63,916 bases of DNA from Phycisphaerales bacterium (GTDB lineage: Bacteria; Planctomycetota; Phycisphaerae; Phycisphaerales; UBA1924): NCBI GenBank assembly GCA_029260475.1, contig JAJDDE010000165.1:1-63916 (forward strand), given 5' to 3'. The notes beneath the pieces are model-generated. The model saw nothing but the letters and a program-made list of their open reading frames with translations. It was not told the origin of the DNA and made no database searches. This document shows, piece after piece, positions 1-63,916 of the stretch (its first letter is position 1; the number at the start of each line of letters is the position of its first letter). The position numbers and the translations under genes are program-made.

Positions 1-822
1 GTTCCGGGCGGTGCTTCCTCGTTCGGCATCACCTCGACGCAGAATCTCCTCATCAACGCGGTGCAGACCGGCATCGAGATCTCGATGCCGACCGCGGCGT
101 TCGAAGTCGGCGGCGTCCCCTGGGATGGCACCGGCCAGATCGGCGTGCTCGCGATGATCGGCAACGGCCCGCACACGTTCATGTCCAGCCAGTTCCTGCC
201 CCCCGTGTGCGCGAACGAGCTCGGTGAGACCCGCGCGATCGACTTCGCGGCCGACCACCAGGACCAGCAGTACGTCTTCATCGAGACCCCCGCGTTCGCG
301 ACCAACGAGGCCTACACCGTGGTCGCCGCTCAGGACTTCCTGACCTTCGACGAGTGTGTCGAGCCCGTTGGTGCCTGCTGCATGGGCGAGTCCTGCGCCG
401 TGATGGCTCAGACCGACTGCGAGGGCATGAGCGGTTCCTTCCTGGGCGACGGCACCGATTGCGGCATGATGCCCATCGACAACCCCTGCCTCACCGTCCG
501 CGCGTGCTGCTTCCCCGACAATTCATGCCTCGACCTCACCTCGGTGCAGTGTGACATGGCGGCCGGCACCATCCTCGCTGAGGGCACCGCGTGTGCGGAC
601 ATGCCGGACCCCTGCGCCCCCGCGAACACCTGCACCGCCGACTTCGACAACGACGGCGATGTTGATCTGGGCGACTTCGGTGTCTTCGGAGCCGCGTTCA
701 ACAGCATGACAGGCGACATGAACTACAACCCCGCCGCGGACTTCGACAACGACGGCGACGTCGATCTGGGCGACTTCGGCGTCTTCGGCGCTCAGTTCGG
801 GCGTACGGACTGCCTCGGCTGA
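1..822 (+). CDS. Secreted dockerin-type protein, 5' end outside the window
   Basis: The reading frame is open from the first base, so the start lies upstream; 273 residues are visible. The first ~115 residues resemble no family I can name. Two Cys-rich modules follow (GACCMGESC...C and RACCFPDNSC...C), then a C-terminal dockerin-like module made of two calcium-loop repeats, each containing DFDNDGDVDLGDFGVFGA. The module is bracketed by a Cys just before the first repeat and by the Cys of the final TDCLG. The same module ends the next three long plus-strand genes, which suggests a common export or anchoring route. Function of the N-terminal part is unknown. Gene reality is certain; the name is descriptive. 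Confidence 0.85.
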   Translation, partial: VPGGASSFGITSTQNLLINAVQTGIEISMPTAAFEVGGVPWDGTGQIGVLAMIGNGPHTFMSSQFLPPVCANELGETRAIDFAADHQDQQYVFIETPAFATNEAYTVVAAQDFLTFDECVEPVGACCMGESCAVMAQTDCEGMSGSFLGDGTDCGMMPIDNPCLTVRACCFPDNSCLDLTSVQCDMAAGTILAEGTACADMPDPCAPANTCTADFDNDGDVDLGDFGVFGAAFNSMTGDMNYNPAADFDNDGDVDLGDFGVFGAQFGRTDCLG

Positions 823-879
823 TACGCGTCCCGGAGGGTGACCCGACGGCGGGTCCCGAAACCGACTGACACCCCCGTA

Positions 880-908
880 GGGGCCGTTCTGACGAGCGGC
901 CCCTTTTT
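880..908 (+). terminator. Rho-independent terminator after the partial dockerin gene
   Basis: A perfect 7-bp stem (GGGGCCG / CGGCCCC) with a 10-nt loop is followed at once by TTTTT, 58 nt after the stop codon. Confidence 0.85.
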
Positions 909-979
909 CGTGCGCCCTGATAATGGTGCATGCGTAACAGCCCGATGTGATCGGACGCAGGAGCGAGTGCCATTGTCGC

Positions 980-1007
980 TTGCGTGCGTCCGCAGGTGCT
1001 GTAGTCT
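980..1007 (+). promoter_or_regulatory. Candidate sigma-70-type promoter for the serine protease gene
   Basis: TTGCGT (980-985) and TAGTCT (1002-1007) are separated by 16 nt and lie about 120 nt before the start codon, after the upstream terminator. The boxes match the consensus only moderately. The rest of the 305-nt gap (823-1127) holds the terminator and an imperfect inverted repeat around 954-990, and nothing else I recognise. Confidence 0.3.
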
Positions 1008-1127
1008 TGAACGTTGCAACAACCCGCGCGATCCGTGCGGGTACCCCGGACACGTTCTGCCCCGTACGGGCGGGCGCCGGGGGATTGAGAACCGGTTCGA
1101 ACCCAGAGGAAAGAGGGGTTTCTGACA

Positions 1128-4100
1128 ATGCGAGAAGTGATCAACACCATGCGGGCCGCTTGTGCCGCGAGCCTGTTGCTGTGCTGTGGCGCGGCGATGG
1201 GCCAAAACGAACTGCCGACGGCGCTGAGTGGAAAACTGGCTCCGATCGAAGCCATCGAGCTGATCGAAGTGGCCGCGGTCAAGATCGAGAACGAGTTGGC
1301 GAAGGACACGCAGACCTTCGGCAAGGAAAAGCCCAAGCGTTTCGCGGTCCCTAACGAGGTGGACCTCACGCCCGAGAACTCGGGCATCTGGGAGGACGCC
1401 GGCAACGGATTCGCTGTCTGGCGTTTGCGTCTCTCTGCGGACCGCGCGATGTCGATCAACCTCGGCTTCACGGACTACGAGCTGCCCGAGAAGGCGACCG
1501 TGTTCGTGTACAACGAGAAGATGAGCGACATGGTGGGCCCGTACACCAGCACGCACAACAACATCCATAACGAACTCTGGACGCCCGTGGTCCCGGGCGA
1601 AGACGTCATCGTCGAGCTCACGGTGCCCATGGAGTTCTTCCATGACGTGCGCCTCCGCATCGGCAGCGTGAACGCGGCGTACCGCCCGCTCGGCCTCCGC
1701 AACGACGACGGCACCGTCAACTCCGGCGTACAGAAGTCCGGCTCTTGCAACCTCGATGTGATCTGCGGCGCCGCCGACGGCTTCCCCGAGGTTGACGCGT
1801 GGCGAGGGCAGATCCCAGCGATCGGCGCGTACACGATCAACGGTTCGGACAACTGCACCGGTTCGCTGGTGAACAACACCGCTCAGGACGGGCGTCCGCT
1901 GTTCATCACCGCGAATCACTGCGGTGCCGACACAAGCCCCGCTGGCATCGTGGTGTACTGGAACTACGAGAGCCCCACCTGCCGCGCACCGGGTTCCGGC
2001 GCTTCGGGCACCCCGATCCCCCGCGTCGGCTTCCCGACGACCTCCGGCTCGACGCTGCTTATGACCACGGGCGGCGGCATCGCCGGCACGCCCGACACGG
2101 CGCTCGTCGAGCTGAACACCGACGCCGCGACGCTCGCGACGATCGGCGTCACCTACAACGGCTGGGACCGTCGCGAACAGACGTACCCGTCTGTGGTGAC
2201 GATTCACCATCCGGGCGTGGACGAGAAGCGGATCAGCTTCGAAAACCAGGCCGTGACGCGCACCGATTATCTCGGTGATCCTGACCTAGGTGCCGGTGGC
2301 TCCCACTGGCGCATCGAGGACTGGGACACCGGCACGACCGAGGGCGGCTCCTCGGGTTCGCCGCTGTTCAGCCCCGAGATGCGCGTCATCGGCGTGCTCT
2401 CGGGCGGCTTCGCCTCGTGCAGCAGCCAGACCGAAGACTGGTACGGGCGTCTGCCCGTCGCGTGGGACGGCGCTTCGGCCGCTGTACGTCTTCGTGACCA
2501 CCTCGACCCGTTGGGCACCGGTGCGCTGACGCTTGACGGCCTCGGCGCCGGCCCCATCCCGTTCCTCACCGCCGGTCCTCTCGGCGACATCGACGGCTGC
2601 GGCCCGGTCGGCGGCCCCTTCGTGGACGGCATGGGCTCCACCACGATCACCAACGCGACCGAAGCGAACGCCAACTACACGGTCTCGGTCTCCACCGAAG
2701 ATGCTTCGGGCATGATCATGCTCTCCGGCGATCTCGGCGGCACGCTCATGGACGGCGACGACGCGACCTTTAGCATCGCGCTCAACTCCGGGGTTGCCAA
2801 CGGCCTCTCCACCGGCACCTACACCTCCACCATCATGATCAGCGACACGACGAACTCGCAGGATTACTTCCGTGACGTCGTGCTGAACGTCGGCAACTGC
2901 AACTCCACGCTGCCCCTGCCGATCCCCGACCAGGGCTCGGTCGAGGCGGAGATCACGATCTTCGATGACCTCTGCATCGAGGACCTCAACACCTCGATCG
3001 GCATCACGCACACCTTCGAGGGTGACCTGATCGTCGAGCTGACCTCCCCCGAAGGCACCACCGTCCGCCTGTACAACCAGTCCGGTGGCAGTGGTGCGGA
3101 TATCAACGAGACCTACGACGACAACGGCACCAACGCCGAGGGCCCCGGCTCGATGGCGGACTTCGAAGGCGAGAACGCGATGGGCATCTGGACGCTCTTC
3201 GTCTCGGACAACGCCGGTCAGGACACGGGTACGCTCGACACGTGGTCGCTCGATATCACCAGTTCCGGCCCCGTCTGCGCCCCGAGCGTTGACGACATCA
3301 GCGCGAGCGCTCGCGACGCTGAGCCCGAGACGATCACGCTCATCGGCAGCGGCGGCATGGGCGCGCTGACCTACAGCATCGGGTCACTCCCGACCAACGG
3401 CAGCCTCATTGATCCCTCCACCGCTTCGGTGATCACCACCGTTCCGCACGCGCTCGCGGGTGCCACGGTGACCTACGTCTCCGCACCGAACTTCGGCGGC
3501 AACGACGGCTTTATCTACAACGCCGACGACGGCAGCATGACCTCCGCCGACGGCAACGTGACCGTCTCCGTGGACGCCAGCGACGCCGTCGCCTCGTTCA
3601 ACATGGACGCCAACCCCGGCTGGTCCACCGACGGCGGCTGGGCCTTCGGCGTGCCCGCGGGCAGCGGCGGCGACCCCACCTCGGGCAACACCGGTTCCAA
3701 CGTCTACGGCTACAACCTGGCCGGTGCGTACGGCAACAACATCGATCCCACCGAGTACCTCACGACGGGCAGCATCGACTACACGGGCGTCACCAACGCC
3801 TCGCTGTGCTTCGAGCGCTGGCTCGGTGTCGAGACGTCGCAGTTCGACCAGGCGACCGTCGAGGTCTCCAACAACGGTTCGACCTGGACGACCCTCTACA
3901 CGAACCCCACGACCACGTTCCAGGACACGGCGTGGAGCACGCAGACCTTCGACATCTCCGCGATCGCGGACAACCAAGCGACGGTCTTCGTCCGTTGGGG
4001 TCTCAACACCGATGGTTCGGTCACCCGCTCGGGCTGGAACGTTGACGACGTCGTCTTCAAGGGCGACGGCGTCTCCTCCGATCCGACGGGCGGCTGCTGC

Positions 4101-4406
4101 CTCTCGGATAGCACGTGTGTCCTCACGACCGACGACGGCTGCACGGCTCTCGGCGGCTCGTACAACGGCGACGGCTCCGACTGCTCCGGTTGCGGCTCGG
4201 TCAACACCTGCGTTGCCGACTTCGACAACGACGGCGACGTGGACCTGGGCGACTTCGGCGTCTTCGGCGCCGCGTTCAACTCCATGGCCGGCGACATGAA
4301 TTACAACGCCGCCGCAGACTTCGACAACGACGGCGATGTCGATCTGGGTGACTTCGGTGTCTTCGGTGCTGAGTTCGGTCGTACCGACTGCCTCACGGCG
4401 AAGTAA
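1128..4406 (+). CDS. Secreted trypsin-fold serine endopeptidase with P domain and dockerin
   Basis: 1092 residues. An N-terminal signal peptide (cleavage likely near AMGQNE) precedes a lysyl-endopeptidase-like trypsin domain (about 205-470). The likely triad is H264 (ITANHCG), D323 (TPDTALVEL) and S409 (GGSSGSPLF). A proprotein-convertase P-like domain follows at about 600-715, then a cadherin/Ig-like segment (715-820), a MAM/jelly-roll-like segment (830-985), a Cys-rich module (GGCCLSDSTC) and the double dockerin-like repeat. It probably acts outside the cytoplasm as a protein-degrading enzyme; substrate specificity is not readable here. The ATG at 1128 has a purine-rich site (AGAGGAAAGAGGGG) 9-20 nt upstream. 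A second ATG at 1149 would give a shorter signal peptide. Strong terminators on both sides make it a monocistronic unit. Confidence 0.85.
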   Translation: MREVINTMRAACAASLLLCCGAAMGQNELPTALSGKLAPIEAIELIEVAAVKIENELAKDTQTFGKEKPKRFAVPNEVDLTPENSGIWEDAGNGFAVWRLRLSADRAMSINLGFTDYELPEKATVFVYNEKMSDMVGPYTSTHNNIHNELWTPVVPGEDVIVELTVPMEFFHDVRLRIGSVNAAYRPLGLRNDDGTVNSGVQKSGSCNLDVICGAADGFPEVDAWRGQIPAIGAYTINGSDNCTGSLVNNTAQDGRPLFITANHCGADTSPAGIVVYWNYESPTCRAPGSGASGTPIPRVGFPTTSGSTLLMTTGGGIAGTPDTALVELNTDAATLATIGVTYNGWDRREQTYPSVVTIHHPGVDEKRISFENQAVTRTDYLGDPDLGAGGSHWRIEDWDTGTTEGGSSGSPLFSPEMRVIGVLSGGFASCSSQTEDWYGRLPVAWDGASAAVRLRDHLDPLGTGALTLDGLGAGPIPFLTAGPLGDIDGCGPVGGPFVDGMGSTTITNATEANANYTVSVSTEDASGMIMLSGDLGGTLMDGDDATFSIALNSGVANGLSTGTYTSTIMISDTTNSQDYFRDVVLNVGNCNSTLPLPIPDQGSVEAEITIFDDLCIEDLNTSIGITHTFEGDLIVELTSPEGTTVRLYNQSGGSGADINETYDDNGTNAEGPGSMADFEGENAMGIWTLFVSDNAGQDTGTLDTWSLDITSSGPVCAPSVDDISASARDAEPETITLIGSGGMGALTYSIGSLPTNGSLIDPSTASVITTVPHALAGATVTYVSAPNFGGNDGFIYNADDGSMTSADGNVTVSVDASDAVASFNMDANPGWSTDGGWAFGVPAGSGGDPTSGNTGSNVYGYNLAGAYGNNIDPTEYLTTGSIDYTGVTNASLCFERWLGVETSQFDQATVEVSNNGSTWTTLYTNPTTTFQDTAWSTQTFDISAIADNQATVFVRWGLNTDGSVTRSGWNVDDVVFKGDGVSSDPTGGCCLSDSTCVLTTDDGCTALGGSYNGDGSDCSGCGSVNTCVADFDNDGDVDLGDFGVFGAAFNSMAGDMNYNAAADFDNDGDVDLGDFGVFGAEFGRTDCLTAK

Positions 4407-4422
4407 ATCTGAACACTTCCAC

Positions 4423-4456
4423 GCAGGAGGCGGCGAAAGCCGCCTCCTGCGCTTTT
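4423..4456 (+). terminator. Rho-independent terminator after the serine protease gene
   Basis: A perfect 12-bp stem (GCAGGAGGCGGC / GCCGCCTCCTGC) with a GAAA tetraloop is followed by GCTTTT, 16 nt after the stop codon. Confidence 0.92.
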
Positions 4457-4510
4457 GGGGTGTGTGTGACGCACGCCCTCGAATCCCCGCCGCCCTCGAT
4501 GAACGGAGAC

Positions 4511-5980
4511 ATGATCGTGCACAAGGCGATGATGGTTGGTGTGTGTGCCCTCGCGATTCTCGCCTCCGCGGCGACGGGCGGTACGGACTACGTGACCCTT
4601 CGCGTGGTGACCTACAACGTGGAGTTCGGTGTCAACAGCCCGGGCAGCTCGACGTACGAAGCGGTCGCAGACATGATCACGATCGTCGATGACGACCCCA
4701 ACGACGGCGCGACGGGGTTGATGCCCGACATCGTGTGCTTCCAGGAACTCACGAACCTCACGAACCTGACCAGCTTCCGCAACGCGCGCCTGCCCGGGTA
4801 TCAGATCTGGGCCCCGCCCTCGGAGGGCGACGGCTTCCTGTTCCAGGGCATCCTCGTGCGACCGGACATCAACATCCTGCAGCAGGGCAGCGTCAACACC
4901 GTCAATCCGCGCGATCCGATCTTTGTGGTCGTGGAGGTCCCGGGGTCCGACGAGGTGCTCAAGGTGTACTCCACGCATCTCAAAGCGGGGAACGACAGCA
5001 GCGACCAGACAACCCGCATGAGCCAGGCCGACGTGCTGGGCGCTGCGATCCAGAACGACATCGCCAGCGGCTTCGTCATGGGCGTACCCCTCGAAAAGCA
5101 GCACGTGATCCTGGGCGGCGACCTCAACTCCAACAACCGCGCCGACGGCACCGTCGAGGAGATCTTCGCTGCCACATCGATGACGGCCTGTTGCGCTCCC
5201 GAGGACGGCAGTGCGGACGAGAACTTCATGATCGCCTTCGGCGTGGACTGCTCGGCGATGAGCCCCTGCTGCGTGCCCGACGTCTCTACCGGGCTCTGCA
5301 ACCTCGCGGGCGGCGAGTTCGTTGAGGTGATCGACGTCATGGGGTGCCTCGACATCCGCTACGAGAGCATCGCCGAATCGCAGATGCCCGGCACCTTCGA
5401 GACCGGCACACGCCAGCCCAGCGAGACGCGGCTGGATTACCTCGTCTGCAACATCGATCTCGCGTTGCGCCACGACACGAACACGGACGGCGTGCTCCAA
5501 TCCGACGAGATCGGCGCGTTCGGCTACGTCTACCGGGCCGAGCAGAACGTGCCCGGTTTCCATGTGCCGGGCCAGTTCGCCAACGGCAACGCCGACGCGG
5601 TCTTCGACGGCGCGGACCACCGGCCGGTCGTCGCGGACTTCCTCTTCGCGGTCCCCGCCCCCACCGGCGGCTGCTGCATCGAGGGCGTCTGCGGGGTGCT
5701 CACCGAGACCGACTGTCTCGCGATGATGGGCGCGTACCTGGGCGACGGCTCGGACTGCTCGGGCGACCCGTGCGACCCCGTCAACACCTGCGCCGCGGAC
5801 TTCGATAACGACGGCGACGTGGACCTGGGTGACTTCGGCGTCTTCGGCGCCGCGTTCAACAGCATGACCGGCGATACGAACTACGACCCGGCAGCAGACT
5901 TCGATGGCGACGGGGATGTGGATCTGGGCGATTTCGGTGTCTTTGGCGGCCAGTTCGGTCGAACCGATTGCCTCGGTTGA
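4511..5980 (+). CDS. Secreted endonuclease/exonuclease/phosphatase-fold protein with dockerin (copy 1)
   Basis: 489 residues from the chosen ATG. The hydrophobic stretch MMVGVCALAILASAATG is a signal peptide. The EEP-fold landmarks occur in order: TYNVEFG (metal-site Asn), PDIVCFQEL (metal-site Glu), STHLKAG (His), GGDLNSNN (Asp/Asn), DYLVCN and DHRPV (terminal Asp-His). The substrate could be nucleic acid or a phosphoester and cannot be decided from sequence. A Cys-rich insert (CCAPEDGSADENFMI...) lies between the Asn and Asp-His motifs. The C-terminus has the GGCC Cys module and the double dockerin-like repeat. The next gene is a tandem paralogue. Start choice is uncertain: ATGs at 4499, 4511, 4529 and 4532 are in frame and none has an ideal ribosome site. 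Confidence 0.85.
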   Translation: MIVHKAMMVGVCALAILASAATGGTDYVTLRVVTYNVEFGVNSPGSSTYEAVADMITIVDDDPNDGATGLMPDIVCFQELTNLTNLTSFRNARLPGYQIWAPPSEGDGFLFQGILVRPDINILQQGSVNTVNPRDPIFVVVEVPGSDEVLKVYSTHLKAGNDSSDQTTRMSQADVLGAAIQNDIASGFVMGVPLEKQHVILGGDLNSNNRADGTVEEIFAATSMTACCAPEDGSADENFMIAFGVDCSAMSPCCVPDVSTGLCNLAGGEFVEVIDVMGCLDIRYESIAESQMPGTFETGTRQPSETRLDYLVCNIDLALRHDTNTDGVLQSDEIGAFGYVYRAEQNVPGFHVPGQFANGNADAVFDGADHRPVVADFLFAVPAPTGGCCIEGVCGVLTETDCLAMMGAYLGDGSDCSGDPCDPVNTCAADFDNDGDVDLGDFGVFGAAFNSMTGDTNYDPAADFDGDGDVDLGDFGVFGGQFGRTDCLG

Positions 5981-6082
5981 TCGAAAAACCGCGCGATCGT
6001 TGCTCCTGCTCGTACTTCGAGAGGGCGAGCGTTTGATTCGTGAATACCGTGCGTGCCCCGCCCGCCCTCTGGAGAACTTCTC

Positions 6083-7564
6083 GTGCGCGTAACTCGATCG
6101 ACCCTGCTGACCGCCGCCCTGCTGAGCCCCCTGCTCCTGACCGCTCCGCTTCTTGCTGGGACGGGCTGGGTGGAACTGCGGATCGTGACGCTGAACGTCA
6201 AGGAAGGGCTCGTCGGCCCCGCCGGCAACGCGTACGAAGCCGTCTCGGACATGGTGACCACCGTGGACGAGAACACGGGCGACGGCGCCGTCGGGCTGCT
6301 GCCGGACATCGCGTGCTTCCAGGAACTCGACCCGGGGAGCCCGGGCACGCTCACGACGTACCGCGACAACTTCCTGCCGGGGTATCAGATCTTCGGGCCG
6401 ACCGGCGCGGGGGATGGGTTCAACTACCAGGCCATCCTCGTCCGTCCGGACATCACCATCATCGAGACGGACACCTTCGGCACCCCGGGGCCGCGCGATG
6501 GGGTGACCGTGGTGCTCGAGATCCCGGGTTCGGACGAGTACCTCAAGGTGTACACCGCGCACTTCAAGGCCTTCGGCGACAGCTCGTCTCGCGCGACGCG
6601 GACCGCGGAGGCGAACACGCACGGGGCCAGCATCGCCGCGGACCTGCTCAACGGATTCGTGCCGGGCGTGCCGCTGGAGAACCAGCACGTGGTCCTCGCG
6701 GGTGACCTGAACTCGAACAACAACAGCGACGGCACACTGAACGGCCTCTTCGCGGGCGAGATCAGCACCAACGCGTGCTGCGCTCCCGAGGACGGCAGCG
6801 CCGACGAGAACTTCATGATCGCCTTCGGCGTGGACTGCGCCACCATGAGCCCCTGCTGCGTGCCCGACGTCTCATCGGGGCTCTGCAACCTCGCGGGGGG
6901 CACGATCGAGTCGTTTCAGGGCTCGACGGGGCTGACGGACATCGTCTATGAGAGCCTCTCGGCGTCGCAGAGCGCCGGCACCTCGCAGACCGGCACGTTC
7001 GGCTCGAGCCGCCTGGACTACATCATGGCCAACGAGGCCCTCGCGCTGCGCTTCGATACCAACGGCAACCAGCAGGTGGACCAGACCGAGGCGAACCAGA
7101 TCGGCTTCGTGTACTACTCCAACCAGAACGTCAGCGGCGTCCACTTCCCGGGCCAGTTCGCCAACGGCAACTCCAACGCCTCCAGCAACGCCTCGGACCA
7201 CGACCCGGTGGTGGCCACGTTCCGGTTCCTCCCCGCCGCGCCGACGGGCGCGTGCTGCCTGGGCGATTCCTGCTCGGTCCTCACGGAATCGAACTGCCTC
7301 GCGTTGACGGGGATGTATCTGGGCGACGATTCGGACTGCTCGGGCGAGCCCTGCGCACCGGCGAATTCCTGCATCGCGGACTTCGATGACGATGGCGACG
7401 TGGACCTGGGCGACTTTGGCGTCTTCGGGGCCGCATTCAACAGCGGTGTCGGCGATCCGAATTTCAGCCCCCAGGCGGACTTCGATGACGACGGCGACGT
7501 CGATTTGGGTGATTTCGGCGTCTTCGGATCCGAATTTGGGCGCTCAGACTGCCTGATACCCTAA
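6083..7564 (+). CDS. Secreted endonuclease/exonuclease/phosphatase-fold protein with dockerin (copy 2)
   Basis: 493 residues from GTG at 6083, chosen because GGAGAA lies 6 nt upstream and a clean signal peptide follows (RSTLLTAALLSPLLLTAPLL). It has the same layout as the preceding gene: TLNVKEG, PDIACFQEL, TAHFKAF, AGDLNSNN, DYIMAN and DHDPV, all the EEP active-site landmarks. The Cys-rich insert, Cys module and double dockerin-like repeat are also present. The two genes are a tandem duplication that has diverged except in the Cys-rich insert and the dockerin. No terminator is evident between them or after the stop. Confidence 0.85.
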   Translation: MRVTRSTLLTAALLSPLLLTAPLLAGTGWVELRIVTLNVKEGLVGPAGNAYEAVSDMVTTVDENTGDGAVGLLPDIACFQELDPGSPGTLTTYRDNFLPGYQIFGPTGAGDGFNYQAILVRPDITIIETDTFGTPGPRDGVTVVLEIPGSDEYLKVYTAHFKAFGDSSSRATRTAEANTHGASIAADLLNGFVPGVPLENQHVVLAGDLNSNNNSDGTLNGLFAGEISTNACCAPEDGSADENFMIAFGVDCATMSPCCVPDVSSGLCNLAGGTIESFQGSTGLTDIVYESLSASQSAGTSQTGTFGSSRLDYIMANEALALRFDTNGNQQVDQTEANQIGFVYYSNQNVSGVHFPGQFANGNSNASSNASDHDPVVATFRFLPAAPTGACCLGDSCSVLTESNCLALTGMYLGDDSDCSGEPCAPANSCIADFDDDGDVDLGDFGVFGAAFNSGVGDPNFSPQADFDDDGDVDLGDFGVFGSEFGRSDCLIP

Positions 7565-7689
7565 AACTTACAGAACATCCTGCCCCGTTTTCGGACCGCC
7601 CTCTGTCACACTGGGTTTTCCAAGCGGACGAGGACCGGCGCATGGCGTGTTCAAATTGTGGAATTCGTCTGTTGGCCCCAGAGAACTCC

Positions 7690-7718
7690 TTGCTCATGGA
7701 TTCGGCTGGGACTATCTT
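7690..7718 (+). promoter_or_regulatory. Candidate sigma-70 promoter for the PEP-CTERM-like gene
   Basis: TTGCTC (7690-7695) and TATCTT (7713-7718) are separated by exactly 17 nt in a locally AT-richer stretch. This predicts a leader of about 90 nt before the ATG at 7815. Confidence 0.5.
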
Positions 7719-7814
7719 GTCATAGGTAAACACCTCGGGTTCGCGGCGTGAGTGCGTCGTGTCAACGCTTCCCGAGAGAGAGATTTTTCTTCGGTAGAGA
7801 TGGAGAGATTCCAA

Positions 7815-8480
7815 ATGGTTAAGACTCTGATTGCTGCTAGCGTCCTCATGATCGCTGGCTCCGCTGTTGCTGCCCCCTTCTCGGTTGCTGGTGCCCAGCT
7901 CGCTGCCAGCGGCGGCCTGTCTGACGGTGGCGCGGCCCTGAACTTCCAGATGGGTGGCGGCATCGTCCCCAACGCTGGTGCCAACCCCAACACCCAGTGG
8001 CAGAACCCCGCGATGGCGAGCACCATCCTCCTGGGTGCCCACTCCGGCGGCGCTGGCGCTTCCGGCCCCCTCGACAGCACCGCGAACGCTGCCCCCCTCG
8101 TCGCTTCGACCGACGATTACGGCTCATTCGGTGACCAGTCCTTCAACGTTGGCTTCACCATCCCCGCCGCGGCCAACCACGTCGCCTCCGGCGCTGGTGC
8201 CCTCGGTGACAACGACGTCTGGGTTGCCCGCATCCCCGCCGGTGCCCAGGTTAACCTCTTCCAGGTCATCTTCTCCTCCAACGTCGGCCTCAACCTCGAC
8301 TTCGTCATCGATGGCCCTGGTGTGGCCACCGAGGCTGGCACCCTCTTCGCCAAGACGACCCCCGTCGGTACCGCTCGCGGTGGCTTCGTTGATGTCATCA
8401 TCACCGACGCTCCCGCTCCCGGCGCCGCGGCCCTTCTCGGCCTCGCCGGCATCGCTGGCCTCCGTCGTCGCCGCGCCTAA
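7815..8480 (+). CDS. Exported protein with PEP-CTERM-like sorting tail
   Basis: 221 residues. ATG 7815 is preceded by GGAGAG at a 7-nt spacing and begins a signal peptide (VKTLIAASVLMIAGSAVAA). The mature part is rich in Gly, Ala, Asn and Ser, with no Cys and no catalytic motif. The C-terminus (APAPGAAALLGLAGIAGLRR, then RRA) has the three parts of a PEP-CTERM-type signal: a Pro/Gly motif, a hydrophobic helix and an Arg cluster. Such tails are processed by exosortase-type sorting proteases in the envelope (family knowledge); no exosortase is in this window. The gene has its own promoter and terminator and is probably an abundant surface protein. The function of the body is unknown. Confidence 0.8.
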   Translation: MVKTLIAASVLMIAGSAVAAPFSVAGAQLAASGGLSDGGAALNFQMGGGIVPNAGANPNTQWQNPAMASTILLGAHSGGAGASGPLDSTANAAPLVASTDDYGSFGDQSFNVGFTIPAAANHVASGAGALGDNDVWVARIPAGAQVNLFQVIFSSNVGLNLDFVIDGPGVATEAGTLFAKTTPVGTARGGFVDVIITDAPAPGAAALLGLAGIAGLRRRRA

Positions 8481-8523
8481 TAGCGCCTGACTTCGGTAAA
8501 GCACTCACGAAGCGAACCATCAG

Positions 8524-8555
8524 CGGCGGGCCACTTGGCCCGCCGTTGTTTTTTT
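8524..8555 (+). terminator. Rho-independent terminator after the PEP-CTERM-like gene
   Basis: A perfect 9-bp stem (CGGCGGGCC / GGCCCGCCG) with an ACTT loop is followed by TTGTTTTTTT. Confidence 0.93.
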
Positions 8556-8616
8556 GCCCGATCGGGCACCCTGATGCTGCGCGTCCGATCCTGAGCCGCT
8601 GCGGTATCGTGGGGGG

Positions 8617-9357
8617 ATGCCCAGAGACGCCCTTCGCTCCGACACGCCTGTTCTCGTTGCGCCCTCGATCCTCAGCGCGGACTTCGCCCGGCTGGGTGAG
8701 GATTGCCGGCAGGTGCTCGACAGCGGCGCGGACCTGCTGCACGTGGACGTGATGGATGGGCACTTCGTGCCCAATCTCACACTGGGGCCGGCGCTGGTCT
8801 CCTGCCTCCGGGCGGCCCTGCCCGAGGCGTGCCTGGATGTACACGTGATGGTCACCGACCCGGAGCAGTACGTCACGCCCTTCGCGAAGGCGGGAGCGGA
8901 CATGCTGACGTTCCACATCGAGCCCGCGAGCGACCTCCACGCGGGCGCGGGGATGGCGCCGCTGAGCGAGGGGTACGACGCGATCGAACTCGCCAAGCGC
9001 GTCCGAGAAGCGGGGATGGGGGCGGGGCTCGCGATCAACCCGGGGACGCCGCTGGAGGACGCGATGCGCGTGATCGATGCGGGGGTGCTGGACATGGTGC
9101 TTGTGATGAGCGTGAACCCCGGGTTCGGCGGACAGGCGTTCATCGAATCGAGCCTGGAAGCGACCCGCGCTGTCCGCGAGCGTGTGGGCCCTTATGCCCG
9201 GAGCGGGGTCCGCGTGGAGATGGATGGCGGGATCAACCCGGAGACCGCTCGGGCGTGCCGGGACGCTGGCTGCGACGTGCTGGTGGCGGGCAGCGCGGTC
9301 TTCGGCGTCGCACCCGAGGGGCGTGCGAGCGTCATACGGGCTCTGCGGGGCGCGTAA
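8617..9357 (+). CDS. rpe: Ribulose-phosphate 3-epimerase
   Basis: 246 residues, a TIM barrel that interconverts ribulose 5-phosphate and xylulose 5-phosphate in the pentose phosphate pathway. The family landmarks are all present: APSILSADF near the N-terminus, LLHVDVMDGHFVPN with metal-site His and Asp (42-53), DVHVMVTDPE, SVNPGFGGQAFI (phosphate-binding) and EMDGGINPET with the second catalytic Asp. It has an N-terminal extension of about 10 residues relative to most Rpe proteins. It follows a strong terminator, so it should have its own promoter in 8556-8616. Confidence 0.96.
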   Translation: MPRDALRSDTPVLVAPSILSADFARLGEDCRQVLDSGADLLHVDVMDGHFVPNLTLGPALVSCLRAALPEACLDVHVMVTDPEQYVTPFAKAGADMLTFHIEPASDLHAGAGMAPLSEGYDAIELAKRVREAGMGAGLAINPGTPLEDAMRVIDAGVLDMVLVMSVNPGFGGQAFIESSLEATRAVRERVGPYARSGVRVEMDGGINPETARACRDAGCDVLVAGSAVFGVAPEGRASVIRALRGA

Positions 9358-9521
9358 TCGGGCGATCGACCCCGCCCGAGGGCCCTGAGAGTGGCCCGGA
9401 GGGGTGTGCGTTGGTATCGTCGCCCCGTTCGATCTCCCGAACGGCACCCGCCCTGTACACACGCCCATTCCGATGGAGTGGGCCGAAGCGGACCCCGCGA
9501 GGGTGAGGTACTGAGGAACAG

Positions 9522-10364
9522 ATGGCGACCACCGGCACGAAATCCTGGGCGGAACTGAAGCCCGCGGGGGCTTCCCGGATCCCCGAGGGCCTCTGGCTCC
9601 GCTGCCCGGGCTGCGCGTCGATGATCTACCGCAAGCAGATGGAGACGAACCAGCACGTCTGCCCCGAGTGTGCGCACCACTACCGCATCGGGGCCGACGA
9701 GCGCGTCCGCCAGCTCTGCGACGACGGCGCCTTCGAGCCCCTCTTCGACGACCTGCGCTGCGTGGACCCCCTGAAGTTCAAGGACCTCAAGACCTACAAG
9801 GACCGCCTGGCGGCGGAGCAGAAGAAGACGGGGCGTCATGAGGGCGTGATCACCGGGCGGGCCTTTATCAAGGGGCGCCAGCTCGTGCTGGGCGTCCTGG
9901 ACCTGCACTTCATGATGGGCACGCTCTCGAGCGTGGTGGGTGAGAAGCTGACGCGGGCGATCGAGCTCGCGACCGCCGAGGACCTGCCCCTGGTGATCGT
10001 CTCGGGCTCGGGCGGCGCCCGCATGCAGGAGTCGGGCCTCTCGCTGATGCAGATGGCCAAGACGTCCGCGGCCCTCGCGCGCTTCGACGACGCCAAGGGG
10101 CTGTTCATCTCGGTGCTCACCGACCCGACCACCGGCGGCGTCTCGGCGAGCTTCGCGATGCTGGGCGACGTGATCATCGCGGAGCCCAGGGCGCTGATCG
10201 GCTTCGCGGGGCCTCGCGTGATCCAGCAGACGATCCGGCAGGAGCTCCCGCCGGGCTTCCAGACCTCCGAGTTCCTGATGGAGTCGGGGATGCTGGACCG
10301 CGTGGTGGACCGGCGAGAGCTGCGCAACGAGATCGCGCGCCTGATCGATTACGCCGGCAAATGA
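9522..10364 (+). CDS. accD: Acetyl-CoA carboxylase carboxyltransferase subunit beta
   Basis: 280 residues. It transfers carboxyl from carboxybiotin to acetyl-CoA, together with AccA, to make malonyl-CoA for fatty acid synthesis. An N-terminal zinc ribbon (C28, C31, C47, C50) precedes the crotonase-fold carboxyltransferase domain, with [19 protein letters not shown] and [14 protein letters not shown] as oxyanion-hole and CoA-binding signatures. The stop overlaps the start of lnt (ATGA), so the two are translationally coupled; this joins fatty acid and lipoprotein acylation genes. accA is not in the window. Confidence 0.97.
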
Positions 10365-12070
10365 AGCGTGTGCTCACGGGTGTGCTGACGCCCATGGACC
10401 CCGGCTCGCGCCCGTTCGTGGGCGCACTGGTGCTGTCGCTGGCGCACGCCCTGTGCTTTCTGCTGGCCTTCCCGCCCTTCGACGCGTGGTTCCTCGCGCT
10501 GGTCGCGCCGCTGCCCCTGATGGTCGTCATCGCGCGCACGCCGGGGCCTTGGCGCTCCTCGCTGGGCGCTCTGGTCGGGACCGTGCCTATGTGGTTCTGG
10601 CACCACGCCTGGATCATGGACGTCACGCCGATCGGCTTCCCGCTGATGGTGCTGTACCTCTCGCTCTACCCCGCGGCGTTCGTCGTCATCGGTGCCCGCC
10701 TGCGCGCGCGCTGCGCGGCGCTGCCCCTGTGGGTGCTCGGGCCCGTGCTGTGGGCGGGGCTCGAGGTGCTGCGCGGCGAGCTGGTGCTCACGGGGTACCC
10801 GTGGTTCCTGATCGCGCACCCGCTGATCGTGTGGCTGCCCTTCGCCTGGGCCTCGGCGGTGGTGGGCGTGTACGCGCTGTCGGCGGTGACGGTGCTCCCG
10901 AGCGCGCTGGTGTGCTCGTACCTCGTGGGGGGCTGGAACGGCTCACGCATCGGCGTGGTCGTCACGATGTTCCTCGCGGTGCTGCTGTCGGTCGCGGAGG
11001 CGCCGCCCGAATCGGATCGGAGCGTGCGGGTGATCGTGGTGCAGACGGCGGTGCCCTCCAGCAACAAGGTGGCGTGGAGCCCCGAGCAGCGCGATGAGGA
11101 CTTCGTGCGCACGATGCGGCTCACGATCGACGCGGTGGACCGGTGGCCCGACGCCGAACTGATCGTGTGGCCCGAGACGATGTTCCCGGGCTTCACGCTC
11201 TCGCCCGAGGCGCTGGTGCTGATCCGGGAGCGGTTCAGGACGCCCTACGCCGACGCGGTGCAGGACTTCAGCGCCGGCGCGTTCGCGGGCGTGCCCTGGC
11301 TGATGGGCGCGATGGGCGTGGACGGGTACGCGATCACCGACGTGCCCGGGCAGGAGCAGCCCGAGGAGAACTGGGACGACCGGTACAACAGCGTCTTCCT
11401 CATCGAGGGCGGCTCGATCACGCAGCGGTACGACAAGCGCCGCCTCGCGCCCTTCGGCGAGGTGCTGCCCTACGTCCATCGGTGGCCCTGGTTGGAGCGG
11501 CAGGTGCTGGCGCTGGGCGCACGGGGCATGTCCTTCGACCTCTCTGCGGGCAGCGATGCGCACGTCTTCGAGACCGACGACTCGACGCTGCTGATCGGCA
11601 CGCCGATCTGCTTCGAGGCGGCGGCGTCGGACGTGTGCCGGGACCTGGTGTACAACAGCGACGGCACCCGGCGGGCGGAACTGCTCGTCAACGCGACCAA
11701 CGACGGCTGGTTCGCCGACCACCGGAGCGGGCGACAGAACCACCTGTTGGTTGCTCGCTGGAGGGCGGCGGAGAACCGGACGCCAGTGGTGCGGGCCGCT
11801 AACACCGGCGTGAGCGTGGGGATCGACCGGAGCGGGCAGATCGTGCCCGGGACGTTCGTGGACGAAGCGGGGTCGATCATCGCGTCGCAGGGCCCGGTGA
11901 ACGCGTGGGGCGCGATGGCGGTGGACGTGCGCCCGGGCGTGGGTCGTTCGGGGCCTTGGCTCGGGGGCTGGCTGGTGTGGCTGCTGGGCCTGGCGTCGGT
12001 GATTGGCGGGATCGGGGCGATCGTGCCGAGAGCCAAGTCGTCGCGACCTCGGGGCACCGACGAGTCGTAG
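10361..12070 (+). CDS. lnt: Apolipoprotein N-acyltransferase
   Basis: 569 residues. It N-acylates the lipid-modified N-terminal Cys of lipoproteins in the inner membrane. The first ~215 residues hold about six membrane helices. A nitrilase-fold domain follows with the Glu-Lys-Cys triad: E272 (VWPETMFPG), K359 ([12 protein letters not shown]) and C417 (GTPICFEA). NATNDGWF and the Arg after it are also conserved. A final membrane helix (about 530-555) closes the protein. It is somewhat longer than the E. coli enzyme (512). Several lipoproteins in this window would be its substrates. The start overlaps accD by 4 nt. Confidence 0.95.
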
Positions 12071-12125
12071 GACCGTCCTGACCCATCCTCACGCCATCGG
12101 GGCGACATCGCCCCGGAGAACCCCA

Positions 12126-13193
12126 ATGCAGACCAAGCTCGTCCTCGCGCTCCTCGCCCCCCCGCTGCTGGCGTCGCTCGCCGCCTGTTCCTCGTCGGGG
12201 ACCGGTTCGCGCAACGCGCCCCGCACGGAGACCACCGCCCATTCGGACATGTCGCCCCTGCACCGCTCGGCGCTGCGTGAGCGGGCGATCGCGGAGCTGG
12301 AGTCGCAGGCCTTCGCGGAGTGGGCACTGCTGCGCGCGAACGCGATGGAGGGGCTCTCGGGCGCGCCATCGCGGGCGCAGGGCGTGGTGCGGGCGGGGCT
12401 CGCGGACGACAACCAGGGCGTGCGCGCGATCGCGGCGATGCTGGCGGGCGAGATGCGTCTCACAGAGCTCGTGCCCTCGCTCCGGGCGATGACAGAGGAC
12501 CCGAGCCCGCTGGTGCGGACCGGCGCGATCGCGGCCCTCGCGATGATGGGGCAGGAGGTGGACCAGTCTCCGTTGGCGCAGATGCTGCAGCACGACCGGG
12601 AGGACGTGCGTCGTCAGGCGGCCTTCGCGTTGGGTGAGATCGGCAACTCGAGCGCCATCCCCCTGCTGCGCTCCGCGGTGCGGGGCACTCCCATGGGATC
12701 GAGGGGCGCGATCTTCCGGATGCAGGCGGCAGAGGCGATGGTGAAACTGGGCGACAAGGACGCGATCAATGCGCTCCGCGCGGGGCTGTATCCCTCCGAG
12801 ACCGAGGAGATCGAGGCGGCGGTCCTCGCGGCCCAGATCCTGGGCGAGGTCGGCGACGTGGGCTCTGCGAAGCAGCTCGTCGAGATCATCGAATTCACAC
12901 GGAACGGGCGGACGGGTTCGGCGAATTCCAGCGCGGACTACCTCTACCCCCCCGAGCTGCGCCTGGCGGCGGCGACCGCGATGGTGAAGCTGGGCTTCGA
13001 GCCCCGGGGCTACATCGGGACCGCGTTCCAGGAGAGCCCGGTGCCCACGGTCCGGGCCCAGGTGGCGTTCCTGTACGGCGAGATCGGCTCGGGCGAGTTT
13101 CTGCAGCGGCTGGAGCTGCTGATGTCCGACAACGACCCCCTTGTACGGATCTCGGCGTCGTCGGCGGTCGTGGATGCTCTGGCGGTCCGGTGA
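12126..13193 (+). CDS. HEAT-repeat lipoprotein
   Basis: 355 residues from ATG 12126 (GGAG 7 nt upstream). The signal peptide ends in a lipobox, LAAC at the Cys of LAACSSSG, so it is membrane-anchored by lipid. The rest is a series of HEAT/PBS-type helical repeats (for example AIAALAMMG, AFALGEIGNSSAIPLL, AAEAMVKLGDKDAI, AAQILGEVGDVGSA). This fold is normally used for protein-protein contact. No catalytic motif is seen. It starts 55 nt after lnt and may share its transcript. A specific role cannot be assigned. Confidence 0.85.
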   Translation: MQTKLVLALLAPPLLASLAACSSSGTGSRNAPRTETTAHSDMSPLHRSALRERAIAELESQAFAEWALLRANAMEGLSGAPSRAQGVVRAGLADDNQGVRAIAAMLAGEMRLTELVPSLRAMTEDPSPLVRTGAIAALAMMGQEVDQSPLAQMLQHDREDVRRQAAFALGEIGNSSAIPLLRSAVRGTPMGSRGAIFRMQAAEAMVKLGDKDAINALRAGLYPSETEEIEAAVLAAQILGEVGDVGSAKQLVEIIEFTRNGRTGSANSSADYLYPPELRLAAATAMVKLGFEPRGYIGTAFQESPVPTVRAQVAFLYGEIGSGEFLQRLELLMSDNDPLVRISASSAVVDALAVR

Positions 13194-13210
13194 ATTTCGG
13201 GGGGTGAGGA

Positions 13211-13249
13211 CCCGATTGCGCAGAGTTGCTCTGTCGCAAGAGAATCGGG
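13211..13249 (+). terminator. Long hairpin after the HEAT lipoprotein gene
   Basis: Nested inverted repeats CCCGAT / ATCGGG, TTGCG / CGCAA and CAGAG / CTCTG around a TTG loop form a strong stem 18 nt after the stop codon. There is no U-tract, so it may be a terminator of another kind or an mRNA 3'-end stabiliser. Confidence 0.45.
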
Positions 13250-13451
13250 CAACCGGGGGGCGGGTGAGGCTCGAATAGGGCGGGCGCGAAGGGGCTCTGG
13301 TGCCCCTTGCAGGATCTGCTTACGCTTGGCGGGGGTCGGGCCTCCCCAAGTGGCGTTCGATCCGCTACGCTGTGACGCTCGTCTTTGAACGGTCCACCAG
13401 TGCGGTCGGGATGCCCCGCCGCGCGTCAGAACACACCCCAGGAGCGGTCCT

Positions 13452-14270
13452 GTGCACATCATCACCAAGTTTCTTGTGATCCTCGCGTCCGTCCTCGCGG
13501 TCCTGCTCGCAGGCCTCACGGTCGCGTACACCGCGAACGCGGACCGCATCGTGGATGAACTCCAGCAGGCGCGCAACACCGCGACCGCGGAGAAGACGCG
13601 AGCGGACTCTGTCGAACGTCGCGTCGCGGCGAACACGGACAGCCTCATGCAGGAAAAGCAGGCGTTCGAGACCGCTGCCCAGCGGGCCGAGAACAACCTG
13701 AAGAGCCTTCAGACGGAGCTCAACGAGGCGCGCACCGAGACGCAGCGACTCGCGCTCTCCGAGCAGCGGTACCAGAACCAGATCGACCAGTTCATCGCCC
13801 TGTCCGATCAGGACAAGGCGCTGCGCGAGGCGCAGCAGCAGGAGCTCCGCAGCATCCGCGATCAGGTGAACGCGCAGGCCCGCCAGATCATCGAGCTCGT
13901 GGATCGCAACTCCGATCTGGTGAGCGAGCTCGAGAGCTCTAAGAACCTCGCACGCGCCCTGGAGGAGCAGCTCATCGTCGCCCGTCGTGGCGGCTCGACC
14001 GGCTCGGCCGCCAGCGCCTCGCTGCCCGACAGCTTCCGGGCCCGCGTCACCAGTGTGATCGAGGACGCCGACGGCTCCGTGCTCGTCGAGATCAACGCGG
14101 GCAGCTCCGATCGTTTGGCCGAGGGCATGGAGCTCATCGCTGTCCGCGACGGCCGGTTCCTCGCGAAGATCAGCCTGATGCGTGTGGACCTCAACGAGGC
14201 CGTCGGTCGCGTGGTGCTCACCGGCGCTGGCGACATCCAGACGGACGACCAGGTCCAGCCCCCCGCCTGA
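13452..14270 (+). CDS. Membrane-anchored coiled-coil protein of unknown function
   Basis: 272 residues from GTG 13452, with AGGAG 7 nt upstream. One N-terminal membrane helix (FLVILASVLAVLLAGLTVAY) is followed by a long charged helical stretch with heptad character (about 28-180, rich in Gln, Glu, Ala, Arg). The last ~75 residues form a predicted small beta domain (ARVTSVIEDADGSVLVEINA ... EGMELIAVRDGRFL) of the kind seen in MreC-like proteins. The same order of parts (membrane helix, coiled coil, beta domain) occurs in MreC, and mreBCD lies 0.5 kb downstream. That suggests, but does not show, an envelope or cell-shape role. No enzymatic motif is visible. Confidence 0.75.
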   Translation: MHIITKFLVILASVLAVLLAGLTVAYTANADRIVDELQQARNTATAEKTRADSVERRVAANTDSLMQEKQAFETAAQRAENNLKSLQTELNEARTETQRLALSEQRYQNQIDQFIALSDQDKALREAQQQELRSIRDQVNAQARQIIELVDRNSDLVSELESSKNLARALEEQLIVARRGGSTGSAASASLPDSFRARVTSVIEDADGSVLVEINAGSSDRLAEGMELIAVRDGRFLAKISLMRVDLNEAVGRVVLTGAGDIQTDDQVQPPA

Positions 14271-14289
14271 TCGGACGCCTGACCCGTCT

Positions 14290-14340
14290 TCCCCGCCCTT
14301 CTCCCCCGCTCTTCTCCCTCGCTCTTCTCCCCCCCCCCCC
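14290..14340 (+). repeat. Low-complexity CT-rich tandem tract ending in C12
   Basis: The run repeats a unit like CGCTCTTCTCCC about two and a half times and ends in 12 consecutive C residues (14329-14340), 34 nt before the ATG of the next small gene. Such a tract can slip during replication, or it could be a sequencing length error. Confidence 0.8.
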
Positions 14341-14374
14341 GCGACTTCACCCGCTTGATCACAGGAGACCGACC

Positions 14375-14587
14375 ATGTCTCAACTCGGAATGCAGATGCC
14401 CGGTCGCCGCCGCACCCGCGCCGCGACCCCCAACGTCTACACCGGCATGCTGCTGGCGGCCTGCGCCGCGCTGCTCGGCGCGATCGTGATCGTGGGCTCG
14501 GCGGGCATGAAGGTCGGGCCCGGCTCCGACGTGATGGCGGCGGTCAAGATCCACCCGGCCTCCGGGAATGTTGACCTGGGCAACTGA
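14375..14587 (+). CDS. Small single-pass membrane protein
   Basis: 70 residues. AGGAGA lies 7 nt before the ATG. An Arg-rich N-terminus (GRRRTRAATP) precedes one membrane helix (about 23-44, GMLLAACAALLGAIVIVGS). A short Gly/Pro-rich tail ends in DLGN; the positive-inside rule puts this tail outside the cytoplasm. It lies between the coiled-coil protein and mreB on the same strand. I do not recognise a family. The good ribosome site and codon use like its neighbours support a real gene. Confidence 0.7.
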   Translation: MSQLGMQMPGRRRTRAATPNVYTGMLLAACAALLGAIVIVGSAGMKVGPGSDVMAAVKIHPASGNVDLGN

Positions 14588-14814
14588 CCGCCCGGCTCGC
14601 GTCCAAGACCGATTCGGATATCCACGCCCGCGTCCCCGAGATGCGGGCGTCTTTGTGCGCAGAGGATGCGTACAATGGGAAACTTGGGGCAAGGGTCACC
14701 AACATCCGATAGCCTGTGTGGATGTGTCGGGGCGACCGACGCGGCTGTGTGCCGCGCGGGTTCCGATGTTCACCACGCCACCGAGCACGGAGGCACGTGC
14801 GTGGAGCGACGTCT

Positions 14815-15864
14815 TTGAGACTCGATAGCCTTCTCAACTGGTTCAGCGTCGATATGGGCATCGACCTCGGGACGTGCAACACGCTGGTGTGTGTGCGTGG
14901 CGAGGGGATCGTGCTCAACGAGCCCTCTGTGGTCGCGGTGAAGAAGGGCACGAACCGTGTCCTGAACAACGGCCAGGCGGTGGGCTGGCGCGCCAAGGAG
15001 ATGCTGGGCAAGACGCCCGGCTCGATCACCGCGATCCGCCCCCTCAAGGACGGCGTGATCAGCGACTTCGAGATCACCGAGGCGATGCTCAGCTACTTCA
15101 TCAAGAAGGTGGGCGGTCGGTCGTGGCTGGTGCAGCCGCGGGTGGTCATCGCGGTGCCCTCTGGCATCACGGCGGTTGAGAAAGAAGCGGTCAAGCAGTC
15201 CGCGGAGCGCGCTGGCGCGCGGAGCGTGTACCTCGTCGAGGAACCGGTCGCCGCGGCGATTGGTGCGGGGCTGCCCTTCGCGGAGCCGACCGCGAGCATG
15301 ATCGTTGACATCGGCGGCGGCACGACGGAGGTCGCGATCATGTCCCTGGCGGACATCGCGAACTGTGAATCGGTGCGCGTCGCGGGCGACGACATGGACG
15401 AGGCCATCATGGCCCACATGAAGAAGCACTACAACCTGATGATCGGCGAGCAGACCTCCGAGCGGATCAAGATCGAGATCGGCTCCGCGGCTCCCGTCGG
15501 GGAAGAGACATCGATGGAGGCACGCGGGCGCGACATGGTCAGCGGGCTGCCGCGCAAGACGGTGGTCACGAGCGAAGAGATCCGCGAGGCGTTGCAGGAA
15601 CCGGTGAACGCGATCATCGAGACCGTGACACGGACGCTCGAGCAGGCAGAGCCCGAGCTCTCAGCGGACCTCGTCGAGAACGGCATCACTATGGCGGGCG
15701 GCGGCGCGCTGCTCCGGGGTCTGGACATCGTGCTGCAGAACGCGACTGGCATGGAGGTCCGCGTCGCGGACGATCCGTTGACGTGCGTCGCCGCGGGTAC
15801 CGCGATCTTCCTGGACAATCTCGAGGTGTGGAAGGACACCCTCGAGAGCAGCGGCGACGACTGA
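14815..15864 (+). CDS. mreB: Rod shape-determining actin homologue MreB
   Basis: 349 residues from TTG 14815. This start is chosen because GGAG lies 8 nt upstream and the length then matches MreB (about 347 in E. coli). Actin-fold motifs: phosphate 1 GIDLGTCNTLV, KDGVISDFEIT, VPSGITAVEKEA, EEPVAAAIGAGLP, phosphate 2 VDIGGGTTEVA and the adenosine motif MAGGGALLRGLD. It polymerises under the membrane and guides cell-wall elongation with MreC and MreD, which follow directly. The Cys in LGTCNTL replaces the usual Ala; this is tolerated in the family. An in-frame GTG/ATG further upstream would add residues with no homology to MreB. Confidence 0.96.
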   Translation: MRLDSLLNWFSVDMGIDLGTCNTLVCVRGEGIVLNEPSVVAVKKGTNRVLNNGQAVGWRAKEMLGKTPGSITAIRPLKDGVISDFEITEAMLSYFIKKVGGRSWLVQPRVVIAVPSGITAVEKEAVKQSAERAGARSVYLVEEPVAAAIGAGLPFAEPTASMIVDIGGGTTEVAIMSLADIANCESVRVAGDDMDEAIMAHMKKHYNLMIGEQTSERIKIEIGSAAPVGEETSMEARGRDMVSGLPRKTVVTSEEIREALQEPVNAIIETVTRTLEQAEPELSADLVENGITMAGGGALLRGLDIVLQNATGMEVRVADDPLTCVAAGTAIFLDNLEVWKDTLESSGDD

Positions 15865-15900
15865 GCCCGAACCATTCATCGCATAGGAGACCCGCGGCCC

Positions 15901-16788
15901 GTGAGCCGGAACAGTCCCAACCCGCGGGCGGCGCTTGGGATCACCGTGCTGGTGCTCCTGGGCCTATCGCTCGCGCCCGCGGTCCTCACGCGGTGGATGA
16001 GTGTGGGGCACAGCCCGGTGGTGGCGGTCTTCGCGCCGCTCTCGAACCTGCTGGACCGGATGGCCTCGGGTCTCCGCCCGCCGCGCCCGATCGCGGGTGA
16101 CGACGACGCGACACGCGAGCAGCTCGAGGCGTCGATCCGCGATCTGGAAGCGCGTTTGCTGACCCTCCGCGCCGAGAACAGGGACCTCGCGGCCCTCGTC
16201 GAGCAGCTCGGGCGTCTGCGTGTCGCGACGGGCGTGGAGACGAAGACCATCCCCGCGACGCGCATCGCGAGCCTCGTGGATAGCGGCGCTATCGAGCTCC
16301 GGCCCGGGGCCCGCGCGGGTGTAACGGTGAACGCGATCGCGATCGCGCCGGGCGGGCTGCAGATCGTCGGTATCGTGACCGACGCGAGCCCGATGACCTC
16401 GATGCTGCACCTGCTGACGGACAAACGCTTCGAGCCCGGGCTCGTGGTGGGCGTGGTCGCGGGCCCCGACTTGATGATCGAATCGACGGTGCAGCTCGAC
16501 CGGCTGCCTCGGATCCAGCTGGAGCCGACGGGTCGTGGCACGCTGGTCGCCGACGCGGTGAATATCTCCATCGCCGACGCGCTCTCGGAGGGGGACACGG
16601 TTCGTGTGCTCGACGAGACGTGGCCCCGCTCGTCGCAGCTGCTGGTGCTCGGGCGTGTGACACGGATCGAGGCGACGGACGAGCCGCTGTTCAAGCGCGT
16701 CGTCGTGACGCCCGAGGTGGACCCGAAGCGGGTGCGGAGCGTGCTGCTGCGGATGCCCGAGGCGTCGAACGCGGAGGGCGCGGGATGA
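15901..16788 (+). CDS. mreC: Rod shape-determining protein MreC
   Basis: 295 residues from GTG 15901, with AGGAGA 10 nt upstream. An N-terminal membrane helix (GITVLVLLGLSLAPAVL) is followed by a coiled coil (about 65-105, EQLEASIRDLEARLLTLRAE) and the double beta-barrel periplasmic domain (about 115-285). VDSGAIELRPGARAGV and GTLVADAV are typical of the family. It bridges MreB/MreD to the cell-wall synthases. It starts 36 nt after mreB and its stop overlaps the mreD start. Confidence 0.92.
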   Translation: MSRNSPNPRAALGITVLVLLGLSLAPAVLTRWMSVGHSPVVAVFAPLSNLLDRMASGLRPPRPIAGDDDATREQLEASIRDLEARLLTLRAENRDLAALVEQLGRLRVATGVETKTIPATRIASLVDSGAIELRPGARAGVTVNAIAIAPGGLQIVGIVTDASPMTSMLHLLTDKRFEPGLVVGVVAGPDLMIESTVQLDRLPRIQLEPTGRGTLVADAVNISIADALSEGDTVRVLDETWPRSSQLLVLGRVTRIEATDEPLFKRVVVTPEVDPKRVRSVLLRMPEASNAEGAG

Positions 16789-17354
16789 ACTGGCTGGTCT
16801 TTGCCGTCCTGACATGGTTCGCGATGGGGCTCGATCTGGGGCTCCGCAACGTGCTCAGTTTGGGCGATTCGGCGATCGCGCCGCGGTTCACGGTCGTGCT
16901 GCTCGTCTTCATCTGCATCCACGCGCCGCCCGGCGCGATGATGCTGGCGGCGATCCTGGTCGGGCTGCTGCTCGACGCGGTCTCGACGGTGCCCGAGGCG
17001 CACACCGCGAACCCGGTGATGATCATCGGCCCCTTCTCGCTGGGCTGCATGCTTGCGGCGTACGCGATCCTCACCGTCCGCTCGGTGATGCAGCGGAAGA
17101 GCCCCTTCACGCTGGCGGTGCTCGTGCTCGTGGGCTCGCTGCTCGTGGAGGTCGTCCGCCTGACCCTGCTGACGGTGCGGAGCTTTTACGACGACTTGGC
17201 GCTGGAAGGGGCCGCCGCCTCGCTGGGGACGGGGTTTGGTGTCGCGGTCTACTCTGCGGTTCTCGCAGTCCTCCTAGCCCCACTGCTGGGGGCCGTCCGG
17301 CGCCCGATGCGGTTCCAGGGGCAGTCCTCGATCGGTTTCGTGATGCATTCGTAA
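16785..17354 (+). CDS. mreD: Rod shape-determining membrane protein MreD-like
   Basis: 189 residues. The ATG at 16785 overlaps the mreC stop (ATGA), which fixes the start. It is a hydrophobic protein with about five membrane helices (for example FAVLTWFAMGLDLGL, MMLAAILVGLLLDAVSTVPE, VYSAVLAVLLAPLLGAV). Sequence conservation in MreD is low; the call rests on topology, length (162 in E. coli) and position in the mreBCD order. mrdA and mrdB (PBP2, RodA) do not follow here. Confidence 0.85.
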   Translation: MNWLVFAVLTWFAMGLDLGLRNVLSLGDSAIAPRFTVVLLVFICIHAPPGAMMLAAILVGLLLDAVSTVPEAHTANPVMIIGPFSLGCMLAAYAILTVRSVMQRKSPFTLAVLVLVGSLLVEVVRLTLLTVRSFYDDLALEGAAASLGTGFGVAVYSAVLAVLLAPLLGAVRRPMRFQGQSSIGFVMHS

Positions 17355-17371
17355 TCGAACTCAACGGTTCT

Positions 17372-17398
17372 GGAACGCGAGTGCCGTCGATTCGTATA
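17372..17398 (+). promoter_or_regulatory. Candidate ECF-sigma-type promoter for phhA
   Basis: GGAAC (17372-17376), 16 nt, then CGTATA (17393-17398) matches the general GGAAC-N16-CGT pattern of extracytoplasmic-function sigma factors. It lies 52 nt before the phhA ATG. TATACT at 17395-17400 could instead be a sigma-70 -10 box with a poor -35. Confidence 0.35.
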
Positions 17399-17450
17399 CT
17401 CAGAGCGTCCGCACCCCGAACATTCCGAGGCAGCGAAGGAGCGATCACGC

Positions 17451-18362
17451 ATGAACGAAGGCCATAAGCCACAAGACGAGGCGAAGCCCGCCGCCTCTAT
17501 CTATTCGAACGCGATCGACACCGACGAGGCTCGCGCGGCTCAGGCCGCCGCCGACCGCTCGGCGGACCTGGGCCCGGACAAGATCGACATCGACGCGATG
17601 AAGATCACGCAGAACCACGAGCGCTACACCGAGGCGGACCACGAGGTGTGGGGCGTGCTGTACGAGAAGCGGATGCGTCATCTGCGCGACGAGGGCGCCG
17701 GCTCCCGCATCTTTCTCCAGGGCGCCGACGTCATCGACCTGAACCGCCAGCGTGTGCCCGACCTGCGCGTGGTCAATCAGAACCTCTCGGCGTGTACCGG
17801 CTGGTCGAGTCACGGCGTGCCGGGATACCTGCCGGCCAAGAGCTTCTTCGCCTTCCTCGCGCAGCGCCAGTTCCCGACGACCATCACGGTGCGCCCGAAG
17901 GAGTCGATGGACTACCTGCCGGAGCCGGACATCATCCACGACGTCTTCGGGCACGTGCCGCTGCACGCGGACCCCGTCTTCGCGGACTTCCTGCAGACCT
18001 ACGGCAAGGCGGCGCTCTACACGAATAACCCCGACCACACCGAGCGCTTGGCGCGCCTGTTCTGGTTCACCGTCGAGTTCGGCCTCATCCACGAGGACAA
18101 CACGATGAAGCTCTACGGCTCCGGGCTGATTTCCAGCGAGGGCGAGGGCCACCACGCGCTGGAGTCTCCCGATGTCGAGCGGCGCGCCTTCGATCTGGAC
18201 CGCGTCTGCGACACGACCTTCGAGATCGATCACTACCAGCCGATCCTGTACGTGCTCGAGTCCTTCGAGCAGCTGCGCGACGCGATGGTGGATTACGCGG
18301 AGCGCGTGCTGGATGAGGCGGGCAAGCTGGACGAGTTGCCGGCGTTGACGTCCAAGAGCTGA
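17451..18362 (+). CDS. phhA: Phenylalanine 4-monooxygenase (biopterin-dependent)
   Basis: 303 residues. It is an iron- and tetrahydropterin-dependent aromatic amino acid hydroxylase, most likely converting phenylalanine to tyrosine. The iron ligands are H163 and H168 (IIHDVFGHVPLH) and E209 (FWFTVEFGL). The region ACTGWSSHGVPGYLPAKSFF and EGEGHHALESPDVERRAFD agree with the bacterial enzyme. An N-terminal ~50-residue charged extension is not conserved. Tryptophan hydroxylase activity cannot be excluded from sequence alone. No pterin carbinolamine dehydratase gene is adjacent. The 3' end overlaps the convergent gene by 70 nt. Confidence 0.93.
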   Translation: MNEGHKPQDEAKPAASIYSNAIDTDEARAAQAAADRSADLGPDKIDIDAMKITQNHERYTEADHEVWGVLYEKRMRHLRDEGAGSRIFLQGADVIDLNRQRVPDLRVVNQNLSACTGWSSHGVPGYLPAKSFFAFLAQRQFPTTITVRPKESMDYLPEPDIIHDVFGHVPLHADPVFADFLQTYGKAALYTNNPDHTERLARLFWFTVEFGLIHEDNTMKLYGSGLISSEGEGHHALESPDVERRAFDLDRVCDTTFEIDHYQPILYVLESFEQLRDAMVDYAERVLDEAGKLDELPALTSKS

Positions 18363-18802
18363 ACGGCGCAGTTGGGACAACGCTCTTGCCCCTTGGAGAC
18401 CGGTGCGTGGCATGCTGGACACGTCCGCCTCGACGTCGGTGCGGGGGTGTGCTTCGGCAAGAAGAAACCGATCGCGACGGCGCTCAGCATGAACGCGACG
18501 GCGACGCCCGAGAGGGTGAGCGGGTGGTTGCCGTAGGGGCCGAGCAACACGCAGGCACCGAGAGCCGGGAAGACGAGTGTGGGGAGCACCTGGCTCGCCT
18601 TTCGCCCTTGCAGTTGCCACGAGGCGATCGGTGAGAGGGCCGCGCCCACCGCGAGGCCAACGCCCGCCGCGATCAGCAGGTCCGCGTTCCCCGGGAGTCC
18701 CAGGCCCTTCCGGGAGGCCGCCCCGACGACCACGAGCACCCCCCCCGCTACGCCCGCGAGCGGCAACGAGATGAGAGCGGGTATCGAGCGGGGGACGCGC
18801 AT
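18293..18802 (-). CDS. Membrane protein with C-terminal zinc ribbon
   Basis: 169 residues from the ATG at 18802. Four hydrophobic segments (for example ALISLPLAGVAGGVLVVVGA, TLSGVAVAFMLSAVAIGFF) are followed by a CPAC...CPNC zinc ribbon (CPACHAPVSKGQERCPNC) and a Ser-rich tail. The last 70 nt overlap the 3' end of phhA on the other strand. Upstream in-frame codons exist but add an Arg-rich segment with no signal, so the shorter start is preferred. Family not recognised. Confidence 0.7.
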   Translation of the reverse strand: MRVPRSIPALISLPLAGVAGGVLVVVGAASRKGLGLPGNADLLIAAGVGLAVGAALSPIASWQLQGRKASQVLPTLVFPALGACVLLGPYGNHPLTLSGVAVAFMLSAVAIGFFLPKHTPAPTSRRTCPACHAPVSKGQERCPNCAVQLLDVNAGNSSSLPASSSTRSA

Positions 18803-19035
18803 GCACGAGGATATGCCGTGTACGAAACGTGGAGGGCGCAAGGATCGGGCCCTCTCCTCAACGATCGCGCCCAGCTGACTTCTCCAGAAGTGTGGCAACA
18901 CCGTCGAGAGGGTGACTTGGCAGGAGCACGCCCCCGCCTTCTCGCAGCTTCTCCAGGCTCACGCGGAATGGCGCGTTCGCTGTGATCTTGGGCGTACGAT
19001 ACGAGAACGATTCACCCGCTCTTCGGAGGTCTCTG

Positions 19036-19497
19036 ATGCGTGTCTGCCTGCTGCTGCTTGCTGTCTCGGTGCTGCTCCTCTCGGGGTGTGCCGCGAGTTC
19101 GAACCGTGCGAACGGGGTGACCGATGTGTCGGCGCTCGCGGGCTCGTGGACGCTCGTCGCGATCGATGGTGAGCCGGTGTCTGTCTTGCTCAAGGAGGGC
19201 GGGACCCCACCGACGCTGACGATCGGCGACGACCACCGGATGACCGGGCAGTCGAGCGTGAACCGGTACATGGGCGAGGTGGACGATGAGGAATTGACGG
19301 TGGGCACGTTCTATGTCGGCGCGATCGCGCAGACGAAGATGGCGGGGCCGGAACACCTTATGAGGCTCGAGTCGCGCTACCTCGCACGCCTCGCCGGGCC
19401 GGCGGAGGCGAGGGTGGTCGATGGCGAGCTCGTGATCAGCACGAATGGCAACGAGACGCTGCGCTTCACGCTCGGCGTGCGCAAGGAGGACGGCTGA
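19036..19497 (+). CDS. META (HslJ-like) domain lipoprotein
   Basis: 153 residues from ATG 19036, with GGAGG 6 nt upstream. The signal peptide ends in a lipobox (LLLSGC), so it is lipid-anchored. The rest matches the META/HslJ domain: LAGSWTLVAIDGEPV, LTIGDDHRMTGQSSVNRYMG, the AQTKMAGPE segment and ESRYLARL. Members are outer-envelope lipoproteins linked to stress or motility; no biochemical role is established. Its stop overlaps the next start (TGATG), making a coupled group with the two genes after it. Confidence 0.85.
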   Translation: MRVCLLLLAVSVLLLSGCAASSNRANGVTDVSALAGSWTLVAIDGEPVSVLLKEGGTPPTLTIGDDHRMTGQSSVNRYMGEVDDEELTVGTFYVGAIAQTKMAGPEHLMRLESRYLARLAGPAEARVVDGELVISTNGNETLRFTLGVRKEDG

Positions 19498-19751
19498 TGC
19501 CCTGGTACGAGTACCGATGCGATGCGAACGGGCGCACGGTCGAGGCGATGCACCCGATGAGCGCGACGCTGACGACGTGGGGCGATGTGTGCGAGGCCTC
19601 GGGCGAGGACCCCGGCGATACCCCGCGGGGGGCGCCCGTTGAGAAGCTGTTCAGCGCGAGCCTGTCGATCGCGAAGGGGTCTCCCAGCGGGCCTGACCCC
19701 GCGCGCGGCGGTGGGTCGTGCGGGGCGGGGTGTGGGTGTCACCCGGGGTGA
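19497..19751 (+). CDS. FmdB-like small zinc-ribbon protein, degenerate
   Basis: 84 residues. It begins MPWYEYRCDANGRTVEAMHP, close to the FmdB/zinc-ribbon start MPxYEYRCxxCGxxFE, but the second Cys of the first CxxC is lost and the usual second CxxC is replaced by the spacer MSATLTTWGDVC. The C-terminus SCGAGCGCHPG is typical of FmdB-like tails. It is coupled to both neighbours (TGATG before, GTGA after). Role unknown; zinc binding is doubtful given the missing Cys. Confidence 0.7.
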   Translation: MPWYEYRCDANGRTVEAMHPMSATLTTWGDVCEASGEDPGDTPRGAPVEKLFSASLSIAKGSPSGPDPARGGGSCGAGCGCHPG

Positions 19752-20299
19752 CCTACATCCAGACGATCAACGAGGCAGAGGCTACGGGCGAACTCGCGGA
19801 GTTGTACGCGCGGTACCGGGGGCCCGACGGGCGGGTGGACAGCGTGCTGAAGGCGCACGCGCTCAACCCCGCATCGTTAGGAGCGCACATGGCGCTGTAC
19901 CTGCAGGCGATGCGCGCCCCGGGCCCGGTGTCGAAGTCCGAACGCGAGATGGTGGGTGTGGTGACGAGCGCCATCAACGGGTGCGCGTACTGCGTAGCGC
20001 ACCACTCTCGCGGCCTGCGCGCAGCGCTCGACCCAGAGCGTGCGCACGGCGCGGACGACCTGATCGACGGGCTCGTGCGTCTTGAGTATCGCGGATTGAA
20101 CCCGCGAGAAACCGCGATGGTGAGGTACGCCGAGGTGCTGGCTCGCACGCCCTCGGCGGTGACGCCCGGGCACATCGATGCGCTGCACGGGGCGGGGCTG
20201 AGCGACCGGGACATCCTCGACGTGTGCCAGGTGGCGGCGTACTTCGCGTACGCGAACCGGATGGTGCTGGGGCTCGGGGTGGAGTTGGAGACGGGTTGA
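19748..20299 (+). CDS. Peroxidase-related AhpD/CMD-family protein
   Basis: 183 residues from GTG 19748, chosen because it overlaps the previous stop (GTGA) and gives the usual family N-terminus (TYIQTINEAEATGELAELY). The carboxymuconolactone decarboxylase/AhpD fold carries the redox motif CAYCVAHH (CxxCxxxH), which supports a thiol peroxidase role. The family is often named peroxidase-related enzyme. An upstream GTG at 19718 would overlap the previous gene more and is less likely. It is the last gene of a three-gene coupled set. Confidence 0.85.
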   Translation: MTYIQTINEAEATGELAELYARYRGPDGRVDSVLKAHALNPASLGAHMALYLQAMRAPGPVSKSEREMVGVVTSAINGCAYCVAHHSRGLRAALDPERAHGADDLIDGLVRLEYRGLNPRETAMVRYAEVLARTPSAVTPGHIDALHGAGLSDRDILDVCQVAAYFAYANRMVLGLGVELETG

Positions 20300-20500
20300 G
20301 CCGGCGGCCGGGAGCGCGGGGATGCGTCACCCGGTCACACCACCAGCGACAACCGCTCGGGGGTGCTCGATCAGGGGCATCGGTGACCCGTCGTTGCCCC
20401 GCTCGACCGGGACACGTGAGATCATCGAGATGCGTTATGCTCTTGCCCACGCAACATAGCGCCCATCGTCGTGGCCGCTTCATGCCTGGAGGCATCTTCT

Positions 20501-20893
20501 ATGCTCGGACACTCTCTCACGCTGGCCCAGAACTCCGGTGGCGGCGGCGGTATAGGCGCGATGATCGTCTTGGTGATCTACCTGGCGATCATTGTCCTTG
20601 TGATCGCCGGCATGTGGAAGGTCTTCACTAAGGCGGGCCAGCCGGGCTGGGGCGTGTTGATCCCGATCTACAACATCTACCTCATGCTGCAGATCGCCGG
20701 TCGCCCGTGGTGGTGGTTGTTCCTGTTCCTGATCCCGTTCGTCAGCCTCGTCATCACCCTCATCGTGTCGCTGGACATCGCCAAGGCGTTTGGCAAGGGC
20801 GTGCTCTTCGGGCTGGGACTGTTTTTCCTGAGCCCGATCTTCTACTGCATTCTCGGCTTCGGCAGCGCGGAGTACCAGGGGCCTTCCAGGTAA
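20501..20893 (+). CDS. DUF5684-like small membrane protein
   Basis: 130 residues from ATG 20501 (GGAGG about 10 nt upstream). After a Gly-rich segment (NSGGGGGIG) come about four hydrophobic segments. The stretch VFTKAGQPGWGVLIPIYNIY, followed by LMLQIAGRPWWW, is the signature of DUF5684-type proteins, in which a W-x-x-x-IP-x-YN motif sits between membrane helices. Function is not established for the family. It is followed 3 nt later by the next gene. Confidence 0.78.
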   Translation: MLGHSLTLAQNSGGGGGIGAMIVLVIYLAIIVLVIAGMWKVFTKAGQPGWGVLIPIYNIYLMLQIAGRPWWWLFLFLIPFVSLVITLIVSLDIAKAFGKGVLFGLGLFFLSPIFYCILGFGSAEYQGPSR

Positions 20894-20896
20894 CCG

Positions 20897-21544
20897 TTGA
20901 AACGCCCGCGCGAACCGCTCCCGGACCCGGAGTTCGCGTCGATCCCGCCTTGGTGTCTGCGCTGTGGCTTCGACATCACCGGGATCGGTGCGCCCGGTCG
21001 CTGCCCGGAGTGCGGGCTGCCCTTCGAGGAACAATCGCTGATCGTCTCGGGCGTCGCGAAGCAGATCGCCAACAGCATGCCGGTGTGGCGCCGTGTGTTG
21101 TGGATCCTCGCGAGCTGCTTCGCGTTCTTGACGGTGCAGTGCGCGGGGCTGCTGATCCTCGCGGGACCGATCTACTTGCTGATGCTGGGCGCGGTGGCCA
21201 TCGGGCTCTTCGTGTTCCTGATGACCACGGGCGGGAAGCGCGAGGCACGCGGCGCCGAGCGGTTCGTCCTGACGCCCGGCGGGATCGGCAAGATCCCGAT
21301 CAAGGACGACGCCGGCGCGACGACCGTGTTCATCCCGTGGGACGGCCCGATGCACGCCGAGTTACGCCAGGTCGGGAGCGTCTGGGCACGCCTGGTCATC
21401 CGCGATCAGTATTCCAAGCGTCTGTTCGAGGCGGGCATCCGGTGCCCGCGCGAGCTGGCGCCGGTCGTGGTGGAGGCGATCGAGGTGCTGACGTCTACAC
21501 CCGGTACCGCCGCGGGCGACCGACCGGACTATCAGGTGCCGTGA
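20897..21544 (+). CDS. Zinc-ribbon membrane protein
   Basis: 215 residues from TTG 20897. No other start gives the full zinc ribbon close behind the previous stop. The N-terminal zinc ribbon (CLRCGFDITGIGAPGRCPEC) is a pattern common in planctomycetes. Two membrane helices follow (about 63-112), and the C-terminal ~100 residues form a soluble domain of unknown type (ERFVLTPGGIGKIPIKDD ...). It ends 10 nt before the convergent sucB. Start confidence is low. Confidence 0.7.
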   Translation: MKRPREPLPDPEFASIPPWCLRCGFDITGIGAPGRCPECGLPFEEQSLIVSGVAKQIANSMPVWRRVLWILASCFAFLTVQCAGLLILAGPIYLLMLGAVAIGLFVFLMTTGGKREARGAERFVLTPGGIGKIPIKDDAGATTVFIPWDGPMHAELRQVGSVWARLVIRDQYSKRLFEAGIRCPRELAPVVVEAIEVLTSTPGTAAGDRPDYQVP

Positions 21545-21554
21545 CCGCGGGGCG

Positions 21555-22844
21555 TCACACCCCCAGCAGCAACCGCTCCGGGCTCTCGATGCATTCTTTG
21601 ACGTGCTTCAGGAAGCTCACCGCGCCGGCGCCGTCCACGATGCGGTGGTCGTAGCTCAGGGCGAGGTACATCATCGGACGCAGCGCGATCTCGCCCGGCT
21701 TGTCGGGGTGCTCGATGGGGCGGTTGATGATGTTGTGCATGCCAAGGATGCCGGATTGCGGCGGGTTGAGGATGGGCGTGGAGAGCATGGAGCCGTAGAT
21801 GCCGCCGTTGGTGATGGTGAAGGTGCCGCCGGACATCTCGTCGAGGGTGAGGGTGGCTTCGCGGGCCTTGGTGGCGAGTGCGATGATGCCGGACTCGATC
21901 TCGGCGAAGCCTCGGGCCTGCGCGTCGCGGAGGACGGGGACGACGAGGCCCTTGGGCGTGCCGACGGCGATGGCGACGTCGCAGTAGTTGTGGCTCTCGG
22001 TCTCGGGGCCTTTGTCGCCTGCCACGATGAAGGAGTTCACCTGCGGGTGCTTCTCGAGCGCCGAGCAGACGGCCTTCACGAAGAAGGACATGAAGCCGAG
22101 CTTCACGTCGTGCTCTTTGAGGAACGCGTCTTTGTGCTTGGTGCGTAGGGCCATGACGTTGGTCATGTCGCACTCGTTGAAGGTGGTGAGCATCGCGGCG
22201 GTCTGCTGCGCTTCGACGAGGCGGTTGGCGATGCTCTTGCGGAGCTGGCTCATGCGCGACCGCTCGGCCTTGCGCTCGGTGGCTGGGGCCTGCCCGGTGC
22301 CCGGCGTGGCGCTCCCGTTGGAGGGTGCGGCCTGGAGCGCGACGAGGACGTCCTGCTCGCGGACCTTGCCGCCCGGGCCGGTGCCGGTGATGCGATCGAG
22401 GGAGAGGCCTCGCTCCTCGGCGAGCTTGCGCGCCACGGGGGTGGCGAAGACGTCGTGGGCCTCGGCGGTCGCGATGGCGGGCTTGGACGCGGGGCCCGGT
22501 TTGGCGCTCGGCGCTGGGGAGTCGCCCTGCTTCTTCGCGGGGGCGGGCTCGGGCTTCTTGTCGGCCTTGGGCGCGGGCTTGGGCGCGTCGCTGCCGGCGG
22601 GCTTCTTGGCGGACTCGTCGATCGTGCCGATGCTCGCGCCGACCCCCACGGTGTCATCGACGCCGGCGCCGAAACTGATCTTCCCGGCGGCGGGCGAGGG
22701 CAGGGGCATCGTGACCTTGTCGGTCTCGAGCTCGACGATCTCCTGGTCGCGATCGACGTACTGGCCGTCCTCGACGAGCCAGGATGCGATGACGGCTTCG
22801 GTGATCGACTCGCCGAGCTGCGGGATGACGATGTCGGTGGGCAT
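21555..22844 (-). CDS. sucB: Dihydrolipoamide succinyltransferase (E2 of 2-oxoglutarate dehydrogenase)
   Basis: 429 residues from ATG 22844. An N-terminal lipoyl domain (K43 in ELETDKVTM) is followed by a long Ala/Pro/Lys linker (about 80-130) and the E1/E3-binding domain (DVFATPVARKLAEERGLSLD). The catalytic acyltransferase domain ends with the active-site motif DHRIVDGAGAVSFL (His and Asp). It transfers succinyl from lipoate to CoA in the citric acid cycle. The succinyl rather than acetyl specificity is inferred from sucA directly upstream (44-nt gap). It converges on the plus-strand gene ending at 21544. Confidence 0.94.
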   Translation of the reverse strand: MPTDIVIPQLGESITEAVIASWLVEDGQYVDRDQEIVELETDKVTMPLPSPAAGKISFGAGVDDTVGVGASIGTIDESAKKPAGSDAPKPAPKADKKPEPAPAKKQGDSPAPSAKPGPASKPAIATAEAHDVFATPVARKLAEERGLSLDRITGTGPGGKVREQDVLVALQAAPSNGSATPGTGQAPATERKAERSRMSQLRKSIANRLVEAQQTAAMLTTFNECDMTNVMALRTKHKDAFLKEHDVKLGFMSFFVKAVCSALEKHPQVNSFIVAGDKGPETESHNYCDVAIAVGTPKGLVVPVLRDAQARGFAEIESGIIALATKAREATLTLDEMSGGTFTITNGGIYGSMLSTPILNPPQSGILGMHNIINRPIEHPDKPGEIALRPMMYLALSYDHRIVDGAGAVSFLKHVKECIESPERLLLGV

Positions 22845-22888
22845 AGAGCGGGTCCGGGTGGGGGAAGGAGTGGTGTGGAATCGTTGGG

Positions 22889-25828
<2,940 letters not shown>

Positions 25829-26248
25829 ACGCGCGTGGACCCCCCAGTGCGAGGGCGTTGGACGATGTCGGCCTGCGTGGCAACGGAGCGAGCAGGTCGC
25901 GCGGGAAACCCGCGTCAGCGGTGCGTACCCCCGTTTGTGGTGGCCTTCGGACGGGCCATCACGGGTGCGGGCGCACGCATCCCACCATAGTAGTGATCGA
26001 TCGGGCGCAGACACTCCCCGGGTGAAGGAAATCCGCCCCTCCGAGCAGGAAGTTCGTGTGTTTGGTGCCGGGCGTTCGGGCGGGCGTGCCGGGGCGCTGC
26101 GGAATGTGCGCGGATCGGCGGGCGGGGGCGATTTCGGGCGTCCCGGGCTTCGCGAACACCCGATGAATAACCTCCGGCGAGCCGCAGTGTGCGGTGAGCC
26201 TGTCGCTCATCGGTCCCCCAACCACGTTCAGATTCGGAGTCACGAGGC
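25829..26248. other. Divergent intergenic region between sucA and sthA
   Basis: This 420-nt gap must contain the promoters of both sucA (minus) and the SthA-like gene (plus). I see no convincing promoter pair, RNA gene, riboswitch fold or short coding sequence in it. Confidence 0.5.
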
Positions 26249-27664
26249 ATGGAGCCGTACGACCTATGTGTCATCGGGAGCGGGCCGGCGGGCCAGAAGG
26301 CCGCGATCCAGGCGGCGAAGCTCGGGAAGCGTGTCTGCATCGTCGAGCGTCGCGAGGTCGTGGGCGGCGTCGCGATCAACACGGGCACCATCCCGTCCAA
26401 GGCGCTCCGCGAGGCGATCATCCACCTCACCGGCTTCGAGCACCGCGCCTTCACGGGCGACCGGCCCGCCTCCAACGCCAAGGTCACCATCGAGGACCTC
26501 ACCTTCTGGTGCCAGCAGGTGATCAAGGGTGAGATCGACGTGGTGAAGTCCGCCCTCATGCGCAACGGCGTGGACCTCTACACGGGCACCGGCTCCTTCG
26601 TGGACGAGAAGACCGTCGAGTACACGCACGGCAAGGTCAGCGGACGCATATCCAGCGAGTACTTCCTGATCTGCACCGGCACCTCGCCGGCGCGCCCGGA
26701 CGGCATCGAATTCGACAACCAACGCGTGGTGGACGCCGACGGCATCCTCAAGCTCAACCACCTGCCCAAGACGCTCCTGGTCGTCGGTGGCGGCGTGATC
26801 GGCACCGAGTACGCCTCGATGATGCAGGCCCTCGGGGTCAAGACCACGCTCATCGAGGGGCGGCACCGCCTGCTCGACTTCGTGGACCAGGAGATCGGCG
26901 AGGCGCTGCAGTACCACCTGCGCCAGAGCGGCATGACGCTGCGTATGGGCGAGAAGGTCGTGAAGGTAGAAGTCGTCGAGGCGCCCCAGCACTCCCAAGC
27001 GCGCGAGAACAAGCTCGTCGAGGCGACGATGGAATCCGGCAAGGTGCTGCGCGCCGAGACGCTGCTGTACGCGGTCGGGCGTCAGGGCTGCACGGGCTCC
27101 TTGGCCCTGGAGAACGTGGGCCTCGACGCGGACAAGCGCGGGCGCATCACGGTCAACGAGAAGTACCAGACGGAGCAGCCGCACATCTACGCAGCGGGCG
27201 ACGTGATCGGCTTCCCGGCCCTCGCGTCCACTTCGATGGAACAAGGGCGCATCTCGGCGTGCCACATGTTCAACCTCCCGACGAACTCCACGCCCGAGCT
27301 CTTCCCCTTCGGCATCTACGCGATCCCCGAGATCTCGATGGTGGGCTGGACGGAAGAGAAGCTCACGCAGGAGGACATCCCCTTCGAGTCGGGCATCGCC
27401 AACTACCGCGAGATCGCGCGGGGCCAGCTGCTGGGCGACTACATCGGGATGCTCAAGCTGCTGATCCACCAAGAGACGCGCCAGGTGCTGGGCGTCCACG
27501 TCAGCGGCACGGGCGCGACGGAGCTCATCCACATCGGCCAGGCGGTCATGGCCCTCCGCGGCACGGTGGACTACTTCGTGGACACCGTCTTCAACTACCC
27601 GACGCTGGCGGAGTGCTACAAGGTCGCGGCGCTGAACTGCGTGAACAAGCTGCAGCACGTCTGA
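26249..27664 (+). CDS. sthA: SthA-like flavoprotein transhydrogenase lacking both redox cysteines
   Basis: 471 residues. The N-terminal FAD-binding GxGxxG (VIGSGPAGQKAA), central NAD-binding VVGGGVIGTEYASMM, second FAD motif YAAGDVIGFPALAS and C-terminal dimerisation domain are those of the lipoamide dehydrogenase superfamily. The redox site reads GGVAINTGTIPSKALREA. Both Cys of CxxxxC are replaced (Ala and Thr), as is the case for the second Cys in soluble transhydrogenases, whose TIPSKALR it shares. The likely reaction is NADPH/NAD+ hydride transfer; it cannot be a working E3 for sucAB. The C-terminal catalytic-His region reads VDYFVDTVFNYPTLAECYK, lacking the HAHPT of lipoamide dehydrogenases. 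Confidence 0.86.
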   Translation: MEPYDLCVIGSGPAGQKAAIQAAKLGKRVCIVERREVVGGVAINTGTIPSKALREAIIHLTGFEHRAFTGDRPASNAKVTIEDLTFWCQQVIKGEIDVVKSALMRNGVDLYTGTGSFVDEKTVEYTHGKVSGRISSEYFLICTGTSPARPDGIEFDNQRVVDADGILKLNHLPKTLLVVGGGVIGTEYASMMQALGVKTTLIEGRHRLLDFVDQEIGEALQYHLRQSGMTLRMGEKVVKVEVVEAPQHSQARENKLVEATMESGKVLRAETLLYAVGRQGCTGSLALENVGLDADKRGRITVNEKYQTEQPHIYAAGDVIGFPALASTSMEQGRISACHMFNLPTNSTPELFPFGIYAIPEISMVGWTEEKLTQEDIPFESGIANYREIARGQLLGDYIGMLKLLIHQETRQVLGVHVSGTGATELIHIGQAVMALRGTVDYFVDTVFNYPTLAECYKVAALNCVNKLQHV

Positions 27665-27673
27665 GGCCAGCGC

Positions 27674-28855
27674 TCACTCGGAAGCGGGCGTCGCCTTCTT
27701 CTTCGTGCGCTTCTTGCGCGTGCGCTTCGGGAGCAATCCGCGCACGGTGGTCAAGGGCCCGTAGCAGAGCAGCGTGTCGCCCGCGTTCACGACGGTGTCG
27801 CCCCGGGGCGAGGAGATGACATCGTTGCCGCGGGTGATGGAGAGGACGACGACGTCGCCGTCGCGCAGGTCGGTGTCGAGCAGCGCGGCGCCGTCGATGG
27901 ACGACTTGGGGAGCACGGGCACCTCCGCGACGCCGAAGCCCTGGGCGAGGCCCAGGCGGTAGCGGATGTCGATGTCGGGGAACTGCTCGCGGTGCTCGAT
28001 GTACTCGATGATGTCGCCCGCGATGTCCTTGCCGGTGGCGGTTTCGATGCCCTCGAGGCCCGGCGATGCGTTGACCTCCATGACCTGGGGGCCGTCCTTG
28101 CCCTCGAGCATGTCCACGCCCGCGACGCGGAGGCCGAGCACCCGCGCGGACTTGACGGCGACACGCCGGTACGCCTCGTCGAGCTCGACGACCTCAGCGG
28201 AGCCGCCCCGGTGGATGTTGCTGCGGAACTCGGAGCCCTGGGCGACGCGCCGGATGGCGCCCACGACGCGGTCGCCGACCACGAGCGCGCGCACGTCGCG
28301 CCCCTTGCTCTCGGCGACGAACTTCTGGACCAGCACGTTCTGCTTGGCGGATTGCAGTGTCTCGAGGATCGCCTCGGCGATCTTCTGGTTCTCCGCGAGG
28401 ATGACGCCCACGCCCTGCGAGCCCTCGAGCAGCTTGATGATGATGGGCGCGCCGCCGACGCGCTCGATCGCGTCGATCACGTCCTTGCGGTCGCGCACGA
28501 AGGCGGTCTCGGGGATGGGCACGCCGAAGGAGGAGAGCTGCTGGAGGGAGAGGAGCTTGTCGCGGGCGGCGGTGATGGCGAAGCCCGGGTTCAGGCAGAA
28601 GGTGCCCAGCGAGTCGAACTGGCGGACGACCGTGGTGCCGTAGTAGGTGATCGAGGGCCCGAGGCGCGGGATGACGGCGTCGTAGGTCGAGAGCTCCTTG
28701 CCGGAGTAGAAGAGCTTGGGGCCTTCATCTTCGAGGAGCATGCTGAAGCGGAGCGTGTCGAGCACGCGGGTCTTGTGCCCTCGCGCCTTGGCCGCTTCGA
28801 GCAGGCGCCGGACGGTGTAGCCCTTGGGTTCGCGTGAGAGGATCGCGAGTTTCAT
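27674..28855 (-). CDS. rimK: RimK-family alpha-L-glutamate ligase with C-terminal RCK_C/TrkA-C-like domain
   Basis: 393 residues from ATG 28855. Residues 1-290 are a RimK ATP-grasp ligase: N-terminal LAILSREPKGYTVRRLLEA, IIIKLLEGSQGVGVIL (ATP-binding), FVAESKGRDVRALVVGD and the metal site VMEVNASPGLEGIE. The usual substrate is the C-terminus of ribosomal protein S6, which receives glutamates. Residues about 300-375 form a TrkA-C/RCK_C-like beta domain (SSIDGAALLDTDLRDGDVVV ... GNDVISSPRGDTVVNAGDTL), extra relative to E. coli RimK (300). A basic tail (KRTRKKRTKKK) closes it. The start overlaps the rimB stop by 1 nt, so it is coupled. Confidence 0.9.
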   Translation of the reverse strand: MKLAILSREPKGYTVRRLLEAAKARGHKTRVLDTLRFSMLLEDEGPKLFYSGKELSTYDAVIPRLGPSITYYGTTVVRQFDSLGTFCLNPGFAITAARDKLLSLQQLSSFGVPIPETAFVRDRKDVIDAIERVGGAPIIIKLLEGSQGVGVILAENQKIAEAILETLQSAKQNVLVQKFVAESKGRDVRALVVGDRVVGAIRRVAQGSEFRSNIHRGGSAEVVELDEAYRRVAVKSARVLGLRVAGVDMLEGKDGPQVMEVNASPGLEGIETATGKDIAGDIIEYIEHREQFPDIDIRYRLGLAQGFGVAEVPVLPKSSIDGAALLDTDLRDGDVVVLSITRGNDVISSPRGDTVVNAGDTLLCYGPLTTVRGLLPKRTRKKRTKKKATPASE

Positions 28856-29316
28856 CAGAGGGCCTTCTTCGTGTTCGGCTTCGGGGGCGTGGGTGGTGCT
28901 GGGAATTTGAGACCGTCGCGGGCGACGTCCACGAGGTAGTCGCCGTCGGTGATGAGCCGGCGTCCGATGAGCATGCGGTACTTCATCCTGTGACGGCGGA
29001 CGAGGGTGATCTCGACGTCGTTGGTCACGCCCGCCATGATGAGCGTGGTGCGGACGACGACGCGCTCGTCGTCGTGCCCGGTGGAGGAGCGGACGTTGGC
29101 GATGCGGACGATTGGGGTCTCGATGAGGCGGCTGAGCCTGCTCGCGTCACGGCGCAGGGCGACGTGGAAGCGGGCGGTATCGCCCTCGACGTCGAGGTCC
29201 TCCACATGGAGCGCACTGGTGTACGCACCGGTGTCGATCTTGGCGCGCAGCGACCGGATGCCCCAGATGGGGAGCACCACACGCTCGCGGCGTCCGATGA
29301 TCGGGCGGTCTTCCAT
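28855..29316 (-). CDS. rimB: RimB-like retropepsin-fold protease (ATP-dependent zinc protease family)
   Basis: 153 residues from ATG 29316. It contains the aspartic-protease signature KIDTGAYTSALH (Asp-Thr-Gly-Ala) and the family end GRRLITDGDYLVDV. In Pseudomonas, a homologue (RimB) is coexpressed with RimK and trims the glutamate tail of S6. Databases often call the family ATP-dependent zinc protease, although no zinc or ATP site is visible. Here the gene overlaps rimK by 1 nt, which supports the same partnership. A Pro/Lys-rich tail ends the protein. The upstream neighbour on this strand is mutL, 23 nt away. Confidence 0.88.
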   Translation of the reverse strand: MEDRPIIGRRERVVLPIWGIRSLRAKIDTGAYTSALHVEDLDVEGDTARFHVALRRDASRLSRLIETPIVRIANVRSSTGHDDERVVVRTTLIMAGVTNDVEITLVRRHRMKYRMLIGRRLITDGDYLVDVARDGLKFPAPPTPPKPNTKKAL

Positions 29317-29339
29317 TGACAAAGGGTACGCGACGACGC

Positions 29340-31190
29340 TCAGCTCCTCCCGAACTGCTTCTCGAGTTCGTGGATGCTGAGGCGGATCGCGGTGGGTCTG
29401 CCGTGCGGGCAGTTGCTGGAGCGCTCGACTCGCTCGCGGAGGCGGAGGAGTTCGGAGAGCTCGGTCTCGGAGAGCTTGTCGCCCGCCTTGATCGCGGCCT
29501 TGCAGCTCATCATGTCGAGCACCTCGTGCAGGGCGGTCTCGCGCCGGCCGCTGGCGTCGCCCTCCTCGGGGAGGTCGGCGTAGCCCTCGTCCTCGGCACG
29601 CTCGAGGAGTTCGGAGACGAAGGGCTCGGGTTCCACGCCCTTCTCGAAGAGGAATGAGGGGAAGCCGGTGACGCCGACGGTCGCGGGGCCCAGCGGGGTG
29701 AGTTCCACGCCGAGGCGGGCGAAGAGGGGCGCGAGGTCGTCCACCAACGCCGCCCGGGTCGTGGTGGTCTCGACGACGGCGGGCGCGAGCAGGCGCTGCG
29801 TCTCGAGGTTGCCCTCGTCCAGTCGCTCGCGGAGCTTCTCGAACATGACGCGCTCGTGCAGCGCGTGCTGGTCGATGATGACCATGCCGCCCTCGTCCTG
29901 CGTGACGAGGAAGGAATTGTGGACCTGGAGCACGCTGTCGGCGCGTTTGGGCGTGGGGAGCGCGTGCGCATCGGGTTCCGGCGCGTTCCACTGCTGGTAA
30001 GCGGGAGCCGGGGCTTCGTAGTGACGCTGCTGATCGACGCTGCGCTTCATCTCTGTGTAGGGGAAAGCGCCCGTGGGTGCGGGGGGCGCCGACGTGAAGG
30101 CGCCGGAGAACGATGGTGCGCCCGATGATGAACTGATGGATGGCGCTGCCTGGCTCTGATGCTCGGGAACGCGCACCGCGGGCGTGAGGTCGGCCCTGCG
30201 GAGCGCGTCGCGCACCGCCTGATAGACGGCCTTGTGCACCATCGAGCCGTCGCGGAACCGGACCTCGATCTTCGCGGGGTGGACGTTCACGTCCACGGCG
30301 GACGGGTCCATCTCGATCATCAGGACCGCCAGCGGGTGGCGACCGGGCTCGATGAGCCCTCGGTACGCCTCCTTGATCGCGTGGGCGACGGTCTTGTCGC
30401 GGATGGGGCGTCCGTTGAGGTAGACGTGCTGGCCCTTGTTGGTCGCGCGGGCGAGCACCGGGAGCCCGACGAGGCCCCAGAGGGCGAGGCCGCGACGGTC
30501 GTCGAAGGCGTCGGCGTGGGCCTCGACCATCTGCTCGTCGAGCTCGTTGCCCACCAGCGCGAGCGCACGCTCCCGCGGCTGCTGCCCGGGCGGCACCTCG
30601 AAGACCTCACGCCCGTCCGCAACGACGCGGAAGCCGATCGCGGGGTGGGAGATCGCGAGCGTTTTGGCCTGCTCCACGCAGTGACCCTGCTCGGTGCGCG
30701 GCGTCTTGAGGAACTTCCGGCGCGCGGGCGTGTTGAAGAAGAGGGTGCGCACCGTGACCGCGGTGCCGACGGGCCCCGAGGCGGGCTGGATCTCGTGGAC
30801 CTCCCCACCGTCAACGCGGAGTTCGTGCGCCGATTCGTCGCCCTTCTGACGAGAACGGAAGCTGACGCGCGCGACCGAGGCGATGGAGGCGAGGGCCTCG
30901 CCACGGAAGCCCATGGTGCCGATCTTGTCGAGGTCCGAGGCGTCGCGCACCTTGCTCGTCGCGTGCGGGTGGATCGTCAGGGCGATCTGCTCCTTGGGCA
31001 CGCCCACCCCGTCGTCCGAGACGCGCACCAGATCGATGCCCCCCTGCTCCAGCTCGACGGTGATGCGCATCGCGCCCGCGTCGATCGCGTTGTCGAGGAG
31101 TTCCTTGACCACGGAGGCCGGGCGGTCCACGACCTCGCCCGCGGCGATCTGATTGACAACGTGCGCCGAGAGGACGCGGATCTCGCTCAT
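29340..31190 (-). CDS. mutL: DNA mismatch repair protein MutL (endonuclease type)
   Basis: 616 residues from ATG 31190. The N-terminal GHKL ATPase shows ELLDNAIDAGA (catalytic Glu, Mg-binding Asn), SDDGVGVPKEQI, GFRGEALASIASV and GTAVTVRTLFFNTPARRKF. A Pro/Ser/Ala-rich linker spans about 330-435. The C-terminal domain has the metal-site motif DQHALHERVMFE, which fits DQHA(x)2E(x)4E, plus SCKAAIKAGD and CPHGRPT. These mark the nicking MutL seen in bacteria without MutH. It couples MutS mismatch recognition to strand incision. mutS is not in the window. Confidence 0.96.
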   Translation of the reverse strand: MSEIRVLSAHVVNQIAAGEVVDRPASVVKELLDNAIDAGAMRITVELEQGGIDLVRVSDDGVGVPKEQIALTIHPHATSKVRDASDLDKIGTMGFRGEALASIASVARVSFRSRQKGDESAHELRVDGGEVHEIQPASGPVGTAVTVRTLFFNTPARRKFLKTPRTEQGHCVEQAKTLAISHPAIGFRVVADGREVFEVPPGQQPRERALALVGNELDEQMVEAHADAFDDRRGLALWGLVGLPVLARATNKGQHVYLNGRPIRDKTVAHAIKEAYRGLIEPGRHPLAVLMIEMDPSAVDVNVHPAKIEVRFRDGSMVHKAVYQAVRDALRRADLTPAVRVPEHQSQAAPSISSSSGAPSFSGAFTSAPPAPTGAFPYTEMKRSVDQQRHYEAPAPAYQQWNAPEPDAHALPTPKRADSVLQVHNSFLVTQDEGGMVIIDQHALHERVMFEKLRERLDEGNLETQRLLAPAVVETTTTRAALVDDLAPLFARLGVELTPLGPATVGVTGFPSFLFEKGVEPEPFVSELLERAEDEGYADLPEEGDASGRRETALHEVLDMMSCKAAIKAGDKLSETELSELLRLRERVERSSNCPHGRPTAIRLSIHELEKQFGRS

Positions 31191-31209
31191 GGGGCGATTG
31201 TACGCGCGA

Positions 31210-31809
31210 TCAGCCCTCGCCCTCGGGCGTCTGGCTGGGGTTTCCGGGGGCTTCGGGCGTGTGATCGGGTGCGTACAGGGCGGAGAAGTGCTCGCGAACG
31301 CTGTCAGGTGCGAAGAGGGTGACGAGCGTGCGGGCGAGGATGCGGGACCAGACCGAGGCAAAGTAGACGCCTGCGATGATGATTGCGCTTGCCAGTGCGA
31401 CGTGGAACAAAGCGGAGAACAAACCCCCGAGGCTTCCTTCGCCGCTCATCGTGGACCCCACCATACCGGCAACCACTCCGAGTCCCGCATCTTGTGATGA
31501 GAAGAACCACGACACCAGCATGATGGCGCCGACAACGACGGCGACAGGAACTTGCAAGGCATTGACAGACTTTGAGGGGGCGAGCATCCAGAGCGCGACC
31601 CAGTGCAGCAGCGCAAAGGGAATCGCGGCAGCCGCCATGAGGATCCCCCAGAAGTATCGCGGAATGAAGTCACCACCATCCAGCATCACGGCTGCGCTGG
31701 TATACGAGAATTCGTACATATGCGTGCCGAAGTAGTACAGCACCGCAACAAGCACAACGCCCCACAGCATCGCGAGGACGGGCGGGGCGTTGGTGGCTTG
31801 GTTGTTCAT
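31210..31809 (-). CDS. Orphan polytopic membrane protein
   Basis: 199 residues from ATG 31809, with GGAG about 9 nt upstream. Four to five membrane helices are visible (VLAMLWGVVLVAVLYYFGTH, YFWGILMAAAAIPFALLHWV, VPVAVVVGAIMLVSWFF, ASAIIIAGVYFASV). The last ~35 residues are Pro/Gly/Glu-rich. I recognise no family. It sits between msrBA and mutL on the same strand. One 60-base line inside it counts 60 percent GC, below its neighbours, and its codon use is looser, so it may be a recent or fast-evolving gene. Confidence 0.72.
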   Translation of the reverse strand: MNNQATNAPPVLAMLWGVVLVAVLYYFGTHMYEFSYTSAAVMLDGGDFIPRYFWGILMAAAAIPFALLHWVALWMLAPSKSVNALQVPVAVVVGAIMLVSWFFSSQDAGLGVVAGMVGSTMSGEGSLGGLFSALFHVALASAIIIAGVYFASVWSRILARTLVTLFAPDSVREHFSALYAPDHTPEAPGNPSQTPEGEG

Positions 31810-31856
31810 GAGGTGTGCTCCAAATTTCGGGGAGCACGGATTCTAACAGGGTCCGC

Positions 31857-33020
31857 TCAGTCCTCGGGGTCGCCCTTGCCAACGCCCTTGAGCAGGTCAC
31901 CGAACTTCGCGCGGACCTTCTCGACCTTCGGGCGCGACACAGCGCGGATGTAGGACGCCTCCGGGTTCCGGGCGGCGTAGTCCTGGTGGTACTCCTCGGC
32001 GGGGAAGTAGCTCTCGAGGGGCTCCACGGTGGTCACGATCGGTTTGCTGTAGGCCCTGCCCGCGCCCAGCTTCTTGATGTACGCCTCGATCACCTGCTTC
32101 TGCTCGTCGTCGGCGTAGAAGATGGCGCTGCGGTACTGCGTGCCGACGTCGTTGCCCTGGCGGTTGAGCTGCGTGGGGTCGTGGGTCGCGAAGTGCACCT
32201 CGAGGAGCTGCTTGAAGCTGATGACCTTCGGGTCGTAGACGATGCGGATCGCCTCGGCATGACCGGTGGTGCCGCTGGTGACCTCCTTGTAGGTCGCGGG
32301 CCCGTTGCCGCCGGCGTAGCCGGACTCGACGTCGAGCACGCCCTCGAGCTGCTCGAAGACCGCTTCGGTACACCAGAAGCAGCCGCCCGCGAAGACGGCT
32401 TGGCTCACCTCGCCGATGGTTGCGAGGTCCTCGTTGGCGGTGAACGCGAGCGACTCGGAATTCAGGCAGTAGCGCAGTCCCGTGGGCTTGGGGCCGTCGG
32501 TGAAGACGTGCCCGAGGTGCCCGTCGCAGCGCGCGCAGGTGATCTCGGTGCGCGACATGCCCAGGGTGCGGTCGGTGAGTTCGTTGATGTTCTCGGGGGC
32601 GATGGGCTGGAAGAAGCTGGGCCAGCCGGTGCCGCTGGTGAACTTGCTGTCGGAGGTGAAGAGCGGGAGGTTGCAGCCGGCGCAGGTGTAGACGCCGAGC
32701 TGTTTGTTATCGAGGAGGTTGCCGCAGAAGGGCGGCTCGGTGCCGTCGTTGCGGAGGATTTTGAATTGCTCGGGGGTGAGTCGCTCGCGCCACTCGTCCT
32801 CGCTGAGTTCGAGACGGCGGGCGCTCACGGGGCCGACGATCCGGCCCCGATCATCGATGAGTCGGAGGGGGACCGTGTTCACGGCCCGGGTATCGGAGAT
32901 GGGGGTCACGCGGGACTCCTGGCTGGATGACTGGCTGCTGGGCTGGCTCGTCGCGACGTAGACGCCGAAGGCGACGAGCAGGGTGAAGAAGATGGCGGCT
33001 CGGAGGTAACGGGCGGTCAC
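31857..33020 (-). CDS. msrBA: Exported bifunctional methionine sulfoxide reductase MsrB-MsrA
   Basis: 387 residues from GTG 33020. The N-terminal hydrophobic segment ([16 protein letters not shown]) is a signal anchor, so the enzyme acts outside the cytoplasm. The MsrB domain (about 70-200) has zinc Cys pairs C113/C116 and C162/C165 and catalytic C185 ([10 protein letters not shown]). The MsrA domain (about 205-375) has GGCFWC with catalytic C214, [20 protein letters not shown] and EYHQDY. The fusion repairs both R and S methionine sulfoxides in exported proteins. A 45-residue Ser/Gln-rich linker follows the anchor. No thioredoxin-like domain is fused, so an electron donor must come from elsewhere. 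Confidence 0.95.
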
Positions 33021-33152
33021 GGGGATCCTTCCGTTGCGGCGGTCGGGGGAGGTGCTCTGTATAGGTCTTCGAACGAACGAGGCGGGTCGATTCTTCCCTA
33101 CTCGGAAGTGTGCCTCTGAATGTGCCGGATCGCGTCAGGGAGGGCCCTCGCG

Positions 33153-33566
33153 TCAGATAAAACGCTTCCAAAGGGCCACAGCCCACGCAGCACCGACGAT
33201 ATGGACCGCGGCTCCCACGGTATCGATACCGAAATGGTAGAGCCAAGGGCCCGGCGTGTACCCGCCTCGGATGTACACCAAACGTGCCCCGAGCAACGCG
33301 ATACCCCCCGCAGTGAGGACGAGGCTGACCAGGCCAACGGCATACGCCGCTCCGGACAGACCTCTCCGCATCACGAGTTGATCGACATAGGAGGCGAACG
33401 CATACGTGCCGATCAGGGCCGCGGTGGCGCATGCACCGGTGGTGATGTCAGGATGGAATCCGCGCGTGAGGAAGAACCAGACGACACCCACGAGGCACCA
33501 CGCCAACGCACCCATCGCGAATACCCCCACGGAAGTAGGGCGTGGGGATGTGACCGTTTCGTCCAT
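33153..33566 (-). CDS. Small four-helix membrane protein
   Basis: 137 residues from ATG 33566. Four hydrophobic helices (VFAMGALAWCLVGVVWFFL, TGACATAALIGTYAFASY, AYAVGLVSLVLTAGGIALL, TVGAAVHIVGAAWAVALW) fill most of the protein. No family or motif is recognised. It diverges from yhhQ with only 20 nt between the two starts, so the promoters must overlap coding sequence or each other. Confidence 0.68.
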   Translation of the reverse strand: MDETVTSPRPTSVGVFAMGALAWCLVGVVWFFLTRGFHPDITTGACATAALIGTYAFASYVDQLVMRRGLSGAAYAVGLVSLVLTAGGIALLGARLVYIRGGYTPGPWLYHFGIDTVGAAVHIVGAAWAVALWKRFI

Positions 33567-33586
33567 GATCGGCGTACCCTAGAGCC

Positions 33587-34441
33587 ATGGACGCCCCCAC
33601 GCTCCCGTCCCAGCAGCACCGCTACGACGACCTGCCCGCGCTCGACGAGGGCACGCTGTACAAGCGACGCGAGGGACTGTTCCTCGTCTTCAGCGGCCTG
33701 TTCCTGGGCACGCTGGCGATGCTCAACATCTTGGGCATCTCGCGGTTCATCAATCTCTTCACCATCGAGCGCCCGGACGCGGGGGATATCACGTTCGCGG
33801 TCGCGGTCGGCGTGCTGCCCTACCCGCTGACGTTTCTCTGCACCGACTTCATCTCCGAGCTCTACGGCAAGAAACGAGCGAGCGCTGTGGTGTGGGTCGG
33901 CTTTCTGCTCAACCTGTGGGTGGTCGCCATCCTCTGGTTGGGCGGCGCGCTCCCCGGCTTCGAGGAGCGGGCGATGGACGGGTCGCTGGTGCCGGACAGC
34001 GCGGGGCGGGTGCCGGTCTTCTACGAGATCCGCTCGCTCGCCTTCGGCGCTGTCGCGGCGTCGATGATCGCCTACCTCATCGCGCAGCTCGTGGACGTCC
34101 ACGTCTTCCACTTCTGGAAGCGCGTAACCAAGGGCAAGCATTTGTGGCTGCGCAACAACGGCTCCACGCTCGTCTCCCAGCTCGTGGACACCTTTGCGGT
34201 GATCCTGATCACGTACTTCTTCACCAAACAGCTCGACACCATGGTGGAGGGCAAAGCCGTCTGGCCCGTGCTCTTCACCCTGATCGCGACGGGGTACGTC
34301 TATAAAATGGTCTGCGCGCTGCTGGACACCGTCCCGTTCTACTTCGGTGCCAAGCATCTATCGCGGTACCTGCGTCTCCCGCCGGCGCACGACTTCGCGG
34401 AGCACTCGGGCCCGGCGGCGGTGGAAGCGGGTGTCGGATGA
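33587..34441 (+). CDS. yhhQ: Queuosine precursor transporter (VUT/YhhQ family)
   Basis: 284 residues. About six membrane helices. The family landmarks GVLPYPLTFLCTDFISELYG, FFTKQLDT and the helix pair around AYLIAQLVDVHVFHFWKR and SQLVDTFAVILITY place it in the vitamin-uptake-like/YhhQ family, which imports preQ0/preQ1 for queuosine in tRNA. The middle loop (ALPGFEERAMDGSLVPDSAG) is longer than in E. coli YhhQ (221 residues). No preQ1 riboswitch fits in the 20-nt space upstream. It overlaps the next gene (ATGA). Confidence 0.9.
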   Translation: MDAPTLPSQQHRYDDLPALDEGTLYKRREGLFLVFSGLFLGTLAMLNILGISRFINLFTIERPDAGDITFAVAVGVLPYPLTFLCTDFISELYGKKRASAVVWVGFLLNLWVVAILWLGGALPGFEERAMDGSLVPDSAGRVPVFYEIRSLAFGAVAASMIAYLIAQLVDVHVFHFWKRVTKGKHLWLRNNGSTLVSQLVDTFAVILITYFFTKQLDTMVEGKAVWPVLFTLIATGYVYKMVCALLDTVPFYFGAKHLSRYLRLPPAHDFAEHSGPAAVEAGVG

Positions 34442-34836
34442 TCGGTGGCCTCGCGGAGATCGTGCTCGTTGTGAAGGACGTCGAGGCGTCGGTCCGGTTC
34501 TACCGCGACCTGATCGGCCTCGCACTCGAGCACGAGCACAACGAGGACTGGGCGTGGTTCAGAATGCCCGACGGATCACGCCTCGCCTGTACGCGCGCGA
34601 CGCTGCTCTATTTGGAGCACTCGCCGAGGACCGACCTTCCCGAGAAGGCCCGGCTCGGCGGCCCCGTTCACTTCGCGCTGCGGTGCGACGACCCCGTGCC
34701 GGCGCTCGCACGCCTGCGCGATGCGGGGGTCGAGGTCCACGGGCCGACGGAGTTCGAGTGGATGGGTTCGCGGTCCTGGTTCGCCTACGACCCGGACGGG
34801 AACCTCGCGGAATTGTGGTTGGCGCTGGAGGAATAG
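34438..34836 (+). CDS. VOC-family (glyoxalase/bleomycin-resistance fold) protein
   Basis: 132 residues; the ATG overlaps the yhhQ stop by 4 nt. The repeated beta-alpha-beta-beta-beta fold is recognisable by LAEIVLVVKDVEASVRFYRD, LIGLALEHEH at the start and SWFAYDPDGNLAELW at the end, with Glu in the metal-site position of the last motif. Members bind a metal and act on small molecules, but the substrate cannot be predicted here. Coupling to yhhQ may be only positional. Confidence 0.85.
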   Translation: MIGGLAEIVLVVKDVEASVRFYRDLIGLALEHEHNEDWAWFRMPDGSRLACTRATLLYLEHSPRTDLPEKARLGGPVHFALRCDDPVPALARLRDAGVEVHGPTEFEWMGSRSWFAYDPDGNLAELWLALEE

Positions 34837-34875
34837 TCCGGTCTACCGCGCCGTTGCACCCGCGGGAGGTGCTCT

Positions 34876-35901
34876 ATGCGCACTCGATTGGCTGTCGGAC
34901 TCGGCGTTGTGGTCACGCTCGCCGGGCTCTGTGTCGTAACCGGGTGCCACGCACCCGAAGAGAGCGAAACGGACGTGCGTGAGGCGGAGACGAGCGAGGC
35001 CCCGACCGGCTTCGTGCGCGTCGGGCGCCCCGGGGCGGTGGACATCGAAACGTCCTACGACCTGAGCGGGCTCTCGATCCCGAAGGACCAGATCCACACG
35101 CTCCTGCCGCGCGACGCGATCCCGGCGTTGACGGACCCCCCGCGCCAAGCCCTGACCGAGGCGGGCTGGCTGCCGCCCGAGGCGCGGATCGTCGTTGTGC
35201 GCACGAAGACGGAGGTGCTGGGCGTGCCGCTGCGTGTGCTGAACTGGCACGAGATCGTGAACACAACCGTCGGCGGCGTGCCCGTCGCGGTGACCTACTG
35301 CCCGCTCTGCGACTCGGCGGCGGTCTTCGATCGCCGCGTGAAGAGCGCCGACGGGGCGACCGAGACGCTCGAGTTCGGCGTCTCCGGCGCGCTCTACAAC
35401 TCGAACGTGCTGATGTACGACACGGCACACAAGGGGCTCTGGAGCCAGTACGCGATGGAGGCGGTGAGCGGTCCCTACGCCGGCACATCGCTGCGCTCGC
35501 TGCCGATCGAGCTCGTGTCGCTGGGCGTCTTCAGCACGCAGCACCCGGGCGCGGAGATCGTGAGCGACCAGACGGGCGTCGCCCGCGACTATTCCGTCTC
35601 GCCCTACGACTCGTTCTTCGCGGACGACGGCCTGATGGTGCCGGTCAGCGGCGTCGGCGACGCGTTGGCCAAGAAGACGCTGGGCGTCGCGGTGGAGTAC
35701 GCCGACAGATCGTGGTTCGTGCCGGCGACGCTGATCGGCGACAACGGATACACGTTGGAAACGCCGGCGGGCGGGGTCACGATGACGCGCTCCGACGCGG
35801 GCGTGCGCGTAACTTCAGCGCCGGAAACCGTACGCACGATGCAGGGCTTCTACTACTCCTGGTCCGCGTTCCACCCGGACGGCAATGTCGTTACCGAATG
35901 A
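34876..35901 (+). CDS. DUF3179 domain lipoprotein
   Basis: 341 residues. The signal peptide ends in a lipobox (VTGC), giving a lipid anchor at C25. The DUF3179 core shows GVPVAVTYCPLCDSAAVF, with two Cys in a CPLC arrangement, FGVSGALYNSNVLMYD and WSQYAMEAVSGPYAG. The biochemical role of the family is not established. The gene starts 39 nt after the VOC gene and its stop is 4 nt from the convergent thyX stop. Confidence 0.88.
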   Translation: MRTRLAVGLGVVVTLAGLCVVTGCHAPEESETDVREAETSEAPTGFVRVGRPGAVDIETSYDLSGLSIPKDQIHTLLPRDAIPALTDPPRQALTEAGWLPPEARIVVVRTKTEVLGVPLRVLNWHEIVNTTVGGVPVAVTYCPLCDSAAVFDRRVKSADGATETLEFGVSGALYNSNVLMYDTAHKGLWSQYAMEAVSGPYAGTSLRSLPIELVSLGVFSTQHPGAEIVSDQTGVARDYSVSPYDSFFADDGLMVPVSGVGDALAKKTLGVAVEYADRSWFVPATLIGDNGYTLETPAGGVTMTRSDAGVRVTSAPETVRTMQGFYYSWSAFHPDGNVVTE

Positions 35902-35905
35902 TCGC

Positions 35906-36823
35906 TCACGCCAGCCCGAGTTTCTCGCGCTTCTCGCGCCACTCGGCCTGCTCGCGTTTGTTCTCGGTATCGAGCTCCGCCTTGCCGCTGCGCATCGCCT
36001 CGACCTCGAGGCGGGTGAGCGCGACCGCGCCGCTGCGGTAGTCGCGGAACGCCTCGACGGTGACGGGGACGATGGGCTCGATGAGGTCGAGCATCGCCTG
36101 CGCATAGACGCGGATCTCCATCTGCGCGTGCGGGTCTAGCCGCAGCGAGAGGAAGTGCAGCAGGTTGTGCAGGTCGATCTTCCAGTACCACTCGGTGTAC
36201 AGGCTCTGCGGCAGCGGGATGCGCGCGAGCTCGCGTGCCAGCCCCTTCTCGGTGAGCTCGAGGTACTCCGCGTGCATCCGCTCGGTGCGCTCGAGCAGCG
36301 CGAGGAAGCGGTCGGCGGTGGACTGGTCCGCCTGCTCCTCGCCGCCCTGCCGGTTGCTGGATGACTGCTGGCGCACGTTCTCGGCGCTCGGGCGGTAGAA
36401 GCGGTCGGGCATGATGCTGTAACGCCCGGAGTACTCGTTGACGTTGGCGGTGCGGTGCCTGATCCACTGGCGCGCGACGAAGATGGGCATCGCGCAGTGG
36501 AACTTGAACTCCACCATCTCGAAGGGCGTGGTGTGCCGGTGACGGAGGAGGTAGCGGATGAGGCCGCGATCCTCGTTCACGCGTTTGGTGCCGGCGCCGT
36601 AGGAGACGCGGGCGGCCTGCACGATCGCCTGGTCCGCCGTCTGCCCCTCGGGTACGAGGCGGGGCATCGCGTCCACGAGCGCCACGAGCCCGTGATCGAG
36701 CACCTTGATCTCACGGCGCAGATCGCCCCCCATGACGTCCACCATCGCGCCCTCCGGGCGCACGGATCGGACCTCGGGGGCAACGGGCTTGGTCTCGGCG
36801 ATGGCGTTGGGATCGGGTGTCAT
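35906..36823 (-). CDS. thyX: Flavin-dependent thymidylate synthase
   Basis: 305 residues from ATG 36823, which has GGAGGA just upstream. An ATG at 36847 would add eight residues with a weaker site. It makes dTMP from dUMP using methylene-tetrahydrofolate and FAD/NADPH. The family motif RHRTANVNEYSGRYS (RHRxxSxNExSxRY class) and the preceding RHTTPFEMVEFKF are clear, and QWIRH and DLHNLLHFLSLRLD also match. The C-terminal ~50 residues are charged and helical. No thyA is in the window. Confidence 0.95.
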   Translation of the reverse strand: MTPDPNAIAETKPVAPEVRSVRPEGAMVDVMGGDLRREIKVLDHGLVALVDAMPRLVPEGQTADQAIVQAARVSYGAGTKRVNEDRGLIRYLLRHRHTTPFEMVEFKFHCAMPIFVARQWIRHRTANVNEYSGRYSIMPDRFYRPSAENVRQQSSSNRQGGEEQADQSTADRFLALLERTERMHAEYLELTEKGLARELARIPLPQSLYTEWYWKIDLHNLLHFLSLRLDPHAQMEIRVYAQAMLDLIEPIVPVTVEAFRDYRSGAVALTRLEVEAMRSGKAELDTENKREQAEWREKREKLGLA

Positions 36824-36932
36824 GCGTCCTCCGTGACGGGTGTCCATGGGGCCCGATCCTACCGCGCAGGGCGTGCGCTTCGAGGGCTGTCGGTGGGCGT
36901 GGACAACGTGTCGTTTGCGAGTATCCCGCGCC

Positions 36933-38288
36933 TCAGTGGTGCTGGGCGGCCTTCTCCACGAGGTCCTTCGGGATGAAGATCGTCAGCGCCCCCGCGACCA
37001 GCAGCAGGCTCGCGAAGCCCACGAAACCGATGTTGATCCGCCACTCCGGGAGCAGGTGGGCGCTGTTGATGGCGACGAATCCGAAGAAGACCGGGGCGAT
37101 CAGTGCGTGCAGCGCGGCGGTACCCCAGCCCACGCCCATCATGAGGCTCGTGACCAGCGAGGTGTGTCCGGGCTGCAGGCGCTGAGCGAGGCTGGTGGCG
37201 ATTGGGAAGGTGCCGAAGAAGCCGATCGCGGACATGGAGACGCACACGAGCATCGGCAGCATGACAACGACGCCCAGTTGGCTGTCGCCCACCGCCGCGT
37301 CGCCGACATAGCCGATGGAGGCCATCGCGACGGCGCCGATGACCGAGAGGAAGGCGAGGGGCGCGCGTTCCTTGCCGCGCTTCACGAAGCGCCCGACGGC
37401 GGTCACCGAGAGGCCCATGCCCACGGTCATCGCGCCGCCCATGAGGCCCGCGGCGACCGCGGCGACGTCCTCCGGGTCCTTCGCGCCCGCCAGTTCATAC
37501 CGCGTGATGTGCCCGAGCGCCCACGTGTTGAACATCACGAACATGCCCACGTTCGCGGTGAAGCGCAGGCAGTTCTGGAGCGTGAGCACACCGACGGCGC
37601 GCCAGCGCCGCTTGCTGGCCTCGGGCCCGAGTGAGGCGCTGATCTCCGCGTGGTTGTCGTGACGGTGCTTGGTCTTGCCGACGAAGCGGTGGATGACGAA
37701 CGCCATGATGATCGCGGGGATCATGAGCCACGCCAGGGGCTTCATAGAGCCGAAGTGCTCGTTGATGCGCGGCGCGAAGACGGAGCCGAGCGTCTGGCCG
37801 ATCATGCCGCAGGCGATGAAGATGCCGATGGCCTGTGCTCGTCCGTTGCGGAGCGTCTTGGCGCCCAATTGGGCGGCGGTGGCGGTGGCGATCGGGTGGT
37901 ACATGCCGGTGCCGACGACGCCGATGATCTGCAGGGCGATGAGCTGCCAGAAGTCCGTCGCGAACCCGATAGAGGCGATGCACACGCCTCCCATCGCGAG
38001 GCCGACTGGGCCGGTGAGGCGGGTGTCGTGCTTGTCGCTGAGCCAGGCGAGCAGCGGCTGGCAGAGGCCGCTGAAGATGGGCGTCGCCATGTAGATGAAG
38101 GTGACCTGCCAGTCCGCCAGCTCCAGGTTGCGGCGCAGCGGGAGCATGAGCGTCACGAAGAAGATGGGGAAGATGTCGATCAGCGCGTGCGACGTGTTGA
38201 GCGTCCAGTAGCGCGCACGCAGACGCGTCTGCGGCACCGGCCCGTTGCCGGGACCGGGCGTTTCGATGGCGGACGCGGTCTGGGACAA
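36933..38288 (-). CDS. MFS transporter, fosmidomycin-resistance (Fsr)-like
   Basis: 451 residues. Twelve membrane helices in two halves; SDKHDTRLTGP lies in the loop after the second helix, where MFS signature A sits. The region TLNTSHALIDIFPIFFVTLM matches the Fsr-type start. GMYHPIATATAAQLGA is typical of this subgroup. Substrate unknown; efflux of a small polar compound is likely. The start appears to be TTG at 38288; no ATG occurs before the first helix, and the ribosome site is weak, so the N-terminus is uncertain. Confidence 0.85.
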   Translation of the reverse strand: MSQTASAIETPGPGNGPVPQTRLRARYWTLNTSHALIDIFPIFFVTLMLPLRRNLELADWQVTFIYMATPIFSGLCQPLLAWLSDKHDTRLTGPVGLAMGGVCIASIGFATDFWQLIALQIIGVVGTGMYHPIATATAAQLGAKTLRNGRAQAIGIFIACGMIGQTLGSVFAPRINEHFGSMKPLAWLMIPAIIMAFVIHRFVGKTKHRHDNHAEISASLGPEASKRRWRAVGVLTLQNCLRFTANVGMFVMFNTWALGHITRYELAGAKDPEDVAAVAAGLMGGAMTVGMGLSVTAVGRFVKRGKERAPLAFLSVIGAVAMASIGYVGDAAVGDSQLGVVVMLPMLVCVSMSAIGFFGTFPIATSLAQRLQPGHTSLVTSLMMGVGWGTAALHALIAPVFFGFVAINSAHLLPEWRINIGFVGFASLLLVAGALTIFIPKDLVEKAAQHH

Positions 38289-38363
38289 CGCGGGGCTCTC
38301 GCTTCTGTGGGCGGTCCTTGGGGGGAGTCGAGGGGCAAGCGTAGGCCTGCCGGCGGGGCCGCT

Positions 38364-39191
38364 TCAGTCGAGCGGGAGCTCCGCCCGCTCGCGCCGGGAC
38401 ATCGCGACGAGGAGGATGCCGAGCATGATCGCGAGGATGCTCGTGCCGGCGGCGGGCCAGGCAAGACCCATCTCGCGCATCAGTGGGTCGATGACCTTGT
38501 TCCGCCCGCGGATCTGGCCCGGCGGGGTGACGTAGTTCATCGCGTAGTACTGCCAGAGGTCGCGCTCGCGCTCCTCGGGCGTGGGCAGGTACTTCTTGTC
38601 GGTGTACTTGCCGGGGAGGAAGAGGGCGTCCACCTGCTCGTAGGGTTTGCGGGCGATCTCGATGGGCTCGTCCTCGTGCCCGTCGAGGTGCAGGCGGGCG
38701 AACTCGTAGATCCACTCCTGACGGCGGACCTCGTTCCAGGGCGTGCCCTCGTAGCCCTGCGCGGGGTATCGCGCGACGGCGACGAGGAAGGGCTCGGGCC
38801 CCCCCATCGACCACATGCGCTCGAACTCCTCCTCGGTCGCGGCGCCGTCGGCGAGGACCACGACGCCGAACCAGTAGCCGTACTTCTTGAGGCCCGGCTC
38901 GAACATCACGTTGTCATCGATCATCGGGAAGTCGTGGGTAGCGCCGCGCCAGTGGAGGCGCAGCACGGGGCGCTGGCCCCCGACGTCTTCCCCCTCGGGC
39001 GGGACGCGCTCGACGAGCAGCGGCTCGCCGTTGACCAGGACGTTGGGCTCCTCGATCTGCGCGACGAGGCGCATCGTGGTGATGTTGCGGTGGCGCAGGC
39101 GCGAGACGAGCCAGGGGATGGAGACCGCCAGACCGATCGCTCCGAGGATCGCGAGGGCCAAACCGAGTTGGAATTGTCTGCGGTTGTTCAT
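38364..39191 (-). CDS. Two-helix membrane protein at the end of the oxidase cluster
   Basis: 275 residues from ATG 39191. One membrane helix near each end (LGLALAILGAIGLAVSI and LAWPAAGTSILAIMLGILLV) encloses a ~200-residue hydrophilic domain that would lie outside the cytoplasm. The domain is acidic and aromatic-rich (EEFERMWSMGG, YTDKKYLPTPEERERDLWQY). No known family. It lies 45 nt downstream of ctaF on the same strand, so it is probably the last gene of the ACIII-caa3 operon and may be an assembly or accessory factor; that is inference from position only. Confidence 0.75.
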   Translation of the reverse strand: MNNRRQFQLGLALAILGAIGLAVSIPWLVSRLRHRNITTMRLVAQIEEPNVLVNGEPLLVERVPPEGEDVGGQRPVLRLHWRGATHDFPMIDDNVMFEPGLKKYGYWFGVVVLADGAATEEEFERMWSMGGPEPFLVAVARYPAQGYEGTPWNEVRRQEWIYEFARLHLDGHEDEPIEIARKPYEQVDALFLPGKYTDKKYLPTPEERERDLWQYYAMNYVTPPGQIRGRNKVIDPLMREMGLAWPAAGTSILAIMLGILLVAMSRRERAELPLD

Positions 39192-39236
39192 GCCCCAGCC
39201 GTTCGTGCGCGCGGGCTGCGCGGAGGCACGTGTGCG

Positions 39237-39791
39237 TTACATGTCGTTGGCTTGGTCGTCCGTTGCGTGGTCTTCGTCCGCGTGGCCGTCGTCGGCGTTG
39301 TCATCAGCGCTGTGGTCTTCGCCCTCGTGGGCGTTGCCGTGCCCTGCTTCGTCGCGGAGGATGGACTGGCGGATGACCTGCTTCGTGCCGCCCGGCGTGA
39401 GCTCGCCCGCTTCGTAGGGCTCGATGGAGTCGCGGACCGCGAGGTCCATGAGCGTGAGGCCGAGGAAGAGGCTGATCGCGAAGAGCGACGAGGCGAGGAC
39501 GATGGTGTTCACCGCCTTGTCGTAGAGCAGGTGCATAAAGAACCCCAGCACGAGCGCGGACTTGACGACCGCGATCGTGAGGGCGATCAGGATGTGCGCC
39601 GTGCCGGAGATCTCGATCCGCGTGTTGCCCACGTCGATGTGGTGCAGGTTCGCGGTGTAGACCGTGAGGGCGGTGAGCGCGAGCAGCACGATGAAGACGA
39701 TGAGCATCGGCGCGAAGGGCGTCACGTGCAGGTGATGGTCCTGCTGGTGTCCCTCGCCCGCGCCCGCGTGATGATCGTTGGAGTGGCTCAT
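39237..39791 (-). CDS. ctaF: Cytochrome c oxidase subunit IV-like (caa3)
   Basis: 184 residues from ATG 39791. A His-rich N-terminus (HHAGAGEGHQQDHHLHV) is followed by three membrane helices, including HILIALTIAVVKSALVLGFF and MHLLYDK, the hallmark of the prokaryotic subunit IV family. A long acidic/His tail (GEDHSADDNADDGHADEDHA) ends the protein and could bind metal; such a tail is unusual for CtaF. It lies 19 nt after ctaE. Confidence 0.9.
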   Translation of the reverse strand: MSHSNDHHAGAGEGHQQDHHLHVTPFAPMLIVFIVLLALTALTVYTANLHHIDVGNTRIEISGTAHILIALTIAVVKSALVLGFFMHLLYDKAVNTIVLASSLFAISLFLGLTLMDLAVRDSIEPYEAGELTPGGTKQVIRQSILRDEAGHGNAHEGEDHSADDNADDGHADEDHATDDQANDM

Positions 39792-39810
39792 GGTGTGATC
39801 CGATCCTGAT

Positions 39811-40695
39811 TCAGACGAGGTAGAGGAGGGGGAAGAGGAAGATCCAGATAAGGTCAACGACGTGCCAGTAGAGGCCGACGTTCTCGACCATCGTGTAGCG
39901 GCGTGGGCCGTAGTGTTCGCCCATCACACGGAACATGAGCCACGTGATCAGGACCACACCGATGAAGACGTGGAGGCCGTGCGTCGCGGTGGAGATCCAG
40001 TAGACGGACATGAAGATGTGGTCGTGCGGCATGGGCACGTGGTGCGCCTCTTCGCCGGCCTTAGCGGCGATCGGGAGCACGTCCATCACGCCGGAATTCA
40101 TCGCGCTGGCGACCATGTCCGTGGCGCCGTTCGTGATCGCGTGTCCCGCGTCCACCAGGGGGCCGGCGGGCTCGGGGAGCGTGGTGCTATCGATGACCGC
40201 GGGGTCCGCGGGGCCGTAGTTCGGGTAGTTGAAGTACTTGCCGGGGAGTTTGCCCAGCTGCCACTTGGGGATGTACTCGAAGGTGATTTTGAGGAACAGG
40301 AAGCAGATCGCGCAGGCGTTGGTGATGCCGAGGTAGATGAAGGCCGCGAACTTCTTGTCGAGTTGGAGGGAGCGGATCGCCATGACGATCGTCCACGAGC
40401 TGAAGAGCAGCACGCCGGTGTTGATGAATCCGATCTTCCAGTCGAGGTAGTAGCGGGAGGCCTCGTGCCAGTTGTCGGGGTACATCAGGCGGAAGGCGGC
40501 GTACGCGCAGAAGAAGCCCGCGAAGAGCAGGAGCTCGGTGCAGACGAAGAGCCACATGCCCAGCTTCGCGCCGTCGGCCTCCTCCCATCGGTCGCGCCAG
40601 TGGTGGCCGTGGACGTAGGTCTCGTGCGGGCGTGTGCCCGCGGGGGGGAGTGGGCCCGCGTCGAAGCCCGCCTGGTTGTGTTGCTGATCGCTCAT
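39811..40695 (-). CDS. ctaE: Cytochrome c oxidase subunit III
   Basis: 294 residues. Helices with LGMWLFVCTELLLFAGFFCA (conserved Glu in WLF...TE), LFSSWTIVMAIRSLQ, then a ~70-residue periplasmic insertion (about 135-205, GKLPGKYFNYPNYGPADPAV and on) and WISTATHGLHVFIGVVLITW plus YWHVVDLIWIFLFPLLY. The last two are diagnostic for CoxC/CtaE. The subunit stabilises subunit I and proton uptake. The insertion is larger than in standard family members. Confidence 0.95.
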   Translation of the reverse strand: MSDQQHNQAGFDAGPLPPAGTRPHETYVHGHHWRDRWEEADGAKLGMWLFVCTELLLFAGFFCAYAAFRLMYPDNWHEASRYYLDWKIGFINTGVLLFSSWTIVMAIRSLQLDKKFAAFIYLGITNACAICFLFLKITFEYIPKWQLGKLPGKYFNYPNYGPADPAVIDSTTLPEPAGPLVDAGHAITNGATDMVASAMNSGVMDVLPIAAKAGEEAHHVPMPHDHIFMSVYWISTATHGLHVFIGVVLITWLMFRVMGEHYGPRRYTMVENVGLYWHVVDLIWIFLFPLLYLV

Positions 40696-40745
40696 GGTGT
40701 GCGTCCGAGGTTCCGGGGGTCAGGGCGAGGCCAGGGGGTGCGGCG

Positions 40746-42596
40746 TTAGTGGGCCTTGGGCGTGTCGGTAGGCATGGGGAAGAGCGCGGGGTCGGCGTTG
40801 ACGGGTCGCGCGGTGTCGTAGTCGTAGGGGCCGTGGGTCATGACGGGCTCGCGTTCGAAGTTGTGTTCGAGCGGGGGCGTCTCGGTCTCCCACTCGAGTG
40901 TGAGTCCGCCCCACGGGTTCCGCGCCGCCTTCTTGCCCGCGAGCAGCGAGTGCAGGAAGACGAAGAGGTGGATGAGGAAGCCCAGCAGCAGGAGCCAGGA
41001 GCCGACGGTCGAGATCTTGTGCATGATCTCGAAGGCGGGGATGTCGGTGGGGTAGGTGGCGTAGCGGCGGGGCATGCCCTGCGTGCCGAGGAAGAACTGG
41101 ATGAAGAAGGTGAGGTTGAACCCGAGGAAGACGATCCAGCCGCCGACGGTGGCCCAGGTCTCGTTGTAGACCTTGCCGGTGAACTTGGGCCACCAGTGGT
41201 GGAGCCCGCCGACGAAGGCCAGGACGGTGCCGCCCATCATGACGTAGTGGAAGTGCGCGACGACGAAATAGGTGTCGTGCAGGTGGATATCGACCGCGAG
41301 CGTCGCCAGCGGTGGTCCGGTGAGCCCGCCGATGGTGAAGCAGAAGAGGAAGAAGCAGGCGTAGAGCATCGGGGTCGTCCAGGCGATCGACGACTTGTAC
41401 ATCGTCGAGATCCAGTTGAAGACCTTGATCGCCGTCGGGATCGCCACGAGGAACGTGAGTGCGCTGAAGACGACGTTCGCGACGGGCGACTGGCTCGTGA
41501 ACATGTGGTGCGCCCACACGAGGAACGAGATCGCGGCGATCGCGATCGAGCTGAACGCGATCGCGCGGTAGCCGAAGATCCGCTTGCGGCAGTGCACCGC
41601 GATGATCTCCGAGATGATGCCGAAGCCCGGCAGGATCATGATGTAGACCGCGGGGTGGCTGTAGAACCAGAAGAAGTGCTGGAAGAGCACCGCGTCGCCG
41701 CCCAGGGCGGGGTCGAAGATGCCGATCAGGAACGTGCGCTCGAAGACGACCATCAGCAGCGTGATGCCCAGCACCGGGGTCGCGAGGACCTGGATGATGC
41801 TCGTGGCGTACAGCGCCCAGATGAACAGCGGCATGTCGAACCACCCCATGCCCGGCACACGCAGTTTGTGCACCGTCACGATGAAGTTCATGCCCGTGAA
41901 GATCGAGCTGAAACCGAGGATGAAGGCGGCCAGCACCATCGCGGTGACGTTGCCCCACTCTGTCGTGCTCGAATAGGGCGTGTAGAACGTCCACCCCGTT
42001 TCGACACCGCCTTGGATGAGCGCAAAGATCGCGAACATGCCTCCGAAGAGGTAGATGTACCAGGACCAGAGGTTGAGTTTCGGGAAGGCCACGTCCTTCG
42101 CTCCCAGCATGATGGGGAGGAAGATGTTGCCGAGCGCCGCCGGGACGGCGGGGATGATGAACAGGAACACCATGATGGTGCCGTGGAGCGTGAAGGCCCG
42201 GTTGTAGATGTTGTTGCCGGTGACGGTCTTGGTGCCCTCGGTGCGCTCGCCCGTGTCGGGGTTCGTCTCCACGGTGGTGACGGTGATGTTGGGGAACATG
42301 ACGCCGCGCTGCTCGGGCGTGGTGCCCTCGGGGACCACGAAGTCGGAGCCGGCGCCCTTGTAGCCCTTGGTGTCCGCTACGACCTGCCCGTCGTCGTTGA
42401 CGAACTCGGTGTAGTGCGGCTCGAAGAGCTCGGCGCGGACACCGAGCGCCGCGAGACCACCCAGGAAGAACATCATCAGCACCGCGACGAGGTACATGAC
42501 GCCGATCTTCTTGTGGTCGTAGGTCCACACCCAAGACATGATGGTCTTGCCGGTGGAGCCCTTGCCTGCGAGATAGTGTGCGTGGTGGTCGGACAT
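40746..42596 (-). CDS. ctaD: Cytochrome c oxidase subunit I (caa3, A2-type)
   Basis: 616 residues. Catalytic heme-copper subunit. Heme a ligand H138 (TLHGT), CuB ligands in YSHPAVY (312-318) and WAHHMF (H363, H364), heme a3 and a ligands H448 and H450 ([12 protein letters not shown]), and the K-channel region are all present. The motif is YSHPAVY rather than GHPEVY, so the usual D-channel Glu is replaced by Tyr-Ser just ahead, as in A2-type oxidases. A ~75-residue hydrophilic insertion (about 55-130) lies between the first and second helices on the periplasmic side. It reduces O2 and pumps protons using electrons from CtaC. Confidence 0.97.
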
Positions 42597-42650
42597 TTCG
42601 GGGGTGCCTCTGAGGGGCTCTGGGGTTCGACTTCGTGCGTGCTGGTGCGC

Positions 42651-43889
42651 TTACGCGCCGGGCTCCGCGGGGACTTCGGGGTCACTCTCATCGGCAGCGC
42701 CCTCGGCGGCTCCTGCGTCCGACGCCGCCTGCGCCGCCGCCTCCGCGTCGCTCTTCTGCTTGGCCTTCTCAACCGCAGCGGGGTCGTCGGAGAGCGACTG
42801 GATGTAGGTCGCGATGGCTCGGAGCTCGCGGTCGGTGAAAACGCCCGCGTACTGCGACATCTGCACGCCCTGGAAGCCCGGGGCGTAATAACTCTGGGGC
42901 TCGATGATCGAGGTGCGGATGTACTGCTCATCCACGACGGCACCTGCGTTTTCATCGGCGTTCAGCGGCTGGTAGCCGGGGCGTGCGGTGCCCCAGATGC
43001 CGTGCCACGAGGGGCCGGTGCCCACGCCACCCGGCTGAACCGAGTGGCACGCGGCGCAGCCGCCGGTCTTGTACAGCTTCGCGCCGAGGTCGAGCAGCGG
43101 CACGCCGTCGGTGTTGTTCTGCTTCTCGAGCCAGGCCTGGTAGTCGGGCTCGGCGAGCACCGCGATGCGGTGTGTCATCTGCGAGTGCTGATCGCCGCAA
43201 TACTCGGCGCAGTAGAGGTAGTACCCCTGTTCTCCGTCGGTAAACTTCCCGTCGTCGTTCTTGTCGTAGGGCTTTGCGAGACCGTCCGCGGGGTCGAACC
43301 AGTGTGTGGGCTCCTTCGCCTCGGCCCAGCAGACGGTGTAGCGGTTGGGGAAGCAATCGCGCTTGATGCGGAATTCGGGGATGTAGAAGGAGTGGATCAC
43401 GTCCGTCGAGGAGAGCAGGAACTTCACGGGGCGTCCGGCGGGGATCGCGAAGAGCGGTTGCTCCATGTCGGAAATCCACTCGGTCTGCAATGACGTCGCG
43501 CCGTTGGGATACTCAAATTTCCATTGCCATTGCTGCGCCGTGACGTTGATCGTCTCGGCGCCCTCGGGCACGACGGCTTTGGGCAGGTACGCCCATGTGC
43601 CCCAGAAGAACATGATCGCGAAGCCGATCGCGGGGATCACGGACCACGCGATCTCCAGCGGGGTGTTGTGCGAAGCGCTGACCTCCGCGGCGACGCCGGG
43701 GCGGCGCTTGTAGCGGAGCATGAACCACACCATCAGGACCATCAGCACGACGAAGAACGCCGCGGAAGCCCAGAAGATGAAGTAGTAGATGCTGTTGTAC
43801 TCGCCCGCGTACGCGCTGCCGTTCTCACGGAACCACAGCGCGTCCCAGGCATTGGTCGCGAGCGAGCTGGACATGGTGCTGAGCGTCAT
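42651..43889 (-). CDS. ctaC: Cytochrome c oxidase subunit II with fused cytochrome c (caa3)
   Basis: 412 residues. Two membrane helices (about 35-58 and 85-103) are followed by the CuA domain. CuA ligands: H166 (DVIHSFYIPEFRIK), C227 and C231 (CAEYCGDQHSQM), H235 and M238. Just before the Cys ligands there is an inserted EF-hand-like loop, DKNDDGKFTDGE (209-220). The C-terminal cytochrome c domain binds heme through CAACH (278-282), with a Met ligand probably near the end of that domain. A Glu/Ala-rich tail follows. It accepts electrons, probably straight from the ACIII cytochromes, and passes them to CtaD. An in-frame ATG at 43874 is an alternative start. Confidence 0.96.
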   Translation of the reverse strand: MTLSTMSSSLATNAWDALWFRENGSAYAGEYNSIYYFIFWASAAFFVVLMVLMVWFMLRYKRRPGVAAEVSASHNTPLEIAWSVIPAIGFAIMFFWGTWAYLPKAVVPEGAETINVTAQQWQWKFEYPNGATSLQTEWISDMEQPLFAIPAGRPVKFLLSSTDVIHSFYIPEFRIKRDCFPNRYTVCWAEAKEPTHWFDPADGLAKPYDKNDDGKFTDGEQGYYLYCAEYCGDQHSQMTHRIAVLAEPDYQAWLEKQNNTDGVPLLDLGAKLYKTGGCAACHSVQPGGVGTGPSWHGIWGTARPGYQPLNADENAGAVVDEQYIRTSIIEPQSYYAPGFQGVQMSQYAGVFTDRELRAIATYIQSLSDDPAAVEKAKQKSDAEAAAQAASDAGAAEGAADESDPEVPAEPGA

Positions 43890-44067
43890 GCTGAGGCCAC
43901 CCTCTTGTCCCGTGCGGCGAAGACCCGAGGGTTCGGGCCTGCCGCAGGGGGGTTCGTTTCTGTGGTCGGTCGGATTCTTGTCCTACCGCAAAATGTCCCG
44001 GCACTGTAGAACACATCGGCGTTCTTGTCGCCCCAGGCCCGATCGCTGGTCTGTCTTCCCCACCCGA

Positions 44068-44940
44068 TCATGACCCTGCCTCCCGTGAGGCGTCTGGGGC
44101 GTGGATGCGCTGTGCACGATCGTGTTCGGCGCGCCGGCCCGTTGTGATGATGAGGGCCCCGATGACGCCGAAGAGGAGGATCGCGCCGGCCGTCGCGCCG
44201 ACCGTCATCAGCCGCCACATCGCGGGCGTGTTGGAACCCGTCTCGTCGTTGTACGGGAAGCACCAGAGGTAGGCGGCGTCGAAGATCGAGCGTTCCTCGC
44301 CGTCGCGGGCCTCCTTGAGCCCTTGCTGGATGTCGTCCCCCGAGAAATCGAGCCCCTCGATGGAGTTGTGGACCACGCCGTCGGGCGTGAGGAAGAAGAC
44401 GGCCGCGACGTGCGAGTATTCGCCCGCCTTGGGGACGAAGCGGTAGTGGAAGCCCAGCGCGGTGCTGAGCGCCTGGCTCACCTTCGCGTCGCTCGTCGTC
44501 AGGAAGGCCCATGTCTGCTGGGCGTCCGTCCACTCCTTCGCGTAGCTCGCGAGGGTGGCTTCCTGCTTCGCTTGCGCGACGCGGTACCCCTCGGTGTGGT
44601 CGAAGCTGTAACAGACCACGCGGTAGTCATCGCCCGCGGTCCACGACATGCCGTTGAGGGACTTCAGCACGCGCTGGAGCGTGGTCGGGCAGAGGACCGG
44701 GCAGTCGAAGTAGACGGGCACCATGAGCACCGGGCGCTCGCCGTCGAAGAACGTGGCGAGCTCGACGGGATTGCCGTTCGCGCCGGTGAACACCAGGTCT
44801 TGCGGCACGGCGTCGCCGATGCGATCGACCACGCCGATGCCCTGGGCCTCGGGGATGTCCTGGCGCAGCACCTGCGCGCCCGCGCTCTGGATGAACAGCA
44901 GCAGGCCGACGAGCGCGAGCGCTGTGCGCCCCCCGCTCAC
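44068..44940 (-). CDS. SCO1/SenC copper chaperone with C-terminal membrane anchor
   Basis: 290 residues from GTG 44940, which overlaps the previous stop (GTGA). A signal peptide (ALALVGLLLFIQSAGAQ) is followed by a thioredoxin-fold SCO domain with copper ligands C80 and C84 (DCPVLCP) and H177 (EYSHVAAVFFL). A C-terminal membrane helix (GATAGAILLFGVIGALIIT) anchors it, unlike the N-terminal anchor of most SCO proteins. It delivers copper to CuA of CtaC, encoded next downstream (178 nt gap). Confidence 0.92.
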   Translation of the reverse strand: MSGGRTALALVGLLLFIQSAGAQVLRQDIPEAQGIGVVDRIGDAVPQDLVFTGANGNPVELATFFDGERPVLMVPVYFDCPVLCPTTLQRVLKSLNGMSWTAGDDYRVVCYSFDHTEGYRVAQAKQEATLASYAKEWTDAQQTWAFLTTSDAKVSQALSTALGFHYRFVPKAGEYSHVAAVFFLTPDGVVHNSIEGLDFSGDDIQQGLKEARDGEERSIFDAAYLWCFPYNDETGSNTPAMWRLMTVGATAGAILLFGVIGALIITTGRRAEHDRAQRIHAPDASREAGS

Positions 44941-45326
44941 GATCCGCTCTGCTCGTAGCGACCGATCACGCTGCGCGATGCGGTCTCCAGCGGCACGCTG
45001 ACGACGCCCGCGCCCTGATCGATCCACTCGGGGGCGCGATGGAGCTGGGACTTCCACGCGCCGAAGGCCTCGGTCCGCTGGCTGGTGATGCGCGTGGAGC
45101 CCTCCTGCGAGCTCGCCTGCACACCGAAGACCCAGTGGTTCGTCCAGAGGATCACCGTGACCGACACGCCGAGCGTCCCGAACGCGGTCAGCAGGAGCGT
45201 GATGAAGATGCCGGCGCTGTTGAACTGGCCGTGCGTCTCCTGGTGGTGCGGCTCGTTGGAGTCGTGCTTGAACCACTCGTCGAGATGGTTGTCGGGGTCC
45301 GTGATGGGTGCGGTGCTGTGGCTCAT
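44937..45326 (-). CDS. Small membrane protein between actF and the SCO gene
   Basis: 129 residues from ATG 45326. A His/Asp/Glu-rich N-terminus (about 1-40) precedes one membrane helix (GIFITLLLTAFGTLGVSVTV). A soluble C-terminal part includes EAFGAWKSQLHRAPEWIDQG. It is coupled to the SCO gene (4-nt overlap). I recognise no named family; position suggests a minor ACIII subunit or an assembly protein. Confidence 0.72.
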   Translation of the reverse strand: MSHSTAPITDPDNHLDEWFKHDSNEPHHQETHGQFNSAGIFITLLLTAFGTLGVSVTVILWTNHWVFGVQASSQEGSTRITSQRTEAFGAWKSQLHRAPEWIDQGAGVVSVPLETASRSVIGRYEQSGS

Positions 45327-45371
45327 TGGGAGGCCTCGGCTTCGGTGATCACCGTGAGAATGCGGGAACGA

Positions 45372-46658
45372 TCAGACATGGTTGACGTGCGTGAGGGCCT
45401 GACCCTGGCGTGGGTCGTTCAGCGGGATGAGCGGGCCCGACGCCACCTTGCGGACGTAGAAGCCGGCCAGGATCAGCAGGGGTCCGAAGACGCCGACGAA
45501 GTCGATCCAGCTGATGCCCGGACGGTGCCCGTCGCTCATGACCACCTCGGGGCGGATCATCCACCACGTGTCGAGCGCCTGCCCGATGAGGATGATCACG
45601 CAGACGGAACCGAGCACGAGGCCGTTGCGCTTGGAGGGGCGCGGCAGCAGGAGGACGAAGGGGATCGCGAAGTGGACGATGGGGACCGCCCACGAGACCC
45701 ACTGCCACTCCCCGGCCTTACGGATGATGTAGAAATTCGTCTCTTCGGGGATGTTCGCGTACCAGATCAGGAAGTACTGGCTGAAGGCGATGTAGGCCCA
45801 GAAGACGTTGAATCCGAAGATGAGCTTGCCCAGGTCGTGCATGTGCTCTTGGGTGAAGCAGCCGTGGAGCTTGCCCAGCGAGCGCAGCACGAGGAGCGTG
45901 AGCGCGAGCACGCAGAGCGCGCTCACGAGGCCCGATGCGAAGAAGTGAACGCCCAGCATGGTGCTGAACCAATGGAAATCGAGGCCCATGAGCCAGTCAA
46001 AGCCGGCGAAGGCGGTCGCGAAGGCGAAGATGGGCAGGCCGATCGCGGAGATCTTGAGGGCGGTCACGGTGCGCCACTTGTCGGCGTCGGCGTCCTGGCT
46101 GTGCGACTCGTTGGAGAGCAGGAAGGCGAGGACCGCCCACAGCCCGAAGTAGATGAGCGAGCGGATCAGGAAGAAGGGCACGTTGAGGAAGCCCTTTTTG
46201 TGCTCGTACAGCACGTCGCCTTCGACGTAGGCGCTGTTCATCCATTCCCAGAGGTAGGGCGCGTACTTCGGGTCGGTGACCTCAACGGCGCTCGCGAGCA
46301 CGTACTGGAGCACGAGGATGCCCACGAACATGATCGCGGGGACCCACATGAGGACCATCATGTTCTCGAGCTGGCGCCGGATCGTGGCGCTCCAGCCCGA
46401 CTTGACGACGTTCAGGATCATCACGAAGCCCAGCGCCGTGACCGGGAGCATCACGCTGAGCGCGAAGCCGGTGTGCAGCGCGTGGAGAGCGATCTTCGCG
46501 CCCTCTTCGCCGCCGGTGAAGCCGGCCATGACCGCGACGGCGGTGAGGATCGCCCCGAGACCGGCGAGCGCCTTCCACAGCGTGCTGCCGGCGCCCTCGG
46601 AAAGGAAGATGTTCTCGCGCTCGAGGTACCGCTCGAGCTGGGGTGCGTGGGCGCTCAC
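45372..46658 (-). CDS. actF: Alternative Complex III subunit ActF
   Basis: 428 residues from GTG 46658, overlapping the actE stop by 4 nt. It is a polytopic membrane protein with about ten helices and the NrfD/PsrC-like layout of ActF (SVMLPVTALGFVMILNVVKS, LIFGFNVFWAYIAFSQYFLI, YANIPEETNFY, WVSWAVPIVHFAIPFVLLL). The FWAYIAFSQYFLIWYANIPE stretch is characteristic. ActF is one of the membrane subunits of the quinol-oxidising ACIII complex. Confidence 0.9.
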   Translation of the reverse strand: MSAHAPQLERYLERENIFLSEGAGSTLWKALAGLGAILTAVAVMAGFTGGEEGAKIALHALHTGFALSVMLPVTALGFVMILNVVKSGWSATIRRQLENMMVLMWVPAIMFVGILVLQYVLASAVEVTDPKYAPYLWEWMNSAYVEGDVLYEHKKGFLNVPFFLIRSLIYFGLWAVLAFLLSNESHSQDADADKWRTVTALKISAIGLPIFAFATAFAGFDWLMGLDFHWFSTMLGVHFFASGLVSALCVLALTLLVLRSLGKLHGCFTQEHMHDLGKLIFGFNVFWAYIAFSQYFLIWYANIPEETNFYIIRKAGEWQWVSWAVPIVHFAIPFVLLLPRPSKRNGLVLGSVCVIILIGQALDTWWMIRPEVVMSDGHRPGISWIDFVGVFGPLLILAGFYVRKVASGPLIPLNDPRQGQALTHVNHV

Positions 46659-47506
46659 TGGTTCGTCTCCTGGTTGGCGGTGCCCGCGGTGCCGGTGCGG
46701 CTGCGCATGAGCTCGATGCGCTGCGACTCGGGCAGCTCATCGATCGAACCCTTGCGCGTCTCCTGGAGCACACGCAGGTAGGCGACGACCGCCCACGTCT
46801 CGTCGATCGTCAGCTTCCGTGCGTACGACGGCATCTTGAGCGGGTAGGGGCCGCCCACGTTCACCACGCCGTTGCGGATGACATGGAAGATGTAGCCGTC
46901 CTGGCCCTTCGCGTCGCCGGGCTGATAGACCGCGTCGTGGAAGCTGGGGATCGCGTAGCTCCACCGCTGCCCGACGAGGCCCTGCCCGTCGCCCAAGCCG
47001 CCGTGGCAGGGGAGGCAGTAGATGTCGAACTGTTTGTGCCCGATGTCGATGAGGCCCTGGTCAACGGTGAACGGGATCGTCTCGACCCAGTCGAAGACGG
47101 GGGTGCCGTCGTCTTTCATCATCGGGGCGCCGCTGGCGAGCATGCGGAACGTGCGCCCCTCGGCCCACGCGTCGTCGTCGCGGAGGAACTCGGCGCGGTG
47201 GGACATATCGATGCCCATCACCTGCGTGACGTAGGGCTTGCGCCCGAAGGGCACCGTGCCCGCGACGGGGAGCCGCTGGGTCCGTCCGTACGCCTTGCCC
47301 GTCTCCGGATCGACGTAGTCCTTGAAGAAGTGCGACTCCTCCTGAGGGTCGTACTTCTCCTGGTGGTCCAGGTCGGGGAAGAACTGGCGGGGCGGCTTGT
47401 TGGAGCGGTCACCCCGGCAGCCGGTCATGCTCGCCACGCCGATGCCGGCGAGCGCGAGGCACGCGAGGGCGAGCGTGAGAGGCCGTTGTGTCTGGTGCTT
47501 CGTCAT
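46655..47506 (-). CDS. actE: Alternative Complex III subunit ActE, monoheme cytochrome c lipoprotein
   Basis: 283 residues from ATG 47506. The signal peptide ends with a lipobox (MTGC), so it is lipid-anchored. The heme motif CLPCH is followed by GGLGDGQGLVGQRW and the axial-Met region KMPSYARKL. In characterised ACIII complexes ActE is the exit cytochrome for electrons going to the oxidase. The N-terminal ~130 residues (YDPQEESHFFKDYVDPETGK) are particular to the family. It overlaps actF by 4 nt and lies 3 nt after actD. Confidence 0.92.
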   Translation of the reverse strand: MTKHQTQRPLTLALACLALAGIGVASMTGCRGDRSNKPPRQFFPDLDHQEKYDPQEESHFFKDYVDPETGKAYGRTQRLPVAGTVPFGRKPYVTQVMGIDMSHRAEFLRDDDAWAEGRTFRMLASGAPMMKDDGTPVFDWVETIPFTVDQGLIDIGHKQFDIYCLPCHGGLGDGQGLVGQRWSYAIPSFHDAVYQPGDAKGQDGYIFHVIRNGVVNVGGPYPLKMPSYARKLTIDETWAVVAYLRVLQETRKGSIDELPESQRIELMRSRTGTAGTANQETNQ

Positions 47507-47509
47507 GGC

Positions 47510-48076
47510 TCAGTCCTCCTCGATCTCTTCGATGCCGTAGCCGCCCAGCGACTCGAGGGTGCTCTTGAGGCCTTGTGCGTCGAACTTCGGGTCGGTGGCT
47601 TCGATCGCGATGATGAACTTGTCGTCGCTCGCGCCGAGGAACCGCTCGCTGGTGAGCAGCGGGTGGTGGTGCCGGGGCAGGCCGTTGAGGATGAACATGC
47701 CCGCGATCGTCGAGATCGCCGCGAGGAGCACGGAGAGCTCGAAGATGATCGGGGTGAACTGTTCCCAGGCGAAGAGGGGCTTACCAGCGGTCACGGTCTG
47801 GTAGTCGATCGCCGACATCCAGCCCTGCATGGCGACCGCGATGGTGAAGCCCGCGATGGCGCCGATCGCGCAGAAGTAGCTGACCTTGGAGGGCTTGAGG
47901 CCCATGGTGTGCTCGATGCCGTGGATGGGCATGGGCGAGAAGACGTCCCATTTGGTGTAGCCCGCGTCGCGGAAGTGCTCTGCGGCGCGCGTCACCGTTG
48001 CGGGGTTCGAGAACTCCGCGAGGATCGCGTGCATCGGCACGCCCTGGCTCGTGGTGTGGCTGTGCTTGACCGCCAT
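47510..48076 (-). CDS. actD: Alternative Complex III subunit ActD (DUF3341)
   Basis: 188 residues from ATG 48076. It matches DUF3341: AILAEFSNPATVTRAAEHFR, WDVFSPMPIHGIEHTMGLK, then two membrane helices (about 65-85 and 107-132) and a C-terminal soluble part (DDKFIIAIEATDPKFDAQG). The exact role of ActD is unresolved in known structures beyond binding the membrane part. It is 1 nt from actC and 3 nt from actE. Confidence 0.93.
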   Translation of the reverse strand: MAVKHSHTTSQGVPMHAILAEFSNPATVTRAAEHFRDAGYTKWDVFSPMPIHGIEHTMGLKPSKVSYFCAIGAIAGFTIAVAMQGWMSAIDYQTVTAGKPLFAWEQFTPIIFELSVLLAAISTIAGMFILNGLPRHHHPLLTSERFLGASDDKFIIAIEATDPKFDAQGLKSTLESLGGYGIEEIEED

Positions 48077-48077
48077 A

Positions 48078-49667
48078 TCAGTGGCCCTCCCCGTGATGGG
48101 TCGCGTTGTCGGTGTCGTACATCGGGTGGTGCGGGTTGGCCTGGGGCAGCACGTTCTTCACCTCGCTGATCGCCAGCATCGGGAGGAAGCGGAGGAAGAG
48201 CAGGAAGAGGGTCATGAAGACGCCCAGCGAACCGACGAAGGTGAGGATGTCAACGAGCGTCGGCGAGTAGTACGCCCAGCTCGAGGGCAGGAAGTCCGCA
48301 GACAGCGTCGAGACGATCACGAAACGCTCGAACCACATGCCGATGTTCACCACGATGGTGATCGCGAAGATGAACGGGATGTACGTGCGGCACCACTTGA
48401 ACCAGAAGACCTGGGGCGAGACCACGTTGCAGAAGAACATCGCGAAGTAGGCCCACCAGTAGGGGCCGAAGGCGCGACGCACGAAGGCGTCCTGCTCGTA
48501 GGGGTTGCCGCCGTACCAGGCGATGAAGAACTCCATGATGTAGGCGAAGCCGACGATCGAGCCCGTCACCGTGATGATCTTGCACATGTTCTCGATGGTC
48601 TTCGCGGTCACGAAGTCCTTGAGACCGGGGTAGAGCATGCGGGCGGGGATGAGCAGCGTCAGCACCATCGCGAAGCCGGAGAAGACGGCACCGGCGACGA
48701 AGTAGGGCGGGAAGATCGTGGTGTGCCAGCCGGGGAGAATGGAGACCGCGAAGTCGAACGAGACGACCGAGTGCACGGAGAGCACGAGGGGCGTCGCGAG
48801 GCCCGCGAGGAGCAGGTAGGCCTTCTCGTAGTTCCACCAGTGGCGGCTGCTGAAGCGCCAGCCCATCGCGAGCACGCCGTAGACGTACGACGCGATCATG
48901 TTCGCGGGGAGCGTGATCGTGGTCGCCTTCTTGACGAAATCGGGGAGCGGGTGCGGCGCCCACATGGGGCCGAAGCGCACCTTCTCGTTGCGGCGCTTGG
49001 TCGCGCGGTCGCGCAGCGTCGCGATGTCCGGGACCATGCCCATGTACCAGAAGAGCAGCGAGACCGTGAAGTAGGTGCCCACCGCGAAGACGTCCCACAG
49101 CAGCGGGGAGCGGAAGTTGGGCCAGATCCAGTTGTAGTTGGGGATCGGGAAGAGCATCCACGCCATCCACACGCGCCCGACGTGGATGCCGGGGAACATG
49201 CCGGCGCAGACGACCGCGAAGATCGTCATCGCCTCGGCGAAGCGGTTGATGCTCGTGCGCCAGTCCTGCTTGAAGAGGCAGAGGATCGCGGAGATCAGCG
49301 TGCCGGCGTGACCGATACCGACCCACCACACGAAGTTCACGATCGCCCAGCCCCAGCTCACCGGGTTGTTGAGGCCCCAGACGCCGACGCCGGTGATGAT
49401 CAGGTAGACGATCATGAGGGTGCCCGTGATCGCGAGCAGGTTGCTCACCGCGAATGCGGGGATCCACCACGAGGGCGTCTTGTCCTCGATCCAGCCGCAG
49501 ATCGTGTCTGTGACGGACTTGAAGTCGCGATCACCGAGGACCAATGGCGGCCTGGTCGCGGGGTCGATGGTCATCGACCCGTCGATGGTGTCGTGGTCCG
49601 GGCCGTCGTGCCGGCGGTTGCCGACGAGGCCCAGCGCCTCCGCCTGGTCGGGGTGAATGGTGCTCAT
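48078..49667 (-). CDS. actC: Alternative Complex III subunit ActC (NrfD/PsrC family)
   Basis: 529 residues. About ten membrane helices; landmarks are [47 protein letters not shown]-like segment [20 protein letters not shown], and [20 protein letters not shown]. This is the quinol-oxidising membrane subunit that also contacts ActB. The N-terminal ~60 residues are soluble. The start overlaps the actB stop by 4 nt. Confidence 0.95.
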
Positions 49668-52600
49668 GCCGGGGCTCCATCGAAGGTGACGTTGTTGAGG
49701 ACGGGCAGGCTCAGGCGGGAGTGCTGCTCACCGTCGTGCGACTGACCGTCGCCCTCATCGTGACCGCCGTGCCGGAACGGGTTGTGCTCCGCGTGCGACC
49801 GGATGACCGGGTGCGGGTTCCGGAGACGCATCATGTACGTGGTGCGGGGAACGATCGCGAGGTACTCGAGCATCGCGTAGCTGCGCGGGTCCTGCTTCTG
49901 CTGCATGACCACCGAGCCCTTCCCGTCGTTGGACGAGAAGTCGTAGATGTCGCCGAAGGTGATCGCGCCGGTCGGGCACGCCTGCTGGCAGGCGACCTCG
50001 AAGAAGCCGTCGGGCACCATGCGCAGGTCCTCGAGCTTCATCTCGATGCTCGCGGCGTTCACGCGCTGGATGCAGTACGTGCACTTCTCCATCACACCGC
50101 GGCTGCGGACCGTGACGTTGGGGTTGTTCTGCAGCGTCTGCACCTCGTCCACCTTCTCGCGGAGACGGGGCGGGATGAGGTTGCGGTTCTCGGGGACAGG
50201 CGCACCCTCGGGCTTGCCGTAGACCTCGCCCTTGTACTTCTTCGTCGCGTAGTCGAAGTAGTTGAAGCGTCTGACCTTGTAGGGGCAGTTGTTGCTGCAG
50301 TAGCGGGTGCCGATGCAGCGGTTGTAGGCCATGTCGTTGGTGCCGCGCTCGGAGTGGACGGTCGCGTTGACGGGGCACACCACCTCGCACGGCGCGTTCT
50401 CGCAGTGCATGCAGGCGACCGGCTGGATCGCCATGTCTGGCGTCTCCCACGCCGAATCGTCCATCTTGTCGGACGCGAAGTAGCGGTCCACGCGGATCCA
50501 GTGCATCTCGCGGCCCTTGGCGACTTCCTTCTTGCCGACGATCGGGATGTTGTTCTCCGCCTGGCACGCGGTGATGCACGCGCTGCAACCGGTGCAGGTG
50601 TTCAGGTCGATGGACATGCCCCACTGCTGGACCCCGCCGCCGTTCTTGTTGAGCGGGTGGGTGCGGTGGGCCTTGCCGACGGGCTTCTGCGGGCCGCCCT
50701 CGACGGGCTCGCCCCTCTCGTTGACCGCGATGTATTCGCCGTCCTTGCCCTTGACGAAGAAGTTGCCCGCCTGGTCCTTGAGGACGGCGTTGCCCTTCTT
50801 GTCCACGCGGTGGTAGAAGATCGCGCCGCCACGCCCCCCGGGCTTGTCGAGATAGATCTCGTTCGTGACGGGCGTGTGGCTCTCGAGACCGAGCATCTGA
50901 GCGGGGTTGAGGTCGCGCTTGTTCTTGTACGGGTCCTTCACGGGCTTGCCGTGCGAGTCCACGTTGAAGTTGGTGTCGCCCTCCTGCTTCCACCAGTAGA
51001 GATCGACCTCGCGCATCAGCGCACGGTCCTCCATCGCCCAGTGGTCCTGCGTCGTCGCGATGAGGTAGGGCGAGCGGCTCTTCGCGCGGGCGACCTCGAC
51101 GCCCTGCACGATGCCCATGCCCTTGGACGTGCGGAGGGGGTACACGTTGATGCCCGTTCCCTCGGCGATGCGCCCGCCGTGCTCGCGCCCGTAGCCGAGC
51201 GTGAGGACGACCTGGTCATTGGGCATGCCCGGCTGCACCCACAGGGGCGCCTGGACGGACTGCGTACCGACGGTGATCTCGACGACCTGCACCTCGTTGT
51301 ACTGCGCCTCGCCGAGACGGCGCGACGGGTTCAGCCCGAGCTTCTCGGCGGTCGCCTTGCTCATCTGCACCGGGTTGTCCCACGCGATCTTGCCGACCGC
51401 GTCGGGGAGTTCCTGCAGCCAGCCGTTGTTGGCGAAGCGGCCGTCGTGGACCTTCGAGCAGGGCTGGAAGAGTGCTTCCATGCCGCCGGCGTTCATCACC
51501 CGGACCGCGTCCGCGTTGATCGTGCTCGCGACGCCCGACGCGTTGACGCGCGGGCTCTCGCCCTGTTCGTTGCCGGAGTTGGCGAGCTGGCCATCGTGCA
51601 GCGTGCGCCGCCACGTCTTCTCGAACCCGCTGTTCGGAAGCCCCGCGATCGTGCGGGCCTCGCCCGAACGGGCAGAGAACGTGTCGCGGACGAGCGTGTA
51701 GCCGTCGGCCTCCTCGCCCAGCAGCATCGCGAGCAGTTCGAGCTGACTCTTGCCGCCATACAGCGGCGCGATCATCGGCTGGCTGACGGAGTAGGTGCCG
51801 TCGATGGCGACGGTGTCGCCCCATGTCTCGAGCCCGTGCGCCGCGTGCAGCCACGTGCCGGCGACCTGCGCGGTCTCGTTGGGCTCGCCGAGGTAAATCG
51901 ATTCCTTGACCTTGTCGATCGCCGCGTTGAAGGCGAGGTCCGCGGGCGCGTTGTAGGCGGGATTGCCGCCGAGGATCACCAGCGTGTCGATGTCGCCCGC
52001 GTCGATCGCGTTGACAACACCGGAGATGCCGGCGCCGCTGTCGGCCCCCATATCGCCGGACATGGCCCGGTACACGACCGTGGTGCCGACGTTGCCCAGC
52101 GCCTCGTTCATCGACGCGACGAGCGCGTGGACCCACGCGGGCTGCTGCGCGCCGCAGGTGATGACGGACGTGCCGCTCTTGGTTCCACCCGGGCCCCAGA
52201 GGTCATCGACGAGGGCGTCGAGCCACTCGCTCGGGATGTCGCTGGGCTCCGCGCTCGTGCGATCGAGCTGGGCGGTCAGCGCACCGGGCATCGCGGCGCC
52301 CGTCACGTTGAGCCTCTTGGCCAGCTCGAGCGCGAAGGCGCCGATGCGCGATGCACGCAGCGGCAGCCGGTGATCGGCCTGACCACCGGTGACGGTCGTG
52401 CGGCTCTCGACCGCGTACACACGGCTCATCTTCGCGTCGTGCGCGTAGTGCTCACCCTCGCCCGGCACGAGACGCTTGGCCGCGAAGCCGCGCGCGTCGT
52501 TGAGACGGCCGTCGGTGCCGAGCAGGTCGTGATCGAGGCAGAGGATGGTGTCTGCCTTGTCGAGCATGTGCTGGGCGGTCATCGGGGAGCCGAAGGCCGC

Positions 52601-53374
52601 CTCGGTGCCGCGGAGCTCACCGGCGTTGTCGGCGGGGTCGTAGACGCCCCACACCGCGTCGGGCCAGCGCTGCATGACCTTCGCCTTGAGACGCTCGCGC
52701 GTCGGCGAGTTGCTCTTGTCGGCGAGGAAGGCCAGGCGTCGCCCGTTGATCTCGTCGAAGACCGCGAAGTCGCCCGCCGCCTTGCGCTCGAAGGCCTTCC
52801 AGTCCATCGCGCCGATCCCGCTGCGCGCGTTGGCGACCGCGGGGTTGCGGTCCGGGTCGTAGAGGCCCAGGACGTACGCCTGCGCCCACGCGGAACTCTT
52901 GCCCTTGTTGTAGCTGTGGAGCGGGTTGCCCTCGAGTTTCGTCGGACGCCCCTCGTAGGACGTGGCGAGCAGGCCCTCGCAGCCGCCGCCGGGCAGGGGC
53001 ATCGCGGTCGCGTAGAACAGCGCCTTGCCCGGGATGATGCCCTCGGGCGCGGTGTTGTACGCGAGGATCTTGTGATCGGGGCGACGGCAACCGGGCATGG
53101 TCGCGGCCCCCGCGAGCGCGAGCGACGCGCCCATGATCTTCAGGAAGTGCCGGCGCGAGCCGTCGAGCAGTTCGCTCGCCTGCGCGGGGAACTCGCGCTG
53201 CACGAAGTCCTTGAACGCCTTGGTCCCGACCATGTCGTCGAGCGAGCGCCAGTACGTCTTGCCCGTCGCGGCGGAGACGGCGCGGGCGCCGCCCAACGCG
53301 TCTGACGACGCCTTCCGCTCTGTCGCGGTCGTGCCTGCTTTGCCTGTCGAGGGGCACTGGTCGAACGTGCTCAT
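49664..53374 (-). CDS. actB: Alternative Complex III subunit ActB (molybdopterin-like domain fused to iron-sulfur protein)
   Basis: 1236 residues. A Tat-type motif (SRRHFLK, 73-79) precedes a hydrophobic stretch and ends in CRRP, so export is by Tat. The first ~780 residues resemble a molybdopterin oxidoreductase, which in ACIII carries no molybdenum cofactor. The C-terminal part has four ferredoxin-type Cys groups: [39 protein letters not shown] and CTYCIQRV with ACQQACP. These agree with the three 4Fe-4S and one 3Fe-4S clusters known in ActB. An unusual Gly-rich segment (about 845-930) separates the domains. Confidence 0.96.
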
Positions 53375-53450
53375 GCGGGCCTCGGGGTCTGGTATGAGGT
53401 CATCGGGAAAAGAAGCGAAAGCTCGGGGTCTGTCCGCGTCAAACTGCGCA

Positions 53451-54176
53451 TCAGTAGTGACACGCGCCGCACGACTGCGGCGGTTCGATACGCAGCTCGG
53501 CGGCGAGCTCGAGGCCGCGGGCCTTCTGCTCGTCGCTCTGGAGTAGACGCTTGATCGCGTCCAGATCGGTGATCTTGGGGAGGTCCGGGTCCGTGTCGCT
53601 CACGCGCACGAGGTGGTCCTCGGGGTTGCGATGGCAATCGAGGCACCAGCCCATCGCGAGCGACTTCTCCTGACGCACCACCGCCTGCTCGTTGATCGAG
53701 CCGTGGCACGAGTAGCAGGAGACGCCCGCGTTCACGTGGACCGAGTGGTTGAAGTGCGCGTAGTCGGGGACCTTGTGAACGCGGCGCCAGCGGATCGGCT
53801 CGCCCGACGCGTACGCCTCGCGGACCTTCACGAGGTTCTCGTTCTGCTTGTGCGCCGACCACAGGGTGCTATTGAGGTAGGCGATGTCCTGCGCGGGGTC
53901 ACCGGTGTGACAGTTCATGCACGTCGCGGTATCGGGGATGTTGGAGAAGCCCGATTCCTCGACGTTCGTGTGGCAGTACCGGCAGTCCATGCCCAGCGTG
54001 TTCACATGGATGCGGTGGGAGTAGTTGACCGGCTGCTCCGGTTCGTACCCCACCTCCGTGTAGTCCGGTGTCATGTAGTACCAACCGCCCGCGATGACCG
54101 CGACGCCGGCGAAACCGGCGGACACGACGATGGCCGCGGGGATGGAATTGGTCCACTTCGGGAAGACGAGCGACAC
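53451..54176 (-). CDS. actA: Alternative Complex III subunit ActA, pentaheme cytochrome c
   Basis: 241 residues from GTG 54176, chosen because GGAGG lies 5 nt upstream and the membrane helix then starts properly (IPAAIVVSAGFAGVAVIAGG). Five heme-binding motifs: CRYCH (65-69), CMNCH (86-90), CYSCH (154-158), CLDCH (178-182) and CGACH (236-240), the last at the extreme C-terminus. Conserved extra His in YSHRIHVNTLGMDC and FNHSVHVNAGVSC serve as axial ligands. It is the first gene of the ACIII-caa3 operon; its promoter lies in 54177-54512. Confidence 0.95.
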   Translation of the reverse strand: MSLVFPKWTNSIPAAIVVSAGFAGVAVIAGGWYYMTPDYTEVGYEPEQPVNYSHRIHVNTLGMDCRYCHTNVEESGFSNIPDTATCMNCHTGDPAQDIAYLNSTLWSAHKQNENLVKVREAYASGEPIRWRRVHKVPDYAHFNHSVHVNAGVSCYSCHGSINEQAVVRQEKSLAMGWCLDCHRNPEDHLVRVSDTDPDLPKITDLDAIKRLLQSDEQKARGLELAAELRIEPPQSCGACHY

Positions 54177-54374
54177 GCGCACCTCCAACTCCGTGCCAAG
54201 ACCCAACGCACCACGCGCCAGCGACCGACGACGGACAAGAACCGAACCCCAGCTATCGGGCCTCAGAGCCTCCGGGCGGGAGGCGGCTTCGGCCTGACAG
54301 GCGAGATTGCGGTTGGGCAGTAGTAGACCGACGCCCCCCCGCTCCGTCAACTCGCACGCGGACCAATGGGTGGT

Positions 54375-54393
54375 ATTGAGACTCGTTCTCAGT
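54375..54393. promoter_or_regulatory. Fur-box-like palindrome in the actA-ctaA intergenic region
   Basis: ATTGAGACTCGTTCTCAGT contains TGAGA-CTCGT-TCTCA, a palindrome close to the TGAGAATnATTCTCA core of Fur-type operators (two mismatches in the inner positions). It lies 199 nt from the actA start and 120 nt from the ctaA start in the 336-nt divergent gap. Binding by Fur, or another dimeric repressor, is an inference. A moderately AT-rich stretch follows (54400-54440) that may hold the ctaA promoter. Nothing else in the gap is recognised. Confidence 0.35.
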
Positions 54394-54512
54394 CAATCAG
54401 TCGTGCTTCGGCCTATTTGTTTGTATTTCGTACGGTTCCTGTGCGACAGGACACGCTGTACTGCCAGCCCGGAACGCGTACGATCTGACCGGAATTTTCC
54501 CCGAGGACCACC

Positions 54513-55937
54513 ATGACCACAGAGCCGATGCAGCCACCCCACGCCCAGCTCGCCCCGGCCCTCGTCTACGGCTTTGGCACCACCGCCGCGATGTGGGTCG
54601 TCGGGTTCGTCACCCACCTGCCCGGTATCGAGGCACCCCCCACGCTCGTCGGCCTGCTGATGCTCCTGACCATGCTCAGCGGCGCCGCCCTCTGCGGACG
54701 CGCCGTCAGCGGGCACGCCCCTATCCGCACCGGCCTGCTCTCGGGCCTCGCGTGCGGCCTCATCAACCTGCTCATCCTCGGCTCGCTCCTCACCCAGGAC
54801 GACGGCGCGGCGCATCCCAACGCCGCACTTATGGTCGCCGGCTGGCTCGCACTCAGCGCGCTCATCGGCGTGATCGGCGGCGCCGCGGGCTCGATGCTGC
54901 GCCGCGAACCAGCGCCCGCGCGACCCGCGCGCCAGTGGGCACCGGCCTTCGCGGTCGTCTGCGTGCTCGCCGCCATCCCGGTGCTCTTCTCGGGCGGGCT
55001 CGTCACGAGCCACAACGCGGGCCTCGCGGTCCCCGATTGGCCCACCAGTTTCAACGCCAACATGTTCATGTACCCGCTGTCGAAGATGACCGGCGGCATC
55101 TATTACGAGCACGCCCACCGACTCTTCGGCTCGCTCGTCGGGCTCACGGTGCTCACCTTCGCGATCTGCGCCTTCCTCTGGAAGACGCCCAAGCGCGTGA
55201 AGGTGTGCGCCGTGATCGCGTTCGTGCTCGTGCTCACGCAGGGCATCGTGGGCGGGCTCCGCGTCGATCGTGCCGACGACACGCTCAACGCCAAAGAGAC
55301 CACCGTCGCGCAGGTGGAACCGGGCCAAGTCCCCTCCGACTACGCCGCGACCAGCGACAACACGATTTCCCGAGCCGGCGCCGTCTTTCACGGCGTCTTC
55401 GGCCAGCTCACGCTCGCCTTCCTCTGCGCGACGGGCGCCGTCGCCACCGCGCGCTACGCCAAGGACGGCACCAGCGACATACAGCGCGCCGCCGACCCCA
55501 TGGTCCGTTACGGCTCGATGGCACTCATGCTCGCGCTCATGCTCCAGCTCACGCTCGGCGCGCTGTCACGCCACCTCGAAAGCGCACACAGCGCCTGGGC
55601 GCACGCGGGGTTCGCCTTCGTCGTGTTCGCGCTCCTCGCGGTCGTCGCGATGCGCGCCACCAAGCACAAAGGCACGCCGTTACCGAAACTCGGCTTCATC
55701 AGTGCCGCGCTCGTCATCGCGCAGATCGCGCTCGGTTTCGTGACATTGATGGTGGTGCTCTCGACCTACGAAGAGAGTTTCACCGGACCCGAACCCGTGC
55801 ACACCGCGCTCATCGCGACACTCCACCAGGCAACGGGCGCCGCGCTCTTCAGCGCGTGCACGCTTCTGCACATCTGGGCGCTGCGCTGCACGTCGCGTTC
55901 CATGAAGTCCGACGACGCTGACACCGCCATCGCCTGA
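54513..55937 (+). CDS. ctaA: Heme A synthase (COX15/CtaA family)
   Basis: 474 residues. It oxidises the heme O methyl group to make heme A for CtaD. About nine to ten hydrophobic segments. The core is marked by FSGGLVTSHNAGLAVPDWPT, EHAHRLFGSLVGL (heme-ligand His), VFHGVFGQLTLAFL and TLHQATGAALF (His). The first ~140 residues add about three extra membrane helices ahead of the usual core, so it is longer than typical CtaA (300-400). It diverges from the oxidase operon it serves; heme O synthase (ctaB) is not in the window. Confidence 0.92.
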   Translation: MTTEPMQPPHAQLAPALVYGFGTTAAMWVVGFVTHLPGIEAPPTLVGLLMLLTMLSGAALCGRAVSGHAPIRTGLLSGLACGLINLLILGSLLTQDDGAAHPNAALMVAGWLALSALIGVIGGAAGSMLRREPAPARPARQWAPAFAVVCVLAAIPVLFSGGLVTSHNAGLAVPDWPTSFNANMFMYPLSKMTGGIYYEHAHRLFGSLVGLTVLTFAICAFLWKTPKRVKVCAVIAFVLVLTQGIVGGLRVDRADDTLNAKETTVAQVEPGQVPSDYAATSDNTISRAGAVFHGVFGQLTLAFLCATGAVATARYAKDGTSDIQRAADPMVRYGSMALMLALMLQLTLGALSRHLESAHSAWAHAGFAFVVFALLAVVAMRATKHKGTPLPKLGFISAALVIAQIALGFVTLMVVLSTYEESFTGPEPVHTALIATLHQATGAALFSACTLLHIWALRCTSRSMKSDDADTAIA

Positions 55938-55975
55938 ATGTGGGGTGGGCGTAAGCCGCGAAGCGGATTGCGGGA

Positions 55976-56302
55976 TCAACCGTACTTTGCTTCAAGCCAA
56001 TCGCGCACCCGATCGAAGGGCCGATTGATCGAGAGCCTGAACGCTCCGATCACCATGACGGGGATCAAGATGGGTGACACGAGGCCACTCACGATCCAAC
56101 CCCAACCCAACTCGTGCTGAACCGCTTGGCTGAACGCTCCTTCAAAGAACGACTCGTGTACCGTTCCGTACACACCGAAGCCCGCCAAAGAAACCGCGAT
56201 CAAAAACATGACGATCGCGAACACGCGGTGCATCAACGCGAACGCACCGAGATACAGACCCAAGATCAACGCGTAAAGCCACAGCTCGCCGATAGTCGGC
56301 AT
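55976..56302 (-). CDS. Orphan small membrane protein
   Basis: 108 residues from ATG 56302; a TTG at 56368 would add 22 residues. Three hydrophobic segments (ELWLYALILGLYLGAFALM, AIVMFLIAVSLAGFGVYG, GWIVSGLVSPILIPVMVIGA). No family recognised. Base composition is visibly AT-richer than its neighbours (mid-50s to 60 percent GC by eye against mid-60s). No strong ribosome site. It lies between ctaA (convergent, 38 nt) and a DoxX-like gene on the same strand. Confidence 0.6.
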   Translation of the reverse strand: MPTIGELWLYALILGLYLGAFALMHRVFAIVMFLIAVSLAGFGVYGTVHESFFEGAFSQAVQHELGWGWIVSGLVSPILIPVMVIGAFRLSINRPFDRVRDWLEAKYG

Positions 56303-56364
56303 CTTGTCCGAGATTTCAGCGAGCACGAACACTCGACAACTGTACCCACGCGCGCCCGCCCCGA

Positions 56365-56841
56365 TCAAATCACGTCATCAACAACAGAAGTCGCGATTTC
56401 CGCCACATCGCACGCCCGCCCGGGCATCTCATCGCGGCGCAGGACCATGATCACAACGCCAACGACCAGCAGGCCGATCGCCATGAAGATCAAGGGCGGC
56501 TGGAGCACTTCGCCCGTTCCGGCGTCGGTGAACTTTGGCGTGAATCCCAACGGCGTGAAGGCGTGAGCCCCGATCGCGCCGAGCATGGTGACGGTCAGGA
56601 AGAAGCCGCCCACCGCGCGCGTCTTGGGTACGACGAGCAGGATCGCCGTCACCAGCTCAACCGCCCCAACCACGAACCGCGTGAAGTCCGGCACGCCCAT
56701 CATCTCGAAGAGCTGGGGCGACGGGAACTGGCCCGTCAGCTTGGGGATCGCGCCCATGATGAGCAGCGCCCCCGCTCCGATGACCTGGAGGGCCCAAGCG
56801 ACGATGTTGACGGGCGAGCTGGTCGATGCGATGGGGAGCAT
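56365..56841 (-). CDS. DoxX-like membrane protein
   Basis: 158 residues from ATG 56841, with GGAGG 5 nt upstream. Four membrane helices; WALQVIGAGALLIMGAIPKL, TRFVVGAVELVTAILLVVP and FLTVTMLGAIGAHAF match the DoxX/DoxX-like layout. Members are linked to thiol or quinone redox processes, but no activity can be predicted. An upstream ATG at 56886 has no ribosome site. Confidence 0.82.
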   Translation of the reverse strand: MLPIASTSSPVNIVAWALQVIGAGALLIMGAIPKLTGQFPSPQLFEMMGVPDFTRFVVGAVELVTAILLVVPKTRAVGGFFLTVTMLGAIGAHAFTPLGFTPKFTDAGTGEVLQPPLIFMAIGLLVVGVVIMVLRRDEMPGRACDVAEIATSVVDDVI

Positions 56842-56968
56842 GGAGGCCTCCAAAAAAGGATCGGAGAAAGCAGAGTCGCTGGGCATACAACGACAGCACG
56901 CCGAACGTCTATTCCAGACATTCGGCGTGCCATTGATTCATTCGGTGTTGCGGGGGGTCAGCCGCCGC

Positions 56969-57439
56969 TTATTCGGGGTCGCCGCCGGACATGTCGTAGA
57001 CCCAGCTCTCGATCTTGCGCTCGTAGTCGAGCACGCCACCCTCGCTGAAGAAGAGGCCGAACTCGCGCTTGGCCGCCTCGGGGGAGTCCGAGCCGTGGAT
57101 GAGGTTGAAGGAGTTCGAGACGCCGAAGTCGCCCCGGATGGTCCCGGAGTCCGCGTTGGAGCCGAAGGTCGCGCCCATCATCTTGCGGCAGATGGCGATC
57201 GCCCCGACGCCCTTGATCGCGAGCACGAGCACGGGCGCACTCGTCATGAAGCCGACGAGGCCGTCGTAGAAGGGCTTGCCCTTGTGGTCCTGATAGTGCG
57301 TCGCCGCGAGTTCGGGCGAGATCTGCATCATCTTGACGCCGACGATCTGGAGGCCCTTCTCCTCGAACCGGGTGATGATCTTGCCCATGAGACCGCGCTG
57401 CACGGCGTCGGGCTTCAGGATGATGAGGGTGGTCTCCAT
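56969..57439 (-). CDS. ndk: Nucleoside diphosphate kinase
   Basis: 156 residues. It transfers the terminal phosphate of ATP to other NDPs through a phosphohistidine. LIILKPDAVQRGLMGKII at the start, ATFGSNADSGTIRGDFG and the active-site His H115 in NLIHGSDSPE are all conserved. The length is slightly above the usual ~140 because of a C-terminal extension (ESWVYDMSGGDPE). It is probably a single-gene unit. Confidence 0.97.
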   Translation of the reverse strand: METTLIILKPDAVQRGLMGKIITRFEEKGLQIVGVKMMQISPELAATHYQDHKGKPFYDGLVGFMTSAPVLVLAIKGVGAIAICRKMMGATFGSNADSGTIRGDFGVSNSFNLIHGSDSPEAAKREFGLFFSEGGVLDYERKIESWVYDMSGGDPE

Positions 57440-57559
57440 CGCTCTGCTCCTTGGTGTGTAGGCGGTGTGCCTGTGTGATCAATGCCCCGTGGAAATCGGG
57501 GCCGGAGGATAGCACCCCGCCCGCCCCGATCCGCACCCGCGCCGCCCAATCGGCGTCAA

Positions 57560-57877
57560 TCACCCCGACGTGATGGTGTCAACCAGCCGCCCCAGCCGCT
57601 GGGCCGCCTCGGAGAGCGCGTCCATCGCGTCCGCCTCCGCCGCCTCGCGCCGCAGCACGCCCTCCATCAGCAGGTTGGCGTCGCCCAGCGCCAACGCCGC
57701 CGCCCGGTACGCCGGCGTGCCCGCCTCCACCCGCTCGTCCACGAGTCGCTGCATGTGTGCGCTCAAACCAGCCTGGTGTACGAGCAGCGCGTCGATGGAC
57801 ACGGAGTCCGTGCCGCTCGCGATCAGCCGCGTGACGTTCCGCAGACCCGCCGCCAGTTCCTGTCCGATCGTTGTCAT
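57560..57877 (-). CDS. Small helical protein of unknown function
   Basis: 105 residues from ATG 57877 (AAGGGG upstream). It is wholly helical and Ala/Leu/Arg-rich (for example DALLVHQAGLSAHMQRLVDE, AAALALGDANLLMEGVLRRE), with no Cys, signal peptide or membrane helix. It lies 25 nt downstream of the lipoprotein gene on the same strand, suggesting a two-gene operon. No family recognised. Confidence 0.65.
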   Translation of the reverse strand: MTTIGQELAAGLRNVTRLIASGTDSVSIDALLVHQAGLSAHMQRLVDERVEAGTPAYRAAALALGDANLLMEGVLRREAAEADAMDALSEAAQRLGRLVDTITSG

Positions 57878-57902
57878 TGTGTGCCCCTTTGGTTGTGATC
57901 GC

Positions 57903-58691
57903 TCAACCGCCCGCGACAACCGTCGCGAGCGCCACCGCTTCCTGTGTCTTGAGGACGAACTCCTCGATCGCGTCGAGCGACAGCGACCCGCCCCGATCGG
58001 CGCTCGCCGACATCGCGTGGTGCGCTGTGCGCATCGAACGCACCGCCTCCACGAGCGCCACCAATGACGGGTCATCCGTCATCTCCCCAACGCCCGCGGC
58101 GACGGCGTCGCTCCGTGCGATCAGCGCTTGCGAGGCGAAACCCAGGCCCGCGGGGTCCAGGTCGTGTTCGATCAGTCGTGACAGCGCCTCGACCACGGGG
58201 TCCGACGCCCCGATCACCGCCCGCATCGCGCCGCCCCGGCGTGACGAATCGCTGATCGACCGGAGGTGATCGAGCAGCGCCCCCGCCGCCAGCACGCCCG
58301 GCTCAGAGACGCCGATCAGCCCGAGCGTGGTCGCGAGGTCCGAGGCGATCGCGTCCGCGTCATCGTCCGCCGCGAGCGCCTCCAGCAGCGAGGCGTACAT
58401 CGCGAGCGCCCGGAGCGCCAGCAGGCGGGCCGCGACATCCTCCGCGTCCAGCGCACGATCGAGGTCATCCAACCAGAGCGCCGCTCCGCGTGGATTCCCC
58501 GCGTCAAGGACGCCCCGCGTGTCCGCGATCGTCCGCTCGCGGAGACCGACCAGCGCCTCCCCCACCGCTCCCGAGAGCTTTTCGGTCGCCCTCGCGAAGC
58601 GCGAGACCGCCAGGCGCTCCTGCGCCGTGACGCCGCAACCCGCGAGGAGCGCCGTCGTCGTGATCACCATCGATATCCAGAATCGTCCCAT
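57903..58691 (-). CDS. Helical lipoprotein of unknown function
   Basis: 262 residues from ATG 58691. The signal peptide ends in a lipobox (LLAGC, then GVTAQERLAV). The mature part is almost all alpha-helical, Ala/Leu/Asp-rich and without catalytic motifs (DDLDRALDAEDVAARLLALR, GFASQALIARSDAVAAGVGE). It pairs with the small helical protein downstream. Family unknown. Confidence 0.7.
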   Translation of the reverse strand: MGRFWISMVITTTALLAGCGVTAQERLAVSRFARATEKLSGAVGEALVGLRERTIADTRGVLDAGNPRGAALWLDDLDRALDAEDVAARLLALRALAMYASLLEALAADDDADAIASDLATTLGLIGVSEPGVLAAGALLDHLRSISDSSRRGGAMRAVIGASDPVVEALSRLIEHDLDPAGLGFASQALIARSDAVAAGVGEMTDDPSLVALVEAVRSMRTAHHAMSASADRGGSLSLDAIEEFVLKTQEAVALATVVAGG

Positions 58692-58887
58692 CGTGTGCCT
58701 CCGTGTTCGGTGTGCCCGGACGGAAGCTACGCCCGGACGGAGGCCGCACAAGCGGGGCGTCGCGCACATCCACCAAACAGCGCACGTCCCCGTGCGCTGT
58801 CCCTGACTTTGTGCACAAACTCGCCCGAAGGCGCGCGTTTGCTACACTCGCGCCGGCACGAGGAGTGTGCCCCGGAGCGACCCACGG

Positions 58888-60795
58888 ATGGCGAAAACGA
58901 CCAAGAAATCGAGCCCTCGCGCGACCGCCGAGAGCATGGCCAAGAGCCAGCGCGAGATCTCCGTCAGCGAGTTTTTCGCGAAGAACCGGCACCTGCTGGG
59001 CTTCGACAACCCTCGCAAGGCCCTGCTGACCACCGTCAAAGAAGCGGTGGACAACGCCCTGGACGCCTGCGAAGAGGCGGGCATGCTCCCGGACATCCTC
59101 GTCGAGATCCGCCACCTCTCGGACGTCTCCGAGGACCGCTTCGTTGCGATCATCCAGGACAACGGGCCCGGCATCGTCCGCTCCCAGATCGAGAACATCT
59201 TCGGCAAGCTGCTCTACGGCTCCAAGTTCCACCGCCTCAAGATGAGCCGCGGGCAGCAGGGCATCGGCATCTCCGCGGCGGGCATGTACGGGCTGATGAC
59301 CACCGGCAAGCCCGTGAAGATCATCACCCGGACGGGCCCGCGCAAAGCGGCCCACGAGGTCGTCCTCAAGATGGACACCTCCAAGAACAAGGCCGACATC
59401 GTCAGCGACAACGAGGTGGGTGACGCGGAGGGCATCTTCGCGAAGGAACTCAACGGCACGGGCACCGGCACGCGCGTCGAGATCGAGCTCAAGGGCAAGT
59501 ACTTCACCGGCGCGCGCAGCGTCGATGAGTACGTGCAGCTCACCGCCGTCGCCAACCCCCACGCGCGCTTCACCTACAAAACGCCCCCCACCTCCGCCAA
59601 GCCCGATGGCGACACCGTCGTCTTCGAGCGCACGGTGGACGAGCTCCCCGACCTTCCCGAGGAGATCAAGCCACACCCGCACGGCATCGAGCTCGGCACG
59701 CTCATCTCCATGCTCGAGCGCACCGAGCAGAACCAGCTGGGCGGATTCCTCGAGAACGAGTTCTGCCGCCTGGGGCCCAAGATCCGCCAGCAGGTCGCTC
59801 AAGCCGCGGGGCTCACGACGCGCACATGGACCAGCGGCGTCACGCACCTCCAGGCCGAAGCGCTCTTCAAGGCGCTCGAATCCACCAAGGTCATGGGCCC
59901 GCCCACGAACTGCCTCTCGCCCATCGGCGTGCGCACGCTGCTCAAGGGATTGCAGCAGGGGATGACGCCCGATTTCATCGCGGCATCGTCGCGCCCGCCC
60001 GGCGTCTATCGCGGCAGGCCCTTCGTCATCGAAGCGGGCATCGCGTATGGAGGTGACATCTCCACCGAGGAGAGCGCGAAGGTCTACCGCTTCGCCAACC
60101 GCGTACCGCTGCAGTACCAGCAGAGCGCGTGCTCGAGTTTCAAGGCGGTGACCGAAACGGGCTGGAAGAATTACGCGCTGCAGCAGCCCAAGGGGGGCGT
60201 GCCCGTCGGCCCCATCGTCTTCATGGTGCACATGGCCTCTGTCTGGGTGCCCTTCACCAGCGAATCCAAAGAGGCGATCGCCGACTACGACGAGATCCGC
60301 AAGGAGATGCGCCTCGCGCTGCAGGACTGCGGGCGCAAGCTCGGCACCTACCTCCGCAAACGCCAGAAGATGAAGCGCGAGGGCGAGCGGCGCGGCGTCT
60401 TCAAGCGCTACATCGGCGAGATCGCCAAGGCGTGCGAGGCGCTCAACGGCACCGACGCCGACGCGCTCTACGAAGCGCTCCTCGAGACCGCCGAAGAGAA
60501 GACCGCGCAGTTCGACGACGTGCTCGACGACGCCGGCAAGGTTGTGGAAAACCATGCGCGTCTGTCGAAGGACGACGGCGTCTTCATCCGCGAAGACAAC
60601 GGCTCGGCACCAACGGGGTCGGACATCGACCTCGAGCGGGCCGCGGACGAGAAGGAAGCGGAGCTCGCCGAGACGGAACCCGAGACAGGCACAAACCTCT
60701 TTGGCGAAGCGGAGCCGGCGTCGAAGACCACGAAGAAGCGCATCGTCAAGAAGGTGAAGAAGAAGGTGCGCAAGACGAGTTCCAGAACTTCATGA
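58888..60795 (+). CDS. top6B: DNA topoisomerase VI subunit B
   Basis: 635 residues from ATG 58888 (GGAG 10 nt upstream). GHKL ATPase motifs: [14 protein letters not shown] (E52, N56), QDNGPGIV (91-96) and [14 protein letters not shown] (122-135). The helix-two-turns-helix and transducer regions follow, with [17 protein letters not shown] as the ATP-switch Lys region. It drives strand passage by ATP-dependent dimerisation and pairs with Top6A. A Lys-rich N-terminus and a C-terminal tail ([20 protein letters not shown]) are extra to archaeal proteins. The stop overlaps the next start (ATGA). Topo VI is chiefly archaeal and plant, and only scattered in bacteria. Confidence 0.95.
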
Positions 60796-61394
60796 ACGTC
60801 CGCACCGAGTACAGAATGAAGCACATGCTTCGTCTCACAACAGATGGAGCACGAATCACAGATCGCCCGCTCCCTTCCGTGTGGTTCAGCGTTGTTTGTT
60901 TGCTGATCACAGGGGTGACCGGATGGCTCGCGGACATCATCTGGATTCCGCTTGCGTATGTGGTCTACTTGACGACTCGCGTAGGTGTCGGGCTGGTTCG
61001 CGGCCGCAAAGTGGTACTCGAAGCCGATGACAGCGCGCTTGTCTGTCCTCCGCTGAACCTGAAGCTCTCGAAACGTGACGTCCTCGGCCTGTTCGATGTC
61101 TCCGCACTGTTCTGGCGCGACAAAGAACGACGTGATTTTAAAGCACTGATGGGCGTTAACTGTCCGGCAGCGGTGGCTCAGACTCCTGAAGGCATCGAGT
61201 TGGTCCCGCTCTACGACAAACTGACCGGTCCGGGATGGCGGTCCCTCACGTCGGAATTCTGCGAGGCAACACGCCTCAGGTTCATCGGGGGCATGTGCAC
61301 TATGCACGAGCGTATATTCGATGACGAAGAAGACATCTGGGTCGCGGCAAGGGTAGAGGCTCTAGCGCAACTCGACGAGACAGGTACCAATTAG
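60792..61394 (+). CDS. Orphan membrane protein between top6B and top6A
   Basis: 200 residues. The ATG overlaps the top6B stop (ATGA). Two adjacent membrane helices (about 28-66, [20 protein letters not shown]) are followed by a soluble domain. [20 protein letters not shown] and the pattern after it look like a small beta domain of bacterial PH type, but this is a guess. GC is about 53 percent in one counted line, against mid-60s around it. The gene separates two subunits that are normally adjacent and ends 2 nt before top6A. No known family. Confidence 0.7.
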
Positions 61395-61396
61395 CT

Positions 61397-62584
61397 ATGG
61401 CCAAGAAGACCACAACCAAAAAGACGACTGCGAAAAAAGTCTCGGGCAAGAAGGTCACCAAGAAACCCTCCGCCCGCGGCAAGTCCGGCGCCGCGTCCGA
61501 CAAAGACACGATGGCGGCGCTCATGCGCCTCGCCGACAGCGTGAGCAAGGCGGGGCTCGCGGGCAGCGACCCGACGATGGACGTGCCCAGCCGCACGCTC
61601 AGCAACACCAGCTACAACGCGAAGAAGCGCATGCTCGAGATGGGCGACGCCTACCAGCAACGCGAGCTCTTCAACCTCAACCAGGCCAAGAAGTTCATGC
61701 AGACGATGCTCGTCGGCAAGGGCGTCAAGAACCTCATCGATCAGGGCAAGACCTCCAGCCTTCGCGGCATGTTCTACGCCGGTCTCCACACCATCCAGGG
61801 CACCAAAGAGAAGACCTTCGGCGACCAGACCGAGTGCGACAGCGTGCTCGAAGACCTCGAGGTCGTCCTCGGCGCGATGCGCGAAGAGCTGCACGTCTTC
61901 GCGAAGAAGCGCGGCACGATGGTCGGCAACATCACCGTCGTGGATGCGGGCGACGACATCGACTGCCGGCGCATGGGCACGGGCGGTTACGCGATCCCCT
62001 CCATCTGCGAGCCCAACGTCATCCAGTTCAAGAAGTGCGAAGCGAAGTTCATCCTCCACGTCGAGAAGGACACCGTCTGGCAGCGCTTCAACGAGGACCG
62101 CTTCTGGGAGAAGCACAACTGCATCTTGACCGAGGGCTCCGGCCAGCCCACCCGCGGCGTGCGCCGCATGCTCCAACGCCTGCACGACGAGCTGGGCCTG
62201 CCCATCTACTGCCTGCTCGATTGCGACCCCTGGGGGCACTACATCTACAGCGTCATCAAGCAGGGGTCCATCTCGCTCGCGTACGAGAGCCAGCGCATGG
62301 CGATTCCTGATGCAAAGTTCCTGGGCATCCGCGCGATGGACTACGAGCGCTACGACCTCTCGGACGACGTGCAGATCGAGCTCAACGACCGCGACATCAC
62401 CCGCGCGAAGCAGATCGCCGAGTACCCGTGGTTCGCCAAGAAGAAGCCCTGGCAGATGGAGATCCAGAAGATGCTGAAGAACGGCTTCAAGATGGAGGTT
62501 GAAGCGCTCATCACCAAGGACATCAGCTACGTGACCGAGGTGTACGTGCCCGAGCGGTTGCAGGCGAAGGATTGGCTGGACTAA
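61397..62584 (+). CDS. top6A: DNA topoisomerase VI subunit A (Spo11-like)
   Basis: 395 residues. After a Lys/Thr-rich N-terminus (about 1-30), the winged-helix domain has the likely catalytic Tyr Y127 in SLRGMFYAGLHT. The Toprim domain has E223 (HVEKDTVWQRF) and D275/D277 (LLDCDPWGHYIYSVIKQGS), the metal-binding residues. Tyr and Toprim together cut DNA with 2-nt 5' overhangs. It starts 2 nt after the orphan gene. The last ~30 codons, ERLQAKDWLD and before, recur as a second copy downstream (63049-63140). Confidence 0.95.
   Translation: MAKKTTTKKTTAKKVSGKKVTKKPSARGKSGAASDKDTMAALMRLADSVSKAGLAGSDPTMDVPSRTLSNTSYNAKKRMLEMGDAYQQRELFNLNQAKKFMQTMLVGKGVKNLIDQGKTSSLRGMFYAGLHTIQGTKEKTFGDQTECDSVLEDLEVVLGAMREELHVFAKKRGTMVGNITVVDAGDDIDCRRMGTGGYAIPSICEPNVIQFKKCEAKFILHVEKDTVWQRFNEDRFWEKHNCILTEGSGQPTRGVRRMLQRLHDELGLPIYCLLDCDPWGHYIYSVIKQGSISLAYESQRMAIPDAKFLGIRAMDYERYDLSDDVQIELNDRDITRAKQIAEYPWFAKKKPWQMEIQKMLKNGFKMEVEALITKDISYVTEVYVPERLQAKDWLD
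62493..62580 (+). repeat. Direct repeat, copy 1: 3' end of top6A
   Basis: This 88-nt segment lies inside top6A and matches 63049-63136 exactly from 62506 to 62580 (75 nt), with three mismatches in the 13 nt before. The offset is 556 nt. Copy 1 ends with TAA, copy 2 with TGA. Confidence 0.97.
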
Positions 62585-62598
62585 GGCAGGAAGTACTT

Positions 62599-63030
62599 GT
62601 GAAACACTGGCGCGGTGATTTTCCCGTGAAACGGAAACAATTCAACGTCTGCATGACACGAGATAGTGTCTGTATGGCGGACGACGTGGATGCACCCAAC
62701 GAAGCACGGTGGGGCTTCGAGGTCGAGTACGCTACTTGCTACGAATTGTGCTTCAAAATCGCAGAGAGAATCGGCGCAGAGCTACCGCAGATCGCTGGCG
62801 GACAAGCGACATGGACGGCGCACTCCGGGTCACCCTTCCCCTTTGCAGTGATCGCGCAGCAGTGGAACTGGAAAGAGCCAAGACTATCGATGTTCTTGGA
62901 CGAACAAGATGAGTCGATGCTGCGATACGAGAACGGGACGCTTCATCTGCACGCGGTCTATCATGCGCAGGTCGATCCAGAAGTTCTGCAGCAGATCGTG
63001 CGAAATTTTTGTAGCGCGAGGACTCCGTGA
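62599..63030 (+). CDS. Orphan gene flanked by the duplicated top6A end
   Basis: 143 residues from GTG 62599, with AGGA about 7 nt upstream and 14 nt after the top6A stop. It has no signal peptide or membrane helix. It looks like a compact alpha/beta protein (RWGFEVEYATCYELCFKIAE ... HLHAVYHAQVDPEVLQQIVR) with several Cys near the start (C15, C22). No family is recognised; the size and the setting would fit an immunity-type or other cargo protein, without proof. GC is 53 percent in one counted line. Its stop overlaps the GTG of the top6A-tail fragment (GTGA). Confidence 0.68.
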   Translation: MKHWRGDFPVKRKQFNVCMTRDSVCMADDVDAPNEARWGFEVEYATCYELCFKIAERIGAELPQIAGGQATWTAHSGSPFPFAVIAQQWNWKEPRLSMFLDEQDESMLRYENGTLHLHAVYHAQVDPEVLQQIVRNFCSARTP

Positions 63031-63140
63031 GTACCGGGCTTTGGCAGTTGGAGGTCGAGGTGCTCATCACCAAGGACATCAGCTACGTGACCGAGGTGTA
63101 CGTGCCCGAGCGGTTGCAGGCGAAGGATTGGCTGGATTGA
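63027..63140 (+). pseudogene. Duplicated C-terminal fragment of top6A
   Basis: A 37-codon open frame from GTG 63027 to TGA 63140, of which the last 31 codons repeat the end of Top6A (LEVEVLITKDISYVTEVY and on to LQAKDWLD). One substitution (Ala to Val) and two silent changes separate the copies, apart from the first codon (Met/Leu). It overlaps the orphan stop by 4 nt and ends 3 nt before the SRPBCC start. That spacing suggests this copy marks the original top6A-SRPBCC junction. Whether the peptide is made is unknown. Confidence 0.8.
63049..63136 (+). repeat. Direct repeat, copy 2: top6A 3' end
   Basis: Second copy of 62493-62580, with 75 nt identical (63062-63136). The sequence left of 63048 is unrelated to top6A. 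Confidence 0.97.
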
Positions 63141-63143
63141 CCG

Positions 63144-63614
63144 ATGCCCGCTGACGTCGTCCTCACGCTGCGCCACGTCACCACGACCCCCCCGGGGTGC
63201 CTCGCGGAAGCGATACTGACGCCTGAACGCTGGTCTGAGTTCACGGGCTGGGGCCCCCTCCCGGGCATCCGCGAAGCGGTGTTCCGAGAGCGGACCGATG
63301 CTGTGGTCGGCACCAAGATCTACGTCACCAACACCGACGGTTCGTCCCACACCGAGACCATCCGCGTGTGGGATCTCCCCCGCGAGATCGTGCTCGATTT
63401 CGGGGACTTCGTGAAGCCACTCTCGGGCATCTCGTCAGGGTTCGAAGAGCGCTTCGACTTCTCGGAGGTCGAGGGCGGGCATCACGAAATCGTCCGCACG
63501 ATGAGCATGCGCCCGAAGCACACCCCCGGGCGGCTCGCGCTGCTCATCATCCGCCCGATGATGGAACGCGCCCTGATGAAGCACATGCGCCTCATCGATC
63601 GCGAGTCCGCGTAA
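63144..63614 (+). CDS. SRPBCC-family protein
   Basis: 156 residues. It starts 3 nt after the duplicated top6A end. The helix-grip fold of the SRPBCC/polyketide cyclase superfamily is suggested by TPERWSEFTGWGPLPGIREA, VGTKIYVTNTDGSSHTETI, LPREIVLDFGDF and a long C-terminal helix (RPMMERALMKHMRLIDRES). Members bind a hydrophobic ligand; the substrate cannot be told. It may be cotranscribed with top6A. Confidence 0.8.
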   Translation: MPADVVLTLRHVTTTPPGCLAEAILTPERWSEFTGWGPLPGIREAVFRERTDAVVGTKIYVTNTDGSSHTETIRVWDLPREIVLDFGDFVKPLSGISSGFEERFDFSEVEGGHHEIVRTMSMRPKHTPGRLALLIIRPMMERALMKHMRLIDRESA

Positions 63615-63623
63615 GCTCTGCGC

Positions 63624-63916
63624 ATGGGACTCTTCGACGGCACACCACTCGAACGCCCCGTCACCTGCGATCGCTGCGGCGCGTCGCTCGACGCCTGCAC
63701 CTGCCCGCGCGACAAGGACGGCAACGTGCGCGCGCCGCAGGACCAATCGCCGCGCGTCCGCCGCGAGAAGCGGCGCGGCAAGTGGGCCACCGTCGTCACC
63801 GAGCTCGACCCCGTCGCCACCGATCTCAAAGCGCTGCTCAAGGCGCTCCGCACAAGCCTCGGTACCGGCGGTGGGATCACCGATGGCGAACTGATCATCC
63901 AGGGCGACCACCGCGA
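63624..63916 (+). CDS. SUI1/eIF1-like translation initiation factor (YciH family), 3' end outside the window
   Basis: The first 97 residues are visible. A short zinc-ribbon-like start (CDRCGASLDACTC) precedes the SUI1 domain: RRGKWATVVTELDPVATDLK, ALLKALRTSLGTGGGITDGE and LIIQGDHR, with the GTGGG loop diagnostic of SUI1. Bacterial members (YciH) monitor start-site choice but are not essential where studied. It starts 9 nt after the SRPBCC gene. The stop lies beyond the window. Confidence 0.93.
   Translation, partial: MGLFDGTPLERPVTCDRCGASLDACTCPRDKDGNVRAPQDQSPRVRREKRRGKWATVVTELDPVATDLKALLKALRTSLGTGGGITDGELIIQGDHR

Follow-up and report, generated by a model that had tools for sequence, protein, structure and literature searches.

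The topoisomerase VI genes of a Phycisphaerales bacterium lie near the end of contig JAJDDE010000165.1, one of the 210 contigs of assembly GCA_029260475.1; the whole stretch analysed here, 63,916 nt in length, is referred to as the window. A lone gene (O1) separates top6B from top6A, a second lone gene (O2) follows top6A, and the 3′ end of top6A is present twice, once on either side of O2. The features of this region, all on the forward strand, are listed below.

58867..60795, forward: top6B, topoisomerase VI subunit B, the upstream partner (Pfam Topo-VIb_trans, E 6.1e-59)
60792..61394, forward: O1, a lone gene between top6B and top6A (ORF and coordinates)
61397..62584, forward: top6A, complete (Pfam TOP6A-Spo11_Toprim, E 4.6e-61), ending ...KDWLD with GAC TAA, as relatives end alike
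62490..62580, forward: copy 1 of the top6A end, functional, with the exact 75-nt core at 62506-62580
62599..63030, forward: O2, the inserted cargo gene, 143 aa, GTG start after AGGAAG, 54.9% G+C, homologues in Proteobacteria
63027..63140, forward: a predicted ORF of 37 codons that holds copy 2, its GTG overlapping the O2 stop
63046..63140, forward: copy 2, the displaced top6A end with its own stop (GAT TGA), exact core at 63062-63136
63144..63614, forward: S, the next gene (no Pfam match)
63624..63914, forward: a SUI1-family translation factor, truncated at the contig end (Pfam SUI1, E 8.2e-11)

The two copies form a direct repeat (62490-62580 and 63046-63136) of 91 nt at 96% identity and an offset of 556 nt, which blastn recovers within the window at E 1.8e-35, a value at which a chance match is not expected. 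The duplication that an earlier note on this DNA had described (88 nt, 556 nt apart, 75 nt identical) is thus confirmed at a slightly greater length. The repeated stretch of copy 1 reaches the middle of the final top6A codon; copy 1 ends GAC TAA and copy 2 GAT TGA, each an Asp codon followed by a stop, and both correspond to the usual end of the top6A protein family and are complete gene ends. Copy 2 stays in frame to its TGA (63138-63140), which is followed by CCG and then by the ATG of S at 63144, so that the 3-nt gap between the second copy and the next gene is as had been reported. Homologues of S are found in two members of the family, on contigs other than those that carry top6A, and S is read here as the former downstream neighbour of top6A.

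All four mismatches between the copies fall within the first 16 of the 91 nt (P about 7e-4 if placed at random), and two of the four are synonymous. Counting the final codon and the stop, the pair shows four synonymous and three non-synonymous changes in its 32 terminal codons. The copies look like two diverged alleles and not one sequence copied, and the clustering of the mismatches would suit such alleles with a recombination or conversion tract between them. Alternatively, the diverged 16 nt at the left edge may represent microhomology through which an illegitimate join was made.

Neither a transposase (Pfam, PADLOC, NCBIfam, PHROGs) nor an inverted repeat bounding the insert was found at the locus, in agreement with the earlier note. 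The window contig yields no tyrosine-recombinase match, the genome holds no third copy of the top6A tail, and there is no similarity between the two copies upstream of about 63046. Copy 1 completes top6A, and the description of a gene-sized insertion that leaves its target intact by supplying a matching 3′ end is supported.

The cargo gene is AT-richer than its surroundings, as had been proposed; its G+C content compares with 62.0% for top6A and 66.5% for the window. Its designation as an orphan is accurate within the order, in that 400 genomes returned no convincing homologue, only two 32-residue matches at E 0.002-0.004, and no family was assigned by Pfam, NCBIfam, PHROGs or PADLOC; the designation does not extend further, as relatives of 34-43% identity exist in Luteimonas, Sphingomonas, a proteobacterial metagenome bin and two Paraburkholderia plasmids, sharing with O2 the motif RDSVCMADDVDAP. 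The homologues (L083-L088) make up an unnamed small protein family with the motifs RDSVCMADDVDAPH and YHAQVDP, among which L086 possesses an N-terminal extension and L088 lies near a haemagglutinin-type gene. A phage origin of O2 was considered and set aside, with no O2 match in phages or IMG/VR, as was the possibility that O2 carries repeats of its own, with no long repeats flanking the homologues L083-L086. The predicted fold is a small alpha/beta domain (a moderate model, pLDDT 74, built on five sequences) for which the PDB offers no significant match, only weak ubiquitin-like/PB1-type ones. Overall, O2 looks like one of many small accessory genes that move singly.

O1, the other lone gene of the operon, starts in an ATGA overlap with the top6B stop, the top6B end is not repeated at O1, no O1 homologue was found in 200 genomes of the order, and no family was found in Pfam, PADLOC, NCBIfam or PHROGs. 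The top6B-top6A junction (60792-61394 here) was compared between the window and L033, L035, L037-L039, L043, L046, L068, L071-L073, L079 and L081; many of the family's genera have lone genes there, mostly unrelated to one another, and others have almost nothing in between (under about 160 nt). Judged from these sequences, the junction is a hot spot for single genes. Because O1 is present without a repeat and relatives carry lone genes at the same junction, both gene ends of the top6 operon appear to take up single genes, and a displaced gene end is left by only some of the insertions there.

The search for other duplicated gene ends that the earlier note had recommended was run on about 1.03 Mb (about 30%) of the same genome at the nucleotide and protein levels, and it was positive, with two further cases beside top6A. 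One is the end of a class I aldolase gene of the DeoC/LacD family (L099; 121 nt, 97.5% identity, spacing 1106), the other the end of the malate dehydrogenase gene mdh (L116; 86 nt, 93% identity, spacing 908). The aldolase copies enclose a PEP-CTERM-type gene, and the gene after copy 2 looks, by eye, to be of the same PEP-CTERM-type kind, as if one neighbourhood were present twice in a row, in a donor and a recipient version. The mdh copies enclose a GNAT acetyltransferase gene whose ATG overlaps the stop of copy 1 (GCATGA), the corresponding sequence of copy 2 being GCGTGA. Since the end of mdh copy 1 is fitted to the start of the cargo, it most simply arrived with it, and the two look like one donor piece. 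A fourth case comes from a second genus of the family (G023, L072), in which the top6B end is duplicated (143 nt, 88.8% identity) around a SUKH-family gene, within a contig of 1.85 Mb. The pattern seen at top6A thus recurs at three other core genes.

Each copy in each of the four cases still ends in an in-frame stop, and every pair has a difference in the last codon or in the stop: GCC TGA and GCG TGA in copies 1 and 2 of the aldolase end, GCA TGA and GCG TGA in mdh, and GGT TAG and GGA TAA in the top6B case of the second genus. The stop codons themselves differ in two of the four. Summed over the cases, 18 of 34 substitutions are synonymous or exchange one stop for another, compared with a random expectation of about 20-25% (binomial P 4e-4 at 25%, 1e-2 at 33%), an excess that comes from few sites and nearly half of which is contributed by one case. 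Alleles that each served as a gene end throughout their divergence would be expected to show such an excess. The different last codons and stops, together with the synonymous excess, support the proposal in the earlier note that the copied end derives from a relative's top6A.

In this genome 3 of 794 tails are duplicated downstream, and 0 of 730 heads (gene starts, with paralogues set aside) are duplicated upstream in the same manner; a further 0.4 Mb, taken from two more genomes of the class, yielded no case. These tail, head and between-genome counts are too small to claim a bias or a difference in rate. Names such as PEP-CTERM-type, RAYT-like, XerC/D-like and ExbD-like, used throughout, come from reading the sequences and not from profile searches. 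Several other repeats met in the survey were set aside upon inspection. They comprise REP-type repeats of about 117 nt that flank RAYT-like transposase genes (L089, 16596-17470, and L169, 1-815, both of this genome), paralogues such as tandem ExbD-like genes and others, PEP-CTERM and dockerin-like C-terminal domains, and a degenerate, nearly full-length copy of tRNA-Ser located 3.3 kb from the intact tRNA-Ser genes (L114, G000:C167, 15-57 and 3280-3322). A dockerin-like region is also present in the window at 607-7554, where diverged copies of a C-terminal repeat region with an inner period of about 99 nt lie at the ends of several long genes. Separately, in G023, a decayed repeat of the 3′ half of a tRNA-Met gene lies 1.3 kb downstream of it (L130; 6335-6407, 6371-6419, 7700-7750), with a single D-Ala ligase-like ATP-grasp gene, and no integrase, in between.

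The top6A tail was sought in 397 genomes of the class and found in 195. Among these 195, no other insertion of the same kind was found at top6A. A second top6A tail is listed for a few genomes of the class, none of them from the same family, and some of these tails were inspected; that of G056 is a plain tandem duplication. It is a fresh duplication of 1464 bp at 99.9% identity on the reverse strand (L032, 4092-5561 and 5556-7025) that begins within the top6A end and takes in a regulator-like gene downstream of it. The nearest top6A among the genomes compared is 76% identical, and neither a donor locus nor an empty site was found among them.

Taken together, a model emerges, to which we assign a probability of roughly 0.7, in which a relative's top6A end and the gene next to it were integrated additively and one-sidedly and the resident end was displaced. 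We infer that the DNA came from a related bacterium, possibly by transformation, as a fragment in which the relative's top6A end was directly followed by O2. Homology in the top6A end would have anchored the fragment, such that the recipient top6A now ends in the donor version and runs into O2. The far end would have joined inside the resident top6A end, either illegitimately, with no long homology, or after closure of the fragment into a small circle that then entered by a single crossover. With the far end joined there, the resident end would have been pushed 556 nt downstream, still in front of its old neighbour S. The single crossover of a small circle that the earlier note put forward fits the locus; linear DNA with one homologous and one illegitimate join fits equally well. 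Besides the paired gene ends of the four cases, the model draws on the homologous anchor at one side of the insert (91 nt, 75 exact), on the lower G+C of the cargo and on the occurrence of its family in Proteobacteria and on plasmids. ComEC and DprA, which are used in DNA uptake, are present in this genome; as the search controls showed, both are also present in bacteria not known for ready competence, E. coli included, and their presence is compatible with transformation and not proof of it. One point against the model is the 75-nt core, in which diverged alleles would be expected to show differences unless a conversion tract extends over it.

Alternatively, the insertion of O2 itself may have duplicated about 90 nt of the resident end, through a staggered break, template switching or some transposition-like process, with later drift in copy 2. 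Long direct repeats of target sequence flanking the insert, their high identity with 75 nt exact, and the same anatomy in the published Helicobacter insertions with long target duplication (PMC1643837, PMC4978471) all agree with such an origin. We nonetheless consider it unlikely, given that copy 2 has kept an in-frame stop in four of four cases, with different stop codons in two, that 18 of the 34 changes are synonymous, that the end of mdh copy 1 is fitted to its cargo and that the differences of the top6A pair are clustered and not random. Tandem duplication of the top6A end with its neighbour, followed by partial loss or replacement of the second unit, is very unlikely: the 1464-bp case of G056 demonstrates that such events happen at the top6A locus, but here no second O2 follows copy 2, the stops of the two copies differ, and two independent changes would be needed.

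For an error of assembly, by a wrong path through the 75-nt repeat or the joining of two strains, we see a slim chance. The assembly is fragmented, the window contig being 1 of 210 and ending 776 nt after copy 2, and had the assembler taken the other route through the repeat, the result would be an empty site and a separate 556-bp circle. However, 75 nt is shorter than ordinary reads, the join at 63045/63046 lacks a long overlap that an assembler could use, and the pattern is present at three other loci, one of them in the 1.85-Mb contig of another genus. We give least credence to an integrase-dependent cassette or satellite whose attachment sites are gene ends and whose recombinase is supplied in trans, in the manner of islands at tRNA genes. 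The insertions do sit at gene ends and restore the gene, and the repeated tRNA-Met 3′ half of G023 surrounds a single gene; yet the four target sequences are unrelated, the inserts contain no recombinase and share no termini that we could see, the window and the aldolase contig have no integrase match, the only adjoining recombinase is a XerC/D-like gene downstream of the mdh case, and the event does not recur at the top6A site within the family. The mobile unit targeting gene ends that the earlier note had offered as an alternative is unsupported on like grounds: no recombinase lies near, the four targets have in common only that they are gene ends, and no other insertion of this kind was found at top6A in the 195 tail-bearing genomes.

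Additive one-sided integration has precedents, and the duplicated-gene-end insertion at top6A is consistent with a type of recombinational gene uptake already known. Homology-facilitated illegitimate recombination is described in three naturally competent species and is rare in E. coli, and both fates of linear DNA considered above, one-sided illegitimate joining and circularization with a single crossover, are documented experimentally (PMC3240628). As is proposed here, homology at one end anchors the incoming DNA while the other end joins without it; unlike there, the process is deduced here from sequence only, the anchors are the ends of housekeeping genes and the donor DNA is apparently that of a relative. 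Such integration has also been put forward as an origin of small variable segments (PMC2884548) and as the mechanism behind T6SS immunity arrays (PMC5361080). In the displacement of T6SS effector-immunity modules of Vibrio cholerae (PMC5361080) and of Rhs C-termini, too, a gene end with its following gene arrives at a conserved anchor, and the old gene end and its follower are shifted downstream. In those systems, however, the gene end is variable and selected as a toxin, whereas here it is conserved and the followers are unrelated lone genes. The Helicobacter pylori insertion with long target duplication (Nobusato et al. 2000, cited by PMC1643837 and PMC4978471) likewise places a gene between two long direct repeats of the target; there the genes are mostly those of restriction-modification, unlike the varied single genes here, whose flanking copies resemble different alleles. 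Integrative islands at the 3′ ends of tRNA and protein genes also restore the target end upon insertion, but the present inserts have no integrase, use many unrelated targets and span only 0.5-1 kb.

A further conjecture, which we regard as quite unlikely, is that the units of gene end, cargo and gene end are integrase-free cassettes, in which recombination between the copies would free a small circle, bearing a single gene together with one gene end, that could re-enter the same core gene in a relative through a single crossover. If so, core gene ends would be shared attachment sites for a family-wide pool of single genes, and the traffic would be harmless, since the target gene is whole in both states.

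Under additive one-sided integration, the duplicated gene end would be a readable trace of single foreign genes settling beside core genes without transposons or integrases, in which incoming DNA is anchored by a conserved gene end and the old end, once displaced, remains as a scar. That four unrelated core genes in two genera bear this scar suggests that the process is ongoing in planctomycete-like bacteria. Such scars are countable in any genome, which makes it possible to measure how large a share of lone genes arrives in this way.
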